From assembly GCF_000967915.1 (NCBI RefSeq), contig NC_022549.1:1104366-1168365 (forward strand): DNA of 64,000 nucleotides, in the 5' to 3' direction. This DNA comes from Paracholeplasma brassicae (GTDB taxonomy: Bacteria; Bacillota_I; Bacilli_A; Acholeplasmatales; UBA5453). The number at the start of each line of letters is the position of its first letter. Positions within the stretch are counted from its first letter, which is position 1. This document shows positions 1 through 64,000 of this stretch, piece by piece. The translations under genes were made by a program, and so were the position numbers. The notes below the pieces were generated by a model. The model was given only the letters and a program-made list of their open reading frames with translations, ran no database searches and was not told where the DNA came from.

Positions 1-1343
1 AAAATACTATTTATATCTCTAGGAACGTCTTGAACATTCGTTTCTTGTTCAGAAAGCAAGCTTTGTTCAATCTTCTTGACTTTTTTCCACTCTTTACGTG
101 TGAGTTTTGTTTCATATGCATTTACTGCAATTGCATCTAATATTGGTTTGTCTTCTTCAACTTCAACTTTAGCTTTTAGATTAGCAAGTTCTGCTTTAAT
201 CTCTCTTAATTCTGCTAAAATCTCTTCAGTGTCGAACTCAACGACAAAGTCATGTGAATGATCACAATGTGCATCATGTGTATGAACTTCATCAAATGAT
301 TCGGTTTCTTCTTTCAAAATTTCTTCTTCAACTGGCTCAGATTGATCTTCAAGCACTGATTGTTCCTCAACTACTGACTGTTCAACAACCGTTTCATCAA
401 CTGCTGGCTCTTCAACCACAGGTTCTTCAACTACTGCTTCTTCAATCGGTGCAACAACTTCTTCTTGTTTTTCTTCTGGCACAATTATTGATTCATAAAC
501 ACCTGGATGTTCTGGTATGAAGTATAATTCTTTTGTTCCTTCTGCGTTTGCCAAAATGTACTCAATAATTTCTTCTTTCTTTAATTCGATTGAAGCCTTA
601 ATATTGTGGTCTTTTGCGAAACGTTGCAATTGAATAACAGCCATCTTTTTAACTTTTTCTTCAACTTCTGGAGTGTGTTCGTTATTATTTTTTAACTCAC
701 GAATAATAATTTCTTGTAGTTCATTTTTCTTTAATCTTCTAGGTACATCAACACCATATTTCTTACCAATTTCTCTTAATTCCACTAATGTCGAACTCTT
801 AAATAATACTGGTCTAAATAATTCTGGTGTCAGACCATCTATTCGATTCGCTTCGTCGTAAAAGATTGGTGCAAGCGTCTTGTTAAAAAAGACGACATCT
901 TCGAACACTTGTCCTAAATTAACGTAATGGTTCTTTGATTCATTAATCAACTTGAAAACTTCATCTTCTCCAACTTGTTTATCAAAAATATAAGTCAATA
1001 ATCTTAACCATAGATTGACACGATAATTTTTTTCTAACTCATCGTCTTGAAAAAGTGGTAGCAGTCCTTCAAGTTGAGACTCACTAAAATTATCATACCA
1101 GGACAATCTGTAGTTTACTTCATCTGATAATGTTTGTGAAACTATTTGTTTTGATTTCACAACACTGTCCAACACTGAGCGTAAGGCGATCATTCGTAGT
1201 TTTCTTGGAACTAATAACCCTAAGCCTTGGAAAAAATTCACAACTTTCTCAGCAGGTAAATAAATCAACGTTTCAATTAATTCATCTACTTCGACTTGTT
1301 TCGTACCGATTAACACAGTACTTGATTTAGTTAAAATAGCCAT
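1..1343 (-). CDS. partial acidic protein with Rho-N/SAP-like motifs (3' end outside window)
   Basis: The reading frame opens at ATG 1341-1343 behind a good ribosome binding site (GGAGGG) and runs off the left edge with no stop, giving about 447 visible codons. The N-terminal 180 residues are helical and not recognised. Around residue 181 and again around residue 235 there are short segments resembling Rho-N/SAP nucleic-acid-binding motifs (STLVELREIGKKYGV, then AVIQLQRFAKDHNI). Residues about 285-340 are a low-complexity acidic linker rich in Glu-Pro-Val-Val-Glu units. A His/Asp-rich patch near residues 351-366 (HTHDAHCDHSH) could bind metal. The end is charged and coiled-coil-like. No enzyme motif is visible. 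A nucleic-acid-associated role is inference only. Confidence 0.75.
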   Translation of the reverse strand, partial: MAILTKSSTVLIGTKQVEVDELIETLIYLPAEKVVNFFQGLGLLVPRKLRMIALRSVLDSVVKSKQIVSQTLSDEVNYRLSWYDNFSESQLEGLLPLFQDDELEKNYRVNLWLRLLTYIFDKQVGEDEVFKLINESKNHYVNLGQVFEDVVFFNKTLAPIFYDEANRIDGLTPELFRPVLFKSSTLVELREIGKKYGVDVPRRLKKNELQEIIIRELKNNNEHTPEVEEKVKKMAVIQLQRFAKDHNIKASIELKKEEIIEYILANAEGTKELYFIPEHPGVYESIIVPEEKQEEVVAPIEEAVVEEPVVEEPAVDETVVEQSVVEEQSVLEDQSEPVEEEILKEETESFDEVHTHDAHCDHSHDFVVEFDTEEILAELREIKAELANLKAKVEVEEDKPILDAIAVNAYETKLTRKEWKKVKKIEQSLLSEQETNVQDVPRDINSI

Positions 1344-1495
1344 CGTATCCCTCCATAATGTTCAAATTATACTTATATCTTACAACATTAGTTTAGAAAT
1401 ATCAATAGCCAATAATAAAGGAAAACCGTATATTTTGATAATTTACCTTAAATTTTCGAGTTTTCGAGATCTTTATTGACCTCAAATTCAATAAT

Positions 1496-1801
1496 TTACT
1501 TTATTTCAAGCAATAAGTTATTAATCTCGTTTTGAAGATCAAGATAAATATCAACCTTGGGTATTTCTTCAATTGAGCGCTTTACTGACTCATACTCTGT
1601 TTCAAACTGTGAAATTGCGTTCGTTTTGCCTATTGCCTTTGCATTAACTAGTTGTTTTTGAAGTGCTTTCATATCGGAAATCCTTTTCTTAAGGGATTTA
1701 TCGCCATTCACTAAAGACTCGAGTTTTTTATACGTTTCAAGCTCTTCCATTGTTTGAATCATTTCAAATAGTTCTTGTTTCTTACTCACACGCTTCACCA
1801 A
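1496..1801 (-). CDS. ricA: YlbF/YmcA family protein (RicA-like)
   Basis: A 101-residue, almost entirely helical protein of the Com_YlbF family. Its start overlaps the end of miaB by 20 nt, and the same miaB-ymcA pairing occurs in Bacillus subtilis, which makes RicA (YmcA) the best match among the paralogues. In Bacillus, RicA works with RicF and RicT as an adaptor that affects RNase Y processing and development. Here the gene lies just downstream of the rny-ymdB-miaB region, so the RNase Y link is plausible. Whether RicF and RicT exist in this organism cannot be seen. The cysteines that bind Fe-S clusters in the Bacillus complex are not apparent in this sequence. Confidence 0.8.
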   Translation of the reverse strand: MVKRVSKKQELFEMIQTMEELETYKKLESLVNGDKSLKKRISDMKALQKQLVNAKAIGKTNAISQFETEYESVKRSIEEIPKVDIYLDLQNEINNLLLEIK

Positions 1802-3254
1802 TTAAAAACCATGTTCGTGTTTCGGTGATTTTAACGTCAACAATCTTTCCTATTAATGATTTATCGCCTTTGAAATTGACTAGTTTATTGTGTTCTGAGT
1901 ATCCTGCTAATGTATTATCATCTGCCTTGGACGTCCCATCTACAAGTACTTTTACAACTTTATCGGCGTACTTTTTGCTTGCTCTGGCGTAACCTTCATT
2001 AACAACTTTATTTAGTGCTTGTAGTCGATTCTTCTTCTCTTCTTCAGGTATATTATCTTCAAATTTCGCTGCAGGTGTTCCTGCACGTTTTGAAAAAATA
2101 AATGTGTATGCACCTTCAAAGTCGACTTGTTTTACCAAATCAAGGGTTTCTAAAAAATCCTCGTTCGATTCTGTTGGAAATCCAACAATAATATCTGTTG
2201 TAAGTGCTATGTCTGGCACCGCTATTTTTAGTCTATTAATGACCTCAAGATACATTTCTTTAGTGTAGTGGCGGTTCATCTTTTTTAGAACACTATTTGA
2301 TCCTGATTGAACTGGTAGATGTAAATGTGGCATCACTGATTTGCAATTTTTGAAAGCATCAATAGTCTTTTGATCCAAATCATGTGGATGACTTGTTGTA
2401 AATCGAATTCTAGGAATACCTACTTTATCTAATTCCACAAGCAAATCACCTAGCGTGTATTCGCCATTATTTCTGTCTTTACCATACGCATTCACATTTT
2501 GACCCAGTAAGGTCACTTCTTGGTAACCTTCGTTATATAGGTCAGTTACTTCTTTTATGATATCTTCTTTAGCTCTAGAGCGCTCTTTACCTCGTGTATA
2601 AGGAACAATACAATACGTGCAAAATTCATCGCATCCAAACATAATATTGACAAACGCTTTATAGCCATTGAATCTTGATTTTGGTAAGTTTTCTACAATA
2701 TTGCCTTCTTCTGAATACACTTCGATGACACGTTCTTTGTTAAAGTATGCGAATAAAATGTATTCTTGAAGTTTATGTAAATTATGTGTTCCAAAGACTA
2801 AGTCAACTTGATCGTATTTTTCTAAAATGCGGTTAACCACCTTTTCTTCTTGCGCCATGCACCCGCATAATCCAAGTAGTAAGTCTGGATTTCTTCTTTT
2901 CAGCGGTTTTAATCTTCCAAGTTCACCCCAAATGCGGTTTTCTGCGTTTTCTCTTATTGCGCATGTATTTAACAAGATGACATCTGCTTCTAGCTCATCT
3001 TGAGTGGCAACGTACCCCATATTTTCAAGAATACCAGCCATTGTTTCACTATCAGCTTCATTTCCTTGGCATCCATAGGTTTGGATTTTGTATTTTTTTC
3101 CTATGCCCAATTTTTTTGCTCTATCATCCATTTCAAATGAAAGAATTTCAGCTTCTGTTTGACTTCTCTTTCTTGCTTTTTTTAAATCCGGTTTAAAGTA
3201 TTTATCTATATCTACCATGTGTTTGTACGAGGTTTTTTCCTCTACTCCTTTCAA
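1782..3254 (-). CDS. miaB: tRNA-2-methylthio-N6-dimethylallyladenosine synthase MiaB
   Basis: MiaB is a radical-SAM methylthiotransferase that makes ms2i6A37 in tRNAs reading UNN codons. The N-terminal domain has the three cluster cysteines (TYGCQGNEADSE, NTCAIRENAEN, CGCMAQEE). The radical SAM motif CDEFCTYC follows near the middle, and a C-terminal TRAM-like domain (LAGYSEHNKLVNF) ends the protein. The length of 490 aa is normal. The start is uncertain: the first in-frame start is TTG at 3252-3254, which overlaps the stop of a 9-codon leader ORF as TTGA. The first ATG is at 3216-3218 but has no close ribosome binding site. ricA follows with overlapping ends. Confidence 0.95.
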   Translation of the reverse strand: MKGVEEKTSYKHMVDIDKYFKPDLKKARKRSQTEAEILSFEMDDRAKKLGIGKKYKIQTYGCQGNEADSETMAGILENMGYVATQDELEADVILLNTCAIRENAENRIWGELGRLKPLKRRNPDLLLGLCGCMAQEEKVVNRILEKYDQVDLVFGTHNLHKLQEYILFAYFNKERVIEVYSEEGNIVENLPKSRFNGYKAFVNIMFGCDEFCTYCIVPYTRGKERSRAKEDIIKEVTDLYNEGYQEVTLLGQNVNAYGKDRNNGEYTLGDLLVELDKVGIPRIRFTTSHPHDLDQKTIDAFKNCKSVMPHLHLPVQSGSNSVLKKMNRHYTKEMYLEVINRLKIAVPDIALTTDIIVGFPTESNEDFLETLDLVKQVDFEGAYTFIFSKRAGTPAAKFEDNIPEEEKKNRLQALNKVVNEGYARASKKYADKVVKVLVDGTSKADDNTLAGYSEHNKLVNFKGDKSLIGKIVDVKITETRTWFLIGEACE

Positions 3255-3280
3255 TCTAAAGTGCTGCTATTCAAATTCAT
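3251..3280 (-). other. short leader ORF upstream of miaB
   Basis: A nine-codon ORF (MNLNSSTLD) starts at ATG 3278-3280, seven nt after an AAAAAGGAT ribosome-binding-like sequence. It ends in a TGA that overlaps the TTG that could begin miaB. It has a better initiation site than any in-frame miaB start, so it may couple ribosomes into miaB. It is too short to judge as a gene on composition. Confidence 0.35.
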
Positions 3281-3308
3281 GCTTATAATCCTTTTTCTAT
3301 CTATAAAG

Positions 3309-3337
3309 TATACACGAAAATGGCTCATGATTCAATT
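3309..3337 (-). promoter_or_regulatory. candidate sigma-A promoter for miaB-ricA
   Basis: On the reverse strand TTGAAT, a 17-nt spacer and TATACT, with a TG just before the -10 (extended -10). It lies about 60 nt upstream of the miaB start region. Coordinates are approximate by a base or two. Confidence 0.5.
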
Positions 3338-3376
3338 AAAACGGGCTTAAAAATAGATTTTATATGCTTTGAGGCT

Positions 3377-3417
3377 TTAAAAAATAAAACAAGAACCAAT
3401 TTGTCATTTGGTCCTTG
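3377..3417 (-). terminator. Rho-independent terminator after ymdB
   Basis: Reverse-strand stem CAAGgACCAA/TTGGTtCTTG followed by a T-rich run (TTTTATTTTTT), directly after the ymdB stop. Confidence 0.7.
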
Positions 3418-3422
3418 TGTAT

Positions 3423-4178
3423 TTATTGTATAACGTTAATTCTTTTAATTGTTTTTTTCTCAAAATCCAAAATAACTGCGTTCAATTGGTTTTTTGTTTC
3501 TGCAACTTCATTTGGTCTTGAATGACCATATAAAAATCGATCAACTACAATCTTCTTATCAACACCAATGACACCATCTAAAGGACCAGTCATGCCAACA
3601 TCAGTAATATAGAGTGTCCCGCCAGTTAGCTGCCGCTCATCTGCTGTAGGCACATGTGTATGTGTTCCAACCACTGCCGATGCTTTACCATCCAAATAGT
3701 GGCCTAATGCAACTTTTTCAGATGTAGCTTCTGCGTGAAAATCGATTAATGAAAACGTTGCGTTGTGTTCTTCAATGATTTTCTCTGCCATGAAGAATGG
3801 ATTTTCTAAATTTGCATTCATATAAGTTCTTCCAAGTAAGTTGATCACTAACAATGTTTTATCGTTATATCGAATGATATCATAACCTTTTCCTGGTGCG
3901 TTATAAAAATTTGCTGGTCTGACTATATGTGATTCGTCTATGAATTCAAGAAGTTCATTGTTTCCCCAAACGTGATTGCCCATTGTCACGCATGAAACGC
4001 CTGCGCTCATTAATTGTTTGTAAAACGACTTAGTGATTCCTCTACCATTATTCGAGCTGTTTTCTGCATTCACAACGATTAAATTAGGTTTATATTCGTT
4101 TTTTAAGTTATCTAGTTGTTCAAGCAAAATTGTTCTGCCTGGTTTACCATAAACATCACCGATAAAAAGTACTTTCAT
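3423..4178 (-). CDS. ymdB: YmdB family metallophosphoesterase
   Basis: A 251-aa calcineurin-like phosphoesterase of the TIGR00282/YmdB family. Metal-ligand motifs are visible in order: GDVYGKPGR at the N-terminus, VNAENSSNNGRG, GNHVWGN, DFHAEATSEK and the late VGTHTHVPTAD. In Bacillus YmdB hydrolyses 2',3'-cyclic nucleotides (and cAMP) and modulates biofilm and motility decisions. It sits directly downstream of rny, the same neighbourhood as in Bacillus, which supports a link to RNA turnover. The start is supported by AAGGTGA seven nt upstream. A terminator separates it from miaB. Confidence 0.92.
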   Translation of the reverse strand: MKVLFIGDVYGKPGRTILLEQLDNLKNEYKPNLIVVNAENSSNNGRGITKSFYKQLMSAGVSCVTMGNHVWGNNELLEFIDESHIVRPANFYNAPGKGYDIIRYNDKTLLVINLLGRTYMNANLENPFFMAEKIIEEHNATFSLIDFHAEATSEKVALGHYLDGKASAVVGTHTHVPTADERQLTGGTLYITDVGMTGPLDGVIGVDKKIVVDRFLYGHSRPNEVAETKNQLNAVILDFEKKTIKRINVIQ

Positions 4179-4221
4179 AGCGCCATCACCTTATTGTAAT
4201 CAATAAAACCTTTCTTTGTTT

Positions 4222-4250
4222 TTAAAAAAAGAGGGTAAGTACCCCTCTTT
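4222..4250 (-). terminator. Rho-independent terminator after rny
   Basis: Reverse-strand stem AAAGAGGG/CCCTCTTT followed by TTTTTTT. The stop codon of rny touches the stem. Some read-through into ymdB is likely because ymdB has no obvious promoter. Confidence 0.75.
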
Positions 4251-5805
4251 ATTTTGCAATGTCTGTGGCACGAGTTTCTCTAACTACGGTCACCTTGATT
4301 GTTCCTGGGTATTGTAAGTTAGCTTCAATTTGCTCTTTGATTTCACGTGCTACTTTAAATGTGGATAAATCATCAACTTCATCAGGCTTGACAATAACTC
4401 TAATTTCTCTACCTGCTTGTATAGCGAATGATCGTTCAACACCAGTGATACTATTTGAAATAGTTTCAAGTTGTTCTAAGCGTTTAATGTAATTGTCCAT
4501 TGACTCACTTCTTGCGCCTGGACGAGCAGCACTTAATGCATCTGCCGCTGCTACAAGGACAGCAATAATTGATTGAGGTTCTTTGTCACCATGGTGTGAT
4601 GCGATGGCGTCGATGACTTCTTTTGGCTCATTATATCTTGAAACGATGGATACACCGATTTCTACGTGTGACCCCTCAACTTCATGATCGACTGCTTTAC
4701 CAATATCATGTAATAAACCTGCGCGTTTTGCTAAAACTTCATTTTCACCGATTTCAGCAGCTAATTTACCAGCTAAAAAGGCGGTTTCAATTGAGTGTTT
4801 TAACACATTTTGTCCGTAACTAGTTCTAAAGCTCATGCGACCTAATAGTTTAACAAGATCTGGGTGCATTTTACCTACACCTGTTTCAAATACAGCATTT
4901 TCACCAGCTTCTCTAATAAACATATCAACTTCTGCTTGAGCACGTTCAACCACTTCCTCGATACGTCCTGGGTGAATACGACCGTCTTCAACAAGTGATG
5001 TTAATGCGCGTTTTGCAATTTCTCTTCGAATAGGATCAAAGCCGCTCAAAACGACTGCTTCAGGTGTATCATCAATAATTAAATCAACACCGGTTAATGC
5101 TTCTATGGTGCGAATGTTTCGGCCTTCACGTCCAATAATTCGACCTTTCATTTCATCTGTTGGCAAGGTAACTACACTTACCGTTCGTTCACTTGTTGTT
5201 TCACTCGCGTACTTTTGAATTGCTAAGGTTAATAATCCCTTGGCTTTTTGATCTGACTCAGCTTTTGCTTTTTCTTCAGCTTCTTTAATGTAAGCGCTAA
5301 TCTCTTCTGACATTTCATTACGAACACGGTCCATTATGAAGCCTTGTGCCTGCTCAGTAGATATACCAGAAATTTCAATCAATTTTTCTTCTTGTTTCTT
5401 TAAAATGTCTTCCACTTTGCTATTTAATTGTTCAAGTTCAACTTTCTTTTCATCCAGTTTAATTTCTTTTAGACCAAGATGCTCTTCTCTCTTGTCAAGG
5501 TTAGATGCTCTTCTGTTTAGCATTTCATCACGATTCATGATCTTTGTTTCTAAATCGATCACAACTTGTTTTCGCTCTTTAATGTCTCTTTCAAGCTCTT
5601 TCTTTTGATTAAAAATGTCTTGTCTTGCTTCTAAAATTAACTCTTTTTTAATCTTTTCGGCCTCTTTTTGGCCATCTTCAACAATTTTTTTCGATTCTAA
5701 TCGGCTGTTTTCAAGGCTTTTCTCGTGCATTTTAACACGAATAAAAAATCCAGTAACAACACCTATGATTAAACCTAGCAAAATGGAGATAATGATTTCA
5801 GTCAT
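4249..5805 (-). CDS. rny: Ribonuclease Y
   Basis: RNase Y is the membrane-anchored endoribonuclease that initiates mRNA decay in low-GC Gram-positives. The 518-aa protein shows all family parts in order: an N-terminal membrane helix (residues 1-24), a long Lys/Glu-rich coiled coil (about 25-200), a KH domain ([17 protein letters not shown]), and an HD domain with the HSIETA and [12 protein letters not shown] motifs. The start is placed at ATG 5803-5805 because GGAGG lies seven nt upstream. An ATG two codons earlier is too close to it. A strong promoter lies about 75 nt upstream. Confidence 0.97.
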
Positions 5806-5882
5806 AAACATACCTCCATATTTTATTTTTTATATCGTTTGACTAAACGTAAGCATAAGTAACATTTTTTTATTACCCTTTT

Positions 5883-5911
5883 ATTATAGCTTAACAACGA
5901 TTCTTAGTCAA
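5883..5911 (-). promoter_or_regulatory. sigma-A promoter of rny
   Basis: Reverse strand TTGACT, 17-nt spacer, TATAAT: near consensus. It is divergent from the promoter of the gene at 5983. Confidence 0.8.
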
Positions 5912-5952
5912 CGTTTTATCTTTCCATCTTTCAATTTAATTTTAACTAGTGT

Positions 5953-5958
5953 ATAATA
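5953..5958 (+). promoter_or_regulatory. extended -10 element of the gene at 5983
   Basis: TGTATAAT (TG plus perfect TATAAT) with only a weak -35 (TTCAAT, 17 nt upstream). It lies 25 nt before the start codon. Confidence 0.55.
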
Positions 5959-5982
5959 AAATTACGAAGAAAGAGGGATTTA

Positions 5983-6561
5983 ATGAAAACAATTACAAAA
6001 AAGAAAAGTAACTGGTTATATGAGAATCGTTTAAAGCTTGTTTTGCTGTTATTTTTGGTTGTTTTACCACTTTTATTGATACCTGCCATTTATGCTTCAC
6101 AATACATTCAGAGTAAACCTATTTTGTTTGAGGATAAAAAAGCAGAGGCAATTGAACTGTCTGATTTAAAGATTTTTACTATCGAATACGAGATTACTCA
6201 AATCAAAGAAACTAGTTCAGAACTTAAAAATGGGTACTACACCATAACATACACTATCAATAAAGAAGCCACGGTAAATACATTTCAAAACATTAAAGTA
6301 GCATTCCAACTTTCAACTAGATGGCAGGAGTACAACTCAGCAAACTCAGTTTCAGCTGTCACACTAGGTCAAGAAAAATCATCCTCAATTTCATTTAATC
6401 TCGATATGAATAAATCTGTCCTACCGCTTATTAAGCCCCAAGGTCCTTATTTATATATGATGCTCACTTATGAAGAAATGATTTTTGATACACCTACTCC
6501 AAAAACAGTTTACGTGAAACTACCAATGGATTTTTCTAACACTGTCATTATTCCAGCGTAA
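5983..6561 (+). CDS. membrane-anchored protein of unknown function
   Basis: A 192-aa protein I do not recognise. A basic N-terminus (KTITKKKSNWLYENRLK) precedes one strong membrane helix at about residues 18-38, so the chain is anchored with an extracytoplasmic beta-rich domain. It is the only forward gene between rny and recA and is flanked by its own promoter and terminator, so it is a single-gene unit. The ribosome binding site is AGAGGG, seven nt from the ATG. No cysteine lipobox is present. Confidence 0.8.
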   Translation: MKTITKKKSNWLYENRLKLVLLLFLVVLPLLLIPAIYASQYIQSKPILFEDKKAEAIELSDLKIFTIEYEITQIKETSSELKNGYYTITYTINKEATVNTFQNIKVAFQLSTRWQEYNSANSVSAVTLGQEKSSSISFNLDMNKSVLPLIKPQGPYLYMMLTYEEMIFDTPTPKTVYVKLPMDFSNTVIIPA

Positions 6562-6566
6562 TTAAC

Positions 6567-6593
6567 AAAAAACCAATTTAATTGGTTTTTTTT
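6567..6593 (+). terminator. Rho-independent terminator
   Basis: Stem AACCAAT/ATTGGTT with a TTA loop followed by eight T, ending the gene at 5983-6561. Confidence 0.75.
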
Positions 6594-6602
6594 CTAGTAA
6601 TA

Positions 6603-6632
6603 TAATAAAAAAACAGCACTAAGGCTGTTTTC
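6603..6632 (-). terminator. Rho-independent terminator after recA
   Basis: Reverse-strand stem AAACAGC/GCTGTTT with a six-nt loop followed by T7. Confidence 0.75.
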
Positions 6633-6634
6633 TT

Positions 6635-7624
6635 TTATTTTAAATTATAATGTTCTCTGATTTTTTTCTCAATTTCTAAATTGATTTCTGGATGAGTTTC
6701 GAGGTATTCTTTTGCATTTTCTCTACCTTGACCGATCTTTTCACCCTCATAGGAATACCATGCACCAGCTTTCTTGATAATCTCAAGTTCTGAGGCGATA
6801 TCAACTATTTCACCCGTTTTTGATACACCTTTGCCATATACTATGTCAACTGATGCTACTTTGAATGGTGGTGCTACTTTATTTTTTACCACTTTCACAT
6901 TTGCTTTATTACCAACAACGTCCGTGCCTAGTTTTATTTGTTCAGAACGTCTTACTTCTAAACGTACAGATGCATAAAACTTAAGTGCACGGCCACCAGA
7001 TGTCGTTTCTGGGTTACCAAACATGACACCGACTTTTTCTCTAATTTGGTTAATAAAAATTGCGATTGTATTTGTTTTGCTAATGATACCAGATAGTTTT
7101 CTCATTGCTTGGCTCATGAGTCTTGCTTGTAGTCCGACGTGTGAATCACCCATGTCACCATTGATTTCCGCCTCTGGCACGAGCGCTGCAACTGAGTCAA
7201 CCACAACAATCCCCACAGCACCGCTGCGAATTAATGCCTCAGCGATTTCTAGCGCTTGTTCACCTGTGTCTGGTTGTGACAATATCAAATTATCAACATC
7301 CACACCAAGTGCTCTAGCATATTGCGGATCTAACGCATGTTCAGCATCGATAAATGCTGCGTAGCCACCAGCGCGTTGTACTTCTGCGATTGCGTGTAGT
7401 GCAAAAGTTGTTTTACCTGAGCTTTCAGGTCCATATATTTCAATAATTCTACCTTTTGGGTATCCACCAATACCCAGTGCAATATCAAGTGACATCGATC
7501 CTGATGGAACAATCTCGATGTGTCTATCTGCCTCATCACCTAACTTCATGATGGAACCTTTACCGTATTGCTTTTCAATTTGTTTCATTGCATTTAAGAG
7601 TGCGTCTTGTTTTTTGTTATCCAT
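6635..7624 (-). CDS. recA: Recombinase RecA
   Basis: RecA forms filaments on single-stranded DNA and drives homologous recombination and LexA/UmuD-type self-cleavage. The 329-aa sequence has the Walker A motif GPESSGKTT near residue 65, Walker B-like VVVDSVAAL, the L1 loop [17 protein letters not shown] and the L2 region [16 protein letters not shown]. The C-terminal tail is shorter than in Bacillus. The start follows a strong AGGAGG. No SOS box of the Bacillus type (GAACnnnnGTTC) is visible just upstream. pgsA lies 46 nt upstream on the same strand, as near recA in Bacillus, though cinA is absent here. Confidence 0.98.
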
Positions 7625-7670
7625 AGTAACCTCCTATTGTTATGATACAACATACTAATACTTTTTACTT

Positions 7671-8237
7671 CTAAATCGATTCGAAAACCAATTTTCTGTT
7701 CTTCCAAAAATAATCAATACCTGATAAAAGTGTCAACAGAACAGCCACATAAAATAAGATGTCACCAACGATTGCATTTAATCCAAAATCATTGAATAAT
7801 AGCACCACTAGTGCAATGACCGTTGCAATCATCTTGAGTTTTCCATAGACTGATGCAGCGATGACTTTCCCACCTTCAACCGCAAGTAGTCGAATGGTGG
7901 TAACGATAAACTCTCTAGCAATAACGATGACCACAAGTGCCCATCCAACACGCCCAATTGAAATCAAGTATAGCATTGCGGTTGTTACTAGTAGTTTATC
8001 TGCAATTGGATCTAGAAACTTTCCAAATGTAGTCACTTGATTGTTTTTTCTTGCTAAATAACCATCTAAAAAATCCGTGAACGAGGCAATAACAAAGATA
8101 ACAGCAAATAACAACTCGCCTAAATTAAGATTAAAAACGACGTTATTTACTTTAGTAATCGGCTCCAACATAACCATCAGAATCATGATTGGAATTAAAA
8201 TCATTCGAGTCAGTGTAATTTTGTTCGGTAAATTCAT
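7671..8237 (-). CDS. pgsA: CDP-diacylglycerol-glycerol-3-phosphate 3-phosphatidyltransferase
   Basis: PgsA makes phosphatidylglycerophosphate, the committed step to phosphatidylglycerol, at the membrane. The 188-aa protein has several membrane helices and the CDP-alcohol phosphotransferase signature DGYLARKNNQVTTFGKFLDP (D-G-x2-A-R-x8-G-x3-D-x3-D, with the last Asp in PIADK). The start follows GAGGG by eight nt. It is immediately upstream of recA and may be co-transcribed with it. Confidence 0.95.
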   Translation of the reverse strand: MNLPNKITLTRMILIPIMILMVMLEPITKVNNVVFNLNLGELLFAVIFVIASFTDFLDGYLARKNNQVTTFGKFLDPIADKLLVTTAMLYLISIGRVGWALVVIVIAREFIVTTIRLLAVEGGKVIAASVYGKLKMIATVIALVVLLFNDFGLNAIVGDILFYVAVLLTLLSGIDYFWKNRKLVFESI

Positions 8238-8287
8238 TTTATAAATCCCTCTTTCAAATTTATTTTATCATATTTGGCCATTAATAG

Positions 8288-8316
8288 TTGCTTTTTAAAA
8301 TGTGTTTTGGTATAAT
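8288..8316 (+). promoter_or_regulatory. sigma-A promoter of rpsT
   Basis: TTGCTT, 17-nt spacer, TATAAT. The start codon is 30 nt downstream, so the leader is short. Confidence 0.75.
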
Positions 8317-8345
8317 TTGAGGTGCTTATCACGGGAGGTGACATT

Positions 8346-8606
8346 ATGGCTAACATTAAACAACAAATCAAACGCATCAAGACAAACGAAAAACGTCATT
8401 TAATCAATGCATCTTACAAGTCTTCAACAAAAACAGCTGTTAAAGCAGTTCATCAAGCAGTCGCTTTAAAAGACAAGGAAAAAGCATTAGTTGCTGTTGC
8501 TTACGCAAACAAGAAATTGGATAAGGGACAAGCAAAAGGTATCTATCACAAGAACTTTGTTGCCAACCATAAATCTCAACTTGCAAAACTAGTTAACACA
8601 CTATAA
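8346..8606 (+). CDS. rpsT: 30S ribosomal protein S20
   Basis: A basic, helical 86-aa protein with the typical S20 start MANIKQQIKRIKTNEKR and the late GxIHKN-like motif GIYHKNFVANHKSQLAK. S20 binds 16S rRNA during 30S assembly. The start is ATG 8346, chosen because GGGAGGTG lies five nt upstream and because S20 proteins begin MAN. An upstream in-frame start at 8322 would place the ribosome binding site inside the gene. rpsT is divergent from pgsA and convergent with the exonuclease gene, as at the rpsT-holA boundary in Bacillus. Confidence 0.97.
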   Translation: MANIKQQIKRIKTNEKRHLINASYKSSTKTAVKAVHQAVALKDKEKALVAVAYANKKLDKGQAKGIYHKNFVANHKSQLAKLVNTL

Positions 8607-8632
8607 TCACATCGACGATGTGGTTTTTTTTT
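8607..8632 (+). terminator. Rho-independent terminator after rpsT
   Basis: Stem ACATC/GATGT (extended by C-G and flanking pairs) followed by T9. It overlaps the stop of the convergent gene by two bases. Confidence 0.75.
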
Positions 8633-9299
8633 ATCTTCTTTCGAGTTCTAACCGATTGCCATATTGTGGCACATAAGTGACGTGAGAAGCTTTTAAACCC
8701 GAGACACCATATTTCGGATTAAATCCAATTACGTTGATGTATTTATCCATTGAGTCACGTTCTTTAATCATTTCAACTAACACCAGAAATGTCGCTTTAA
8801 TATCATCGAGTGCTCGGTGCGTATTTGCTATTTCAATGTGGTATTGTTTAACCGCGTTATCCAATTTATGAGGAAATGGGTGTCTATCTTTGTAGATTGC
8901 CATCACATCAAGCAAGTCATGTTTGATTTCATAATGTGGGTTATTTAACATACGGCGATACATCGATGTTAGAAAGCCATAATCAAATTGAATGTTGTAG
9001 GCAACCATCAAACAGTTGTCTTTCACCATATCGTTTAATAGATGAAAGGCTTCTTCTTCAAGAATGCCTTTTTCCTTTAACATATCGTCTGTAATGTTTG
9101 TTATTTCAACGATTTTATCTGGTAAAGGTCTATCTTGTTTGATTAAAACGGATAATTCTTTCACAATCTTATATTGCTTACTAGGCTCTTGTCGTTGCAG
9201 TAAAATCGCACCAATTTCGATGATACGATCATTAACATGTGAGAGACCTGTGGTTTCAAAATCGAATAATAAGATGTGTTCATAACGTTCTTTAAGCAT
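8631..9299 (-). CDS. DEDDh 3'-5' exonuclease (DnaQ/epsilon family)
   Basis: A 222-aa 3'-5' exonuclease of the DnaQ fold. The three Exo motifs are visible: DFETTG near residue 14 (Asp, Glu), AYNIQFDYGFL (Asp), and NTHRALDDIKAT with the His and Asp of the DEDDh class. It could act as a proofreading or repair exonuclease or in RNA trimming; the subfamily cannot be fixed by eye. The start lies nine nt after a GGAGG that sits across the end of holA, so translation is probably linked to holA. Confidence 0.88.
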   Translation of the reverse strand: MLKERYEHILLFDFETTGLSHVNDRIIEIGAILLQRQEPSKQYKIVKELSVLIKQDRPLPDKIVEITNITDDMLKEKGILEEEAFHLLNDMVKDNCLMVAYNIQFDYGFLTSMYRRMLNNPHYEIKHDLLDVMAIYKDRHPFPHKLDNAVKQYHIEIANTHRALDDIKATFLVLVEMIKERDSMDKYINVIGFNPKYGVSGLKASHVTYVPQYGNRLELERR

Positions 9300-9303
9300 G
9301 TTC

Positions 9304-10254
9304 TTAAACCTCCAATAAAAAGAGCTCTAAACCGATTTTTTTATCGATTTGCCCTGATTTGATTTGATAATCTAGTTCCGTTAATCGTTTAAAATATTTT
9401 TCTAAGTCTCTAGACTTCAAAGATGAAGCATTTTTTACCATATAATAAGCCCTGCCTGGTTTCACATTAAAGAACTCTGCTATTTTTTCCTGTGTATAAC
9501 CTTTTTCTAGAAGCTTTTTCGTATGAATGGTTTCTTTGAGTTTTGAACTTGTTTGACTGATAATTCGAATGGGGTCTTCATTCTTCTCTAACAAGTCGCC
9601 ATACACTTCCATGATACGTCGCTTATTTTTTGCCAAAATCGCATTGGTTAACTCGAATATGTTTTCTTCTAAGTTTCTCGAAACCAGTCGTCTAATGTCA
9701 TCTAAAGCTATTTGTTTTTGATCCATTTTATACAATTTGAGTTTTTCAACTTCATTATTTAACAATACGATATCGAAATTTGTTCGTTCGACAAGTTCTT
9801 TAGTCGCTAAATCATCAATTTGATAATCAAATGTTTTAAAAACAGACTTCACATATGGCTCGAAATCTTTTTTATCCATGTCTTTAATTAGTTCGATTCG
9901 GCAATATTTTTTTGCCTCTTTGGAAATCAATATCGACTGATCAAGTGCCTTCGAGAGATAAAAGATCACAAAGGTATCCTCATTTGGATTTTTAAAATAT
10001 CGAATCAAGTCTGAGATACCTTCTTCTTTTGAACTTTCATAGAAGAACCATGGATTTTTAACCTTGATGATTTTTTTATCAGAAAAAAACGAAACCGTCG
10101 TCATTTCTTGTAGTAAATGGTCAATCGTTTGTTCTTCTAAATCATACGTTAATATGTTAAACGGATCCACATTAAGTGTCTTTACAAGACTTTCCACCGC
10201 ATTTTCAACCAAAAACGTGTCGATACCTTGATATATATATAGGTAATCCGGCAT
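9304..10254 (-). CDS. holA: DNA polymerase III subunit delta
   Basis: HolA is the delta subunit of the clamp loader, opening the sliding clamp. The 316-aa protein begins MPDYLYIYQGIDTFLVENAV, matching the family start (x-YLxxGxExFL). A degenerate AAA+ domain is followed by the C-terminal collar segment (GYTQEKIAEFFNVKPGRAYY, then DLEKYFKRLTELDYQIKSGQ). Its place between comEC and rpsT matches Bacillus. The ribosome binding site is AGGG, about six nt from the ATG. Confidence 0.94.
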   Translation of the reverse strand: MPDYLYIYQGIDTFLVENAVESLVKTLNVDPFNILTYDLEEQTIDHLLQEMTTVSFFSDKKIIKVKNPWFFYESSKEEGISDLIRYFKNPNEDTFVIFYLSKALDQSILISKEAKKYCRIELIKDMDKKDFEPYVKSVFKTFDYQIDDLATKELVERTNFDIVLLNNEVEKLKLYKMDQKQIALDDIRRLVSRNLEENIFELTNAILAKNKRRIMEVYGDLLEKNEDPIRIISQTSSKLKETIHTKKLLEKGYTQEKIAEFFNVKPGRAYYMVKNASSLKSRDLEKYFKRLTELDYQIKSGQIDKKIGLELFLLEV

Positions 10255-10309
10255 AAAATCCCTACTTTCTACTCTATATTATTATACTACATTTCGTCTT
10301 CAAATTGTA

Positions 10310-12394
10310 TCATTTTATTCGATGTTTACGCGAATACCAAATTGTTTGAAAACAGATGGTGTGATCTATATTTGTTTGATAGATTATGATTTGCTTACTC
10401 ATGTATCGCTTGATTACTTCATCGTGTGGGTGATTGAATTTATTATGATGACCAGAAGAAACAATGGCATAGGTCGGATTGACCGCATCGATAAATTCAA
10501 CGGTTGATGAGCTGATTGAACCATGATGAGGGACTTTTAGTACATCACTTTTAAGTGCGCCTTGGTATTTTTTTACAAGCCTTTGTTCGGTATTTTCTTC
10601 GATATCCCCCGTAAACAAATAAGTCAAATCATCGATTCTCGTTTGAAATACAATCGAAGAATCATTTAAAGACTGTGTTTGTTCAAAAGGACTCAGTATT
10701 TCTAACACAATATCCGCACATAATAGTTTATCTCCCTCTTCAACTAACATCAACCGTTTGTCATATTGCATGCTCTTTGCAAAATCACTTTGATCGTACT
10801 TACTTAATACTAAATGAGAGACTGCGGCTGTTTTTAATACGTCGTTTACTTTTTGATAGTGATCTAAATCGCCATGAGTCACAATTAAATAATCAATTCG
10901 GTGGATTCGTTTGTTTCTAATAAAATCAGCAACCCCACCAAAGGAATCAATCACCACGTTACATTGATTGAACGGTCTAATAATCATACTCGTATCACCT
11001 TGTCCGACATCGAGAAAATACACCGTTCCACTAATTGAGACATACGGATAAATTTGATACATACCAAGTATTAAAACAAACACAACCAGTCGTTTTAATC
11101 GCTTCAGTGTCACTCTTGTATAAAACACATAGATTAATCCGGCATAAAATAGTGCACCAAAAAATAGGCCAAATACGCTTACTTCAACGAGTGGCCCTGT
11201 TCGACTAGTACCATTAATCAACTGCTTAAATAACGATAAATAAAAATCAACACTGCTTTTGACAACAGGAAGTAAACCAATAAAAGCTAAAGGAAGAATA
11301 AAATAGGAAAATAATACGATAAAAAAAGGGGTCACAACAAGAGACAATAGATTAATCTGCTCATTCATTGATAGGACAAATGGTAAAACAACAAGTTGTG
11401 CTACAAAACTTTGATAGAACATCCCTTTAAATCCATTGTGGTTGTTCATAATCGTAAATACAAATACCAGCAAGTAACTAAAAACAAAACCCACTTGAAC
11501 AAAAACAAGTGGTCGAACCAAAAGCGTAATGATAAACGAAATAGAAAGAACATCCAAGTTCGTATAGGTTTTTTGATGTTTCTTAACAATCGTACAAAAC
11601 ACCGCACGAAAAATCGTTACTTTAAACTGCGTAATTGCGTAATATAAAATGAGGCATAAAGCAATCAAGACCTCTTTACTCCGTTTTGGTATAAACCCTA
11701 AAGAAAAACTTAAAAATGCCGTAAACAGTCCAATATGTAGACCTGAAACTGCAAACAAGTGACTGATCCCAAGACTATTAATCTCAAATGCGAAATCCGA
11801 ATCAAAGTCAGAGCTAGCTAAAATCAAACTGTTCATTAAGTCGGTATTATCCATTTCTAACGAATCAATATATGTTTTGATCTGCTGATTGATTTTATAG
11901 ACCGACAAAGGCGTTTGAACATAAGCATGATCCTTGGTTTTAATTTGATATTGTATGCCTTTGGATTTCAAATATAGTTGATAGTCGAAATTCAATGGCA
12001 CCTTTGGTGTATTAATCCGCTCAAATTTTCCTGAAACCAAGAGTTGATCCCCGATTCTATAGGTCGTTTCCTTATTGGTTATCAATATGACTTTCTGTTG
12101 TCCAGCTTTAATGGTGTAATTGATATTAAATTCGGTTTCTTTCTTATCCATAATGAGGTAAACGCCCTCATTAGGGACTTTTTGTGGTTTGTGTTCATAA
12201 ATTGCTAGATACCCACAAAAGAAGAAACCAAAAAATAGGACATAGTATTTGATGTCCAAATGTTTGATTTTAATGAAATAAAGTATAAACAGCAAAGAAA
12301 ATATCAAGTGATAGTAACTTAATATCGCAATGACGACACTAAATGCGTATAAATGTAGTTCATTAGGTTTGAATATGGTCTTTAATTTGTTCAT
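10310..12394 (-). CDS. comEC: ComEC/Rec2 competence DNA channel
   Basis: ComEC is the polytopic membrane channel that moves single-stranded DNA into the cytoplasm during transformation. The protein is about 694 aa. An N-terminal pair of membrane helices precedes an OB-fold segment (LLVSGKFERINTPKVPLNF), then the competence core with many helices (SLGISHLFAVSGLHIGLF). The C-terminal metallo-beta-lactamase-like domain keeps FLDVGQGD and THGDLDH, and late PHHGS. The start is placed at ATG 12392-12394; a GTG four codons earlier and an upstream start overlapping comEA further are possible. It overlaps the end of comEA by 32 nt. Confidence 0.94.
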   Translation of the reverse strand: MNKLKTIFKPNELHLYAFSVVIAILSYYHLIFSLLFILYFIKIKHLDIKYYVLFFGFFFCGYLAIYEHKPQKVPNEGVYLIMDKKETEFNINYTIKAGQQKVILITNKETTYRIGDQLLVSGKFERINTPKVPLNFDYQLYLKSKGIQYQIKTKDHAYVQTPLSVYKINQQIKTYIDSLEMDNTDLMNSLILASSDFDSDFAFEINSLGISHLFAVSGLHIGLFTAFLSFSLGFIPKRSKEVLIALCLILYYAITQFKVTIFRAVFCTIVKKHQKTYTNLDVLSISFIITLLVRPLVFVQVGFVFSYLLVFVFTIMNNHNGFKGMFYQSFVAQLVVLPFVLSMNEQINLLSLVVTPFFIVLFSYFILPLAFIGLLPVVKSSVDFYLSLFKQLINGTSRTGPLVEVSVFGLFFGALFYAGLIYVFYTRVTLKRLKRLVVFVLILGMYQIYPYVSISGTVYFLDVGQGDTSMIIRPFNQCNVVIDSFGGVADFIRNKRIHRIDYLIVTHGDLDHYQKVNDVLKTAAVSHLVLSKYDQSDFAKSMQYDKRLMLVEEGDKLLCADIVLEILSPFEQTQSLNDSSIVFQTRIDDLTYLFTGDIEENTEQRLVKKYQGALKSDVLKVPHHGSISSSTVEFIDAVNPTYAIVSSGHHNKFNHPHDEVIKRYMSKQIIIYQTNIDHTICFQTIWYSRKHRIK

Positions 12395-12881
12395 AGGTTT
12401 GTTCACCAATCCCACTGACTTTTTTAATATCATGTATGGATATAAATGGCCCATTGGTTTGTCTGTAGGTGATTATTTTACTCGCGGTGACTTCGCCAAT
12501 GCCTTTTAATGTCATTAGTTCAATTAAAGAGGCTGTGTTGATGTTGATTATATTTTTTTCTTGTGAGGGTTCTTTTCTAATCTTTTTAATTTCATAGGTT
12601 GTGCTGTCTACTAATCTCATTTGATAATTAATCGAATCTATTTCCGCCTCAGGTGTGAGTCCTAACGCAAATCGAATTAAATCCGCTAAGACAAGACCTT
12701 CTTTAACCACATAAGTCCCAGGCAAAACAACTTCACCTTTGATTTCAACTTGTATGAGGTTTGGCTTCATGGCGACTTCATTTTTCGCACCAATCGTCTT
12801 TTCCTTTAGTAATATTGGCACCAATAAAACTAAAATGATTATTAGTCCTCCGATTAAGACATATAAATGTGTTTGTTTCAT
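12363..12881 (-). CDS. comEA: ComEA DNA-binding competence protein
   Basis: ComEA is the membrane-anchored receptor that binds incoming double-stranded DNA. The 172-aa protein has a membrane helix at about residues 6-25, a SLBB-like domain (IQVEIKGEVVLPGTYVVKEG) and a C-terminal helix-hairpin-helix pair starting INTASLIELMTLKGIG. The start is ATG 12879-12881, eight nt after GGAGG. In Bacillus comEB lies between comEA and comEC and comER lies upstream; both are missing here. Confidence 0.94.
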   Translation of the reverse strand: MKQTHLYVLIGGLIIILVLLVPILLKEKTIGAKNEVAMKPNLIQVEIKGEVVLPGTYVVKEGLVLADLIRFALGLTPEAEIDSINYQMRLVDSTTYEIKKIRKEPSQEKNIININTASLIELMTLKGIGEVTASKIITYRQTNGPFISIHDIKKVSGIGEQTYEQIKDHIQT

Positions 12882-12946
12882 GCTAATTACCTCCAATTAA
12901 TCATTACCCTCGTCAAAAGAAATTACTTTAAAAATAAAAAAAGACA

Positions 12947-13600
12947 TCAATTGTCTTTTTTAGTAAGTTTAACGTAGTGTTTTCGTTCATCTGGTCCATC
13001 GATAAGTTCAGAATTTAAGCCTACCTCTTTAAATCGGTCTAAATAATAATTAAGTGGATAGATGTATTGGTTAAATCGATACACCTGTTCTTTGTAGGTA
13101 ATTTGATGTGTCATTTGACAATGCTTCACAAAAATTTCCCAGCGATAGACTACCGGACTCACTTCATCTTCGACGTAGTCTTTCATGACACTCAAGTATT
13201 CTTCTTTATAAAAATCAATTAGAATTTGGCCGTTGTTCTCTAGCGCGTTTGATAGATTTTTAAGTACTTGTTTGACGCCTTTAAAATAATTGATGACGTC
13301 ATTCAATAATATCATTTGATTAAATGTTCGGTTTAGTGGTTTTCTTATGTCATGTTCAAACACAGGGATGTGCAATTGCATATCTCTTTGTTTTTCTTCA
13401 AACATGGCTAACATTTCAGAATCGCTATCAATACCGGTTACATCAAACCCTTGTTTTTTTAAGAATAATGAAAAAATACCCGTACCGCAACCGACATCTA
13501 ATACCCCTTGATTCTTTTTTAAATGATCAAGTAGAAAAACCTCAATATCACCGTAATCAATGTCCGATACTAACGTTTCATAAAGTCTTGAAAAACTCAT
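12947..13600 (-). CDS. YqeM-like SAM-dependent methyltransferase
   Basis: A 217-aa class I methyltransferase. Motif I is clear (VLDVGCGTGIFSLFL, near residue 36), followed by an acidic loop (GIDSDSEMLAMF) and a motif II region (QMILLNDVINYF). The substrate is unknown in the family. It starts two nt after the rsfS stop, so it is in the same operon, and it matches yqeM of the Bacillus yqeK-yqeL-yqeM order. Confidence 0.85.
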   Translation of the reverse strand: MSFSRLYETLVSDIDYGDIEVFLLDHLKKNQGVLDVGCGTGIFSLFLKKQGFDVTGIDSDSEMLAMFEEKQRDMQLHIPVFEHDIRKPLNRTFNQMILLNDVINYFKGVKQVLKNLSNALENNGQILIDFYKEEYLSVMKDYVEDEVSPVVYRWEIFVKHCQMTHQITYKEQVYRFNQYIYPLNYYLDRFKEVGLNSELIDGPDERKHYVKLTKKDN

Positions 13601-13602
13601 CG

Positions 13603-13950
13603 TTAGATTACGTCTATTTGCTTGATGCCCATTAAGCGTTTATCAAATCCATAATAGTCTCTTTGTTCAGAAGAAAATACGTGAATAACAACACTCTTTA
13701 AATCAACTAACAACCAGCCACCTTTTTTACCCTCAATCCCTCTAATTTCATAGGAATCTTTTAATCCATCTTTTAAATACCCAATTAACGCATTGGATTG
13801 TCTTTCGTTGGCAGTTGCTACAATGATGTAATCATAAAAAGGTGAACTTTTTTCCATATCATATACCTTAACATCCGTCGCTTTGACTTGTTCTAATGCT
13901 TCTAATGCTTTTTTAACTAATTCCATAATTTCCCTTATTTGTATTTTCAT
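13603..13950 (-). CDS. rsfS: Ribosomal silencing factor RsfS
   Basis: RsfS (YbeB/YqeL) binds ribosomal protein uL14 and blocks subunit joining when nutrients are scarce. The 115-aa protein has the family core VKVYDMEKSSPFYDYIIVAT and GWLLVDLKSVVIHVFSSEQR. The ATG overlaps the TGA of yqeK (ATGA) and has AAAGG eight nt upstream, which supports the longer start over an internal ATG eight codons later. Confidence 0.94.
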   Translation of the reverse strand: MKIQIREIMELVKKALEALEQVKATDVKVYDMEKSSPFYDYIIVATANERQSNALIGYLKDGLKDSYEIRGIEGKKGGWLLVDLKSVVIHVFSSEQRDYYGFDKRLMGIKQIDVI

Positions 13951-14516
13951 ACAAGCCCTTTCTTTTTGGTGTAATACTCATAAATCTTAAGTTGATCTTT
14001 AAATGGCTCAACGCCATGTTTTCGCAAGTAATCAATTGTGCTACCGATGGCTTCGATAAATGCAAGTTCAATGTCCACTTTCGCTAATTTATAGATTTCT
14101 TTTGCTTTTGGATAGATGCGATTGGGTTCACAAAAATCAGACACACAAACAATCATTGTTTCAAGACTCATGTCGATTTTTCCCCACATGTGATAAAAAA
14201 TGGCTTCTAAAATCGTAGGGTTTGTTATTCCTAAGTTGTCTTTTGCATAGTAGTAACCCGCAGCTGCATGATACGCGACTGGGACGTCCTTGAAATAATC
14301 AATCACAACTGGGTCTTTAATCATGTCTAATTGTGCTTCATATGAAGCATTTTTCATCACATCATGAAGCAAACTAGCGACCTCGACTTCATAGACATTC
14401 GCATGATGAATCTGAGCCAACTCGACGGCGACCGAACGAACGCCATAAATGTGTTTTAAACGGTGCGAATCGTCTTCAAATTGACGAATTAAAAAGGTTT
14501 CAATTTGATTTATCAT
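13947..14516 (-). CDS. yqeK: YqeK HD-domain hydrolase (symmetrical Ap4A hydrolase family)
   Basis: A 189-aa HD-domain protein. The metal-binding motifs are HRLKHIYGV (His), LLHDVMKN (His-Asp) and YHAAAGYYYAKD. YqeK proteins cleave diadenosine tetraphosphate to two ADP and are common in low-GC Gram-positives. It lies between yqeH and rsfS with one-nt spacing to yqeH. In Bacillus nadD (yqeJ) directly precedes yqeK; it is absent at this place here. Confidence 0.9.
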   Translation of the reverse strand: MINQIETFLIRQFEDDSHRLKHIYGVRSVAVELAQIHHANVYEVEVASLLHDVMKNASYEAQLDMIKDPVVIDYFKDVPVAYHAAAGYYYAKDNLGITNPTILEAIFYHMWGKIDMSLETMIVCVSDFCEPNRIYPKAKEIYKLAKVDIELAFIEAIGSTIDYLRKHGVEPFKDQLKIYEYYTKKKGLV

Positions 14517-14517
14517 C

Positions 14518-15570
14518 TTAATATAAACTCTCCGTTAATGTTAGTCTTAATCCCTTTAAATAGTACATTTCGATAATCGCATCACCCTTGATGTGAATCA
14601 CACCAATGTCACTTATCGTAATTTCATATTTGGTATCCTGATTAAGCTTAAATGTTTGTTTCACATAAGTATGTGTCTCATTGTATGGTTTAAATAAACT
14701 ACCTTTGTGCTTATCGAATAATTCATAGGCATTCTCATACTTCGTACGATGAAGCGAGACCGATTTATTAAAATGAAAGCTGATGCCTTTAAATCCACCT
14801 TTTAGGAAAGAAAAAATCGCTTGTGCACCGATGATGACGCTTTGACTTTCATTTAATTGAAAAATGGTTGGTTTAATCTTTTGTTCAACAATTAAATCCT
14901 TGTATATTTCAAATGGGTAATATTCAGCAATCGAGCCCTCTAAGTATATACCTGGCGTGTCAAATAACTTTTTTGTTCCAAACGGAATATCGAATAAATC
15001 TTGTGTCAATCCTGGTTTTTTACCAGCAAGAACGGACACATCAATGTTATTTGTTTGAGCAATCTTTTGAAATAAGGTTGATTTACCTGAGTTTTGATAG
15101 CCCACTAAATAGATGTTGCGATTTCTTTGGAAATACGCTAAAGTCTCAATTAACTCGTTTACGTATTTGCCTGTTTTTGCCGATACTGGTACGATATCTA
15201 GCCACTTCATCTGCAATCGGTTCGTTTCTTCTCTTAGTTTATGAATCATACGGTTTAAATTCACGCTTTGTTCTAGTGTGTCAATGTGATTGATGACAAG
15301 AATGAACTCACTGCCATAAAAATGCCGATCTAAACGATATTTTAATCGTTCAGAAATGTGATTAACTGATAAAACATAAACAACTAATGCATTTTCTTCA
15401 ATTACAGGCATGCTTGCTGTATCGATGCCATCTTTGACTTTATGATAATGTTTTAGATTAAAACAATCTTTACAAAGATCATGATTCATGTCTAGCACGT
15501 AACCTAATTTTGTAATATCACTAGTTTGAAGTTTGACACCACAACCTTGACATTTCTTATCTATTGACAT
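14518..15570 (-). CDS. yqeH: Ribosome biogenesis GTPase YqeH
   Basis: YqeH is a circularly permuted GTPase needed for 30S subunit assembly. A four-cysteine zinc finger opens the protein (CQGCG near residue 7 and CKDC near residue 34). The G motifs then appear in permuted order: NHID (G4), PVSAKTG (G5), GYQNSGKSTL (G1), and DTPG (G3). The length of about 350 aa is normal. The start ATG 15568-15570 is chosen over a GTG two codons earlier. Both overlap the end of yqeG, which implies coupling. Confidence 0.94.
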   Translation of the reverse strand: MSIDKKCQGCGVKLQTSDITKLGYVLDMNHDLCKDCFNLKHYHKVKDGIDTASMPVIEENALVVYVLSVNHISERLKYRLDRHFYGSEFILVINHIDTLEQSVNLNRMIHKLREETNRLQMKWLDIVPVSAKTGKYVNELIETLAYFQRNRNIYLVGYQNSGKSTLFQKIAQTNNIDVSVLAGKKPGLTQDLFDIPFGTKKLFDTPGIYLEGSIAEYYPFEIYKDLIVEQKIKPTIFQLNESQSVIIGAQAIFSFLKGGFKGISFHFNKSVSLHRTKYENAYELFDKHKGSLFKPYNETHTYVKQTFKLNQDTKYEITISDIGVIHIKGDAIIEMYYLKGLRLTLTESLY

Positions 15571-16123
15571 AATCACTCATTCTTTCTTTATAGGTTTTCG
15601 GGTATTTTTTTTGGATTTTTTTGATAAAAAAACGCTCGATTTTTCGGTTAATTCTTGTTGATAAAACATCGGTTTTTGATTCAATCGGATTAACTAAAAT
15701 CGGTTTAATCCCAAATCGATTCCCACCTAAAACGTCTGTCATGATTTGATCACCAATATTGATGATTTCATTTTTATGATATCTACTTTTCGCAAGTTTC
15801 ATTGCTTTCTTGAATCCCATTTTGAGTGGTTTTCTTGCACTAAATACATACGGGTATTTCGTTTCTTTTGAGAATCCTTCAACTCTCTTTTTTTGATTGT
15901 TCGAAATCAGTATCAGTTCAAACCCTAGCGATTCAATGTAGGAAAACCATTCAAATACTTGCTCGTTTGGTACGTGTTCTTTATAAGACACAAGCGTATT
16001 ATCAATGTCACAGAGTATCAAACGATATCCATTTTGATATAAGTTCAAAAAATCGATGTCAAACACCGATTTTGAGTATTGATACGGGATAAATTTTCGG
16101 TATTTTTTTAAGATTTCTACCAT
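15557..16123 (-). CDS. yqeG: YqeG family HAD phosphatase
   Basis: A 188-aa HAD-superfamily IIIA phosphatase. The nucleophile motif is LCDIDNTLVSY (Asp-x-Asp-x-Thr), motif II is LISNN, and the late motif is NIGDQIMTDVLGGNRFG. Its substrate is unsettled; related proteins dephosphorylate phosphatidylglycerophosphate. The ATG overlaps the greA stop as TAATG, so this gene is translated with greA. Confidence 0.9.
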   Translation of the reverse strand: MVEILKKYRKFIPYQYSKSVFDIDFLNLYQNGYRLILCDIDNTLVSYKEHVPNEQVFEWFSYIESLGFELILISNNQKKRVEGFSKETKYPYVFSARKPLKMGFKKAMKLAKSRYHKNEIINIGDQIMTDVLGGNRFGIKPILVNPIESKTDVLSTRINRKIERFFIKKIQKKYPKTYKERMSDYVNR

Positions 16124-16599
16124 TATCTTACTTCTAAGATGGTCACGTTAAATGTCTTACCTGTTTCAAGACGTACAGAAACAGTATCCCCAACGTTTTG
16201 ACCGATGACTGCAGCACCAACCGGTGATTCAATCGAGATCTTATTTTGAAGTGGATTCGCTTCAATTGTACCAACTAATTGATATTCCACTTCTTTGTTC
16301 TTTTCAACAAATAATAACTTAACTGTCTTACCAGCGTTAATGCGGTTATCGTTTGTTGTTTTAATTAATTTTGAGTTTTCTAAAATGTTTTCAATTTCTT
16401 TGATGCGTGCTTCAGTTCTTGCTTGCTCTTCTCTTGCCGAATCATAATCCGCATTTTCAGACAAGTCACCTTGTGCACGAGCTTCTTGAAGTGCCGCAAC
16501 AACTTCAGGTCTTTTTTCGTCTTTTAAATATCTTAGTTCAGCTTTTAACTGATCCACACCTTCTTGGGTTAATTCAAAGACTTGTTTGTTCTTTGCCAT
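16123..16599 (-). CDS. greA: Transcription elongation factor GreA
   Basis: GreA binds the secondary channel of RNA polymerase and rescues backtracked complexes by stimulating transcript cleavage. The 158-aa protein has the N-terminal coiled coil with the acidic tip LSENADYDSAREEQ and the C-terminal FKBP-like domain ending in VSVRLETGKTFNVTILEVR. AAGGAG precedes the ATG. The 59-nt gap upstream contains a TATAAT on the reverse strand (16629-16634), so a promoter of its own is possible. Confidence 0.97.
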   Translation of the reverse strand: MAKNKQVFELTQEGVDQLKAELRYLKDEKRPEVVAALQEARAQGDLSENADYDSAREEQARTEARIKEIENILENSKLIKTTNDNRINAGKTVKLLFVEKNKEVEYQLVGTIEANPLQNKISIESPVGAAVIGQNVGDTVSVRLETGKTFNVTILEVR

Positions 16600-16658
16600 A
16601 AAATCACTCCTTATTTATACATTAGATAATTATACTACAATTTGATTTAATTTGATAG

Positions 16659-17336
16659 TTAAATGTGATGTTTCTTTAATGCTTTTTGAATTTCTTTATG
16701 TCTTGGCATCCATTGATCAAGTACATCATAAAATGCTTTTTGATGATTAAAGACCAGTACATGGGCGTATTCGTGATACATAACATACTCTAAATAAATT
16801 GGGTTAAGCTTAGCTAAATATAAGTTAAGCGTGATTTCATCCTTATATCGATGATAACTTCCAAATTTGGATTTGAGCATTTTTATACGATAAGGTCTTG
16901 GTTTGACACCTAATTTTTGAAGGTTAAACCGTATCTTTGATTCGATATGGTTAACTTCTTTTAGAAGCATCTCTTCTAAAATCATTTCTTTAGCCTTAGC
17001 AAGACTTATTCCTTCATTAATGCATAGATTAATTTGATTCTCTTCAATGCGATATGAGAATTCGGTTGTTAGATTGGTATTCAATTGATACGTTTTACCA
17101 AACAACATGAATTCATTGGCTAAATCGTCTTTAATCATACGATCTTTAACCGCTGATATTTTATTATAAATACGGTCAAAATTATCAAAGATGTACGCCT
17201 TGATTACTTCTTCTTTGATGAATTTGCTTTTTGTTACAACCAGTCGGTCTTGTTTTATTTTAAAATAGGTGTTTTTATTTGGTTTGGTTTTAAGCTCTAC
17301 GATGATCTCTTTATTGTCTTTTTTTACTTTAAACAT
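16659..17336 (-). CDS. YgjP-like metallopeptidase-family protein (DUF45/M48-like)
   Basis: A 225-aa protein with the zincin motif HEYAHVLVFNH (H-E-x2-H) followed by a third ligand segment W-M-P-R-H. This fits the YgjP/DUF45 family. Family members are usually described as metal-dependent hydrolases, with a pyrophosphatase activity reported for the Escherichia coli member. Substrate here is unknown. The ATG is inside the last codons of the U32 gene (8-nt overlap), so it belongs to the alaS-to-greA operon. Confidence 0.85.
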   Translation of the reverse strand: MFKVKKDNKEIIVELKTKPNKNTYFKIKQDRLVVTKSKFIKEEVIKAYIFDNFDRIYNKISAVKDRMIKDDLANEFMLFGKTYQLNTNLTTEFSYRIEENQINLCINEGISLAKAKEMILEEMLLKEVNHIESKIRFNLQKLGVKPRPYRIKMLKSKFGSYHRYKDEITLNLYLAKLNPIYLEYVMYHEYAHVLVFNHQKAFYDVLDQWMPRHKEIQKALKKHHI

Positions 17337-18522
17337 CGAGCACTTTCCTTAGCATATCGTAAGGTTTTACTTCATGTGGCACCGGAATATAGATTTGTTG
17401 TCTTGGATGTCTTGCGGCATCAAGAAGGTTACCTTCGGTGTCTTTGATTTCTTTTATTTCAAAGAAGAAACTCTTACCTGATGGGCCAAATAATTCTACC
17501 GATTCGTTTGGCGTAAAATGGTTTCTTTGTTCGATAAGGGCACACTTTTTGATTGGGTCATAAGCTAGTACGATACCAATGAATTCTTTTGTTGGCTCTT
17601 CGTTTCTTAAATTATAGAGTTGTTGTTCCGCTTTTGGTTTTCCATCTAAGAAGCCAAAAGAGGTCAATCGGTTTTCCGCTTTTTTTATTTCTTTGATATA
17701 GAACTCAAGATCTTTAATCTGCTTAGTTGCGGTATATTCATCAATTAACATACGGTAGGTTCTAACCACCGTAGCGATGTAGTGGATTGATTTCATTCGA
17801 CCTTCGATTTTCAAGGAAGATACCTTCGAATCAATTAACGATGGAATAAATGCCAATGTTTGTAGGTCTTTGGATGACATTGAGAAAAAGACACTTTCGT
17901 CGTTAATGGTCGTTTTATCACTCAAAAGTTCGTAGTTCCAACGACAGCTGTGTGCGCATCCGCCGCGGTTTGCATCTCGATCGGTCATGTTGTTTGATAA
18001 CGTACAACGACCACTATATGAAGCACACATGCCACCATGGATAAACACTTCAATTTCAACCGGAGATTTTTCACAGATGTCTTTGATTTCATACTGATCA
18101 AGTTCACGTCCTAATACGACACGTTCGGCACCTAAATCTGCCCAAAACTGAACCGCATTCGAATTAACTACCGATTGTTGTGTTGACACGTGTACAGGAA
18201 TTGTCGTATGTTCTAGTGCCGTCGTTGCGATGTATGGACTTGCAGCAATAATCGCATCAACGCCACACGCTTCAAGACCTTTTAAATACTCAATTAGCTC
18301 ACTCATATTTTCATTATGAGGAATGATATTGGTCGTTACATAGAGCTTTTTGCCATAACTATGGACAAATTCACACGCTTCTTTAATGTCAGCTAACGTA
18401 AAGTTTGACGCTCTTGCGCGTAATGAAAATTCAGTGCCACCGATGAATACGGCATCAGCACCATAAATAATCGCAATTTTCAATTTTTCTAAGTCACCTG
18501 CAGGTGCTAATAATTCAATCAT
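17329..18522 (-). CDS. trhP2: U32-family tRNA uridine 5-hydroxylation protein (YrrO/TrhP2-like)
   Basis: A 397-aa peptidase-U32 family protein. The family cysteine region is present: GGMCASYSGRCTLS and later GGCAHSCRWNYEL. Bacillus YrrN/YrrO and Escherichia coli TrhP are required, with prephenate-derived chemistry, for 5-hydroxyuridine at tRNA wobble position 34. The gene overlaps yrrN by ATGA and follows trmR, the methyltransferase that converts ho5U to mo5U, so the three genes form one pathway. Symbol assignment of P1 versus P2 follows Bacillus order. Confidence 0.88.
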   Translation of the reverse strand: MIELLAPAGDLEKLKIAIIYGADAVFIGGTEFSLRARASNFTLADIKEACEFVHSYGKKLYVTTNIIPHNENMSELIEYLKGLEACGVDAIIAASPYIATTALEHTTIPVHVSTQQSVVNSNAVQFWADLGAERVVLGRELDQYEIKDICEKSPVEIEVFIHGGMCASYSGRCTLSNNMTDRDANRGGCAHSCRWNYELLSDKTTINDESVFFSMSSKDLQTLAFIPSLIDSKVSSLKIEGRMKSIHYIATVVRTYRMLIDEYTATKQIKDLEFYIKEIKKAENRLTSFGFLDGKPKAEQQLYNLRNEEPTKEFIGIVLAYDPIKKCALIEQRNHFTPNESVELFGPSGKSFFFEIKEIKDTEGNLLDAARHPRQQIYIPVPHEVKPYDMLRKVLDV

Positions 18523-19409
18523 CTTGTCACCTTCTTCGGCTTATATACTGTTTTTTTATATAAAAAACCATCATCCCAAGTTTCCCCATATTTTTGTTCG
18601 ATGTCAGATGTTAGTGGTTCTTTACCTTCTAACACTTCAGCGTATCTTTTAAGTACGTCATACGTATATGAGTCATCGTGTAAGACCATATCAAATACCG
18701 CGTAATCGATGTGTTCTTTTAGTAGATTAATGTGATTCAGTGTTGAGAAAACTTTATCTCTAAATACATGTGTACCGCCATTATCTTCTAAAATTGGGTA
18801 GACTAAATCTGGGCGTTTTTCTTCTTTAATCTTAAGGTTACGCTTGTCGTGGTATGGGTTATTCTGATCTAAATTCTCAAAATAGCTTGAGATTAACTGT
18901 CTTTTTGAATAAAACATATTTAAATAGCCATGTACATACATAAACGCATGTAGCTTCTTTTGTTTTGTGATCGCCAAAATATCCTCTAATGTAATCTCTT
19001 TTGCAAGAAATGCACCATGAACGCCTAGTGTCTGATTGAAATTAAAATCAAAGACGTTCGTTAATAAGGTTTCTGGATTATATACACCTTTAGCTTCGAT
19101 TTTTAATTCTCTTAGAAGGTAGACGACACCAATATCACCAACAATGTAGCCAGTTGGATTAGCCGTCTCTAACGTTTGAATGAATTCTTTAAATGACGCG
19201 ATTTGATCGTTGTGCATCATTTGATTGATACTGATGTATATTTTTTTATTTAAACGATGTGCTTCTTTGATGAGATCAAGTAATTCTAAGACACTAAATG
19301 ATCGTTCAACGCGTGTGGCAAATTGATCATTTGCACCAATAAATCCATCGGCAAACTCACTTAGTTTTTCCATGTGACGTAGGTCATAAATTGTTACTAG
19401 TTTAATCAT
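18519..19409 (-). CDS. trhP1: U32-family paralogue (YrrN/TrhP1-like)
   Basis: A 296-aa protein with the U32 TIM-barrel pattern (VYNPETLLTNVFDFNFN, LHAFMYVHGYLNMFYS) but without the cysteine cluster of its partner. This is the usual state for YrrN, which acts with YrrO in forming 5-hydroxyuridine in tRNA. It overlaps the genes on both sides by four nt (ATGA), which suggests stoichiometric expression with trmR and yrrO. Confidence 0.86.
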   Translation of the reverse strand: MIKLVTIYDLRHMEKLSEFADGFIGANDQFATRVERSFSVLELLDLIKEAHRLNKKIYISINQMMHNDQIASFKEFIQTLETANPTGYIVGDIGVVYLLRELKIEAKGVYNPETLLTNVFDFNFNQTLGVHGAFLAKEITLEDILAITKQKKLHAFMYVHGYLNMFYSKRQLISSYFENLDQNNPYHDKRNLKIKEEKRPDLVYPILEDNGGTHVFRDKVFSTLNHINLLKEHIDYAVFDMVLHDDSYTYDVLKRYAEVLEGKEPLTSDIEQKYGETWDDGFLYKKTVYKPKKVTR

Positions 19410-19993
19410 TTCGATACCCTCCTACTAATACTCATTCCATCACCAATATCTGAAAACACCGTTTCATAATCTGAGTGGTTTTGTAAAAACAATTTGAATG
19501 CGTTTAAACGCTTAATTAACCCCTTGGTTCCCCTTGAAACACGATTAATGTCTAAGTGATGGAAGTTTAAGTTATCTGTCACAATTATTCCTGTGGGTTT
19601 TAAGTAGGGTGCGTACTTATTAAAAAATTTTTCATACTGTGCTTTAGCCGCATCGATGAATATCAAATCAAAGCGTTCTTCAAAGTTAATTTCATCTGAT
19701 AAAGCGTCATTAAAGATGAGTGTGATTTTTTCTTCTAAGCCGAGTTCTTTAATGTTTAATTTTGCTTTTTCAACCATTTGAGGGTCACGTTCGATGGTCG
19801 TTACGTGGTTGGCTATTTGCGCCATTTCAATGGCTGAATACCCTACCGCACTACCAATCTCTAAAATGTCCTTAACTTGATAGTCTTTAATTGCTTTTTT
19901 CAAAAATAAAAGCCCCTCAGCAGAGATGATAGGTACCTTTTCTTCGAGGGCTTTATTTTTTATATTAGATATCGTCGTCTTCATCCTGTGCAT
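19406..19993 (-). CDS. trmR: tRNA 5-hydroxyuridine methyltransferase (TrmR/YrrM)
   Basis: A class I O-methyltransferase of the YrrM type, about 195 aa. Visible motifs are ILEIGSAVGYSAIEMA (motif I), TTIERDPQMVEKAK (acidic loop) and DLIFIDAAKAQYEKFF with the metal/substrate region IIVTDNLNFH. It methylates ho5U34 to 5-methoxyuridine in tRNAs. Three in-frame ATGs lie at 19999, 19993 and 19984; 19993 is preferred because GAGG is six nt upstream. The start lies within the end of yrzB. Confidence 0.88.
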   Translation of the reverse strand: MHRMKTTISNIKNKALEEKVPIISAEGLLFLKKAIKDYQVKDILEIGSAVGYSAIEMAQIANHVTTIERDPQMVEKAKLNIKELGLEEKITLIFNDALSDEINFEERFDLIFIDAAKAQYEKFFNKYAPYLKPTGIIVTDNLNFHHLDINRVSRGTKGLIKRLNAFKLFLQNHSDYETVFSDIGDGMSISRRVSK

Positions 19994-20252
19994 CGTCATC
20001 CTCGGCCTCTAAATCACCTAGAAAAGCTTCAAGCAATTCATCTAGTAATTCCCATTCCTCGTCAGTTTGCACATCCTCAAAGTAGCCTTCGCCACCATCG
20101 GTCTCAACGAATACAGCTGCGCTTATTTCATCGCGATCGGTAAATTGAAAAACCACATAGTTTTTCTCAAATTCTTCAGAATAGTGAGTAAATAAAATGT
20201 CACAAATGACTTCTTCACCATCTAATACAAGTGTTAATCTAGTATCATCCAT
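19965..20252 (-). CDS. yrzB: DUF1292 family protein (YrzB)
   Basis: A small acidic 95-aa protein of the DUF1292 family, typical of low-GC Gram-positives, found between ruvX (yrrK) and the yrrL/yrrM genes. The core LVLDGEEVICDILFTHYSEE and YVVFQFTDRDEISAAVF are recognisable, and the tail is a run of Asp/Glu. Function is unknown. The ATG overlaps the ruvX stop as TAATG with AAAGGAG upstream. Confidence 0.9.
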   Translation of the reverse strand: MDDTRLTLVLDGEEVICDILFTHYSEEFEKNYVVFQFTDRDEISAAVFVETDGGEGYFEDVQTDEEWELLDELLEAFLGDLEAEDDDAQDEDDDI

Positions 20253-20671
20253 TAGTTGTCTCCTTTAAAATCTAAATAGTTTTGTAAAATGACTTGTGCG
20301 GCAAGTTCATCTTTTTTATTTTGTTGTTTCTTACGAGACAAGCCCGCACTTATCATATGCATTTTAGCGGTTTTTGTCGACAATCGTTCGTCCCATAAAA
20401 CGGCTTCAACTTGAAGTTCTTTTTCAAGTTTTTCTTTAAAATCAATTGAAATTTGAGCTCGAATTCCAATATCGTTGTTCATGTGCTTTGGATACCCAAT
20501 AACGACCACATCAACGTCGTTTTCAATTACGTATTTTTTAACGTACTCAAATGCATCGTCGTAGTGATTTGTATAAAAACGGTATGTAGTCACACTATGT
20601 GCAATAATACCGGAATCACTTCTTGCAATTCCAACGGTTTTCTCACCTAAATCAAGTCCAATATAGATCAA
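20252..20671 (-). CDS. ruvX: Putative pre-16S rRNA nuclease YqgF/RuvX
   Basis: A 139-aa RNase-H-fold protein. It begins IYIGLDLGEKTVGIARSD (first catalytic Asp) and contains VVIGYPKHMNN and LWDERLSTKTA, the conserved YqgF motifs. YqgF completes 16S rRNA 5' maturation; a Holliday-junction role has also been proposed. It starts with TTG, which overlaps the alaS TGA as TTGA, so it depends on alaS translation. Confidence 0.93.
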   Translation of the reverse strand: MIYIGLDLGEKTVGIARSDSGIIAHSVTTYRFYTNHYDDAFEYVKKYVIENDVDVVVIGYPKHMNNDIGIRAQISIDFKEKLEKELQVEAVLWDERLSTKTAKMHMISAGLSRKKQQNKKDELAAQVILQNYLDFKGDN

Positions 20672-23271
20672 TTCATCATCCCCTTGATGTGTTTCATTAA
20701 TTCAGTAACGTCAAAATTACCTGAGCCACCTTGAGCAAATTGGTCTCTTCCGCCACCAGAACCGCCTGTGAGTTTTGCGGCTGCCTTAATTAATTGGTTG
20801 GCACTGATTGTTTTTGATTTACACATAAATGTGAGTTTATCATTGGCTTCGTTAATTAAGAATAAAACGTCTAAGTTCATTTTATCATAAATTGCGTCTA
20901 CTAGTTGTTTTAAAACTTGCATTTCAACATCTTTTGTATGAACCACCTGATTTTTGTCATTTGAAGTAACGTATTGTTCAAGATTCGATAGTGCGTCTTT
21001 TTGCTTACTTTGTTGTAAGATCTTTTCTAATTGTTTGTTATCTTCCTTAATCTTTTCATTGTAATTTCTTAGTTCGATGACGTCTTGATAAGATCCAATG
21101 AACGGCGCTTTTTGACTTAATTCAATGACTGTTTTTGGACTGATGTCTTTGAGTTCATCGACGAGACGTTCACGCTTTTCTTCAAGTGTCACATTATCTT
21201 TGATGAGTGAGTGTAAGTAAGCTTCTACTTTTTCAATTAATTGATTACCTGTAACGGCTTCAATTCTAAAAATGCCAGAGCCGATCGATTCAAAACTTGT
21301 GATTGAAAAATCGATGATTTCTTTTGTATTTTTAACGTGTGTACCACCACAAAGTTCTACCGAATAGGAAGCAATGTCAACCACACGGACGACGTCGCCG
21401 TATTTTTCACCAAAAAGTGCCATAGCGCCTAATTTTTTTGCTTCTGCGATTGGCATTTCTGTTGTTACGACATCAAGTGCTTCATTAATCTTATTTTTTA
21501 CAATGGTTTCAATTTCAATGATCTCCTCTTTTTTGAGTGTTTCATAGTTGTTGAAATCGAAACGAAGGGTTGCTGGTGTCACTTGTGAACCTTGCTGATT
21601 CACATGGTCACCTAAAACCACTTTGAGGGCTTTATGAAGCAAATGCGTTGCACTATGATTTTGCATAATCTTCACACGATTTGCAAGATCAATTTTTGCA
21701 ATAACCATTTCACCTTCATCAAATGGATTATCCACTACATGCAAATACTGGCCATTTGGTAATTTAATGACATCGGTTACCTCATAACCGTTGATCGTCC
21801 CTTTGTCTGCGACTTGTCCACCCATCGTTGCGTAAAAAGGTGTCTCTTTTAGCACGATACCTGAATCAAACACTTTAATGACCGGTGTCGAAACCTCATA
21901 ATTCTCATAACCAATAAAGACAGATGGTTCTCTAAATTCGATGAATGCTTTTTCTTGTTGTTTCATCGAACCTTCTTTTGTTCTGCTTGCTCTTGATTGT
22001 TCTTTTTGAAGTTGCAATAAAGCCTTAAACCCTTCGATATCGACTTGATAACCTTTTTCTTCTGACAATTCTACAGTGAGTTCTATTGGAAAGCCAAATG
22101 TATCATAAAGTTTAAACGCGTCTTCTTTACTTAAGACATCGGTTGTTTTTTCTAACGCTTCATCTAGGTGTTTTTCACCGCTTGAAAGTGTTTCAAGAAA
22201 TTTCATTTCCTCGATGTGGATTACTTTCTCAACGATCGCTTGATTCTTATGGACAGAGTCATAAAACGGTCCCATAATTTTTACAACTTCAGGTACTAAA
22301 CGATATAAGAAAGCTTCATTAAGATTAATTTTCTTCCCATATTTTAAGGCTCTTCTTAACAGGCGTCTTAAAACATAACCTCGTCCTTCGTTGGATAAAA
22401 TCGCACCATCAGCAATCGCCATAGACAATGTTTTCACATGGTCAGCGATGACTTTAAATGCCATTTGTCCATCGTACTTAATACCACTCAGTTCTTCGGT
22501 TTTTTCAATGATTGGCAAAAATAAATCCGTCTCAAAATTTGTTTTAGTTCCTTGAATGACACAGGCGAAGCGCTCAAGACCAGCACCCGTATCAATATTT
22601 TTATTTGGTAATTCTTTATATTCATTTCTTGGAATGCCTGGTTTTGCGTTGTATTGTGAAAATACGATGTTCCATATTTCAATATAACGTTCGTTTTCGA
22701 TGTCGTTTTGAATTAGTTCTGGTCCTCTTTTGTCAAATAATTCTCCACGATCAAAATAAATTTCTGTGTCCGGTCCACTTGGACCCTCACCAATTTCCCA
22801 AAAGTTACTTTCTAATGGAATTAAATGGTCTTCCTTAACCCCTAAACTTAACCAACGATTTTTAGCCACAACATCATCTGGGTAATAAGTCATATACAGT
22901 TTTTCGACTGGAAACCCAAAATAACTTGGACTTGTTAGAAGTTCAAAGCCAAAATCAATTGCTTCTTCTTTAAAATAATCACCAATCGAAAAATTCCCCA
23001 TCATTTCAAAAAATGTGTGGTGTCTTGCCGTTTTACCAACGTTATCTATATCGTTCGTGCGAATGCATTTTTGAACATTGGTTAACCTTGGTCTTGGTGG
23101 AACTTCGGAGCCGTCAAAGTATTTTTTCAACGGTGCTACGCCTGCATTAATCCATAAAAGCGTCTTATCACCCATAGGGATTAAGGAGCTTGAAGGCTCA
23201 ATTGAATGGCCTTTATCTCTAAAAAAGTGTAGCCATGTGTCTCTAATTTCTTTTGATGTCATAAATTTCAT
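20668..23271 (-). CDS. alaS: Alanyl-tRNA synthetase
   Basis: A full-length 867-aa class II alanyl-tRNA synthetase. The aminoacylation core has the motif RHHTFFEMMGNFS and the ATP-site region GAGLERFACV. The editing domain keeps the metal-binding HSATHLLH and the late CGGTH. The C-Ala domain ends with GGSGGGRDQFAQGG. It stops with TGA, which shows that UGA is a stop in this organism. GGAGG lies nine nt from the ATG. Expression is expected to be controlled by the T-box leader immediately upstream, which would also govern the genes behind it. Confidence 0.98.
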   Translation of the reverse strand: MKFMTSKEIRDTWLHFFRDKGHSIEPSSSLIPMGDKTLLWINAGVAPLKKYFDGSEVPPRPRLTNVQKCIRTNDIDNVGKTARHHTFFEMMGNFSIGDYFKEEAIDFGFELLTSPSYFGFPVEKLYMTYYPDDVVAKNRWLSLGVKEDHLIPLESNFWEIGEGPSGPDTEIYFDRGELFDKRGPELIQNDIENERYIEIWNIVFSQYNAKPGIPRNEYKELPNKNIDTGAGLERFACVIQGTKTNFETDLFLPIIEKTEELSGIKYDGQMAFKVIADHVKTLSMAIADGAILSNEGRGYVLRRLLRRALKYGKKINLNEAFLYRLVPEVVKIMGPFYDSVHKNQAIVEKVIHIEEMKFLETLSSGEKHLDEALEKTTDVLSKEDAFKLYDTFGFPIELTVELSEEKGYQVDIEGFKALLQLQKEQSRASRTKEGSMKQQEKAFIEFREPSVFIGYENYEVSTPVIKVFDSGIVLKETPFYATMGGQVADKGTINGYEVTDVIKLPNGQYLHVVDNPFDEGEMVIAKIDLANRVKIMQNHSATHLLHKALKVVLGDHVNQQGSQVTPATLRFDFNNYETLKKEEIIEIETIVKNKINEALDVVTTEMPIAEAKKLGAMALFGEKYGDVVRVVDIASYSVELCGGTHVKNTKEIIDFSITSFESIGSGIFRIEAVTGNQLIEKVEAYLHSLIKDNVTLEEKRERLVDELKDISPKTVIELSQKAPFIGSYQDVIELRNYNEKIKEDNKQLEKILQQSKQKDALSNLEQYVTSNDKNQVVHTKDVEMQVLKQLVDAIYDKMNLDVLFLINEANDKLTFMCKSKTISANQLIKAAAKLTGGSGGGRDQFAQGGSGNFDVTELMKHIKGMMN

Positions 23272-23287
23272 GTGAATTATCCTCCTA

Positions 23288-23497
23288 AAAAATAAAAAAA
23301 GCCCTTAGAAATCAATCTAAGGACGAATCATTCCGCGGTACCACCTTAGTTCTAGTTTTCACTAGCCCTTTATTTGTGTTGTTAAGGCCAACAAACCACC
23401 GCTCCCAAGTAGCTTCACAGAGTGTTTGTTATGCTTTCACCAACCGCATAATCTCTACATTCAAATCCTTCTGTTACTCATCTTGTTCATTGCGTTC
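23288..23497 (-). promoter_or_regulatory. T-box riboswitch (alanine), alaS leader
   Basis: The reverse strand carries the T-box core AAGGTGGTACCGCGG (23333-23347), followed by a terminator (stem CCTTAGA/TCTAAGG then T7, 23294-23322) that competes with the antiterminator. Stem I features include GATGAGTAACAG. The sequence GTGAAGCTACTTGGGAG offers GCT as specifier (about 23411-23413), an alanine codon, which fits alaS. Uncharged tRNA-Ala should favour read-through. Boundaries are approximate. Confidence 0.93.
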
Positions 23498-23502
23498 AAT
23501 TT

Positions 23503-23530
23503 ATTTTATCATAACTTGATTTTTTTTCAA
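23503..23530 (-). promoter_or_regulatory. candidate promoter of the alaS T-box operon
   Basis: Reverse strand TTGAAA, 16-nt spacer, TAAAAT, six or so nt before the T-box leader begins. Confidence 0.6.
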
Positions 23531-23533
23531 GCT

Positions 23534-24376
23534 TTATTTTGCTAGATACATTTTTGATAGGTACATTACACCTAAACTAGCCCATATTGCTATTAAGAAA
23601 TATCGAATGCCATCTAAAATATAAGCATCTGATATAAGTTCAAACAGGGGTTTTAATCCTTCTTTTATTAGAAGTGCACCAATTAAACCAATAAGGACTT
23701 TAATCACTTGGTGTTTCATTGGCCCATTGATGTCGTAGTTGACGTATCTTTTTTCGACAAAATAACCGAGTGCAAGTCCCATATACGCAAATGAAGCAAT
23801 GTAGAGATCACGGTTGTAAACGAAAAACAAGAGTATGATCAATACTGGAATTAAGTATAATGCCCTAATTTCTTCGACATTGTCATTCTTTACCGTTAGT
23901 AGCCACATAAATAGAATTCCAAAAAACACCCCGAGTGATAAGCCTACAATAACATCGTGAAGGTAATGTTGACCTAAATAAACCCGAGAGATTGGAACTA
24001 AAACCATTAAAGCATAAAATACGTACTTCACCCATGTAACATGCTTAAACCGGTCAGTCATTACGATACCTATTAAACCGATTGACTGTGCATGACCACT
24101 CGGCATGGACGAGCCATGCGTTTTTAAACCTAAGATTGGTTTAGCCCCATTTTCATAAGGTCTTCTTGCGTTTGTAATTTCTTTAAGACCACCGTTAATA
24201 AATGCAGAAGCTAAAAACGAAATCATAAATTTAAAAGCGAATTTTTTGTCGATTGTCCAGTACAAAATTGCACCTAATAAAATAAAGAAATATTGGTCTC
24301 CGAACTCAGTGATTATTCTAAAAAACCAATCAAGTATTGGGGTTGAAAACTGCTGAAAAAAATCTACGAATCTCAT
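23534..24376 (-). CDS. PAP2-family membrane phosphatase with C-terminal membrane extension
   Basis: A 280-aa polytopic protein of the PAP2 phosphatase family. The three active-site motifs are present: KEITNARRP (K-x6-R-P), PSGH, and SRVYLGQHYLHD (S-R-x5-H-x3-D). The substrate could be phosphatidic acid, phosphatidylglycerophosphate or undecaprenyl pyrophosphate. After the catalytic domain, about 110 residues carry more membrane helices and a GYFVEKRYVNYD segment. The paralogue at 29429 shares this extension. It overlaps the patatin gene by ATGA. Confidence 0.88.
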   Translation of the reverse strand: MRFVDFFQQFSTPILDWFFRIITEFGDQYFFILLGAILYWTIDKKFAFKFMISFLASAFINGGLKEITNARRPYENGAKPILGLKTHGSSMPSGHAQSIGLIGIVMTDRFKHVTWVKYVFYALMVLVPISRVYLGQHYLHDVIVGLSLGVFFGILFMWLLTVKNDNVEEIRALYLIPVLIILLFFVYNRDLYIASFAYMGLALGYFVEKRYVNYDINGPMKHQVIKVLIGLIGALLIKEGLKPLFELISDAYILDGIRYFLIAIWASLGVMYLSKMYLAK

Positions 24377-25368
24377 TGGTTATCCTCTTTCATTTTCTTA
24401 TTTAATTTCTTTTGGTATTTTTGACGTTTCTTTTGTTCTTTTCTTTTAATTACACGTTCTTCTTTTAGTTTTTGAACTTTCTCATACGTTTCAAGCGGTA
24501 CATCAAAGTAAATGTATCTCGTAGGTTTAACAAAATTTTCATTGTAATTTAATATTAATCCTTTTTTCAACAAATTTAGGTCCCTTAGTTTTGATATTAC
24601 ATCTTTAGCAACAAAATAGCCATAGTTAGCTTTTTCATTGATGTGTGTTTGATCAAAACGGATGATGTCGTAAGCATCTAAAATAGACACTTTTTGAAAT
24701 ACGCTTAAGTCGGTTAAATTAATAATCATTACATTCTTGTGTCTGTAGATTGAAGGATCAAACCCATGATCTAATGGAACTGTAAGGATTACCTCACAAC
24801 CGGCATCAATTAACACATCAATCGGGTTATTATCAACAACCCCGCCATCCACATGAAATTCTAAGCCAATTTGCGTAGGTCCAAAATAGAGCGGAATAGA
24901 GGCACTAGCAATGACTTTATCCATAGCATCTTGTGCGTCATTGATTCGAAATACACACTTTTCATAGTTGCTTGTTCGAATTTGTGAGGCAATTAATTTC
25001 GGATTAATCAGTTTTGATGTCACGACATATAAATCAATTGGACTGTTTTCAAGTTTTTTTATGTCTATCGTCTTTCTAAAGACATCTCTTAAAACATCTA
25101 GACTAAACAAGCCTCTTTTGTCTTCTTTGAATCTTGTAAAGCCTTTGACCTCTTTTTGTTTTTCTTGAGCATAAACCCAAGTTTCATATATTTTATCGGC
25201 ATCCTTAAGTGTAGCAATCAATAAGCCATTAATCGCGCCAATTGATGTACCTGCGATGCAGTCAATGTTGTCTAAAAGTTTTTCTTCCTGTAACGCTTTT
25301 ATAACGCCAAGTTGATACCCACCCTTAGCGCCACCACCACCAAGCATTAAACCGACTTTAGGTTTCAT
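24373..25368 (-). CDS. Patatin-like phospholipase (RssA family)
   Basis: A 331-aa patatin-fold hydrolase with the Ser-Asp dyad. The oxyanion hole is GGGGAKGGYQLG near the N-terminus, the nucleophile elbow is GTSIGAING, and the catalytic Asp is in VDGGVVDNNP. A basic tail (KEQKKRQKYQKKLNKKMK) may contact membranes or nucleic acid. It starts directly after the smpB stop and overlaps the PAP2 gene, so a lipid-turnover pair is suggested. The substrate is unknown. Confidence 0.9.
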   Translation of the reverse strand: MKPKVGLMLGGGGAKGGYQLGVIKALQEEKLLDNIDCIAGTSIGAINGLLIATLKDADKIYETWVYAQEKQKEVKGFTRFKEDKRGLFSLDVLRDVFRKTIDIKKLENSPIDLYVVTSKLINPKLIASQIRTSNYEKCVFRINDAQDAMDKVIASASIPLYFGPTQIGLEFHVDGGVVDNNPIDVLIDAGCEVILTVPLDHGFDPSIYRHKNVMIINLTDLSVFQKVSILDAYDIIRFDQTHINEKANYGYFVAKDVISKLRDLNLLKKGLILNYNENFVKPTRYIYFDVPLETYEKVQKLKEERVIKRKEQKKRQKYQKKLNKKMKEDNQ

Positions 25369-25818
25369 TTACCGATTCGTCTCTTTCAAGACCTTTTTAA
25401 TACGCATTTGCTGGTCTTTTTCCTTTAGTGCTTCTCGTTTATCGTATGTCTTTTTACCCTTGGCAATGGCAATTTCTAATTTTGCAAGACCTTTTTCAAT
25501 GTAAAGTTTTAAAGGGATTAAGGCGTACCCATCCTCTTTTATTTTTGCTTCAAGTTTTAAAATCTCTTTTTTATGCATCAGTAATTTTCTTGTGCGTGAT
25601 TCATCATGATTGAACTGATTGCCGTATTCATAATGTGAAATGTGCATATTGATCACAAACAGTTCGCCATTTTTAATTTGAATAAACGCATCGTTAATAT
25701 TTGCCTTTGACTGGCGAATGGATTTAATTTCTGTACCTAAAAGCTGAATACCGGCTTCATATTTGTGCTCAATAAAATAATCATGCGTTGCTTTTCGGTT
25801 TGTGGCGACGATTTTCAT
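25369..25818 (-). CDS. smpB: SsrA-binding protein SmpB
   Basis: SmpB delivers tmRNA to stalled ribosomes in trans-translation. The 149-aa protein begins [20 protein letters not shown] and contains [16 protein letters not shown] and the basic tail [20 protein letters not shown]. The start is ATG 25816-25818, which fits the family length and leaves GGGTGA nine nt upstream. It overlaps the end of rnr by 38 nt, and rnr-smpB is a conserved pair. No tmRNA gene was recognised in this window. Confidence 0.96.
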
Positions 25819-27847
25819 AATTGCGCTCACCCTTTCCTTCATTTAATTTAAATGTTAATTGCCTTAGTTTGACATCAACTTCGATGAGTTTCACCTCAAT
25901 CAATTGCCCAATTTTAAATATTTTTTTACTTCGTTTACCCGTCAAGGTTAACTCTTTTGGGTTTAATGTGTAATAATCATCTAATAATCGAAGTGGCAAG
26001 AGCCCCTCGATTCCATTTGAAAGCCTTACAAACATACCAGCATTTGTAATACTTGAAACAACGACTTCAAACACTTCATTCTTTTGATTTGCCATAAATT
26101 CCGTTGTCTTTAACTTGTCTACTTCACGCTCAAGTTCGTCTGCTTTTTTTTCCATATCTGAACAATGTTTTGCTAAGGTTGGCAAAAGCATTTCAAAATG
26201 TCTAAAATCTTCACTTACGTTGGATGGTTCAATTAAGAATCTTCGGATCAATCGGTGCAACAACAAATCCGGATACCGTCTAATCGGTGAAGTAAAATGC
26301 GAATAATACGTTGATGCTAAGCCATAATGTCCAATATTGTTCTCACTATAAACGGCTTTTTTCATTGAACGAAGTAATAATGTGTGAATCACTTGTTCAA
26401 GCGGATGATCCTCTATTTTTTCAATAATCATTTGTAAGGCTTTGGGTGTCACATGATTAATTCTAGGGATTTTAATACCGAGTCCTTTAATCAGTTCAAG
26501 TACATTAAGTAACTTTTCTTGATCAGGTTTATCATGAACACGGTAAATACAAGGTAAGCCTAACGTAGATAAATGCATCGAAATCGTCTCATTAGCCAAC
26601 ACCATGAACGATTCAATAATTCCTTCTGATTGACCTGTGACTGCTAAGTGTATGTCTAAAATATTACCAAATTCGTCAGTATCGTACTTAAATTCATCGC
26701 TTTTAAAATTGAGCGACCCTCTTATGTATCTTTTTTGTTCTAAAAGATTCGATAAGTCATACATATGATCCATCATTTGTTCGATGTCTTTCGTGTACAA
26801 AGGTGATTTTTGATCGAGGTAACGATTCACTTCTTGATAATTCAATCGTTGATTAACTTCAATAATGGTTTGTTTTATCTCATGTGAAACAACATCACCT
26901 TGTCTATTAATCTTCATAAACAACGATAATGCGTACTTATCTTCAGCGGCATTTAAACTGCATAAATCGTTCGATAAGCGCTTAGGTAGCATGGGAATGA
27001 CACGGTCGGCTAAGTACACCGATGTGGCCCGTTCTGTGGCAGCTTGGTCCAATATTGAATTTTCTGTGACATACGCAGTCACATCAGCAATATGAACAGA
27101 CAGGTGATAATAATCATCCACTATTTTCAAACTCACTGCGTCATCTAAATCCTTCGCATCTGCACCATCAATTGTAACAATCAGTTCATCTTTTACACGA
27201 TATCTTCCATCTTCCTTAATCCGACGATCGAGCGATTCTGTGTAAGACAAGACCTCATCACTAAATGTGTGTGGCCAATCAAACTGATAAACAAGCTCTA
27301 ATATATCAATTCCTGGGTCTTTTGTATTTCCAATTTGCTCAACAATCCTACAAATTGCTTTTTTATTTTCAAATATTTCGACTTCTAAAAGTAAAACTTC
27401 CCCACCAAATAGTGGCATTGACCCCTCAGTTAATTCAATCGTCAATCGAAACGGTTTAATTGGAATAAAGACGTTTTTTTGTCCTAATTTGGAGACGTGA
27501 ACAACCAAACGTTGAACATTTCTTTCAAGGACCTCAAGGACTTTATTTGTTTTACCAATATGAACCAATACAATGTCATTATCAAGCGCATCTTTTATGT
27601 CTTTATCTTGCATAAAAAGATCGTCGCCTACTTGGATTAAAAAAGAAAAATTATCTTTAACGTCAATCCGTCCTACGGCTAAATTTTTATATAGTACATA
27701 GTTATTGTCTTTGGTTTTAGTTAATCGTCTGTTTGCAACCAATTCATCTAGATGTGCAAGTAACTGTTCATCTGATAGCTTTGATAACTTAAGTAATTCT
27801 TCAAACGCAAGACTACTATGGTCTTTATAGTATTTTAATATATTCAT
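25781..27847 (-). CDS. rnr: Ribonuclease R
   Basis: RNase R is a processive 3'-5' exoribonuclease that degrades structured RNA and works with SmpB-tmRNA. The 688-aa protein has an N-terminal winged-helix-like segment, two cold-shock domains, the RNB catalytic core with [16 protein letters not shown] (catalytic Asp cluster), and a C-terminal S1 domain ([20 protein letters not shown]). The start follows GGTGAT. The gene is directly upstream of smpB. Confidence 0.96.
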
Positions 27848-27943
27848 AATATCACCAACTTTATTTAATTATATCATAGATAACGGCTTAAAAGCGTAGT
27901 CTTTTCGAATTCCGTTTAAAATTTAGTTATTTCTGAATGAAAT

Positions 27944-27976
27944 TAAAAAAAAGATAACTCAAGTGTGAGTTATCTT
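27944..27976 (-). terminator. Rho-independent terminator after eno
   Basis: Reverse-strand stem AAGATAACTC/GAGTTATCTT followed by T8. Confidence 0.85.
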
Positions 27977-27999
27977 CTTGTTTAATCATAATAATCTAA

Positions 28000-29307
<1,308 letters not shown>

Positions 29308-29343
29308 TTATAGTATTTATTTTATAGCTTATTACCACTTGTT

Positions 29344-29349
29344 ATTATA
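29344..29349 (-). promoter_or_regulatory. -10 element of eno promoter
   Basis: Perfect TATAAT on the reverse strand about 48 nt upstream of the eno start. The -35 is poor, which fits a promoter that needs an activator. Confidence 0.55.
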
Positions 29350-29385
29350 CCCTATGCTTAGTTAAAAATAAAGCGACAACAAAGA

Positions 29386-29399
29386 TAAAAGCGTTTACT
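29386..29399. promoter_or_regulatory. cre-like operator upstream of eno
   Basis: TAAAAGCGTTTACT, two mismatches from the Bacillus catabolite-responsive element TGWAANCGNTNWCA. It is centred about 55 bp upstream of the inferred eno transcription start. Confidence 0.5.
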
Positions 29400-29428
29400 T
29401 TTTAAAAGATATTGGTAAAAAACTTTTT

Positions 29429-30337
29429 TTAATCGACTCTTGCTTCTTTAATGATTAATTTAAACACATAAGGTGCTCCAAGCGTCAACCAGATAGTTAA
29501 CAAGAAATAACGTATCGCATCAAGGATTAGTGTAAAAATACTTTCTTCAAGTGGGTAAGGCAGTATTCGTTTGAAGCCTTCTTGAATCGCAACAGCGATG
29601 ATTAACCCAATCAAGTATTTAACTATTTGCTTGATGATTGGTGCTTTTTCGACATATTTCACATGTTTTTCTTCTATTATATGTCCGATAGTCAAACCTA
29701 ATATTGAACCAAATGCAATAAAGAGATTTCGAAATGAATCTGGAGATGCGATGTTAAATGATTTGTAAAACATTCCAAAGACTATCATCGGTATAAGTAA
29801 TACTGAAAGTCCAATAAGAATTACTTTTGTGTAATGGAGTTTTATATTTTGCCCAACTGTTTTTATTAAATGATAAAAAGCAAGTGCATAAATAAAGCCT
29901 ACAATCACATCACTTAGGTAATGTTGACCTAGATAAATACGAGAAATCAACACGAGTATAATTATAGGATACACCACAAAACTTAGCCATCGAACTTTTG
30001 GTTTAAACGCCTCAAGACTAAGCAATCCAAGCATACTTACGTTACTTGCGTGCGCACTAGGCATTGCATATCCATACGTTTCTTCGCCTACAGAATCCAC
30101 ACCTTCTAAAAACGGCCGTGGTCTTCTAATGATGTTTTTAAACACGTCATTGAATCCAAGCGTGAATAAGAAAATCACCATGAATCGAAAACCAACTTTT
30201 TTATCATAGAGCCATAAAATTAGCGTTCCAACGACTAAGAAAATCAAATCGCCTCCGAATTCAGTGATTAATCCAAAAAACTGATCAAAAACGTCATTAC
30301 GATTACTTTGAAACCATTCAACAATTTTTAAATCCAT
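29429..30337 (-). CDS. PAP2-family membrane phosphatase, second copy
   Basis: A 302-aa PAP2 phosphatase. Active-site motifs are KNIIRRPRP, PSAH and SRIYLGQHYLSD. Like the protein at 23534 it carries a C-terminal membrane extension with GHIIEEKHVKYVEKAP and the same closing pattern DAIRYFLLTIW, so the two are paralogues with one architecture. The start ATG 30335-30337 is chosen because GGGAGG lies six nt upstream. An upstream start would add a stretch with no ribosome binding site. No terminator is obvious after it. Confidence 0.88.
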   Translation of the reverse strand: MDLKIVEWFQSNRNDVFDQFFGLITEFGGDLIFLVVGTLILWLYDKKVGFRFMVIFLFTLGFNDVFKNIIRRPRPFLEGVDSVGEETYGYAMPSAHASNVSMLGLLSLEAFKPKVRWLSFVVYPIIILVLISRIYLGQHYLSDVIVGFIYALAFYHLIKTVGQNIKLHYTKVILIGLSVLLIPMIVFGMFYKSFNIASPDSFRNLFIAFGSILGLTIGHIIEEKHVKYVEKAPIIKQIVKYLIGLIIAVAIQEGFKRILPYPLEESIFTLILDAIRYFLLTIWLTLGAPYVFKLIIKEARVD

Positions 30338-30434
30338 ATTATCCTCCCAAGATTTACATACCAATTGTATGCCGATTTTATACGTTGTGCTAGTCACTAG
30401 CATGATATATTTTATCAAATAGATGACAAAAGTC

Positions 30435-30467
30435 AAAAAAAAATAAACTAGAAATTAATCTAGTTTA
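30435..30467 (-). terminator. Rho-independent terminator
   Basis: Reverse-strand stem AAACTAGA/TCTAGTTT followed by ATTTTTTTTT. It ends the ribU operon and overlaps the last codon of the gene at 30465. Confidence 0.8.
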
Positions 30468-30938
30468 GTAAGTCATTCTTCTGTAAAGCATCACAGACAC
30501 AATAATTGTAAAAAGTGTATTGATTAAATTGTTAAATATAACCATAGAATTTGTGCTGTAAAGATATAGATAAGAAAAATAGAGCCTAGGGTCTAAAAAT
30601 CCTATAACATCTAAGACATCACCAATAAGTAGTTTTTGTAAAAACATCATTTTAGTAAATCCGGTAACGTACATACCAAATAATAAGAAGAAAACCGCGA
30701 GTATTGAATAGAGTATGTGGTACTCTCTAAATGATTTATAGAGTCTTGAGGACATAAAATAGTAGAATATTACAAACCCAAAGATTGATAATATCGAATC
30801 AAATACGGCCTCAAAATAAAACTCAAATGCACCAATGAAAGCACCAAACACAATAGAGGCTAGAAATCCCTCTATTATAAATCCTTTTAAATCACTTTTA
30901 TCGATTGGTTGTTTTAGTTTATTTATAAATGTTTTCAT
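30465..30938 (-). CDS. four-helix membrane protein of unknown function
   Basis: A 157-aa integral membrane protein with four predicted helices and a basic N-terminus (KTFINKLKQPIDKSDLK). I do not recognise a family. Its ATG overlaps the ribU stop (TAATG), and it lies before the operon terminator, so it is under FMN-riboswitch control with ribU. An accessory role in riboflavin uptake or membrane biology is possible but is inference. Confidence 0.78.
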   Translation of the reverse strand: MKTFINKLKQPIDKSDLKGFIIEGFLASIVFGAFIGAFEFYFEAVFDSILSIFGFVIFYYFMSSRLYKSFREYHILYSILAVFFLLFGMYVTGFTKMMFLQKLLIGDVLDVIGFLDPRLYFSYLYLYSTNSMVIFNNLINTLFTIIVSVMLYRRMTY

Positions 30939-31588
30939 TAGATATCCATTTCCTTTATACGATCACGCAATAACTCGAACACGATCATTATTAATATCCC
31001 TTTGACAAAATTAAACGGTACATAGAGATTAAATGTCCACCAAAAATAAGTTTCTACATTCGTTCCAATCCAAGCAAAATTGTTGTCATTAATGAGTGTT
31101 GTAAAAAACAAATGACTCCCGCCTGAAATATAGATAGGTGTCGCGATAAAGAAATTTAAAGCCGTCATTACCACAGTTAAACCTAGCGCAACGACAAACC
31201 CACGAATCATTTTTTGGTTCATTGACAATTTTGAATGGTCTTCTTTAATAATCATCGGTATTTCCTTAAAACGAATCAACTTATTTGCAAGCATAAATAA
31301 TCCAATGATTGTAAAAGACGCTGTGATTGCCATAAATTCACCAAAGAATGGGATTAAGTCAGCGTTTTGTCCACTAATTAGCCAACGAATAATTGACCTA
31401 ACCACAATTACAGCTGCCGTTTGTTTAAAACCAAGCACCAAGAATGCCGATAAAATAATGACTTCAGAAAAGTCAAGTTTTAGCCACCCTGAGAGTGGCC
31501 AAACAATTTCTAGGTACCCGACAACTACCGCAAGGGCGGTAAAAATTGAAGCCAGTACCAGTTTTTTTGTGTTGAATGTGTTTGTCAT
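30938..31588 (-). CDS. ribU: Riboflavin ECF transporter S component
   Basis: A 216-aa membrane protein with about six helices, resembling ECF-type vitamin-binding S components (FTALAVVVGYLEIVWPLSGWLKLDFSEV is the recognisable N-terminal stretch; key part LKLDFSE). It should bind riboflavin and pair with the EcfA/EcfT energising module, which is not in this window. The substrate is inferred from the FMN riboswitch just upstream. The start ATG 31586-31588 is nine nt after AGGAGG. A longer reading would run through the riboswitch expression platform. Confidence 0.88.
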   Translation of the reverse strand: MTNTFNTKKLVLASIFTALAVVVGYLEIVWPLSGWLKLDFSEVIILSAFLVLGFKQTAAVIVVRSIIRWLISGQNADLIPFFGEFMAITASFTIIGLFMLANKLIRFKEIPMIIKEDHSKLSMNQKMIRGFVVALGLTVVMTALNFFIATPIYISGGSHLFFTTLINDNNFAWIGTNVETYFWWTFNLYVPFNFVKGILIMIVFELLRDRIKEMDI

Positions 31589-31610
31589 TTTTAGAATCCT
31601 CCTATAAAAA

Positions 31611-31642
31611 ATGCCCTCACTCCAGGGTGACGGCAAAAAAGG
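31611..31642 (-). terminator. terminator of the FMN riboswitch expression platform
   Basis: Reverse-strand hairpin GCCgTCAC/GTGAgGGC followed by ATTTTTT, between the aptamer and the ribU ribosome binding site. Confidence 0.6.
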
Positions 31643-31665
31643 ACGACAAAAAACTGACGACATTT

Positions 31666-31770
31666 CTTCTCCCATCCAGACTATAACTGTCGGTACTAGA
31701 ATTACACTAGCTCAACCCGTAGGTTCGCGGACTATAACCGCCGATCAAGGAATCACACCTTGCCCCGAAG
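31666..31770 (-). promoter_or_regulatory. FMN riboswitch (RFN element)
   Basis: The reverse strand matches the RFN consensus in order: CTTCGGGGCAAGGTG, GATTCCTTGATCGGCGGT, ATAGTCCGCGA, CTAGTACCGACAGTTATAG and TCTGGATGGGAGAAG. Outer arms CTTC/GAAG pair. A terminator follows before ribU. FMN binding should reduce ribU expression. Confidence 0.96.
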
Positions 31771-31786
31771 TATTAAATTCAGCTTC

Positions 31787-31815
31787 ATTATATATCGAAT
31801 CTCAAAGTATGTCAA
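31787..31815 (-). promoter_or_regulatory. sigma-A promoter of the FMN riboswitch operon
   Basis: Perfect TTGACA, 17-nt spacer, perfect TATAAT on the reverse strand, just before the aptamer. Confidence 0.92.
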
Positions 31816-31824
31816 CAATTGACC

Positions 31825-32649
31825 TTATGATAGCGTTTTTATAATGTTTCTAACTTCCAAAATATCCTTCTTAAATTCTTCGATGAAATGCTCTTCTATC
31901 GGTTTGAATAGGGCAATTTGAAAATAATCAATTCGTGTGTCAACGGCAACATAAAGTTTATTACCAATATAACTAATTGATAGCTTTTCGTATTTTGAAT
32001 TTAATTCATGAATTTTTTCCATTAATCTTGGTGTAATGACGTAAAAAGCTGTGTGTTCGTCTGATGAGTAAACATCAAAAGCTTGATTAAACTTAATGGA
32101 TTCTAATTCTATTTTCTTTTCAGAAGAAAACAATGGTAAGTATTTTCGGTTGTTAGGGAAAATATAAACTGGCAATTTCGCCGTCTTATCACTCGCTATT
32201 TCGAATAAACGACCCTTAAAGGTTGTTACATAGTGGCTTGACTTGCCACTACTGCGACGCTGTTCAATGTGAATATCCGAAAATCGAAACGCGCGATCAT
32301 CAATCACACCACTGACCAAATCTTCGCTTGTAAATCTTGTTTGAAGTTGAATCGCTCTTGAGTTCTTAACTTCCTCTTTTGTAAAACCATAGGTGGCATG
32401 AAAACTCGCATCAATACCTAATTCATTTATCGCTTGTTTAACGTACTTATCTTTGAATTTAACCGCTGCAGGTTTAAACACAAACACCGGTATTGAAGCC
32501 ATAGCAAGACCGATAACAAATGTAATAAAACCACCCACATTTGCATTTGCCATTGTTGTGAGCATACCTAATACGAATAAGACAATGCCACTTGCAGAGA
32601 TTATTTCACAAGTCAGTTTTAACTGAGAAATCTTTTTTAGTTCTGCCAT
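31825..32649 (-). CDS. DUF3137-like membrane protein
   Basis: A 274-aa protein. Two membrane helices at about residues 14-55 precede a soluble domain resembling DUF3137: GIDASFHATYGFTKEE, SGVIDDRAFRFSDIHIEQRR and VTTFKGRLFEIASDKT. The function of this family is unknown. GGGGTGAT precedes the ATG. It is divergent from gpmI and upstream of the ribU promoter. Its end is only ten nt from that promoter, so it may read into the riboswitch. Confidence 0.78.
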   Translation of the reverse strand: MAELKKISQLKLTCEIISASGIVLFVLGMLTTMANANVGGFITFVIGLAMASIPVFVFKPAAVKFKDKYVKQAINELGIDASFHATYGFTKEEVKNSRAIQLQTRFTSEDLVSGVIDDRAFRFSDIHIEQRRSSGKSSHYVTTFKGRLFEIASDKTAKLPVYIFPNNRKYLPLFSSEKKIELESIKFNQAFDVYSSDEHTAFYVITPRLMEKIHELNSKYEKLSISYIGNKLYVAVDTRIDYFQIALFKPIEEHFIEEFKKDILEVRNIIKTLS

Positions 32650-32737
32650 ACAATCACCCCATCAATATTATAGAATATTTCACATTTTTTTACTATATTT
32701 AATCAAACAAAATTGAAAAAAAAACTTTTTTACACTA

Positions 32738-32751
32738 AGTAAACCTTTTCA
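32738..32751. promoter_or_regulatory. weak cre-like site upstream of gpmI
   Basis: AGTAAACCTTTTCA, two mismatches from TGWAANCGNTNWCA including one in the central CG. It is centred about 44 bp upstream of the inferred start and resembles the site before eno. Confidence 0.3.
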
Positions 32752-32776
32752 ATAACAAAAATGACTTCATCTGTTA

Positions 32777-32782
32777 TATAAT
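32777..32782 (+). promoter_or_regulatory. -10 element of gpmI promoter
   Basis: Perfect TATAAT 28 nt upstream of the gpmI start. No good -35 is visible. Confidence 0.6.
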
Positions 32783-32809
32783 AACACTGATAAAGAAATG
32801 AGGTATACA

Positions 32810-34345
32810 ATGAGTAAAAAAAGATTTTCAGGATTAATCATTTTGGATGGCCAAGGTTTAGCAGAAGCTAGTGACTCAAATTCTGTCACATTAGCAAATA
32901 CACCGGTATTGGACAAATTACTTGCAAACTATCCAAATAACACATTAGAAGCGTCTGGTGAGGCTGTAGGTCTGCCAGATGGTCAAATGGGAAACAGTGA
33001 AGTTGGTCACTTGAATTTAGGCGCAGGTCGTGTGGTTTATCAATCACTTACTCGCATTAACGTCGCAATCAAAGATGGTTCATTTTATCATAACCAAGCA
33101 TTTTTAGACGCTGTTAATCATGTCAAAAAGCACAATTCAAAACTTCATATTTTCGGATTAGCTGGTCATGGTGGGGTCCACTCAAATAGTGAACACATTA
33201 AAGCTCTTCTGCGCTTTGCTCAAGATCAAGGCGTTGAAAACAAAACCTTCTATCATGCCTTCTTAGATGGTCGAGATACCCCTCAAACCAGTGGCTTAGG
33301 GTATGTAAAAGAACTGATCGAAGCTGGTGCTAAAATTTCAACCGTTTCTGGTCGCTATTACGCAATGGATAGAGACAACAACTGGGATCGACTTCAAAAA
33401 GCTTACGACGCAATGACCGTTGGTGATGCACCGTTATATGACTGCCCAATTTGTGGCATTGAAGATTCTTATCAAAAAGGCATTACTGATGAGTTCATGT
33501 TACCGTTTGTGGTTAACAAGAATGGCCTTGTTGAAACCAACGATGCGATAATTTTTGCAAACTTTAGACCGGATAGAGCAATTCGAATTGCAACTGCTTT
33601 TTCAAACCCTGAAGCAGTCAAGGACTATTATACTGAAGGTAAAGCTCACTTTGATAGTTCAAAAGGACCAAAGAATATTTTCTTTGTTTCAATGATGCAC
33701 TATGCCTATACGGTTAAAGGCCCAATTGCGTTTGAGTTAAATGACTTACAAAACATTTATGGCGAAGTGATTGCCAATGCTGGATTAAAACAAATTCGTG
33801 CCGCAGAAACTGAAAAATACGCACACGTCACCTTCTTCTTCGATGGTGGGGTTGAACGTCAACTTGAAGGTTCTAATCGAATTTTAGTTGAGTCACCAAA
33901 AGTACCAACTTATGACTTAAAACCTGAGATGAGTGCTTATGAACTTACTGAAAAAGTTGTTGAAGCAATCAAAACAGATGAATATGACACCATGATTCTA
34001 AATTTTGCAAACCCAGACATGGTTGGTCATACCGGTTCGATTGAAGCAACCACAAAAGCTGTTGAAGCCGTCGATGAATGTTTAGGTAAAGTTCTAGACG
34101 CCATTAATAGCGTGGGTGGTGTTGCTATTGTCCTTGCGGACCATGGGAATGCCGAAAAAATGAGAGACGAATTTGGAAATCCTCATACCGCTCACACAAC
34201 GAACTTAGTCCCTGTAATTATCACAGACAAAAATTATCAATTACGTTCTGGTGGCGCACTTTGTGACGTTGCACCAACGTTACTTGAACTATTAGAAACA
34301 GAAAAACCAAAAGAAATGACCGGCAAGTCATTAATTATAAAATAG
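32810..34345 (+). CDS. gpmI: 2,3-bisphosphoglycerate-independent phosphoglycerate mutase
   Basis: GpmI interconverts 3- and 2-phosphoglycerate using manganese and a phosphoserine intermediate. The 511-aa protein has the catalytic serine region MGNSEVGHLNLGAG, the substrate motifs HAFLDGRDTPQTSG and GRYYAMDRDNNWDR, and the metal ligands NFANPDMVGHTG and VLADHGNAEKM. The start is ATG 32810, with GAGG seven nt upstream; an ATG four codons earlier lacks one. A terminator follows. The next glycolytic step, enolase, is encoded nearby on the other strand. Confidence 0.97.
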   Translation: MSKKRFSGLIILDGQGLAEASDSNSVTLANTPVLDKLLANYPNNTLEASGEAVGLPDGQMGNSEVGHLNLGAGRVVYQSLTRINVAIKDGSFYHNQAFLDAVNHVKKHNSKLHIFGLAGHGGVHSNSEHIKALLRFAQDQGVENKTFYHAFLDGRDTPQTSGLGYVKELIEAGAKISTVSGRYYAMDRDNNWDRLQKAYDAMTVGDAPLYDCPICGIEDSYQKGITDEFMLPFVVNKNGLVETNDAIIFANFRPDRAIRIATAFSNPEAVKDYYTEGKAHFDSSKGPKNIFFVSMMHYAYTVKGPIAFELNDLQNIYGEVIANAGLKQIRAAETEKYAHVTFFFDGGVERQLEGSNRILVESPKVPTYDLKPEMSAYELTEKVVEAIKTDEYDTMILNFANPDMVGHTGSIEATTKAVEAVDECLGKVLDAINSVGGVAIVLADHGNAEKMRDEFGNPHTAHTTNLVPVIITDKNYQLRSGGALCDVAPTLLELLETEKPKEMTGKSLIIK

Positions 34346-34353
34346 TTAATTCC

Positions 34354-34387
34354 AACGCATTTGATGCTTTCAAATGCGTTTCTTTTT
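34354..34387 (+). terminator. Rho-independent terminator after gpmI
   Basis: Perfect 11-bp stem AACGCATTTGA/TCAAATGCGTT followed by TCTTTTTT. Confidence 0.9.
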
Positions 34388-34446
34388 TCAATTAAGCTTA
34401 CTTTTTTTAGACTTGTGATAAAATAAAGTAAACAGGTGGTGATAAT

Positions 34447-35124
34447 ATGAGTATAATTAAAGCTTTAAATTTGTTTAAAACCTATACACTTCAAGATGGC
34501 ATAGACACGGTTCTAAAAGATATTAACCTAACCATTAACGAAGGTGAATACGTTGCAATCATCGGCCCAACAGGTTCAGGAAAATCATCCCTAATTCGAA
34601 TATTATCGGGTCTAGAACAAAAAACAAGTGGTAACCTTATGTTATTTGAAAAACCAATTGAAAACTACTCAACAGATGCCTTAACCGAATTGAGAATTGC
34701 CGACATCGGTTTTGTCTTTCAGTCATACCAGTTAATCAATGAACTAACGGTTTATGAAAACATTGAGTTGGCAGCTACATTAAACGGTTTTGTAGACAAG
34801 GATAAAATATATCAACTAATGAGTGAACTTCACATTAAGTCTTATGCTTCGTTTTATCCAAATATGCTCTCAGGTGGGACTAAACAGCGTGTCGCTATCG
34901 CAAGAGCACTAATTAACAATCCACGACTACTATTTCTTGATGAACCCACAGGAAACCTTGATGATAAAACCACTAATCAACTTCTTTTGTTATTGAAAGA
35001 ACAAAATGAACTGCACCAAAGAACACTCATTATTATCACCCACGATAAGGACGTTGCAACACAAGCAAAAAGAGTCATTGAATTGAAAAACGGAGCGATT
35101 ATTCGCGATGAAACAAACGGCTAG
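34447..35124 (+). CDS. ABC transporter ATP-binding protein (MacB/LolD type)
   Basis: A 225-aa ABC ATPase of the FtsX-partner class. Walker A is GPTGSGKSS, the Q-loop is FVFQSYQL, the signature is LSGGTKQR, Walker B is LLFLDEPTGNLDD, and the switch His is in IITHD. It overlaps the permease gene by 17 nt, so the two form one exporter or mechanotransmission unit. The signature has Thr in place of the usual Gln at the fifth position. Confidence 0.94.
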   Translation: MSIIKALNLFKTYTLQDGIDTVLKDINLTINEGEYVAIIGPTGSGKSSLIRILSGLEQKTSGNLMLFEKPIENYSTDALTELRIADIGFVFQSYQLINELTVYENIELAATLNGFVDKDKIYQLMSELHIKSYASFYPNMLSGGTKQRVAIARALINNPRLLFLDEPTGNLDDKTTNQLLLLLKEQNELHQRTLIIITHDKDVATQAKRVIELKNGAIIRDETNG

Positions 35125-37531
35125 TTTGTATTTATATATATTAAAACTTTCTTTTAGAAATATTAAAAAAAGTCTTTTTCGGTTTTTACTGTTTGTATGC
35201 GCCCTGTCCTTTTTAGTTTTAACCATCTACCTCAGTCTATCAACTAATGAATTCTTAAAAATGTACTATAATAATGAAACTTCTTCTACTTACCACGATT
35301 ACCAATTGAAAATTAACCCAACATTAGAAAGCAATTCTCGTTTTTTTTCAATTACACCTTTATTAAATTCATCCGTAAAAGATGAGTTGAAACGTTATCT
35401 TCAGTTATTTGAAATTGAAACAACCTTTACGCTAGATTCCGACATACATTCGGTAACGTTATTTTCAACCTCAATCGCGTCATTTACAGACTATATCAAC
35501 CCAAACAATACATTTGTTTTACTACCTAATGACGCCATTATAACTTCAAGTTTTGCAAAAAAACATGATATTGATCTATTTGATACAGTAGATATTCAAC
35601 TTGGTGATAAAAAAATCAAGTACCAGGTCGCTTACATTATCAATGACTACGGTTTGTTCAAAGATGAACGTGTATTTGTCGATCAGAAAAGTATTCTAAA
35701 AACGCTCATTACGACTTTAGATCCTAGTTTATCCAATCTACCTGAGGTAATATACGAACGTTTTACAAATCAACTCTATTTATCTTTTTATGATGGCGTT
35801 GACATCGAACAAGTTAAAACCACATTAGAGACATTACCTGGGTATCAAAACTTGTCTATTTCACACCCTTTTAATCAACAAAGAATTAATCAAAATATTC
35901 AAATCACCGCTACTTTCTTTACCATTATTTTATCAATAATTAGTTTAACACTGCTCGTATTTTTTTATACTAACCTTCAAATCATTTCACTAAACCGACA
36001 CACTCAGTATCAAAATTTACGAACGATAGGTTTTAAAAACAAGCAGATATACTTACTGTTTTTAACTGAAATATACATTTCTTTGATTATTGGTTTTGTC
36101 ATAGGTTTTATTCTTTCTTATTTCGTTATTGATTATGGTTTTTATTTTCTAGGTTCGACTGCTTCATATAAGATTAACTTATCAAAAGCATTCGTCGTCT
36201 TTGGGATCATGAACTTACTCGTATTTATTTCTTTAGGCGTTCTTTTATCTGATAAAAAGAGAGAGACACAAACCTCAAAAACAGCAATCAAGATCTTTTT
36301 TGTTTGTTTGATTGTAGCAATTCTTCTTTATACAAAGAATGTCGTACTTATCATTTTGATTACGGTAGCTTTCTTGTTTATGTTTTGTACTTTGAAACTT
36401 CCACACCTATTTTTTGCAACGCGCAAATTTAAAGGTAATATACTAACAGCTAATCTGTTCAAAATGACCTTAATGAAAAAGACATTCAAAGCTTATATTG
36501 TTAGTTTGTTCATTGTATTTTTATCTGTTTTCTTACTTTTTTATGCCAACCGACATATGAGCGAACGAATTAAACATTACGGGTCGTTTTACCAGTTTGA
36601 TTTCTATATTACTGGAATTACACAAAATTTCACATCAATAGAAGATGAGTTATCCAAACGCACAGATTTACAATTTTCACCAATCGTTTTTGATACAAAC
36701 GTCACAATAAATGACCATGTCGTTATGGAGTTTGTTTCAATCAATCCAGATGATATTTCTATCTACTACGACCTAAATATTAGTAAAGATGCGCTTACGT
36801 TATTTAAAGAGAACCAAGAGCCTACCATCATTTTACCATATGCTTTTAAAGCGCTTTATGGTTTAAACGTCTTAGATGATGTGGTTATCACAACTACCTT
36901 AGGCAATCAAACAAGTTATATCATTAGTGGTTTTTTTGACAAAGAACTTTCAAACCTCGTTATCTCTAACCTCAATACAGAAAACAAAAATAGGAATAGT
37001 TTTATGATTAAATCACTTGATGATAAACAAGTGCTAAAAACATCACTACTTTCTACTTTTCAAAAACGTTTGATTGTTGTCTACGACTATAACAGCTCAT
37101 TAAGTCGTCAATTAATAGAGATGAAACAGATTCAAAGCTATCTTAATCTCATTATATGTTTTATTCTAGTATCGTTGATGCTCTCTTTGGCTAACCAACA
37201 AACGTTGTTGTATCAGTCCTTAAAAGACAACTACGTAAAACTATCCGTTTTAGGACTAGCTAAAGACAAACGAAGAAAGTACCTAATAAAAGAAAGTTGG
37301 CTCATTTTTATATTGACAATGGTTTTTACTTATGGCTTCTATCTGGTATTTTTGACTCTTATATCCGACCTCTATCTAAGCTTCTTCCTTTACGAGATAA
37401 GCTATGATTATCATTTAGCTTCACTTTTTGCCTTTATATTTATTACCGTTTTTTACTTTATGATTCGCTATTTTTATCAAAAAACTGCCATTCGAGAATC
37501 ATTTTCTTCACATTTTCAAAATTTTGATTAA
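35108..37531 (+). CDS. FtsX-like ABC transporter permease
   Basis: An 807-aa membrane protein of the FtsX/MacB permease superfamily. A first membrane helix near residues 20-42 is followed by a roughly 220-residue extracytoplasmic domain, three helices near residues 260-385, two more at about 390-440, a second helix/extracytoplasmic domain repeat, and three helices at the end. This duplicated layout is typical of antimicrobial-peptide, lipoprotein or peptide exporters. The substrate is unknown. It starts inside the end of the ATPase gene. The next gene encodes a very large lipoprotein. Confidence 0.88.
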   Translation: MKQTASLYLYILKLSFRNIKKSLFRFLLFVCALSFLVLTIYLSLSTNEFLKMYYNNETSSTYHDYQLKINPTLESNSRFFSITPLLNSSVKDELKRYLQLFEIETTFTLDSDIHSVTLFSTSIASFTDYINPNNTFVLLPNDAIITSSFAKKHDIDLFDTVDIQLGDKKIKYQVAYIINDYGLFKDERVFVDQKSILKTLITTLDPSLSNLPEVIYERFTNQLYLSFYDGVDIEQVKTTLETLPGYQNLSISHPFNQQRINQNIQITATFFTIILSIISLTLLVFFYTNLQIISLNRHTQYQNLRTIGFKNKQIYLLFLTEIYISLIIGFVIGFILSYFVIDYGFYFLGSTASYKINLSKAFVVFGIMNLLVFISLGVLLSDKKRETQTSKTAIKIFFVCLIVAILLYTKNVVLIILITVAFLFMFCTLKLPHLFFATRKFKGNILTANLFKMTLMKKTFKAYIVSLFIVFLSVFLLFYANRHMSERIKHYGSFYQFDFYITGITQNFTSIEDELSKRTDLQFSPIVFDTNVTINDHVVMEFVSINPDDISIYYDLNISKDALTLFKENQEPTIILPYAFKALYGLNVLDDVVITTTLGNQTSYIISGFFDKELSNLVISNLNTENKNRNSFMIKSLDDKQVLKTSLLSTFQKRLIVVYDYNSSLSRQLIEMKQIQSYLNLIICFILVSLMLSLANQQTLLYQSLKDNYVKLSVLGLAKDKRRKYLIKESWLIFILTMVFTYGFYLVFLTLISDLYLSFFLYEISYDYHLASLFAFIFITVFYFMIRYFYQKTAIRESFSSHFQNFD

Positions 37532-37548
37532 TTTCAAAAGACATTTAC

Positions 37549-37577
37549 ATGACATATTTTAGAAAAAAATGTATAAT
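37549..37577 (+). promoter_or_regulatory. sigma-A promoter of the large lipoprotein gene
   Basis: ATGACA, 17-nt spacer, TATAAT with TG before the -10. The start codon lies 58 nt downstream. Confidence 0.7.
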
Positions 37578-37634
37578 GAAGACAAATTAGTAATAATCTA
37601 ATTGAAAATAAATCAATTTCTTAAGGAGGATACT

Positions 37635-40202
37635 ATGAAAAAATTGATGTTTGTGCTTTTATCAGTCTTTGCACTCTTTAGCCTTTTTGGTTGTGATGAA
37701 AAAACGGGCGATCCAACACTTTCAAGCCCACAAAACGTAACAATCGAAAATGGCGTTGTCACTTGGCAGTCCGTTGAAGGGGCTACTTCCTACCGAATCG
37801 TCGTTGGAACTAGTTCATTTACAACAACTAATACCACATTTGATTTAAAACAAGTAACCATTCCTGAAGGATCACATAGTGTATCGGTTATTGCTTTAAA
37901 AGATAAAACTGTTTCAAACCCATCATCGTCTGTCACATACACTGTAACGCTTGATACAGGTGATTTGTATTCGAGACTTCTGAAACTAGTAAATGAATCA
38001 TATGAACCAGAAATGAGTTTAAGTGATTTTAATAACGACCCAAGTCAATATGAAGCTTATCTACAAATGTCACTCATGATGAACTCAGTTGCGTTATCGA
38101 TGACTCAAACCGATTTATCTGAAACTGATGCTTACAACATGGTTAAACAAGTCTATGAAATGCCACAACGTATGCAACAAACCATAAGCATCCGTGATTT
38201 AATGACTGAAATCAATGACTTAAGTGCGTACGGGATGAAATCGACTGATTTTTCTAACGTAGCGGTTAATTTAATGATGACCTTCATTGGAATGAACCGC
38301 GATCGTGCTGAACATGAGTTTCAAACGCAAAGCGTGGTGTATCAACAACAAGAAGATGCATTTCTTTTAAAATACCCAGCGGTTGATTTTTCTTCGATAT
38401 CAGAAATATTCATGCCTTATCTCACACCTGAACAAGAATCCCTTTTCATGGAATTCTTCTTACCTGAGTCTAACGTTGAGGCAAAGATGGATTTTGTCTA
38501 TTATACTTACTCTGAAATCCTAAATCAAATCGAATACAACTATTTTTATGATGATGGCAACCCATACTTCAGTTTATTCTTTGATGTATTCGTCCAAATC
38601 AAAGCTAGTGACCTAACTTTATATAACTCATTAAAAGGTTACGATCACCCAATGAGAGCATATTTTGACTACTTAATGGATTCACAAGATCTAGAATATA
38701 GTCATTCGTACCTCACACAGTTAGAAACAAACTTAGCCATGATGACATCAATCATCGATGCTATAAGTGAAAATGAAGTCATGTTTAAAGAAGTCTTTTC
38801 AGAGCTATCTAGCTATTTAAACACCCTCTACAGTTCCATTCCAGAAAGTGTGTTTGATCAACTTGCAAACATCGAAATGGCACTTGAAATTTCTGAAGCT
38901 ATTTTAATCAAGAATGAGCTGCTTGATGTGTTAATTACCACATTACCTGAGGAAGAAACATTCATTAAGTTCTTCACATTAATGGACTTAATGGCACAAT
39001 CTGTAAGTGGTGTTCAAAGTAATAATACTGAAACAGAGATCGCTGTTGTTGCAAAAATAGAACGTGCATCAATTGATCTTCTTCTTAATATCTTAGTTGA
39101 AGTTACAACCGAGGACGTGATGGCCATATTAACACTTCAAAATGATTTATATGAAACCGTCACAATTATTGATGAGTATTATCAATACGACGAACAAAAA
39201 ATAAAAGTTGATGTGTTATTCGAGCTTGTGAGTTATGTACTAAATTTCCTAGATGATTCAATGATCACACATGAAGATAAGGTCATCTACCTTGAAACCT
39301 TACTTCAATCTGAAGCTTTCTTAAGCCTTCAAAACAAATCAATTGAACTTCTACTACAATCACTAGAAAACCAAGAAATGTACCCACCAGAAATGGTGAT
39401 GTTACTAATTGAATTAAGTGAGTCAAAAGATGACATTATTGCCGCACTTGATTTATTTAAAACACTAGGTATCGCATTTATTGATGAATTTAGACTTACA
39501 AACGGCAAAGCAATTGCTGATTTAATCCTATTCTTAGATGAGCCACAAACGGTCATTGATGCCGCTTTCTATGAGGAGTTAGAAGCTGTTATCTTTGGCA
39601 TTAGGGAATATCATGAGATATTGTTCTCTCTAAATAGTGTTGAGAATATCGAAACAGTCTTACGAGCCATAAGAGTACCATTAAAATCAAGTATCCTCAA
39701 TTCGATGATGCCAACAACCGATTTTGACGTTGCCTACGAGCGATTAGTTCCATCCTTAGCTTCACTCATTTATGAAATTGCGATACTAGAAAATGACTTA
39801 TTTGCCTCATTGGATCAAGCTGAAGTTGCTTCAATGATCAATACCAATGTATGGCAAATCGAAGACCCTGAACTTCTTTACAGCGTCGTGTTCATTCTTG
39901 TGGTCGACAATGCGCTTACTTTAGCAAATAAAGAACGATTCTTAGAAATCATTACTAATTTGTTTGACACCTTACTTAAAGATGCGTTCATTTTAGAAAT
40001 GACTAATTCGACCGAACAAGCCATGGACGAGATGCGTCTTGAAATCTCAAATTATTACAGCGATTTATTCGATGAACTAGATACTTTAGCACTTCTTGAT
40101 TTTTCAAATATGACTGAAACAGAACGTCAAAGTGTTTATTCATTTCCTGCGCGTATGTTCAATTTTTCAGAAGGGATAATGCCTCCGATTGAACCAAATT
40201 AA
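37635..40202 (+). CDS. very large lipoprotein with FN3-like domain
   Basis: An 855-aa predicted lipoprotein. The signal peptide MKKLMFVLLSVFALFSLFGC ends at the lipid-modified Cys. A short linker and one fibronectin-III-like domain follow (key parts ENGVVTWQSVEGATSYRI and SHSVSVIALKDK, residues about 35-105). The remaining roughly 740 residues are long amphipathic helices rich in Leu, Glu and Met with no domain I recognise. The start is ATG 37635, five nt after AAGGAGG. It has its own promoter and terminator and follows an FtsX-type exporter. A surface or secreted-complex role is inference. Confidence 0.86.
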   Translation: MKKLMFVLLSVFALFSLFGCDEKTGDPTLSSPQNVTIENGVVTWQSVEGATSYRIVVGTSSFTTTNTTFDLKQVTIPEGSHSVSVIALKDKTVSNPSSSVTYTVTLDTGDLYSRLLKLVNESYEPEMSLSDFNNDPSQYEAYLQMSLMMNSVALSMTQTDLSETDAYNMVKQVYEMPQRMQQTISIRDLMTEINDLSAYGMKSTDFSNVAVNLMMTFIGMNRDRAEHEFQTQSVVYQQQEDAFLLKYPAVDFSSISEIFMPYLTPEQESLFMEFFLPESNVEAKMDFVYYTYSEILNQIEYNYFYDDGNPYFSLFFDVFVQIKASDLTLYNSLKGYDHPMRAYFDYLMDSQDLEYSHSYLTQLETNLAMMTSIIDAISENEVMFKEVFSELSSYLNTLYSSIPESVFDQLANIEMALEISEAILIKNELLDVLITTLPEEETFIKFFTLMDLMAQSVSGVQSNNTETEIAVVAKIERASIDLLLNILVEVTTEDVMAILTLQNDLYETVTIIDEYYQYDEQKIKVDVLFELVSYVLNFLDDSMITHEDKVIYLETLLQSEAFLSLQNKSIELLLQSLENQEMYPPEMVMLLIELSESKDDIIAALDLFKTLGIAFIDEFRLTNGKAIADLILFLDEPQTVIDAAFYEELEAVIFGIREYHEILFSLNSVENIETVLRAIRVPLKSSILNSMMPTTDFDVAYERLVPSLASLIYEIAILENDLFASLDQAEVASMINTNVWQIEDPELLYSVVFILVVDNALTLANKERFLEIITNLFDTLLKDAFILEMTNSTEQAMDEMRLEISNYYSDLFDELDTLALLDFSNMTETERQSVYSFPARMFNFSEGIMPPIEPN

Positions 40203-40224
40203 TTCTAAGTAACGATTGTTTAGA

Positions 40225-40253
40225 AGACACTGCCTTTGGTGGTGTCTTTTTTT
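40225..40253 (+). terminator. Rho-independent terminator
   Basis: Ten-pair stem AGACACTGCC/GGTGGTGTCT (two G-T pairs), TTT loop and a T7 run. Confidence 0.85.
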
Positions 40254-40293
40254 ACGAAATATAACTAGTTAAAATTTTATAATTCCTAACTTG

Positions 40294-40307
40294 TGTAAAC
40301 GCTTACT
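40294..40307. promoter_or_regulatory. cre-like operator upstream of the GH13 gene
   Basis: TGTAAACGCTTACT, one mismatch (last base) from TGWAANCGNTNWCA. Centred about 59 bp upstream of the inferred start. Confidence 0.6.
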
Positions 40308-40347
40308 TCTTTTTCACATTATATATAAAAGAACGGCGATATGGTGT

Positions 40348-40353
40348 TATAAT
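40348..40353 (+). promoter_or_regulatory. extended -10 element of the GH13 gene
   Basis: TGTTATAAT (TGn plus TATAAT) without a good -35. The start codon is 28 nt downstream. Confidence 0.6.
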
Positions 40354-40381
40354 GTAAACTGTATAGATAGGAGTTTATAAT

Positions 40382-42445
40382 ATGTCAAAAATACTAAAAC
40401 TTAGAGAGGCACTTGTGAAGAACAAACCAAGTTACCCTTTTAATTACGCAATTCCAGATTTATTCAATTTATTTGGTCATGACCCAATCACTCGTTTAAA
40501 AAGTGGTGAACACTTAGTAAATCCTTTTGATTACTTGATTGACTTAATTGACCATGTTTTATTAGATAAATACGAATCACTTCCTGTTCAATCGCTTTCT
40601 TCAATTAGAAATGAACACCACAAGTTCGGTGGTGACTGGATTATTAAATCAACGGTATATTCCATGATGATTCGTACCTCTTCTGCTTGGGATCACGATC
40701 GAAATGGTTACATTGATGAAAACAACGTTTACCACTTAAAAGAAACAGGTACGTTCTTAAAAACACTGATGCTTCTTCCAATGTTGAAGAAGATGGGTGT
40801 TGATACCATTTATCTCTTACCTATTTCAAAGTTCTCATTAAAGAATAAAAAAGGTGAGTTAGGTAGCCCATACGGGGTTTCGAACTTTTTTGAACTTGAT
40901 TCATCCCTATCGGATCCAATGATTGAAAATGACTTAAGTTTAGATGAACAGTTCCAGGTTTTAGTTGAAGCAATCCACACCTTAGGCATGCGCGTCATGA
41001 TTGACATCATCCCAAGAACCAATGCCACTGAAAATGATTTAATCATTGATCATCCAGATTGGTTTTATTGGATTAAATCTGCCGATATGCCAAAATATAA
41101 ACCACCATACGTCCATGAGCTACTCGAAAAAACGGTTTCACCTGTGAGTAAATACATGCCTACGGTTTATCAATCAAAAGAAGTTTTAGATCACATTTCA
41201 TTATTCCAATTTGATCCGAAAACTCAAGATAAAGAACTATGGAAAAAACTTGAGAAAGAATACCGTAAGAATGGCGGTTCGATTTTAGAACTGATCGATA
41301 CCTATTACGGACTTACCATCGCACCTGCTTTCTCTGATCACATCAATGATATTCAACCACCTTGGACCGATGTTACCTTCTTTAGAATGTATCTCGATCA
41401 CCCAAGAGACAATCAACAATATTTAACCGATCAAAATATTCCACCTTACATTTTATTTGATACCATCAAATCAAATTTATACCCTGGAAACAAGCCAAAC
41501 ACAGCACTTTGGGATACTTTAGCAAATATTATCCCTCACTACCAAAAAACTTATGGCATCGATGGTGCTCGTATTGACATGGGTCATGCGCTTCCAAAAG
41601 AGCTCGTTGAACAAATTATCAGTACTGCTAGAAAAATCGATCCTGACTTCGCGTTCATCGCTGAAGAACTAAACCCTGACAACGCAAAAACAGCACGTCC
41701 TATGGGTTATAACATGATCATAGGCAACGGTTTTTCAATGGAACATAAGGTGTTTGAAGGTAATCTTCACCGATTCATGTATGAATCCGTCTTGCTTGAT
41801 TGCCCTGTCTTTGCCTGTGGTGAAACACATGACACACCAAGACTAGCTGCTAGAGATGGCGGGCAAAACTTGAGTAAGTTCTTAACCGTTATGAATATGT
41901 TCATGCCAAATGGTGTGCCGTTTATAAATTCCGGTCAAGAGGTTTATGAGCGTCAACCAATGAATACGGGTATTGACCCTAGACCAAACGAACTTTATAT
42001 GTTAGATTCAAGTGATCCATATTACATGAAACTTGCACTATTCGATAAATTTGCCATTCATTACTTGAATCATATGTCAAAAGATATCCTTGATAACCTA
42101 TCCAAAGTAAGTCCAATTAGACAAGCTTATTTGGATGTCATCACAAATAAGAAAAACTATCTTCCAATTAGTTTTACTGAAGGTTATAATCCAATTGGTT
42201 TTGCGTATGAAGCAAAAAATGAAATACTTTTAATCGTTGGTAATGCGAACCCATACGAAGCTCAACACACCAAAGTCGATTTAAGACCAATTCGCGAAAA
42301 ATTCAATTTGGTTGCAAAAGAGGCCAAACTACTTTATGCCATGCATGAGTTAGAACCTCGCATGTTCTTTGAATTCGATGAAAATGGTAACCCTTATTTC
42401 TTCATGGGTGCTGGTGAAGTCAAAATTCTTGTCATTCAAAAATAA
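40382..42445 (+). CDS. GH13 glucanotransferase resembling Thermotoga maltosyltransferase
   Basis: A 687-aa cytoplasmic GH13 enzyme (no signal peptide). Conserved regions are VMIDIIPRTNATEND (Asp208 region), DGARIDMGHALPK with nucleophile Asp399, FIAEELNPDN with acid/base Glu at 428-429, and ETHDTPR with His483 and Asp484. The stretches HPDWFYWIK, LYLDHP, IPHYQKTYGIDGAR and GHALPKEL match what I recall of Thermotoga maritima maltosyltransferase, which moves maltosyl units between alpha-1,4-glucans. Exact activity is inferred. TAGGAG precedes the ATG. A cre-like site lies upstream. Confidence 0.85.
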   Translation: MSKILKLREALVKNKPSYPFNYAIPDLFNLFGHDPITRLKSGEHLVNPFDYLIDLIDHVLLDKYESLPVQSLSSIRNEHHKFGGDWIIKSTVYSMMIRTSSAWDHDRNGYIDENNVYHLKETGTFLKTLMLLPMLKKMGVDTIYLLPISKFSLKNKKGELGSPYGVSNFFELDSSLSDPMIENDLSLDEQFQVLVEAIHTLGMRVMIDIIPRTNATENDLIIDHPDWFYWIKSADMPKYKPPYVHELLEKTVSPVSKYMPTVYQSKEVLDHISLFQFDPKTQDKELWKKLEKEYRKNGGSILELIDTYYGLTIAPAFSDHINDIQPPWTDVTFFRMYLDHPRDNQQYLTDQNIPPYILFDTIKSNLYPGNKPNTALWDTLANIIPHYQKTYGIDGARIDMGHALPKELVEQIISTARKIDPDFAFIAEELNPDNAKTARPMGYNMIIGNGFSMEHKVFEGNLHRFMYESVLLDCPVFACGETHDTPRLAARDGGQNLSKFLTVMNMFMPNGVPFINSGQEVYERQPMNTGIDPRPNELYMLDSSDPYYMKLALFDKFAIHYLNHMSKDILDNLSKVSPIRQAYLDVITNKKNYLPISFTEGYNPIGFAYEAKNEILLIVGNANPYEAQHTKVDLRPIREKFNLVAKEAKLLYAMHELEPRMFFEFDENGNPYFFMGAGEVKILVIQK

Positions 42446-42447
42446 TC

Positions 42448-42480
42448 AAAAAAAGAGAGTGTAAAATCTCTCTTTTTTTT
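42448..42480. terminator. bidirectional terminator between the GH13 gene and pheA
   Basis: Stem AAAAAAGAGAG/CTCTCTTTTTT with an eight-nt loop. The flanking A and T runs let it serve both convergent genes. Confidence 0.85.
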
Positions 42481-42483
42481 GAT

Positions 42484-43305
42484 TCATTCTTCTATTTTTT
42501 TGTATATCCCTAGAATTTTCAATTGAAACAAACGCTCTATTTCATTAATTTTTTGAAGTTCATTCGTGAGTTCATTGGTTAAGTATAGCTCAATAAAAAA
42601 ATGATACGTACCAATTTGATTTTTGGTTGGTCTAGACATAATCGAAATCAATGACATGTCTCTTTTGGCGAACTCTTTTAAAATCTCATAAAGTAAGCCT
42701 GGTTTATCCTTACCTACGTTGATTAATAAGGTCACTTTTAACGTTTGATATAAGTCATAAACAGGATTATCACGTCGTTTGGTTAAAATTAAGAATCTGG
42801 TGTGGTTTGAATGCGTATCTGAAATATCTTTTTTAATCATCCAATGTTTGTTGTTTACGGTTAGATGTGATGGAATAATCGAAGCGGAATCCTCGTCTTG
42901 AAGCATTTTCTCATACGATTCCGAATTACTCTCCGTGGTGATGATCTCGGTATCATTTAAGGATTCAATTAAATTAAGGCATTGATTTTTAGCCACGTAC
43001 TGAACATAAACCCGTCTTGGTTTATCTACTCTCTTAACGTAGTTGAATTGAATATCTAACGTCACTTCATTGATAATTTCAATGTCTTGTTCAATTAACA
43101 AATCCATGTGTTGGTTCACGTATCCCTCAAGCGTATTTTCAAACGGCAACACCGCATATGTGATTCCTTCATCCAAAGATTTCACTACTTCTTTGGTTGT
43201 TTTGTAGTATACTTTTTCAAAGTCACTACCTTGTTTTTTAATAAACCGACTGGCCGCTTGTTCACTGTAGGTGTCTTTTTTCCCAAGAATTGCAATTGTT
43301 GGCAT
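42484..43305 (-). CDS. pheA: Prephenate dehydratase
   Basis: A 273-aa monofunctional prephenate dehydratase, making phenylpyruvate for phenylalanine. The PDT domain shows ILGKKDTYSEQAA, VLPFENTLEGYVNQ, and the catalytic TRF in HTRFLIL. A C-terminal ACT domain follows (KPGLLYEILKEFAKRDMSL), normally the phenylalanine-binding regulatory part. The family ESRP motif in the ACT domain is changed to MSRP. No other aromatic-pathway gene is next to it. Confidence 0.9.
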   Translation of the reverse strand: MPTIAILGKKDTYSEQAASRFIKKQGSDFEKVYYKTTKEVVKSLDEGITYAVLPFENTLEGYVNQHMDLLIEQDIEIINEVTLDIQFNYVKRVDKPRRVYVQYVAKNQCLNLIESLNDTEIITTESNSESYEKMLQDEDSASIIPSHLTVNNKHWMIKKDISDTHSNHTRFLILTKRRDNPVYDLYQTLKVTLLINVGKDKPGLLYEILKEFAKRDMSLISIMSRPTKNQIGTYHFFIELYLTNELTNELQKINEIERLFQLKILGIYKKIEE

Positions 43306-43369
43306 ACCATCACTCTTTCGTTTTGTTATTTATTATACGCTAAAATACGGGTATTTCAACTAGGTAGTG

Positions 43370-43420
43370 AAAAAAGAACGTTTATTGCCGCTTAGAACTG
43401 ACAATAACGTTCTTTTTTCT
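43370..43420 (-). terminator. Rho-independent terminator after adhE
   Basis: Long stem AAAAAAGAACGttATTG against its complement around a roughly 13-nt loop, flanked by A and T runs. It can function on both strands. Confidence 0.8.
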
Positions 43421-43444
43421 ATGTTTAATTCTTTCGGAAGAAAA

Positions 43445-46075
43445 CTATTTTGTGCCGTGGTATGCTTTGATTAAAATTTCTTTCATATCAGCTACCATCG
43501 GTAATCTAGGGTTTGCAGGGCTGCATTGATCTTCATAGGCTAAATACGCGATTTCATCGACTGCGGCCATGAATGCTTTTTCTTCAACGCCTTGAGCTTT
43601 AAATGACATATCGATACCAATCGAGAGACCAAGTTCATAAACCGCTTTTGACAATGCTTTTACACCTTGTTCAGTCGTTTCAAACTTAAGCCCGATGAAT
43701 CTTGCGATATCCGCGTATTTTTGATCGGCAACGTAGGATTCGTATTTTGGCCAAGTTGACAGTTTTTGTGGGCGTGTGCCGTTATACTCGATGACGTACG
43801 GCAATAAGATGGCATTGGTTCTACCATGAATTAAATGAAATACCCCACCGACTTTGTGTGCCATTGAGTGGCTGATGCCTAAGAACGCATTGGCAAATGC
43901 CATACCAGCAATGGTCGATGCGTTGTGCATTTTTTCACGAGCAACTGGGTCGTTTTTACCATTATCGACACTGGGTTTTAAGTAGTCGAAGACAAGTTTG
44001 ATTGCCTGAAGTGCTAGTGCGTCTGTGTAGTCATTTGCAAGCGTTGAAACATAGGCTTCAATCGCATGTGTCAAGACATCCATACCGGTATCAGCGGTTA
44101 CACTTCTTGGCAGACTCATCGTCAATGACGGGTCAATAATTGCGACCGTAGGTGTCAATGAGTAGTCCGCTAATGGGTACTTTTTATTTTCTTTTTTATC
44201 GGTTATAACCGCAAATGGTGTCACTTCACTACCGGTACCTGAGGTCGTTGGTATACAAACCATTTTTGATTTTTTACCAAGTTCTGGGTATCTAAATGCA
44301 CGTTTTCTGATGTCCATGAACTTTTGTTTCAAATCATCAAAGTTAACGTCTGGGTTTTCATAATATAACCACATAACTTTAGCTGCATCCATCGGTGAAC
44401 CGCCACCTAAGGCAATAATTGTATCGGGTTCAAACGATTTCATGATTTCATAACCCCTAAGCACTGTTTCAATGCTTGGGTCTGGTTCGACGTCACAGAA
44501 GAGTTGAATGCTTACTTGGTTGCGTCTTAAATTCAATTGATCAGTTACGCGATTAACGTAACCTAAATCAACCATCTGACGGTCAGTCACAATAAATACT
44601 CTTTCCATCTCACGCATTTGTCTTAAATACTCGATGGAATCTCTTTCAAAGTAAATCTTGCTTGGGACTTTAAACCATTGCATATTATTTTTTCTTCTGC
44701 CTACTTTCTTGATATTTAGTAAATTGATGGCGCTAACGTTATCACCAACTGAGTTGTGTCCATAGGACCCGCAGCCTAGTGTCATCGATGGAATAAACGC
44801 ATTATAAACACCGCCAATACCACCAAAAGTTGCTGCGCTGTTATGGATGATTCTAATTGCAGACATTTGTTTAGAAAATTTGTCAACAACTTCTTGATTA
44901 TCACTATGAATCACCGCACTATGACCTAGACCATTGAATTCAACCATGTGTCTTGATATACGGATACCTTCATCACTTGACTTGGATTTTAATATGGCAA
45001 GCACTGGTGATAATTTTTCACGAGTGAGTGGCTCATTTATACCCACTTCACTACAATTCACACCAAGAATTAAATGCTTTTCTGGGATGTCAAACCCTGC
45101 CTCATTAGCAATCCATTTGGCTGATTTTCCAACCACGTTTGGATTTAACTTCGCTTGGGAATACTCGTCTTTTTTAGAAACACCAAACATAAATTTTTCT
45201 AATAACGACTTTTCTTTGGCATTACAAATGTAAACCCCATACGACTTGAATTCATTGATTACTTCATCATAAACTTCTTTATCAATGATCGTTGCTTGTT
45301 CAGAGGCACAGACCATACCATTATCAAAAGATTTTGACATCACAACATCTGCCACAGCACGTTTTAAATTCGCTGTTTTTTCAATGTAAGCTGGGACGTT
45401 CCCGGCACCAACACCAAGCGCTGGTTTGCCGCATGAATAGGCCGCTTTAACCATTGCATTACCACCGGTTGCTAAAATAGTCGCAACGCCTTCGTGGTTC
45501 ATAAGTAAGTTCGTTTTTTCCATTGTTGGTACTTCTATCCACTGAATTGCATGTTCTGGAGCACCAGCAAGAAGGGCAGCTTCATAACAAATTTTCGCAG
45601 CCTCCATGCTTGATTTTTGAGCACTTGGGTGGAATGCAAAGATAATTGGGTTTCTCGTTTTAAGACAAATCAATGCCTTAAATAACGTGGTTGCTGTTGG
45701 GTTAGTCACAGGTGTGATACCACAAACAACACCAACTGGATCAGCGATTTCAGTAATGCCTTTGACATCATCCTCGCTAATTATACCGACGGTTTTTAAG
45801 TGACGCATGTGGTTAATTACATACTCTACGGCAAACAAATTCTTTGTTGCCTTATCCTCAAAAACACCTCTTTTTGTCTCGTCGACAGCAAGTTTAGCCA
45901 AACTACCATGGGCATTTAGGGCTGCGACTGAAACCTTCGCCACAATATGGTCAATCATCGCTTGATCGTAATCATAAAAAGACTCAAGCGCCTGCTTCGC
46001 ATTTGCGACTAAACCGTTAATCTCATCCGTGGCTGTAAAAAGTGCCACGTCTACTGACTGTTGTTTTGGTTGCAT
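43445..46075 (-). CDS. adhE: Bifunctional aldehyde-alcohol dehydrogenase AdhE
   Basis: AdhE reduces acetyl-CoA to ethanol in two NADH-dependent steps and forms spirosome filaments. The 876-aa protein has an N-terminal acetaldehyde dehydrogenase domain with Cys in DNGMVCASEQAT and a C-terminal iron alcohol dehydrogenase domain with GGSPMDAAKV, DVLTHAIEAYVS and the iron-binding histidines in ISHSMAHKVGG and FHLIHG. The start ATG 46073-46075 is preferred over TTG three codons earlier. Two cre-like sites lie upstream. Presence suggests fermentative metabolism. Confidence 0.97.
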   Translation of the reverse strand: MQPKQQSVDVALFTATDEINGLVANAKQALESFYDYDQAMIDHIVAKVSVAALNAHGSLAKLAVDETKRGVFEDKATKNLFAVEYVINHMRHLKTVGIISEDDVKGITEIADPVGVVCGITPVTNPTATTLFKALICLKTRNPIIFAFHPSAQKSSMEAAKICYEAALLAGAPEHAIQWIEVPTMEKTNLLMNHEGVATILATGGNAMVKAAYSCGKPALGVGAGNVPAYIEKTANLKRAVADVVMSKSFDNGMVCASEQATIIDKEVYDEVINEFKSYGVYICNAKEKSLLEKFMFGVSKKDEYSQAKLNPNVVGKSAKWIANEAGFDIPEKHLILGVNCSEVGINEPLTREKLSPVLAILKSKSSDEGIRISRHMVEFNGLGHSAVIHSDNQEVVDKFSKQMSAIRIIHNSAATFGGIGGVYNAFIPSMTLGCGSYGHNSVGDNVSAINLLNIKKVGRRKNNMQWFKVPSKIYFERDSIEYLRQMREMERVFIVTDRQMVDLGYVNRVTDQLNLRRNQVSIQLFCDVEPDPSIETVLRGYEIMKSFEPDTIIALGGGSPMDAAKVMWLYYENPDVNFDDLKQKFMDIRKRAFRYPELGKKSKMVCIPTTSGTGSEVTPFAVITDKKENKKYPLADYSLTPTVAIIDPSLTMSLPRSVTADTGMDVLTHAIEAYVSTLANDYTDALALQAIKLVFDYLKPSVDNGKNDPVAREKMHNASTIAGMAFANAFLGISHSMAHKVGGVFHLIHGRTNAILLPYVIEYNGTRPQKLSTWPKYESYVADQKYADIARFIGLKFETTEQGVKALSKAVYELGLSIGIDMSFKAQGVEEKAFMAAVDEIAYLAYEDQCSPANPRLPMVADMKEILIKAYHGTK

Positions 46076-46108
46076 TATATTCAATTTCCTTTCGATTTCT
46101 ACACCTTC

Positions 46109-46114
46109 ATTATA
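46109..46114 (-). promoter_or_regulatory. -10 element of adhE promoter
   Basis: TATAAT on the reverse strand about 34 nt upstream of the adhE start, with no clear -35. Confidence 0.55.
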
Positions 46115-46139
46115 GCCAGGACTTAATTAGAAAAAAAAT

Positions 46140-46153
46140 AGAAAGCGTTTTAC
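46140..46153. promoter_or_regulatory. proximal cre-like site of adhE
   Basis: AGAAAGCGTTTTAC, three mismatches from the cre consensus, centred about 44 bp upstream of the inferred start. Confidence 0.35.
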
Positions 46154-46160
46154 TTAGATA

Positions 46161-46174
46161 TGTAAACGCAATCA
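46161..46174. promoter_or_regulatory. distal cre-like site of adhE
   Basis: TGTAAACGCAATCA, one mismatch from TGWAANCGNTNWCA. A related copy (AAACGCAATCA) occurs about 55 bp further upstream near 46220. Confidence 0.55.
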
Positions 46175-46228
46175 TATTTTTCATAAAACAAAAAGTTGTA
46201 AAACCGCGTTTTAAAGGTAAAAACGCAA

Positions 46229-46558
46229 TCAATACAACTTAATATCTAAGATATTAGAAACGTGGAATCGTTCACTAGTGTCAAGGGTTATTTGTTTGTA
46301 AATAGGATTTGTTTTAATAATTCGTCCAAACGTCTCTTTTACGTAGCCGTCAAAAAAATAGACAATAACAACTTCAAGATCTTCTTCAATTGCTCGTCTC
46401 ATAAGATACTCAAGTTCTTCTTGTTTTTGTTCGTCGACCATTGGTTGATTTTTTTTTGCTCGCTGATACTTCATGTTTCTTATGACGTCATGATAGCCAA
46501 CAAGTGCATCAAATGGTCGCCATTTAATGATCCCTCGATCAACATAATAATCAGGCAT
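46229..46558 (-). CDS. YolD-like family protein
   Basis: A 109-aa protein with the YolD family layout: DRGIIKWRPFDALVGYHD, then a helical middle, then GYVKETFGRIIKTNPIYKQI. YolD proteins are found beside UmuC/UvrX-type polymerases and are thought to assist them. The start ATG 46556-46558 overlaps the polymerase stop (ATGCCTGA), with GGTGG five nt upstream, so the pair is translationally coupled. Confidence 0.85.
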   Translation of the reverse strand: MPDYYVDRGIIKWRPFDALVGYHDVIRNMKYQRAKKNQPMVDEQKQEELEYLMRRAIEEDLEVVIVYFFDGYVKETFGRIIKTNPIYKQITLDTSERFHVSNILDIKLY

Positions 46559-47819
46559 TGTGTCCACCAATCATTTCATTTCGTTTTTTAATTGTCGAAC
46601 TCTCTAAACCACTCGATGCCCTTAAAACGCTATTTTTTCCATACTTATCCTTGATTTCATCAACCGCTTTATGAACTTTAGTTTCATTGATTTCGATGTC
46701 AATATCTTCAAACAAGTTAAGCTGATACGCATGATTCGAACACATTTGACTAACCGAAATATGCACTTTTCGAATTGGAAACCCTTCATAAAATTCATTT
46801 AACAGACCCAAACAAATCTCATAAATCTTCGTGGGACTAGCGGTTGCAACCTCTATGGTCTGCTGCCTAGAAAATCCACCACCATATGCCTTTGAGTACC
46901 CGATTCCAAATGAGATAGTTGATGCTTGTTTTTTCGCCATCCTTAAACGTCTTGCCACGTCATCAGCCATTTCTCTGATCACTTGAAAAATATCAGGCAC
47001 GTGATAATCGCGATAAAGTGTTTGTCCAATCCCATACGACTTATTCTTTGGTGAGCTAATTGCGTCTTTATCTTGAAGGATACTCATATCAATCCCGTGG
47101 GTATGATAATAAAGCTCCTCCCCTAAAACACCGTATTTTCGCTTAAGTTTTTTTACGTCGTAATTTGCAATATCCCCTATCTTGTAGAGGCCCATTTGGT
47201 TTAAATTGTGTAGCATCCGGTGGCCAATACCCCACATTTCACTTAATGGTTCAATCGGCCAAAGCTTTGTCTTAATGTCATCATAACCCCATTTTGCGAT
47301 AAAATCCGGGCTTTTTTTAGATTCGATATCTAACGCAAGTTTTGCGATCAACATGTTGGGGCCAATCCCACAAGTCGCATACAAATCAAGCTTATTTTTA
47401 ATGGCTTTTAAAATGTCTTTCGCTAGCTCAGCGTCCGTCTTCTTATAGTAAGACAAGTACGAGGTTAAATCTAGAAACGCTTCATCAATTGAATAGACAA
47501 ACAAATCCTCTTCTGAAACATAATCCAAGTATATACTAAGGACTTTTGAAGCATATTCAAGGTAGGTTTGCATTTGAGGTTTACGGTAAATAATCGAAAT
47601 ATTGGTTGGTAATTCATGAATTCGACAGCGACTTTTAACCCCGAGCGATTTCAAATAAGGACTAATCGCAAGCACAACACCCCCACCACCTCTAGAGCGA
47701 TCGGCAACCACAAGCGGTGTTGTAAAAGGATCAAGACCCAGTAAGCTGCATTCTACCGATGCATAAAAACTTTTTAGGTCGATACAAATAATATTTTTAT
47801 GTAATTGATAGCTTTGCAT
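46551..47819 (-). CDS. Y-family DNA polymerase (UvrX/UmuC type)
   Basis: A 422-aa translesion polymerase. It opens with the catalytic Asp in IICIDLKSFYASVEC, followed by DRSRGGGGVVLAISPYLK and the second catalytic pair YSIDEAFLDLTSYL. A helix-hairpin-helix thumb (LSEMWGIGHRMLHNLNQMG) and the little-finger domain complete it. The YolD partner points to the UvrX/YqjW group rather than housekeeping DinB. The C-terminus has no clear clamp-binding motif. GGAGG lies seven nt from the ATG. Confidence 0.92.
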   Translation of the reverse strand: MQSYQLHKNIICIDLKSFYASVECSLLGLDPFTTPLVVADRSRGGGGVVLAISPYLKSLGVKSRCRIHELPTNISIIYRKPQMQTYLEYASKVLSIYLDYVSEEDLFVYSIDEAFLDLTSYLSYYKKTDAELAKDILKAIKNKLDLYATCGIGPNMLIAKLALDIESKKSPDFIAKWGYDDIKTKLWPIEPLSEMWGIGHRMLHNLNQMGLYKIGDIANYDVKKLKRKYGVLGEELYYHTHGIDMSILQDKDAISSPKNKSYGIGQTLYRDYHVPDIFQVIREMADDVARRLRMAKKQASTISFGIGYSKAYGGGFSRQQTIEVATASPTKIYEICLGLLNEFYEGFPIRKVHISVSQMCSNHAYQLNLFEDIDIEINETKVHKAVDEIKDKYGKNSVLRASSGLESSTIKKRNEMIGGHNA

Positions 47820-47882
47820 AAACTCACCTCCAAGGTGTCTAAATTATATCAAAAAGAGTCTTGTTAAATACACTCAATTTTA

Positions 47883-47907
47883 CTTGTTTAAAATGAAAGT
47901 AAACAAG
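47883..47907. repeat. inverted repeat, possible operator of the polymerase/yolD operon
   Basis: CTTGTTTA and TAAACAAG separated by nine nt, about 35 bp upstream of the -10 element. It does not resemble the Bacillus LexA box. Confidence 0.4.
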
Positions 47908-48004
47908 CATTTTCAGTCAGAAAAACGGCAATTGCCGCACCTTGGCCATGCCTCTTTGTTTTTATTTTATCGATACCTTAGAAAAATCGTTTTAGTTTGT
48001 TTTA

Positions 48005-48037
48005 AAAAGAAAAAACGCTCTGTGTAGCGATTTTTTA
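48005..48037 (-). terminator. second terminator-like hairpin
   Basis: Stem CGCT/AGCG extended by A6/T6 (one bulged base), loop of six. It would terminate read-through from the YeaQ/GlsB-like gene. Confidence 0.5.
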
Positions 48038-48094
48038 GTTTAAAAATAAGAACATCGACTGCCTTTGTTAGAAAATATATTTACATTTTACTTC

Positions 48095-48128
48095 AAAAAA
48101 AAGCACTCGTCTTATGACAAGTGCCTTT
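48095..48128 (-). terminator. Rho-independent terminator after the YeaQ/GlsB-like gene
   Basis: Reverse-strand stem GCACTtGTC/GACgAGTGC with one mismatch followed by T8. Confidence 0.75.
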
Positions 48129-48136
48129 AGAAAAAT

Positions 48137-48394
48137 TTATCGTCTTTTTCCAGTGATAAAATTAACAATCCAAAGTAAAATTACGGAGCCAAATATTGCA
48201 ATGACCAAGTTACGAATTGAAAACTCTGTGATTTTCCCAAAGCCCAATTCAGAAGCGATGAAGCCCCCGATAATTGAGCCCAGTAATCCAACAATAACAT
48301 TGGCGATAATCCCCATTTGTTTGTTATTTTTAGTAATCATGCTTGCAATCCAGCCTGCAATACCACCAAAAATGATGAATCCAATTAATCCCAT
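48137..48394 (-). CDS. GlsB/YeaQ/YmgE family membrane protein
   Basis: An 85-aa protein with three glycine-rich membrane helices (FIIFGGIAGWIASMI, then VIVGLLGSIIGGFIA, then LVIAIFGSVILLWI). This is the transglycosylase-associated/YeaQ family; despite the name no catalytic residues are present, and members are linked to stress. It overlaps the acetyltransferase gene by ten nt. Confidence 0.9.
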   Translation of the reverse strand: MGLIGFIIFGGIAGWIASMITKNNKQMGIIANVIVGLLGSIIGGFIASELGFGKITEFSIRNLVIAIFGSVILLWIVNFITGKRR

Positions 48395-49167
48395 TTTATA
48401 CCTCCTTCATATGGCTCATTTGAGTCAAACAGACGTCTGTCCTGGTCAAGCAACTTTTCAATAAACGTCGATAACTCATCTGCTTTCATTTTTCTTACAA
48501 CGGCATCACCAAATTGATAGAATTCAATCAATTTTTTTTCAATTAACAATGGTTCAATTCGGTCAAAGTTTTCCGATAGATGCGGAAATTCTTTTGTGTA
48601 ATGTTTATGAAAATACCTCTTTAAAATTTGATCTTCTTTAACAAGTTCAAAAAGAATCGGTTCTTTTGTTAAACGATTGGCGATTTCTTTACGTTCTTCA
48701 ATCGAATGAATAAATGTATTTCGCATTTGTGTGACACCAATTAATAAAATATAACCCTTAACGTCTTTTAAGCGCCCATAAACCCCATCTTTTGGTGTGG
48801 GTGTCGTTTTATCTTCTTCACCCTTAATATAACTACTAGCTTTTTTCCCAGAAGCTACTACTGAGTGCGTTGGGTGCAAGCTTCGATGAACGTCACTTCT
48901 TTTAAGCATCATATTGGGCAATAAACCAACACATGCCTCTTCTTTTTTTGGATCAAATCGGTTGTTTTGTTCATCCATAGTCTTCCACGTGTGTGCAGGC
49001 AACATAAAAACACCTTCTGAGAAATAAGAACAAAACGCGTCTAGTACGGTTTTTGCCCCACCATCGACATGTCCGATTGCTTTCATTGAGGTATGTGCTA
49101 AGATGTGATCATCGCTGTTTAACCCCATGGCCTTTAGTTGTTTTTTAAGTGATTCTAGCGTATGCAT
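48385..49167 (-). CDS. AAC(3)-family N-acetyltransferase
   Basis: A 260-aa member of the aminoglycoside 3-N-acetyltransferase fold (YokD-like). Family motifs are LAHTSMKAIGHVDGGAKTVL, LPAHTWKTMDE, HPTHSVVASG and LLIGVTQMRNTFIHSIEE. Many chromosomal members have unknown natural acyl acceptors, so resistance cannot be claimed. It lies between a NUDIX hydrolase gene (one-nt overlap) and a small membrane protein, which suggests one operon. Confidence 0.88.
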   Translation of the reverse strand: MHTLESLKKQLKAMGLNSDDHILAHTSMKAIGHVDGGAKTVLDAFCSYFSEGVFMLPAHTWKTMDEQNNRFDPKKEEACVGLLPNMMLKRSDVHRSLHPTHSVVASGKKASSYIKGEEDKTTPTPKDGVYGRLKDVKGYILLIGVTQMRNTFIHSIEERKEIANRLTKEPILFELVKEDQILKRYFHKHYTKEFPHLSENFDRIEPLLIEKKLIEFYQFGDAVVRKMKADELSTFIEKLLDQDRRLFDSNEPYEGGIKWD

Positions 49168-49700
49168 TACTCGCCTCCTAAAAATGAGTGGTCGTTTAAA
49201 AACGTCATGACACGACTGACTAAGTCTTTCGAATTCTTATAGGAAAGCACTTGGTTCATTTCACTTGCCTTAACCCACAAAACTTCTTCAATGTCTTCGT
49301 CGTGATTTGGTATCGTAGGCATAAACCCATCAACAATAAATAAATATGCGTAAATCTCTTTTTTTACCTGAAATGCTTTGAATCGATCATGAAACTCAAT
49401 CAAGTCAATACGAAGCGTTTCATGATTGAACTGATAAGAAAAACCAGGTATTTCAGTTAATAAATTTTCTTTTGAAAGTACGACCCCAACTTCTTCTTCG
49501 GTTTCTCTAATCGCCGCTTCGAGGTAGGTTTCATTTACCTTTACATGGCCTTTTGGAAAATCATAAATGTGATTGAAGGTTCTCATCACAAGAAAATAAG
49601 GTATTTTATCTGCCATAGTAACCACGACAGCCATTGCTGATATTTCAAATGAGACACCATCTTTAATAATGATTAGATCTTTTTCCACTGTTTTAGTCAC
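49167..49700 (-). CDS. NUDIX hydrolase
   Basis: A 177-aa NUDIX protein. The Nudix box is GHVKVNETYLEAAIRETEEE followed by VG (G-x5-E-x7-R-E-x2-E-E-x-G). Substrate is probably a nucleoside diphosphate derivative or a dinucleotide. The start is GTG 49698-49700 with AAAGGA seven nt upstream and TGTTATAAT further upstream (49731-49736). Any longer reading would pass through that promoter and into the ohrR terminator. Confidence 0.9.
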   Translation of the reverse strand: MTKTVEKDLIIIKDGVSFEISAMAVVVTMADKIPYFLVMRTFNHIYDFPKGHVKVNETYLEAAIRETEEEVGVVLSKENLLTEIPGFSYQFNHETLRIDLIEFHDRFKAFQVKKEIYAYLFIVDGFMPTIPNHDEDIEEVLWVKASEMNQVLSYKNSKDLVSRVMTFLNDHSFLGGE

Positions 49701-49730
49701 ACAAAACCATCCTTTATAAATATTATGTTT

Positions 49731-49736
49731 ATTATA
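49731..49736 (-). promoter_or_regulatory. extended -10 element of the NUDIX operon
   Basis: TGTTATAAT on the reverse strand, 31 nt before the GTG start. Confidence 0.6.
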
Positions 49737-49763
49737 ACATGCAAGTATGTATTTTTTACCAAA

Positions 49764-49793
49764 AAAACACCTAAGAGGACGACTTAGGTGTTT
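49764..49793 (-). terminator. Rho-independent terminator at the end of ohrR
   Basis: Reverse-strand stem AAACACCTAAG/CTTAGGTGTTT, seven-nt loop, then T-rich sequence. The first arm covers the last ohrR codons. Confidence 0.85.
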
Positions 49794-50220
49794 CATCTAA
49801 AACATGAAGCAGTTCATGAAGCGAATCAAGCAATCGCTTCCCGTCTTTTGGATCTGCATTAATACTGCAAAGAAGCGCCTCAGGTACCTTAACTAAGGAC
49901 TCTTTTAATAAAACACCTGTTTTTGTTAAACGAATAAACACTTGTCTTTCATCTTCTTTACTACGCTGTCTTATGATATAGCCTTGATTCTCTAATTTTT
50001 TTAATAAAGGTGTTAATGTACCCGAATCCAAATATAGCTTGTGTCCTAACTCTTTAATTGAGACTTGGTCCTGTTCATATAACGCAAGCATCGTAATGTA
50101 ACCCGTATAAGTTAGACCATAGGGATCTAATAAACTCTTATATCGCTTAATCACTTCTTTAGACGCCACATATAAGGCAAAACATAATTGATTATCCAAC
50201 TTTAATAGATCACTTTTCAT
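49771..50220 (-). CDS. ohrR: OhrR-type MarR-family peroxide-sensing repressor
   Basis: A 149-aa winged-helix repressor. The N-terminal KLDNQLCFALYVASKE contains the redox-active Cys13 and matches OhrR. The DNA-binding region is LYLDSGTLTPLLKKLENQGY with wing RSKEDERQV. OhrR leaves DNA when this Cys is oxidised by organic peroxides. It is divergent from a glutathione peroxidase gene rather than the usual ohr, and a palindrome between them is the likely operator. The start is ATG 50218-50220, with GAGG seven nt upstream. Confidence 0.92.
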   Translation of the reverse strand: MKSDLLKLDNQLCFALYVASKEVIKRYKSLLDPYGLTYTGYITMLALYEQDQVSIKELGHKLYLDSGTLTPLLKKLENQGYIIRQRSKEDERQVFIRLTKTGVLLKESLVKVPEALLCSINADPKDGKRLLDSLHELLHVLDETPKSSS

Positions 50221-50243
50221 CGTCATGCACCTCGTTATCTTTT

Positions 50244-50260
50244 ATACAATCTAATTGTAT
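50244..50260. promoter_or_regulatory. OhrR-type operator palindrome
   Basis: ATACAATCTAATTGTAT: perfect 7-bp arms around CTA, matching the OhrR operator type TACAATnnAATTGTA. It covers the likely -10 region of ohrR. A half site TACAAT also occurs at 50322-50327 beside the peroxidase start. Confidence 0.75.
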
Positions 50261-50283
50261 CAATAATCTTTTAATTAATCAAG

Positions 50284-50312
50284 TTGACAACCTTGCAAAA
50301 ATGGTATAAAAT
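50284..50312 (+). promoter_or_regulatory. sigma-A promoter of the peroxidase gene
   Basis: Perfect TTGACA, 17-nt spacer, TAAAAT. The start codon lies 32 nt downstream. Confidence 0.8.
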
Positions 50313-50344
50313 TAAATTGCATACAATCGAAAGGGGTTTTAACA

Positions 50345-50815
50345 ATGATCTATGACTTTAACGCAACAACGATTGATGGCAAAGAAGTTTCCTTATCTAA
50401 GTATAAAGGAAAAGTACTTCTTATATTTAACAGTGCGACCGGTTGTGGTTTTACACCACAATACGAGGGTTTAGAAAAACTTTATGAGACCTACAAAGAC
50501 AAAGGACTTGAATTACTTGATTTTCCATCAAATGAATTTGGAAACCAAGCTAAGGGATCGAATGAGGAGATTAAATCCTTTTGCAGTCTAAATTACGACA
50601 TCAGATTTGATCAATTTCAAAAAACAACGGTCAACGGAAAAAATGCAAATCCATTATTTAAATACTTAAAATCACAAAGACGTTCGATGTTTGGCACCTC
50701 CATTAAATGGAACTTCACGAAGTTTTTAGTTGATAAGAATGGGAAAGTCGTTAAGCGTTATGCACCTACAACGACACCTGATAAAATTGAAAAAGATCTT
50801 GTCTCATTGTTATAA
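50345..50815 (+). CDS. Glutathione peroxidase family thiol peroxidase
   Basis: A 156-aa Gpx-fold peroxidase. The peroxidatic residue is Cys34 in NSATGCGFTPQYEGL, with the family motifs FPSNEFGNQ and IKWNFTKFLVDKNG. Bacterial Cys-type members usually take electrons from thioredoxin rather than glutathione and reduce lipid and organic hydroperoxides. The second motif has Ser and Glu where FPCNQFG is usual, so the common resolving Cys at that place is absent. AGGGG precedes the ATG. Confidence 0.93.
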   Translation: MIYDFNATTIDGKEVSLSKYKGKVLLIFNSATGCGFTPQYEGLEKLYETYKDKGLELLDFPSNEFGNQAKGSNEEIKSFCSLNYDIRFDQFQKTTVNGKNANPLFKYLKSQRRSMFGTSIKWNFTKFLVDKNGKVVKRYAPTTTPDKIEKDLVSLL

Positions 50816-50830
50816 ACGAACAAAGTCAAA

Positions 50831-50841
50831 AAAAGCCACCA
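50831..50841 (+). terminator. left half of a terminator split by the IS element
   Basis: AAAAGCCACCA is the left arm; the right arm GGTGGCTTTT is at 52544-52553 beyond the IS. Rejoined around one TTTTT they make a ten-pair terminator stem for the peroxidase gene and, on the other strand, for the SPFH operon. Confidence 0.75.
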
Positions 50842-50846
50842 TTTTT
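50842..50846. repeat. target site duplication, left copy
   Basis: TTTTT, repeated at 52539-52543 immediately outside the other end of the IS. One A further left also matches, so a six-bp ATTTTT duplication is possible. Confidence 0.65.
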
Positions 50847-50871
50847 TGATATGATCCCCTTAAAGTAGACA
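50847..50871 (+). repeat. IS left terminal inverted repeat
   Basis: Ends with AAGTAGACA, matching the complement of the right end. Confidence 0.8.
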
Positions 50872-50920
50872 CTACAAATAATTAAAGTTTGTAGAAGTGT
50901 ACAGAGAGGGGATTTTTCTT

Positions 50921-51640
50921 ATGTCAAGAACACCAAGATTCAGTAAAGAAACAAAAATCAAAGCAATCAAAGCATATCAAACAGGAATCAAGTCAATGTT
51001 AGAAATCGCATGTGAATTAGGATGTGACGTATCCAGTGTTAAACAATGGGTCAGGAACTATGAATCGATGGGAAGTATGGCATTTGAGGATAAACCAAGA
51101 AACCAAAGTTATATGAAATCATTCAAATTAGAGGTGATTAAAGCTTACCACGATGGCAAAGGATCATACGCAGAACTGGCCAAACAATATCAAATAACAT
51201 CAGACTCAATGATTAAGAGTTGGGTTTCCAAGTATAATAGACATAACGAGATCAAAGCGTATGATCCAAAGGGGTATGTTTATATGGCGAAATCAAGAAA
51301 AGTGAGTTATGAAGAAAAGTTAGATATAGTGAAATGGACGATTGAACATAACTTTGAATATAAACTCGCAGCGGAGAAGTTTGAGACAGCCTACTCACAA
51401 GTGTATAACTGGGTCAGAAAATACAACGTAGAAGGTGAAGCTGGTTTAAAGGACGAACGAGGCAAGAGAAAGCCTGTAGAGAATCTAAGTGAAATTGAGA
51501 AACTAAAACGTGAAGTTGAGCTTCTAAGACGGAAGAATGAACGTCTGGAGATGGAGGCTGAAGTCATAAAAAAATTCCAGGAGATCGAAAGGAGGGATAT
51601 TTTAGCAAGATCCGCCAAGAAGCCAAATACAAAACGATAA
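50921..51640 (+). CDS. IS3-family transposase OrfA with three helix-turn-helix units
   Basis: A 239-aa DNA-binding subunit. Three successive helix-turn-helix repeats are visible near residues 5-55 (FSKETKIKAIKAYQTG), 62-110 (FKLEVIKAYHDGKGSYAELA) and 125-175 (VSYEEKLDIVKWTIEHNFEY), then a leucine-zipper-like coiled coil (EIEKLKREVELLRRKNERLE). This is longer than common IS3 OrfA proteins with one or two units. The start ATG 50921 follows GAGGGG. Near its end a Shine-Dalgarno-like GGAGG precedes an A7 slippery run, giving the OrfAB fusion by -1 frameshift. Confidence 0.9.
   Translation: MSRTPRFSKETKIKAIKAYQTGIKSMLEIACELGCDVSSVKQWVRNYESMGSMAFEDKPRNQSYMKSFKLEVIKAYHDGKGSYAELAKQYQITSDSMIKSWVSKYNRHNEIKAYDPKGYVYMAKSRKVSYEEKLDIVKWTIEHNFEYKLAAEKFETAYSQVYNWVRKYNVEGEAGLKDERGKRKPVENLSEIEKLKREVELLRRKNERLEMEAEVIKKFQEIERRDILARSAKKPNTKR
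51553..51574 (+). promoter_or_regulatory. programmed -1 frameshift signal
   Basis: GGAGG (51553-51557), ten nt, then A7 (51568-51574) read as ATA AAA AAA in the orfA frame. The -1 frame is open from 51574 through orfB. The spacing matches that of stimulatory Shine-Dalgarno sequences in dnaX-type signals. Confidence 0.75.
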
Positions 51641-51672
51641 AAGGGCTTCATGAGGCAAAAAACTATCCTATT

Positions 51673-52503
51673 TTGGTGTTATGTGAAATCCTTTTGATTG
51701 TTCGTAGCAGCTATTATAAGTGGTTAAAACATGAAGAAACAAATGAAGAAAAGATTAATCATGAGTTATCTCAATTGATTCTTGAATATCATGATGAGTT
51801 TAAAGGTATCTTAGGCTATAGACGGATGACTTTATGGATTAATAAGCGGAATCAAACGAACTATAATGTAAAACGCATCAGACGATTGATGAAGAAATTA
51901 GGTGTATCGTCGGTTATCCGTAGAGTGCGTAAGGGGTATATTAAAGTAAGACCAGAGATCACAGCAGAGAATGTCTTAAACAGACAATTTGAGGCTAATA
52001 ATCCCAATGAGAAATGGTTAACAGACGTTACCGAGTTCAAGGTGATTGGATCGAATACTAAGTTATACTTAAGTGCCATCATCGATCTGTGTGATACCAG
52101 TATTATCAGTTACAAAATGGGTATATCGAATAATAACCAACTGGTAAATGAAACCTTCGAGAAAGCATTCCAACTTAATCCGGAAGCCAAACCGATGGTA
52201 CACAGTGACCGCGGGTATCAATATACGAATAAAGTGTTTCAAAAGAAGCTCACTTCTAGAAGCATGACAGTCAGTATGTCTAGAGTTGGTAGGTGTATTG
52301 ATAATGGACCGATGGAGAGTTTTTGGGGTACACTTAAATCAGAAATGTACTATTTAACCCAGTTTCACGACATCAATCAACTCAAAGTAGCGATTGATCA
52401 ATACATCCAGTTTTATAATAAACAAAGGTACCAAGAAAAACTAAAAGGCTTAACTCCGATGGAATTTCGGAATCAAGCCTTAAAAATTGAATCAGTTATT
52501 TAA
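51673..52503 (+). CDS. IS3-family transposase OrfB (DDE integrase)
   Basis: The catalytic part, 276 aa from the first TTG start; the frame is open back to the slip site at 51574, so the true product is probably an OrfAB fusion. A HTH_21-like segment (GILGYRRMTLWINKRNQ) precedes the rve core with DDE residues in WLTDVTEF (Asp), HSDRGYQYTN (Asp) and NGPMESFWGTLKSE (Glu). All three are intact. No independent ribosome binding site with a good start codon is visible. Confidence 0.92.
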   Translation: MVLCEILLIVRSSYYKWLKHEETNEEKINHELSQLILEYHDEFKGILGYRRMTLWINKRNQTNYNVKRIRRLMKKLGVSSVIRRVRKGYIKVRPEITAENVLNRQFEANNPNEKWLTDVTEFKVIGSNTKLYLSAIIDLCDTSIISYKMGISNNNQLVNETFEKAFQLNPEAKPMVHSDRGYQYTNKVFQKKLTSRSMTVSMSRVGRCIDNGPMESFWGTLKSEMYYLTQFHDINQLKVAIDQYIQFYNKQRYQEKLKGLTPMEFRNQALKIESVI

Positions 52504-52513
52504 TTATTTCCAC

Positions 52514-52538
52514 TGTCTACTTGACAGGGGGCGGTTCA
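52514..52538 (-). repeat. IS right terminal inverted repeat
   Basis: Complement begins TGAACCGCCCCCTGTC and ends AAGTAGACA, pairing with the left end. Confidence 0.8.
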
Positions 52539-52553
52539 TTTTTGGTGGCTTTT
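52539..52553. terminator. right half of the split terminator, with right target duplication
   Basis: TTTTT then GGTGGCTTTT. It lies just after the stop of the reverse-strand gene at 52559. The stem partner is at 50831-50841. Confidence 0.7.
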
Positions 52554-52558
52554 ATCAT

Positions 52559-52867
52559 TTATTTGTTCACTAATTTAACAATTAAGTAAACGAGACCTGC
52601 GGGCCAAAATATCACAAGTAAAGCAATCAATAAACACACATTGATGTCTGACTGTCCACTTCTTGACCCCTCACTTCTTTCGTTATTGCTGCTTGTCGAA
52701 TTTTGACTTACGATGTCTTGATAAGTTGTCTTTAATGGATTCGATGCGGTTTGACTTGACGCACCATTTTTTTTATGTAGTGGGTTAACCGATCCACAGT
52801 AAGGACACTTTTCTGAATCATCGTAATAAACGTTCCCACAAGATTTGCATTCAACTGACTGTATCAT
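52559..52867 (-). CDS. zinc-ribbon protein with C-terminal membrane helix
   Basis: A 102-aa protein. The N-terminal zinc ribbon is CKSCGNVYYDDSEKCPYCGS, followed by a Ser/Asn-rich linker and one membrane helix at about residues 76-98 (VCLLIALLVIFWPAGLVYLI). This makes it a tail-anchored protein with a cytoplasmic zinc finger. It is the last gene of the three-gene SPFH operon. Function is unknown. Its original terminator is split by the IS element. Confidence 0.82.
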   Translation of the reverse strand: MIQSVECKSCGNVYYDDSEKCPYCGSVNPLHKKNGASSQTASNPLKTTYQDIVSQNSTSSNNERSEGSRSGQSDINVCLLIALLVIFWPAGLVYLIVKLVNK

Positions 52868-52870
52868 GAT

Positions 52871-53359
52871 TTAGGAATCCTTCCTTTTCGCACTAACAAA
52901 CTTACCATTTTGGTCGTTATAATCGTTAATGTCTTCAACTTTAATTTTATTTGATTCTAATGTCGGTAATACTTCTTGAACTTTATCATTTAGTAAGTCA
53001 CTTGAAAATAATACTGCTAAATACGCAATGATTGAAACAAATGCGATGATAACCGCCCACATATACTGTGGTTTTTCCCCACGGACTAACAGACGAATCA
53101 TTAGTGGTAAAAACTGAAGAATAATCGTAGAAACCACCATCACATATGAAACTGCGATTTCTTTTTTCTTAAATCCTGTGTAAAGGAGAACAAAGACAAA
53201 TAATAAGTTAACTACAATTTGTATACTCAAAAATGTCCAGCCACCACCACTCGTTTTAATTGGATCTGTGATGTGTAATACGACGGCAGTTACAATTGAA
53301 AATGCCAGTACAACAAGTCCAACGATTGTATAGAATAATTTTGCTTTAGTTGATTTCAT
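52871..53359 (-). CDS. four-helix membrane protein of the SPFH operon
   Basis: A 162-aa membrane protein with four predicted helices, followed by a soluble tail (KVQEVLPTLESNKIKVEDIN). I do not recognise a family. It begins two nt after the stop of the SPFH gene and ends three nt before the zinc-ribbon gene, so the three are one unit. GGTGAG precedes the ATG. Confidence 0.8.
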   Translation of the reverse strand: MKSTKAKLFYTIVGLVVLAFSIVTAVVLHITDPIKTSGGGWTFLSIQIVVNLLFVFVLLYTGFKKKEIAVSYVMVVSTIILQFLPLMIRLLVRGEKPQYMWAVIIAFVSIIAYLAVLFSSDLLNDKVQEVLPTLESNKIKVEDINDYNDQNGKFVSAKRKDS

Positions 53360-53361
53360 TT

Positions 53362-54432
53362 TTACTCACCAGCCTTTTGTCCGCAACTTGGACAGAACCG
53401 ATCCGTCGGTTTTAGGTTTTGATTGCATTTGCTGCACTTTAGCTCTTGCTTAGTTCCACATTCAGGACAAAAAACATCATCTTCTTCAATGAGTTTATGA
53501 CAGCTGATGCACGGTTTATTTTTAATCGAAGGCGTATGAGATGGATTCGTATTTGATAAGCTATCTGATGCGATTTTTCCAACGTTTGTACCAACGCCAA
53601 CACCAACACCTAATCCAAGACCCATCGAAGCAATACCGCCGGCTTGTGATTCGTTATCTGCTGCTTTTTCTAAGACATCAAATCCTCTACTTGTGCGATA
53701 TCTATCATCACCAAGAATATTAAATTCAGCTTTCTTATTTAAAATCTCATTGACGCGTTCTAAGTCTTCTTTTGGTACAGAAATCGATTCGAAGTAAAAA
53801 TTAACCAGTTCAAATCCAAATCGTTCAAACTCTGATTCAAGTTCCGTAAACGTCTCTTTAGATATCGTTTCCATGTGAAGCGCTATGTCTAAAGTCGAGA
53901 CGTTTTCTCTAATGATTTTATCTGCAAGATTCGTCTTTACTTTCGTGTTAATGATTGCTCTAAAGAAATCATTGACTACTTCAAATTCAACAATGTTTTT
54001 TCCACCTAATGAGCCAACCAACGTAGTCAAAATAAACTGATAATTCGAAATTCTTAATGCGTATTGACCGCGTGCTCGAACATTGACACGGACTTGAAAT
54101 TTCGGATCTAAGACAGCGATTGGTTCTTTGGTTCCCCAAAGCATATCTAACTTTAATATGCGGTTGACAAAATAGATTTCAACCGGAAATGGTGTCTTGC
54201 CATCATATGCACCTTCAATAAACGTCTTTAATACCGGGTAATTTAAAGTCGATAATTCAACCGTGCCTGACTCAAAAATCTCGACAACTTTGCCTCCATG
54301 AACCATGATTGCAACTTGACCTGGACCAACAATGACTTTACTCTTGTCTAAAATATCTTTTGATGGGTGTTTGAATACAAGCCACTTACGATCTGAAAAG
54401 CCATCAAACTTTATAACGTTTGCTACTGCCAT
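53362..54432 (-). CDS. SPFH-domain protein with two C-terminal zinc ribbons (YdjI-like)
   Basis: A 356-aa protein. Residues about 20-240 form an SPFH/band-7-like domain of the YdjI class (VGPGQVAIMVHGGKVVEIF, then NILGDDRYRTSRGFDVLEKA). A glycine-rich linker (GIASMGLGLGVGVGVGTN) and two zinc ribbons follow, CISCHKLIEEDDVFCPECG and CSKCNQNLKPTDRFCPSCG. There is no N-terminal membrane helix. Bacillus YdjI works with the PspA-like YdjF system at the membrane. No PspA gene is adjacent here. GAGGTGAG precedes the ATG. Confidence 0.88.
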   Translation of the reverse strand: MAVANVIKFDGFSDRKWLVFKHPSKDILDKSKVIVGPGQVAIMVHGGKVVEIFESGTVELSTLNYPVLKTFIEGAYDGKTPFPVEIYFVNRILKLDMLWGTKEPIAVLDPKFQVRVNVRARGQYALRISNYQFILTTLVGSLGGKNIVEFEVVNDFFRAIINTKVKTNLADKIIRENVSTLDIALHMETISKETFTELESEFERFGFELVNFYFESISVPKEDLERVNEILNKKAEFNILGDDRYRTSRGFDVLEKAADNESQAGGIASMGLGLGVGVGVGTNVGKIASDSLSNTNPSHTPSIKNKPCISCHKLIEEDDVFCPECGTKQELKCSKCNQNLKPTDRFCPSCGQKAGE

Positions 54433-54499
54433 AGATACTCACCTCTTCTAAATGTTTTACTATTTATAGTATACAAAATAAAAACTAAAATTACTACTT

Positions 54500-54913
54500 C
54501 TATTTTAACTTTTGATAAAGTTCGTAATTTGAAATATTGAATTCGCTTTTCAAACAATTGACAAATTGCTTTATTTCCTCTGTTTTCCATTCTTTTCTTG
54601 ATAATGAAAGCGAAACTTTATCTTCATCTATCATTAGTTCAAGCCATAAATAGCCGTTCTTTTTTTCAAATATGACACGGTTAATCTGACTTAGTTTTAT
54701 TGTAATAGGTTGGCCAATTGAATACGTTCGATTAATCAATCCTCTTCCAAAAAAATGAACAAAGATAATTTGATTGTTCTCACAAATTGCGACTTGCTGA
54801 GTATATAAACCACCTTCTAAAATATTATTCTTTTTACCCATATTGAATAAGACGAAGGATTGGTTTTCTTGAATGATACCTGCTTCGATTAGAATCGATC
54901 TTACTTTTTTCAT
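54500..54913 (-). CDS. hypothetical protein with possible PH-like fold
   Basis: A 137-aa soluble protein. The middle (QQVAICENNQIIFVHFFGRG, then KNGYLWLELMIDEDKVSLSL) reads as alternating strands ending in a helix, in the manner of bacterial PH-like domains. This is a guess from pattern only. GGGAG precedes the ATG. It is 67 nt upstream of the SPFH operon on the same strand. Confidence 0.65.
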   Translation of the reverse strand: MKKVRSILIEAGIIQENQSFVLFNMGKKNNILEGGLYTQQVAICENNQIIFVHFFGRGLINRTYSIGQPITIKLSQINRVIFEKKNGYLWLELMIDEDKVSLSLSRKEWKTEEIKQFVNCLKSEFNISNYELYQKLK

Positions 54914-54991
54914 ATAAAATCTCCCTTTTTCATTAGTGTTTTTGATATTATCTAACTATAATTGTAACACACCAGTAAGATTCTTTCAAAC

Positions 54992-55603
54992 TTATTTCAA
55001 AGGGGTTTCAAAATTAATTAATGTCAAATACTCAACAATTGCCTCTTTAATCACTTTATGTCCTTCTAATGATGGATGTACACCATCTGGTAGAAGCTCA
55101 ACCATTGTATGATGAATAAGGGCTTCATCGAATATTTTTTGAAGCGGAATAAAACCAGTATGATATTTAAATGAGAGTTCATAAACATTTTTTTGTTCCT
55201 CTAATAAATCTGGCATCCATTGTGGTTCGTAATGGCCGATTGGAAACACGAAAGGTTCTAACAAACATATTTTTACATTTGGTAAATCTTTTTTTGTTTC
55301 TATGATTAAACGTTCATAATTCGCTTGATACTCTTTTGTTGTCATCGGTTTATTGTGTTTATACTTATGCCAAATCTCATTAATCCCAACCAATATAAAT
55401 AATAAATCTGGTTTTTCCTCAATCGTATCTTTTTGCCATCGCTCAAAAAGTTCTGGAATTCGATTTCCACTAATCCCTCTATTGATGATTGTGTCGTTTT
55501 TCCGCTCTTGTTGTAATAAATACACATAACCATCGCCTAGTGGTTGGTCAGTATGAAAACGATTACAATCTGTAATCGAATCTCCTTGACAGACTATTTT
55601 CAT
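54992..55603 (-). CDS. SGNH/GDSL-family hydrolase
   Basis: A 203-aa esterase-like protein. Block I is VCQGDSITDCNRF (nucleophile Ser), block II has the Gly in RGISGNRIPEL, block III is LVGINEIWHKY (Asn), and block V is LPDGVHPSLEGH (Asp and His). The catalytic set is complete. There is no signal peptide, so it should act in the cytoplasm on an ester or acetylated sugar. The start ATG 55601-55603 follows GAGGG. Confidence 0.9.
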   Translation of the reverse strand: MKIVCQGDSITDCNRFHTDQPLGDGYVYLLQQERKNDTIINRGISGNRIPELFERWQKDTIEEKPDLLFILVGINEIWHKYKHNKPMTTKEYQANYERLIIETKKDLPNVKICLLEPFVFPIGHYEPQWMPDLLEEQKNVYELSFKYHTGFIPLQKIFDEALIHHTMVELLPDGVHPSLEGHKVIKEAIVEYLTLINFETPLK

Positions 55604-55712
55604 ATATATCCCTCTTTCTTCCAAAAAAATCATTAAACATCGATTTCTAATGGTAATTTTAATGCTAATATGATATTATTTTATCACTAGTTCATACGAA
55701 TGGAGCGATTAT

Positions 55713-56408
55713 ATGAAAAAATCGATATTTAAATCTTCTGCATTTTACTATCATCTGTTTACTACCATAGCCCTCTTGGAATTAACGGCTTCTATTTTAG
55801 GTGTGATTTTTGGTTTTTCAGATGCCACAAGGGATACTTCAATCAGTAATATCTTCTTATCTAGCTTAGTAATTGTTCTAATGAGTGTCCCTAGATTCTT
55901 GAAATCAAAATTCAAGCTTGTTATCACTAACAGCGTTGAAATCTTGGTATTAGTATTCTTGTTTGCTTCAATCACACTTGGTTTTGTTCATAACTTTTAC
56001 GAAGACATCTACGGTTATGACAAAATTGTTCATGCCGTTAGTGGATTCGTCATTGCGCTATCTGCTTTTGAAGCGATTCATATCTATAACCAAAACAGTA
56101 AGAAATACGTAAAGCTACCTGCTATTTTTGTCAGTATATTTGCATTTACCTTTTCGATTACCTTACTGGTTGTTTGGGAGTTTTATGAATTTTTAATTGA
56201 TACGTTGACTTTTAATTTAACGCTATCTGCCTCTAATATGCAGCGCTATTTGTGGGAAAATACGTATTTATTATTTCCTCAAGACTACGGTTTATTAGAC
56301 ACGATGCTGGATTTAATTGTTGGTGCGATCGGTTCTTCAATCATTTGCATACTTGGTTATCATTTTCTAAAGAAACAAGAAAGTAATAATACTGAAAAGC
56401 TAACCTAG
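55713..56408 (+). CDS. multi-helix membrane protein (YjdF/DUF2238-like)
   Basis: A 231-aa protein with about seven membrane helices. The segments GYDKIVHAVSGFVIAL and VVWEFYEFLIDTLTF, with conserved His and Glu in helices, resemble DUF2238/YjdF proteins of unknown function. GGAGCG precedes the ATG. It is alone on the forward strand, and its stop codon is inside the terminator stem. Confidence 0.75.
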   Translation: MKKSIFKSSAFYYHLFTTIALLELTASILGVIFGFSDATRDTSISNIFLSSLVIVLMSVPRFLKSKFKLVITNSVEILVLVFLFASITLGFVHNFYEDIYGYDKIVHAVSGFVIALSAFEAIHIYNQNSKKYVKLPAIFVSIFAFTFSITLLVVWEFYEFLIDTLTFNLTLSASNMQRYLWENTYLLFPQDYGLLDTMLDLIVGAIGSSIICILGYHFLKKQESNNTEKLT

Positions 56409-56433
56409 AGATAACAATCTCTAGGTTTTTTTT
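56402..56433 (+). terminator. Rho-independent terminator
   Basis: Perfect 11-bp stem AACCTAGAGAT/ATCTCTAGGTT with an AACA loop and T8. It overlaps the 3' end of the convergent gene. Confidence 0.9.
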
Positions 56434-56969
56434 AAGTCATTATGGTACTCAATTATTTTATCTTTTATGGCTTCTATCGTTAACAACTCATAGTCTGGAT
56501 TAGACTTTATGAAATATATGTTACCAAAATAAGTAATCTCATCATTTATGTAGGAAAAAGAAACGTGATAGTGATGCTCACTAGCTATGATTTCATCTTG
56601 ACTTCGAATGATTAAATCATTAACAAACATTTCGTCAACAAGTTCAACGTCTTTATTAAATAGGGACATGTAATCCATTGATAAATCGTATTCAGATGAA
56701 AAACTATAACTACCTTCGTAAGGGCCATGACTTAGACTGTAGGTTACACCGACCAATTTACCTTGATTGTTATTTTTTATGTAAGGAAAACTAATAGAAT
56801 CATATGTATTGAATTTAAACAAGTAAAACCCATCATCTTTTGACGTTTTCTCATAAGCAGTCATAAATTCGCTTTCGGTGTTATATCTTGTTGATGTTTG
56901 AATGCTTTTACTAAAGCAGCCAGTCAAACTAATAGATATTACAATTAAAACCATGAATAATTTCTTCAT
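56421..56969 (-). CDS. small lipoprotein
   Basis: A 182-aa predicted lipoprotein. The signal peptide MKKLFMVLIVISISLTGC ends in a good lipobox. The mature part is a beta-rich domain with no family I recognise. The ATG overlaps the stop of the preceding exported-protein gene (ATGA), so the two are made together. Confidence 0.8.
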   Translation of the reverse strand: MKKLFMVLIVISISLTGCFSKSIQTSTRYNTESEFMTAYEKTSKDDGFYLFKFNTYDSISFPYIKNNNQGKLVGVTYSLSHGPYEGSYSFSSEYDLSMDYMSLFNKDVELVDEMFVNDLIIRSQDEIIASEHHYHVSFSYINDEITYFGNIYFIKSNPDYELLTIEAIKDKIIEYHNDLKKT

Positions 56970-57484
56970 TTTGATTCCACCTCGATTCGTCCATTTAACG
57001 CTTCGACAATTGAATTTAGAATCCCCATATATGATGATTCATCGACTTCATTTTCAGTTAAGTAATATAAGCTAACCCTATCATTTTTGTTTTTCGATTG
57101 TAATAAAATGTAATACCCATAATCTGTTTTTGAATTCACATGGTAGGTAAATACCGGTTCCTTATTATTTACGTTAAGATTTAGTTCAAATCGATCAAAC
57201 ACATTCTCGGTTTTAGGAACAACAGAAATATCAATTTCTAGATAGCCACTTCTTTTTTGATTAAATCTAGACTCACTTGTGATTTGATAAGAAATCAGGT
57301 AATCTTCTTTACTAAATGGTAGATTTCTAGGCACTATCTGGTTTGATCCTAGATACTTAATACCTTGACTCATTTCTTCAATTGATGTGTAGTAAGTAAC
57401 TGTTGGCGCTATTGCTGCATCGGTGTTTGATCTTAAAAAGAATAAGTTTAAGACAAGCATACTGACAATAAATAGTTTTTTCAC
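56966..57484 (-). CDS. exported protein of unknown function
   Basis: A 172-aa protein with a signal peptide (KKLFIVSMLVLNLFFLRS) and a likely cleavage site after TDAA. The rest is a soluble domain with no recognised family (LPFSKEDYLISYQITSESRF). It starts with GTG, preceded by GGGAGGAA. The partner lipoprotein follows with overlapping codons and its signal peptide begins with the same MKKLF. Confidence 0.78.
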   Translation of the reverse strand: MKKLFIVSMLVLNLFFLRSNTDAAIAPTVTYYTSIEEMSQGIKYLGSNQIVPRNLPFSKEDYLISYQITSESRFNQKRSGYLEIDISVVPKTENVFDRFELNLNVNNKEPVFTYHVNSKTDYGYYILLQSKNKNDRVSLYYLTENEVDESSYMGILNSIVEALNGRIEVESK

Positions 57485-57546
57485 AATAATTCCTCCCTTT
57501 ATACTATTAGTTTACTACATCTTTATGACAAAGTTGTGACAGCATG

Positions 57547-57583
57547 AAAAAAAAACCAAATAGTTTTTTATTAACTATCTGGC
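57547..57583 (-). terminator. Rho-independent terminator
   Basis: Reverse-strand stem CCAgATAGTT/AACTATtTGG followed by T9, after the CoA-disulfide reductase gene. Confidence 0.8.
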
Positions 57584-57599
57584 TTCATTTGATTATTTA

Positions 57600-60080
57600 T
57601 TAGATAAATAAATTATGGTTCGCTTGAGCTGTATCGCCTAAATAGGTTGCAACACCTGCAATTTCAACACCATCAATCAGTTCTTCTTTTTTAATGCCCA
57701 TAATGTCCATACTCATCGCACAAGCGGTTATTTTAACCCCTAGAGCCATTGCACTTTCAATCATGGTTTGAAGTGAATCAACGTTCTTTTTCTTCATGAT
57801 TGATTTAATCATTTTTGGTCCCATCCCAAACATATTCATGTTAGATATCGGTAGTTTTTTAACGCCTCTTGGCATCATTTTACCAAACATTTTTTCAATA
57901 AATGTCTTCTTAACTCGAATCTTCTTCGGTTTTCTTAAAATATTGAGTCCCCAGAAAGTAAAGAATAGATTGACCTGTTTACCCATGGATTGTGCCCCTT
58001 GTGCAATAATAAATGCTGCAATTGCTTTATCTAAATCTTGTGAGAAAACAACAATGGTTGAGTTCTTTAAGTCGTTTTTGATTTCAACAACGTCTTCTTT
58101 TTTTGTGCTACCTTTTTGAAGGGTAGCGATAATGGTTTTGTTCTCTTTTTGAATATTTGTTAAGGTATTACCTGTTTTGCTTGCCCACGCCTGAATGTCT
58201 TTATAGAAACCAGGGTCTGATGCTTTTACCTGTAACACATCACCTTCATTCATTTCTTGCATTTTTTTATAAACTTGTACAATAGGCCCTGGACATTGTA
58301 GACCGCAAGCATCGAGTTCTACGGTCATTTGATTTGTTTTTGGTTTCTCTGATGATTTTAATTCTACGGTTTTATTCTCTAACAATGTATCGCCAAGGTC
58401 GTTAACAGGAAAGAAACATATTTCACTACCATTTTGATCGTACACACAAGAATAAGATTTAAGTCCACCATCCAAGTTTTTCACTTTAAATCCATGTTGA
58501 GTTAGGATTCTTGAGGCACTGTACCCTCTTGTTCCTACTTGACAATAGACATGAATGATTTGATCTTTTGGTAGTTCATTTAATCGACTTCTAAGTTCTG
58601 TTAAAGGAATATTAATAGCACCTGGCAGCTGTTGAACGAGTAGTTCTGGTTTTTCTCTAATGTCTAACACAAAATGGCCACCAGAAAGTAGGTCTTTCAT
58701 TTCAGTCAACGTGTAGGTTTCAACCAACCCTTTGATTTTGTTTTCAGCAACATAACCTGCCATATTTACTGGGTCTTTAGCCGATGAAAATGGTGGTGCA
58801 TAAACCAAATCAATGTTTTTGAGTTCTGTGACTTTTACTTTCGCAAAAATAGCGGTTGCCAATACATCGATTCGTTTGTCAACCCCTTCGCTACCAATGG
58901 CTTGTGCACCATAGATTTCTTCTGTAATTGGGTTATAAATAACCTTTAGAGTAACCGTGGTTGCGCCTGGATAATAACTGGCATGATTCGTTGGGTGAAT
59001 ATGAATTGCATCGTATTTAAGTCCTAATTGAATGACTTGTTTTTCAGACAATCCTGTAGAAGCCACGGTTTGATCAAAGATTTTCGCAGCTGAGGTTGCC
59101 AGCGTCCCTAAATATTTTTCGTCAATCCCACAGATGTGATTAGCCACAATACGGCCTTGTTTGTTCGCAGGACCGGCAAGGGCAGCCATCATTTGTTTAT
59201 TTGATACCATATTAGGTACTTCTATGACATCACCAATCGCGTAAATCGAGTCATCGGAAGTCTTTAAATACTCATCAACTTTGATAGAACCTCTATCGTT
59301 TAATTCAAGGCCAGATTCTTTGGCTAGGATATTATCCGGTCTAACGCCAATAGCGAAAATGATTAGGTCACTTTCGACTACTTTACCACTTGTAAGTTCA
59401 ATTTCTTTCCCTTCATTTCTGAAAGATTTGACTCCATCATTTAAAATGAGTTCAACACCTTGGTCAGCAATGTTTTGATGGATGATTTGACTCATTTCAT
59501 AGTCAAACATGCCCATCACTTGTGAGGCCATTTCGATAAGCGAAACTTTTAAACCTAAGTGATGCAGATTTTCCATCATTTCAATGCCAATGAATCCACC
59601 ACCAATCACAGAGGCTGTTTTTGGTTTTTCTTCTTTAATGTAGCTTATAATTTGATCCATATCAGGAATAGTTCTTAACGTAAATAAGTTTTTAGCCTCA
59701 TTAATCCCTTCAATTCTTGGTTTAATGGGTTGTGATCCCGTTGATATGACAATCAAATCATAAGACTCTTCGTATACTTCGTTAGTAACTAAGTTTGTAA
59801 CAGATACTGTTTTTTTGTCTCGATTAATTCTAGATACTTCACTTTGAATGCGAACATCGATATTAAACTTATCATGCATCTCTTTTGCACTTTGAACAAT
59901 CAGTGAATCTCTACTACCAATGACACCTGAGATATGATATGGTAATCCACAATTCGCAAATGAAATGTATTGCCCTCGTTCAAATAGAATGATTTCTGCA
60001 AATTCATCAAGACGTCTTAGACGTGCTGCAGTAGAAGCACCACCAGCAACGCCACCAATAATAACAATTTTTTTAGTCAT
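57600..60080 (-). CDS. CoA-disulfide reductase fused to rhodanese, TusA-like and DsrE-like domains
   Basis: An 826-aa, four-module sulfur enzyme. Residues 1-450 are an FAD/NAD(P)H disulfide reductase of the CoADR type: IGGVAGGASTAARLRRL, single active Cys44 in SFANCGLPYH, and the second nucleotide motif VIGGGFIGIEMMENL. A rhodanese domain follows with the active Cys in VYCQVGTRGY. A TusA-like module has CGLQCPGP. The C-terminal DsrE-like module ends with TACAMSMDIMGI. Such proteins reduce CoA disulfide, CoA persulfides or polysulfide. The start ATG 60078-60080 is eight nt after GGAGG. Confidence 0.93.
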   Translation of the reverse strand: MTKKIVIIGGVAGGASTAARLRRLDEFAEIILFERGQYISFANCGLPYHISGVIGSRDSLIVQSAKEMHDKFNIDVRIQSEVSRINRDKKTVSVTNLVTNEVYEESYDLIVISTGSQPIKPRIEGINEAKNLFTLRTIPDMDQIISYIKEEKPKTASVIGGGFIGIEMMENLHHLGLKVSLIEMASQVMGMFDYEMSQIIHQNIADQGVELILNDGVKSFRNEGKEIELTSGKVVESDLIIFAIGVRPDNILAKESGLELNDRGSIKVDEYLKTSDDSIYAIGDVIEVPNMVSNKQMMAALAGPANKQGRIVANHICGIDEKYLGTLATSAAKIFDQTVASTGLSEKQVIQLGLKYDAIHIHPTNHASYYPGATTVTLKVIYNPITEEIYGAQAIGSEGVDKRIDVLATAIFAKVKVTELKNIDLVYAPPFSSAKDPVNMAGYVAENKIKGLVETYTLTEMKDLLSGGHFVLDIREKPELLVQQLPGAINIPLTELRSRLNELPKDQIIHVYCQVGTRGYSASRILTQHGFKVKNLDGGLKSYSCVYDQNGSEICFFPVNDLGDTLLENKTVELKSSEKPKTNQMTVELDACGLQCPGPIVQVYKKMQEMNEGDVLQVKASDPGFYKDIQAWASKTGNTLTNIQKENKTIIATLQKGSTKKEDVVEIKNDLKNSTIVVFSQDLDKAIAAFIIAQGAQSMGKQVNLFFTFWGLNILRKPKKIRVKKTFIEKMFGKMMPRGVKKLPISNMNMFGMGPKMIKSIMKKKNVDSLQTMIESAMALGVKITACAMSMDIMGIKKEELIDGVEIAGVATYLGDTAQANHNLFI

Positions 60081-60153
60081 ATGATTTTCCTCCAATGATT
60101 ATATTACTCCTAAATTATAGTTTAGACAAATATCATGAATTTGTCCTCATAGT

Positions 60154-60182
60154 AAAAAGAAAACTCTAGTTTTAGAGTTTTC
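60154..60182 (-). terminator. Rho-independent terminator
   Basis: Perfect ten-bp stem GAAAACTCTA/TAGAGTTTTC followed by T5. It overlaps the end of the kinase gene. Confidence 0.8.
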
Positions 60183-60723
60183 CGTTTATTTTTGATAAAA
60201 ACAATTGATAATTTTCATGAATTTGAGAGGCTAAATCATCAAGTGCTTCCTGATTATTTGTAATAATTAAATCGATTTTAAGCAAGTGTTCTTTGTCAAA
60301 GATTTGATCATCAGTCGATATCCTTTTATGAATTTGCTCAAAATCATCTTTTCGTTGTATCATGCGAGTAAATCTGTGTTCTTTAGACGCTTCTACCAAA
60401 ACCACATATATAATTTCCCTAAACTGTTTAACAACGTTATTTACACCATTTGGATCTAATATGACCACACCATTTTCCATAATATCTTTCTTTTGAAATC
60501 CGTAGTAATTATTTTGGTAAACCGTGTATTCAACGAGCTCTTCTTTTTCAATTAATGTAATGAACTGATCACTTGAGGTAAAATGGTAATCGATTCCATC
60601 TTTTTCATTAATCCGTTTTTCACGGGTAGTCGTTGTAATACATTTTTTGTAATGGTATTTGTTAAAAAGAACTTTTGAAATTTCTGTTTTCCCACTGGCG
60701 CTTGCGCCTACTAATATAATCAT
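60172..60723 (-). CDS. guanylate-kinase-like P-loop protein
   Basis: A 183-aa protein of the guanylate kinase fold. The P-loop is VGASASGKTEIS, followed by TTTTREKR and DGIDYHF (GMP-binding region) and YYGF. Compared with true Gmk, the GPSG start of the P-loop is changed to GASA and the LDIDxQG segment reads LDPNGVNN. It may be a divergent paralogue rather than the housekeeping enzyme. No rpoZ or priA neighbour of the usual gmk locus is present. Confidence 0.78.
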   Translation of the reverse strand: MIILVGASASGKTEISKVLFNKYHYKKCITTTTREKRINEKDGIDYHFTSSDQFITLIEKEELVEYTVYQNNYYGFQKKDIMENGVVILDPNGVNNVVKQFREIIYVVLVEASKEHRFTRMIQRKDDFEQIHKRISTDDQIFDKEHLLKIDLIITNNQEALDDLASQIHENYQLFLSKINGKL

Positions 60724-60855
60724 AGTTTCACATCCTATATTGGATTATAACATAATCACTTCAATTTGTATTAACTGTTTTTCATCGTTTGTTCTGTAAT
60801 ATTTAAAACACTTTGTCTTATTTTTTACATATGTATGTATTATGGTCAATTTTGC

Positions 60856-60883
60856 TTTACGAATTAAAAAGTCGTGTTATAAT
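60856..60883 (+). promoter_or_regulatory. promoter of the DedA gene
   Basis: TTTACG, 16-nt spacer, TATAAT with TG one base before the -10. The start is 25 nt downstream. Confidence 0.6.
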
Positions 60884-60907
60884 GATAATGTTGTAAAGGG
60901 GATTAAC

Positions 60908-61534
60908 ATGCAAATATTATTATCATTATATCAAAGATATCTACCAATTTTGTCCGATTTATCCCCATCATTTATGGATAAATTTATTAGCTTTTGGGAA
61001 AAATTTGGAGAACTCGGTCTTTTTGTCTATTCTACCATAGAAACCATTACACCGCTTGCAGGTGCCGAAGTTTTTTTTATCGGCTTAATGTCTGCAGGTA
61101 AACCTTGGTGGAAAGTGGCTTCGATTGCGCTATTAGCAAATGTTTTAGGTGCATTAATTGTCTATTTTTTCCTAGCACATCGAGATGGTCTTTACAACAA
61201 ATACGTTAAAGAAGATCTTAGAGAACGTTCTAAAAAATTATTCGACAAGTATGGTTTTTGGGCAATATTCATTTTTGCAATGACCCCACTGCCATTTTTC
61301 TTAGTCTTATTTACGGCATCGATTGCAAAAATGAACATTAAAAACTACGTAGCAGCGACCATCATCTCAAGAGGTTCACGTTTTTATATAACGACCTATA
61401 TTCTAAATAAATTTACTCATTTAGGCATGTTTGAGATTGTCTTATTTTTAATCGTGATATCAATCCCGCTGATGGGAATTATGTATTTAGTATCAAAGTT
61501 TGTTTTACCTTATTTTGAAAAAGAAGCCGCATAA
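60908..61534 (+). CDS. DedA/VTT-family membrane protein
   Basis: A 208-aa membrane protein with about five helices. Family features are the re-entrant ETITPLAGAEVFFIGLM and the later YGFWAIFIFAMTPLPFFLV with the helix ISRGSRFYITTYIL carrying conserved Arg residues. DedA proteins flip or move phospholipids and polyprenyl phosphates and support membrane homeostasis. The start is ATG 60908, seven nt after AAAGGGG. An upstream ATG at 60842 would read through the promoter. Confidence 0.85.
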   Translation: MQILLSLYQRYLPILSDLSPSFMDKFISFWEKFGELGLFVYSTIETITPLAGAEVFFIGLMSAGKPWWKVASIALLANVLGALIVYFFLAHRDGLYNKYVKEDLRERSKKLFDKYGFWAIFIFAMTPLPFFLVLFTASIAKMNIKNYVAATIISRGSRFYITTYILNKFTHLGMFEIVLFLIVISIPLMGIMYLVSKFVLPYFEKEAA

Positions 61535-61549
61535 ATGCGACTTTTTTTT
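61526..61549 (+). terminator. Rho-independent terminator after the DedA gene
   Basis: Stem CGCA/TGCG (extended by flanking pairs) around TAAA followed by T8. The stop codon is in the loop. Confidence 0.65.
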
Positions 61550-61553
61550 CAAA

Positions 61554-61907
61554 TTATTTATTCTTAATTTTTTCTTCTAACTTTTCTTTAATATGTTTCG
61601 CTTCGATTAGCTTTTGACTGAAGTAACGTCTAATATGTTCTGAAAGTTCAAGTGGCGTTGAAAAGAAAAAGAGAAATCTGCTTTTCTTTTTGAGTTGATT
61701 CAATTCATTATTGATACTCTTTTTTAAGTTTTCATAGACAACAAGGTCTTTTAATTCATAAGCTAACCGTCTTATTCTACTAGCCATATTAAATGTATAG
61801 AAGTTGTCGATAGTGAAAACACCGATGAAAAAACCAATAAAAAATATGACAAAGCCTTCAAAACGGATTGAATTAACCAGTTGATATAGTATTTCATGAA
61901 GCATCAA
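61554..61907 (-). pseudogene. 3' part of a frameshifted CmpB-type membrane gene
   Basis: A 117-codon frame in the +1 frame relative to the gene at 61894. It starts with a membrane helix (FVIFFIGFFIGVFTIDNFYTF), then a charged helical tail. Its only start candidates (TTG/ATG at 61902-61907) lie just after a T6 run and have no ribosome binding site. Proteins of the CmpB family normally continue with another helix and a basic tail like this. It is best read as the detached C-terminal half of that gene. Confidence 0.65.
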
Positions 61908-62310
61908 AAAATAAATCGAGCAAAGAACAAAACCAAAAAAATGTGAATAGTGGGCAAATAATCCCTTGTATGTTTTTCCACTGATTTGAATAATCCCAAA
62001 GTCTAATTCTCATACCTTTAATGAAGATTAGGCCTGTTAGGTATTCAATCAAAGTCATTACCAAGGTTAATATTGTAATCGTAGCTAGATTTCCCAATGT
62101 GTCATTTACAAAGAAATTACTTTGATTTAGTTTTGTTGTTAATAGATACATAATTGTAAGCCCACTACCGTATAGTGGTAAATACGGTCCAACGAGGAAC
62201 CCTGGGTTGATCCATTTTTTCAAAGAAAAATATCGTCTAAAAAACAACTCAAGAAGCCAACCGCCAATTGAACCCATGATAAAAACGAAAACTAACTTAA
62301 ATAAAACCAT
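61894..62310 (-). pseudogene. 5' part of a CmpB-type (PF06541-like) putative ABC permease gene
   Basis: A 138-codon frame with four membrane helices and the family pattern GGWLLELFFRR, NPGFLVGPYLPLYGSG, IEYLTG, RLWDYSNQWKNIQG and CPLFTFFW. The frame stops soon after the last motif. Removing one T from the T6 run at 61906-61911 would join it to the next frame and give a protein of about 250 aa. It may be a true mutation, a phase-variable tract or a sequence error. The function of this family is not established. Confidence 0.75.
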
Positions 62311-62520
62311 TCTTTATCGCCACCTTTATAACCGCCTTTATACAAAATTTTCAAATCGCTTTTTTAATACATTTTCAAAACGCTATTGACACCACATAAG
62401 CAAGAGCCATAATACGTCATCTTACATCATCCTTTTTTATATAGATTATCAATCGGTTTCACTTTAGTTTATACCGAATTAATTAATCTCACTGTAAATA
62501 AACAAGCGAAACCTATTTTA

Positions 62521-63252
62521 TCAAGTATTATAGATTAAATCTAGAATCCTTTGTTTAGGTTCATCGTCACTCATTTCGATCAATCTTAAAACTGCCATTG
62601 CTTTGATTGCCTGGGCAAATGCAATTAGTTCGATATCCAACTCTTTTGAAATCATTTTTAAGTACTTATCTGATAATCTAAATGCATACTGTCTTAAAAT
62701 CACATACGTTCTTGCGATATCTAAGATAGGGTTTCCTAGTTTCGCATTTGCCCAATCAATAATAAAATAATTGTAGCGATCATACATTATATTCGAAAAA
62801 TGTAAATCAAAATGACAAAGATTATTCTTTATATCAACTTCATTAAGTGCATCAATCCCTATTTTTTTTATCGATTCGTCTAGATTTGATTTATTTAAGG
62901 TTTCAAAAAACACATCATGTGCTTGTAATAAATCAAGATTTTGATATTCATAGACTTGTTTTTGTAATCCTATCAAATCTTCTAGTCCTTTTTTATACTT
63001 TTCTACTCGAACTCGGTAAGTTAGATCAATACCTTTGATGTAAGGCATTTTTATCTCACTCGAATTATTCACATAATCATAACTCAATATTGGTAGTTTA
63101 GTTTTTGAAACGATTTCATTTTGTATCTTCACTTCATACTTAATCCAACTTAGGGGATAAGCTGTTGGAAAACACTTATATGCAGCACCTTCGATTAAAT
63201 ATACTTTAGATACTTTCCCCTGTCCTATTAGGACTTTTTGATTATTGTTCAT
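62521..63252 (-). CDS. APH/choline-kinase-like phosphotransferase
   Basis: A 243-aa kinase-fold protein. The nucleotide-binding start is LIGQGKVSKVYLIEG, the catalytic loop is NLCHFDLHFSNIMYD (His-x-Asp-x4-Asn), and the metal site is FIIDWANAKLGNPILDIA. It may phosphorylate choline, a sugar or a similar small alcohol; antibiotic inactivation cannot be assumed. The start ATG 63250-63252 is five nt after AAGGAG, and a TATAAT is present at 63318-63323. Confidence 0.88.
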   Translation of the reverse strand: MNNNQKVLIGQGKVSKVYLIEGAAYKCFPTAYPLSWIKYEVKIQNEIVSKTKLPILSYDYVNNSSEIKMPYIKGIDLTYRVRVEKYKKGLEDLIGLQKQVYEYQNLDLLQAHDVFFETLNKSNLDESIKKIGIDALNEVDIKNNLCHFDLHFSNIMYDRYNYFIIDWANAKLGNPILDIARTYVILRQYAFRLSDKYLKMISKELDIELIAFAQAIKAMAVLRLIEMSDDEPKQRILDLIYNT

Positions 63253-63524
63253 GGATACTCCTTCAAACGCAACGAATTCAATCAATTTCAAATTAAATCC
63301 TTCAGTTTACAAGTTATATTATAGCACTTATCAATAAAGATTTATTGAATTAATCGCAAAACAATCTGAAATACTATTAACGTGTCCTTGTTTTTAGTCG
63401 CTTATTGATTTCTACAAAACGCGCAACTAGTTACTGAATATTTTTGCTTTTTTAGAGTCAGATATTCTTAATTTGTATCCATATTATGTATTACATACTT
63501 TATAGCTTTTTATCAAAAAAAAAG
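63253..63524. other. intergenic region between the kinase gene and psuG
   Basis: About 270 bp without a gene on either strand. It holds the kinase ribosome binding site, a reverse-strand TATAAT at 63318-63323 with no clear -35, and AT-rich sequence with no repeat or RNA motif that I recognise. Confidence 0.5.
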
Positions 63525-63565
63525 ACAAGTTAGATACCCTAGATGGACTCAAATTGTCTTTTTTG
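63525..63565 (-). terminator. Rho-independent terminator after psuG
   Basis: Reverse-strand stem AAAGACAA/TTGTCTTT around a 15-nt loop, followed by a T run. Confidence 0.65.
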
Positions 63566-63571
63566 ATTTAA

Positions 63572-64000
63572 TTATTTTTGAAGTGCCATATAAGCTTTAG
63601 CAAGTAACGCACCAACTTTTGCGTTGTTATACACAAGTGCCAAGTTAGCTTCTAAGCTCTTACCTTGAGTTTCTTCTACAATTTTCTTGAGTAGGTATGG
63701 TGTAACATCTTTACCTTCGATTTGATCTTTGACAGAATCTTTAACAGCTCGATTGATGATGTCATTCATGTAGTCGCCATCAAGTGAGTCTTTTTCAGGA
63801 ATTGGGTTAGCAACAAGTAAGCCACCTTTTAATTTTAATTGATCCTTAGCATGAACAATCTTAGCTAAGTCTTGAACGTTTTCAACATGTAAGTGTAGTT
63901 TAATATCGGATGTTCGAGTATAGAAAGCAGGAAGTACTTCCGTTTGATAACCGACAACTGAAACACCTTTAGTTTCTAGGTATTCCATCGTTCTTGGTAA
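63572..64000 (-). CDS. psuG: Pseudouridine-5'-phosphate glycosidase, partial (5' end outside window)
   Basis: The C-terminal 142 codons of a PsuG/IndA-type enzyme; the frame continues through the right edge (reading LPRT before MEYLETKGVSVVGY). PsuG splits pseudouridine 5'-phosphate to uracil and ribose 5-phosphate, allowing salvage of pseudouridine from RNA. Family stretches seen are YLETKGVSVVGYQTEVLPAF, GLLVANPIPE and the C-terminal GKSLEANLALVYNNA with Asn residues of the active site. A terminator follows. The kinase partner psuK is not seen. Confidence 0.9.
   Translation of the reverse strand, partial: LPRTMEYLETKGVSVVGYQTEVLPAFYTRTSDIKLHLHVENVQDLAKIVHAKDQLKLKGGLLVANPIPEKDSLDGDYMNDIINRAVKDSVKDQIEGKDVTPYLLKKIVEETQGKSLEANLALVYNNAKVGALLAKAYMALQK

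Follow-up and report, generated by a model that had tools for sequence, protein, structure and literature searches.

Genomic context and flanking signals of the maltosyltransferase-like gene

The stretch of DNA analyzed here (the window) comprises 64,000 nucleotides of the genome of Paracholeplasma brassicae, which is a single contig of 1,877,792 bases. Positions 40382 to 42445 of its plus strand hold a gene with an ATG start that codes for a maltosyltransferase-like GH13 protein of 687 amino acids (MTase). The N terminus of the protein, MSKILKLREALVKNKPSYPFN, was read directly and has no hydrophobic leader, in agreement with the lack of a signal peptide stated in the original prediction. A ribosome-binding site (AGGAG, 40369 to 40373, plus strand) was recognized by eye 8 nucleotides before the ATG. 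The gene lies between two hairpins, one acting as terminator of the upstream gene (40222 to 40250, plus strand; −16 kcal/mol, z −4.9; absent from the consensus scan) and the other following the MTase gene (42444 to 42484; z −5.8; also in the consensus scan). The latter is probably bidirectional and also serves a convergent gene (42484 to 43305, minus strand) for a prephenate dehydratase/ACT-like protein, named by eye. An extended −10 element, TGTTATAAT, was read by eye at 40345 to 40353 on the plus strand and is absent from the consensus scan, and a strict sigma-70 scan gave no promoter 5′ of the gene on that strand. Hairpins on both sides thus mark a separate transcription unit, while the promoter of its own stated in the original prediction is plausible from visual reading and had no match in the sigma-70 scan.

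Upstream on the same strand, about 6 kb from MTase, is gpmI (32798 to 34345), coding for a 2,3-bisphosphoglycerate-independent phosphoglycerate mutase. The region between both genes (34447 to 40202) is occupied by ABC transporter genes and a lipoprotein-like open reading frame of 866 amino acids. The window also contains an IS3-like two-ORF insertion element (50897 to 52503), of which a second copy was seen elsewhere in the genome, at 8071 to 9677 of locus L029, with ORFs of equal length and identical printed N termini.

A cre/LacI-type operator, GTGTAAACGCTTACT, is located at 40293 to 40307 on the plus strand, 89 nucleotides 5′ of the start codon and with one mismatch to the consensus used. 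To this cre-like site, already part of the original prediction, we can add its conservation. Among 95 upstream regions (the window plus 94 loci, 11 of them duplicating proteins of others), 70 matched the pattern within 300 nucleotides when no more than one mismatch was allowed; in 20 shuffles of the 95 regions, 11.5 matched on average and never more than 18. Without the 11 duplicates and one further region identical to another, 83 non-redundant regions were left, of which 61 retained such a site within 300 nucleotides and 22 had none. In 47 of the 83 it fell between −105 and −70 from the start codon, as in the window, against none for a control pattern read backwards, which matched 6/83 regions within 300 nucleotides. 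By its conserved position, the site is more than a chance occurrence. Lying upstream of the −10 element, the operator could mediate either activation or repression.

Similar sites precede other glucan genes of this genome. Six of the 13 glucan genes or operon starts scanned had a perfect or one-mismatch site, among them glgP (a perfect site at −90, found also at −86 to −89 in three of the four glgP genes of relatives examined), the gene for the secreted pullulanase (−59), and the divergent pair coding for the GH13_20 protein and the lipoprotein amylase, which have a one-mismatch site in common. No site was detected in another six of the 13 (glgB, the intracellular pulA, the malE-like gene, the small amylase, and two glucosidase-like genes). 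A related pattern matched 52 times genome-wide against 21 for the control, each palindrome being counted once per strand, so that a single site is weak evidence by itself and the strength of the argument lies in the conserved position.

Relationship to the Thermotoga maritima enzyme

When compared with solved structures using phmmer, the MTase protein matched the maltosyltransferase of T. maritima (1gju; 485.5 bits, E value of 2.6e−144) with residues 14 to 622 aligned on 12 to 601. Homology over the whole length, far beyond chance, is therefore indicated by the sequence comparison, and the other solved structures listed had local similarity of ≤56 bits. The small α-amylases 4gkl (AmyB of Thermotoga neapolitana) and 3dhu, with chains of 420 to 450 residues, match part of MTase only, mainly residues 114 to 235; one gene of this small amylase type was found in the P. 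brassicae genome. Family models were less informative. In Pfam, only the general models PF00128 (39.6 bits) and PF14701 (34.9 bits) passed their cutoffs and PF02446 (the GH77 domain) had no match up to an E value of 1, while no NCBIfam model came near its cutoff. Among loci from named species, the best match was Paracholeplasma vituli (79% identity), in a set from which records of the P. brassicae genome itself were possibly left out.

An AlphaFold model built from 38 sequences (pLDDT of 89.5, pTM of 0.91) superimposed on 1gju with a Z score of 47.0 and an rmsd of 2.3 over 635 residues (636 in the target), compared to a Z score of 27.8 for the second fold match; Foldseek gave an E value of 2.1e−56 and TM scores of 0.86/0.92. 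Both sequence and fold thus point to the T. maritima enzyme (1gju/1gjw) as the nearest characterized relative, as had been proposed from three distinctive stretches. All three are present and align with the T. maritima protein, two of them identically and the third with one difference.

The alignment pairs D399, E428, and D484 of MTase with D385, E414, and D468 of the T. maritima chain. From what we take to be general GH13 roles, these residues would be the nucleophile, the acid/base, and the stabilizer, respectively. Together with D208, D394, R397, and H402, they are invariant in the 38 aligned rows and conserved in T. maritima. The similarity extends to the DMGHALP signature and to CSR I, where the aspartate is followed by IPRT in both the MTase group and T. 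maritima; Asn-His is usual at this place in GH13. The two proteins differ in several aspects. They are 41% identical over the aligned part, a long branch separates T. maritima from the clade of the window protein in a quick tree (in which the placement of T. maritima and of the f4 sequences is unsure), and CSR IV has a histidine (His483 in MTase) in 37 of 38 rows and an alanine in one, where T. maritima has proline (ETPD). In our judgement, an ETPD-type CSR IV is not known to define T. maritima-type maltosyltransferases. Because of these three differences, transfer specificity may have shifted from that of the T. maritima enzyme. By homology, fold, and catalytic residues, we classify the window protein as a putative T. 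maritima-type maltosyltransferase.

Glucan metabolism in Paracholeplasma brassicae

The genome carries adjacent glgA and glgC genes, a glgB gene with glgP behind it, genes for two type I pullulanases, and a number of other GH13 enzymes. The glucan genes on which the original prediction depended are accordingly in place. No GH77 protein (MalQ) and no match to GH57 were found in the genome. A gene for a sugar-binding lipoprotein lies near an oligo-1,6-glucosidase-like gene; as the lipoprotein matches the MalE and GanS models only below their cutoffs, maltodextrin uptake is likely but not settled.

We looked for another enzyme that might act as a 4-α-glucanotransferase by comparing four other GH13 proteins of the genome, with the glucosidase-like L026 and L027 set aside, to solved structures. 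Their nearest structures were the amylases 3dhu/4gkl, the α-amylase 1wza, a neopullulanase, and an oligo-1,6-glucosidase, which argues against a second GH13 4-α-glucanotransferase without fully excluding it; for the 1wza-like protein, the 4-α-glucanotransferase 1lwh was the last row above the cutoff. The oligo-1,6-glucosidase-like proteins scored over the cutoff of PRK10933 (phosphotrehalase subfamily) and under that of the treC equivalog in NCBIfam; the solved structures favor oligo-1,6-glucosidase.

Distribution of MTase and GH77

We surveyed an order-level set of 120 genomes, including that of P. brassicae, and a class set of 395 genomes, which overlap and are not independent tests. In the order-level set, 15 genomes had MTase and 72 had GH77, none had both, and GlgP was present in all 15 genomes with MTase. 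The class survey counted MTase-type proteins (E value up to 1e−40), GH77, and GlgP, with GH13-type 4-α-glucanotransferases left out of the count, and found them in 83, 155, and 243 genomes, respectively. In this part of the tree, MTase is therefore not the rare GH13 type of the original prediction, even if four of the 83 proteins are degenerate. Nor is it a one-strain oddity, with all 13 sampled genomes of the family, P. brassicae included, having it.

The two enzymes are distributed in a nearly exclusive manner. Among the 243 genomes with GlgP, 77 had only MTase, 146 only GH77, four both, and 16 neither; the 152 genomes lacking GlgP were divided into two with MTase only, five with GH77 only, and 145 with neither. 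Seen from the side of MTase, GlgP accompanied it in 81 of 83 genomes and GH77 in four. Fisher’s exact test gave a P value of ca. 1e−41 for the class set, a figure to be read knowing that relatives are not independent and that counts were uncorrected for phylogeny. At the level of genera with either enzyme, 40 had only MTase, 76 only GH77, and two both, and the families f4, f15, and f22 each included genera with MTase and genera with GH77. The 16 GlgP genomes with neither comprised incomplete genomes as well as several that were at least 96% complete; thus, a partner of either type is not indispensable or was missed in them.

A GH57 enzyme acting as a hidden 4-α-glucanotransferase was also considered. 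The search covered 52 of the 83 MTase genomes, each with a completeness of 90% or more, and excluded those with degenerate proteins (four) as well as another 27; six of the 52 had weak, partial matches of 24.7 to 34.9 bits.

Two genomes of family f12 (G159 and G168) have two MTase copies each, 52 to 56% identical to the window protein, and in G168 one copy adjoins GlgP. MTase genes also appeared in metagenome-assembled genomes labeled Hahella and Holophagaceae (L059, L079, and L093), where they branch among Bacillota sequences; these genomes may be misbinned or the genes may have been transferred.

Degenerate homologues in genomes with GH77

The four genomes with both proteins (G290, G355, G361, and G433) all belong to f22, and their MTase-like proteins are 28 to 32% identical to the window protein. 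All four lack D208 and R397; in addition, the nucleophile is lost in G290 and G361 (replaced by E and S, respectively) and the acid/base in G355 and G433 (N). In three other members of f22 (G232, G249, and G320), the active site is intact and GH77 is missing. Active sites in the 79 MTase genomes without GH77 were read for these three and for rows of other alignments (38 in the one described above), and nowhere among the 395 genomes sampled did an MTase with an intact active site occur together with GH77. Three of the loci with degenerate homologues were inspected. In none did the homologue lie near the glucan genes looked for, and two of the three adjoin uracil-DNA glycosylase-like and folC-like genes (identified by eye). 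The degenerate homologues possibly represent a repurposed pseudoenzyme family (L131 to L134 and L141 to L143). The tree that includes them comes with a warning of long branches meeting.

Gene neighborhood in related genomes

Neighborhoods were compared in named loci, the best 80 of the 435 found, many of which are cut by contig ends. Within these 80, gpmI adjoins MTase in 48; both genes are codirectional in Acholeplasmataceae and divergent in Izemoplasmatales and Haloplasma. In the 12 relatives of the family, gpmI lies directly upstream of MTase. In only four of these best 80 loci, GlgP adjoins MTase and is placed directly behind it. An oligo-1,6-glucosidase-like relative was found in the MTase flanks of nine of the same 80 loci, in two of the nine with an identity of just 28 to 30%. 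In an operon of L138 (with the same coordinates as L085, from Inordinaticella fortuita), an oligo-1,6-glucosidase-like gene, MTase, GlgP, and a type I pullulanase follow each other. In L139, from a GH77 genome of f15, the order is GH77, GlgP, and type I pullulanase. Comparison of both loci places MTase in the position of GH77.

A probable maltosyltransferase in the proposed place of MalQ

According to a review (PMC11046441), most characterized glucan phosphorylases do not act on chains of fewer than five residues, and MalQ lengthens short glucans so that the phosphorylase can use them. We are rather confident that the window protein is a cytosolic T. maritima-type maltosyltransferase for α-1,4-glucans and acts as the partner of GlgP in the place of MalQ (GH77). 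It would resemble MalQ (amylomaltase, EC 2.4.1.25) in the proposed lengthening of dextrins for the phosphorylase and in its place before glgP-pulA, but it belongs to a different family and its predicted product is maltose, not glucose.

In the mechanism that we propose, GlgP would stop on chains of about four glucoses, and MTase would shift maltosyl units between short chains by double displacement, with a maltosyl-enzyme at D399 and E428 as acid/base. Two maltotetraoses would give maltose and maltohexaose, and maltotriose plus a maltosyl unit would give maltopentaose. Chains of five and six produced in this way would be just enough for GlgP to continue. The end product would be maltose, to be split by GH13 α-glucosidases, and a LacI-family (CcpA- or MalR-like) operator, similar to the one before glgP, would control expression. 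The scheme starts from what was observed (homology, fold, catalytic residues, pathway genes, the exclusion of GH77 in the sample, the equivalent operon position, and the conserved operator); donor and acceptor specificity, direction of flux, fate of maltose, and identity of the regulator are what we infer for it. Meissner and Liebl reportedly found in 1998 that the T. maritima enzyme is strictly maltosyl specific. T. maritima itself is reported to carry another 4-α-glucanotransferase, so MTase need not always be the sole enzyme of this kind.

Other activities would change this picture to different degrees. The branch found in Bacilli and Mollicutes could have become a general 4-α-glucanotransferase that transfers glucosyl to maltotriosyl units and produces glucose as MalQ does. 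Products like those of MalQ would be the simplest for an enzyme replacing it, and the long branch and the histidine of CSR IV leave room for such a shift; however, the full-length fold match and the IPRT and DMGHALP signatures are common with T. maritima, and oligo-1,6-glucosidase-like genes, before MTase in L138 and in the flanks of nine of the best 80 of 435 loci, are as expected if maltose is produced. We regard a MalQ-like activity as unlikely. An ordinary intracellular hydrolase (α-amylase or maltogenic amylase) appears very improbable. The GH13 fold, PF00128 as the best Pfam match, and the second and third places of small α-amylases among the sequence matches to solved structures are all compatible with it, yet the signatures of the catalytic region differ from those of the one amylase of this genome that was aligned, and a hydrolase would leave unexplained both the exclusion of GH77 and the linkage to glgP.

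A GlgE-like maltosyltransferase (GH13_3, EC 2.4.99.16), making glucan from maltose 1-phosphate, has hardly any probability. GlgE has the GH13 barrel and maltosyl transfer in its name, and it is the next named maltosyltransferase among the fold matches (best Z score of 26.5). Nevertheless, its sequence similarity to MTase is local and of ≤37 bits, versus 485 bits for the T. maritima enzyme, the GlgC-GlgA-GlgB route is present, and exclusion of GH77 is not predicted by such an activity. Unlike what is proposed for MTase, GlgE uses maltose 1-phosphate (PMC11046441).

Replacement of MalQ by a T. maritima-type maltosyltransferase is also a reasonably likely reading for a large part of the class, to which Mollicutes relatives and genera such as Holdemania belong. 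There, MTase would be a general non-orthologous replacement of MalQ giving a maltose-yielding breakdown of glycogen and maltodextrin, with an exclusion so strict that the homologues in GH77 genomes lost catalytic residues and sit elsewhere. Searching open-licence literature, we found no report of MTase activity outside Thermotoga, nor of MalQ replacement by a maltosyltransferase, a weak negative given that scope.

The identification and the main inference of the original prediction are supported. Regarding the glycogen or maltodextrin store that it suggested, the glucan genes are there, but MTase alone implies no store, and its occupation of the place of MalQ is more telling. The new part is the distribution, that is, the apparent replacement of MalQ by MTase. 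Maltodextrin phosphorylase usually has MalQ as its partner, and the absence of MalQ from a genome easily suggests that the pathway is incomplete. Should MTase indeed take its place, glycogen and starch metabolism would have to be reannotated in many Mollicutes-related bacteria, with maltose instead of glucose as the end product. The exclusion, the differences among genera of one family, and the degraded MTase relatives would together make a clean test case for why pairs of enzymes for one step are not retained.
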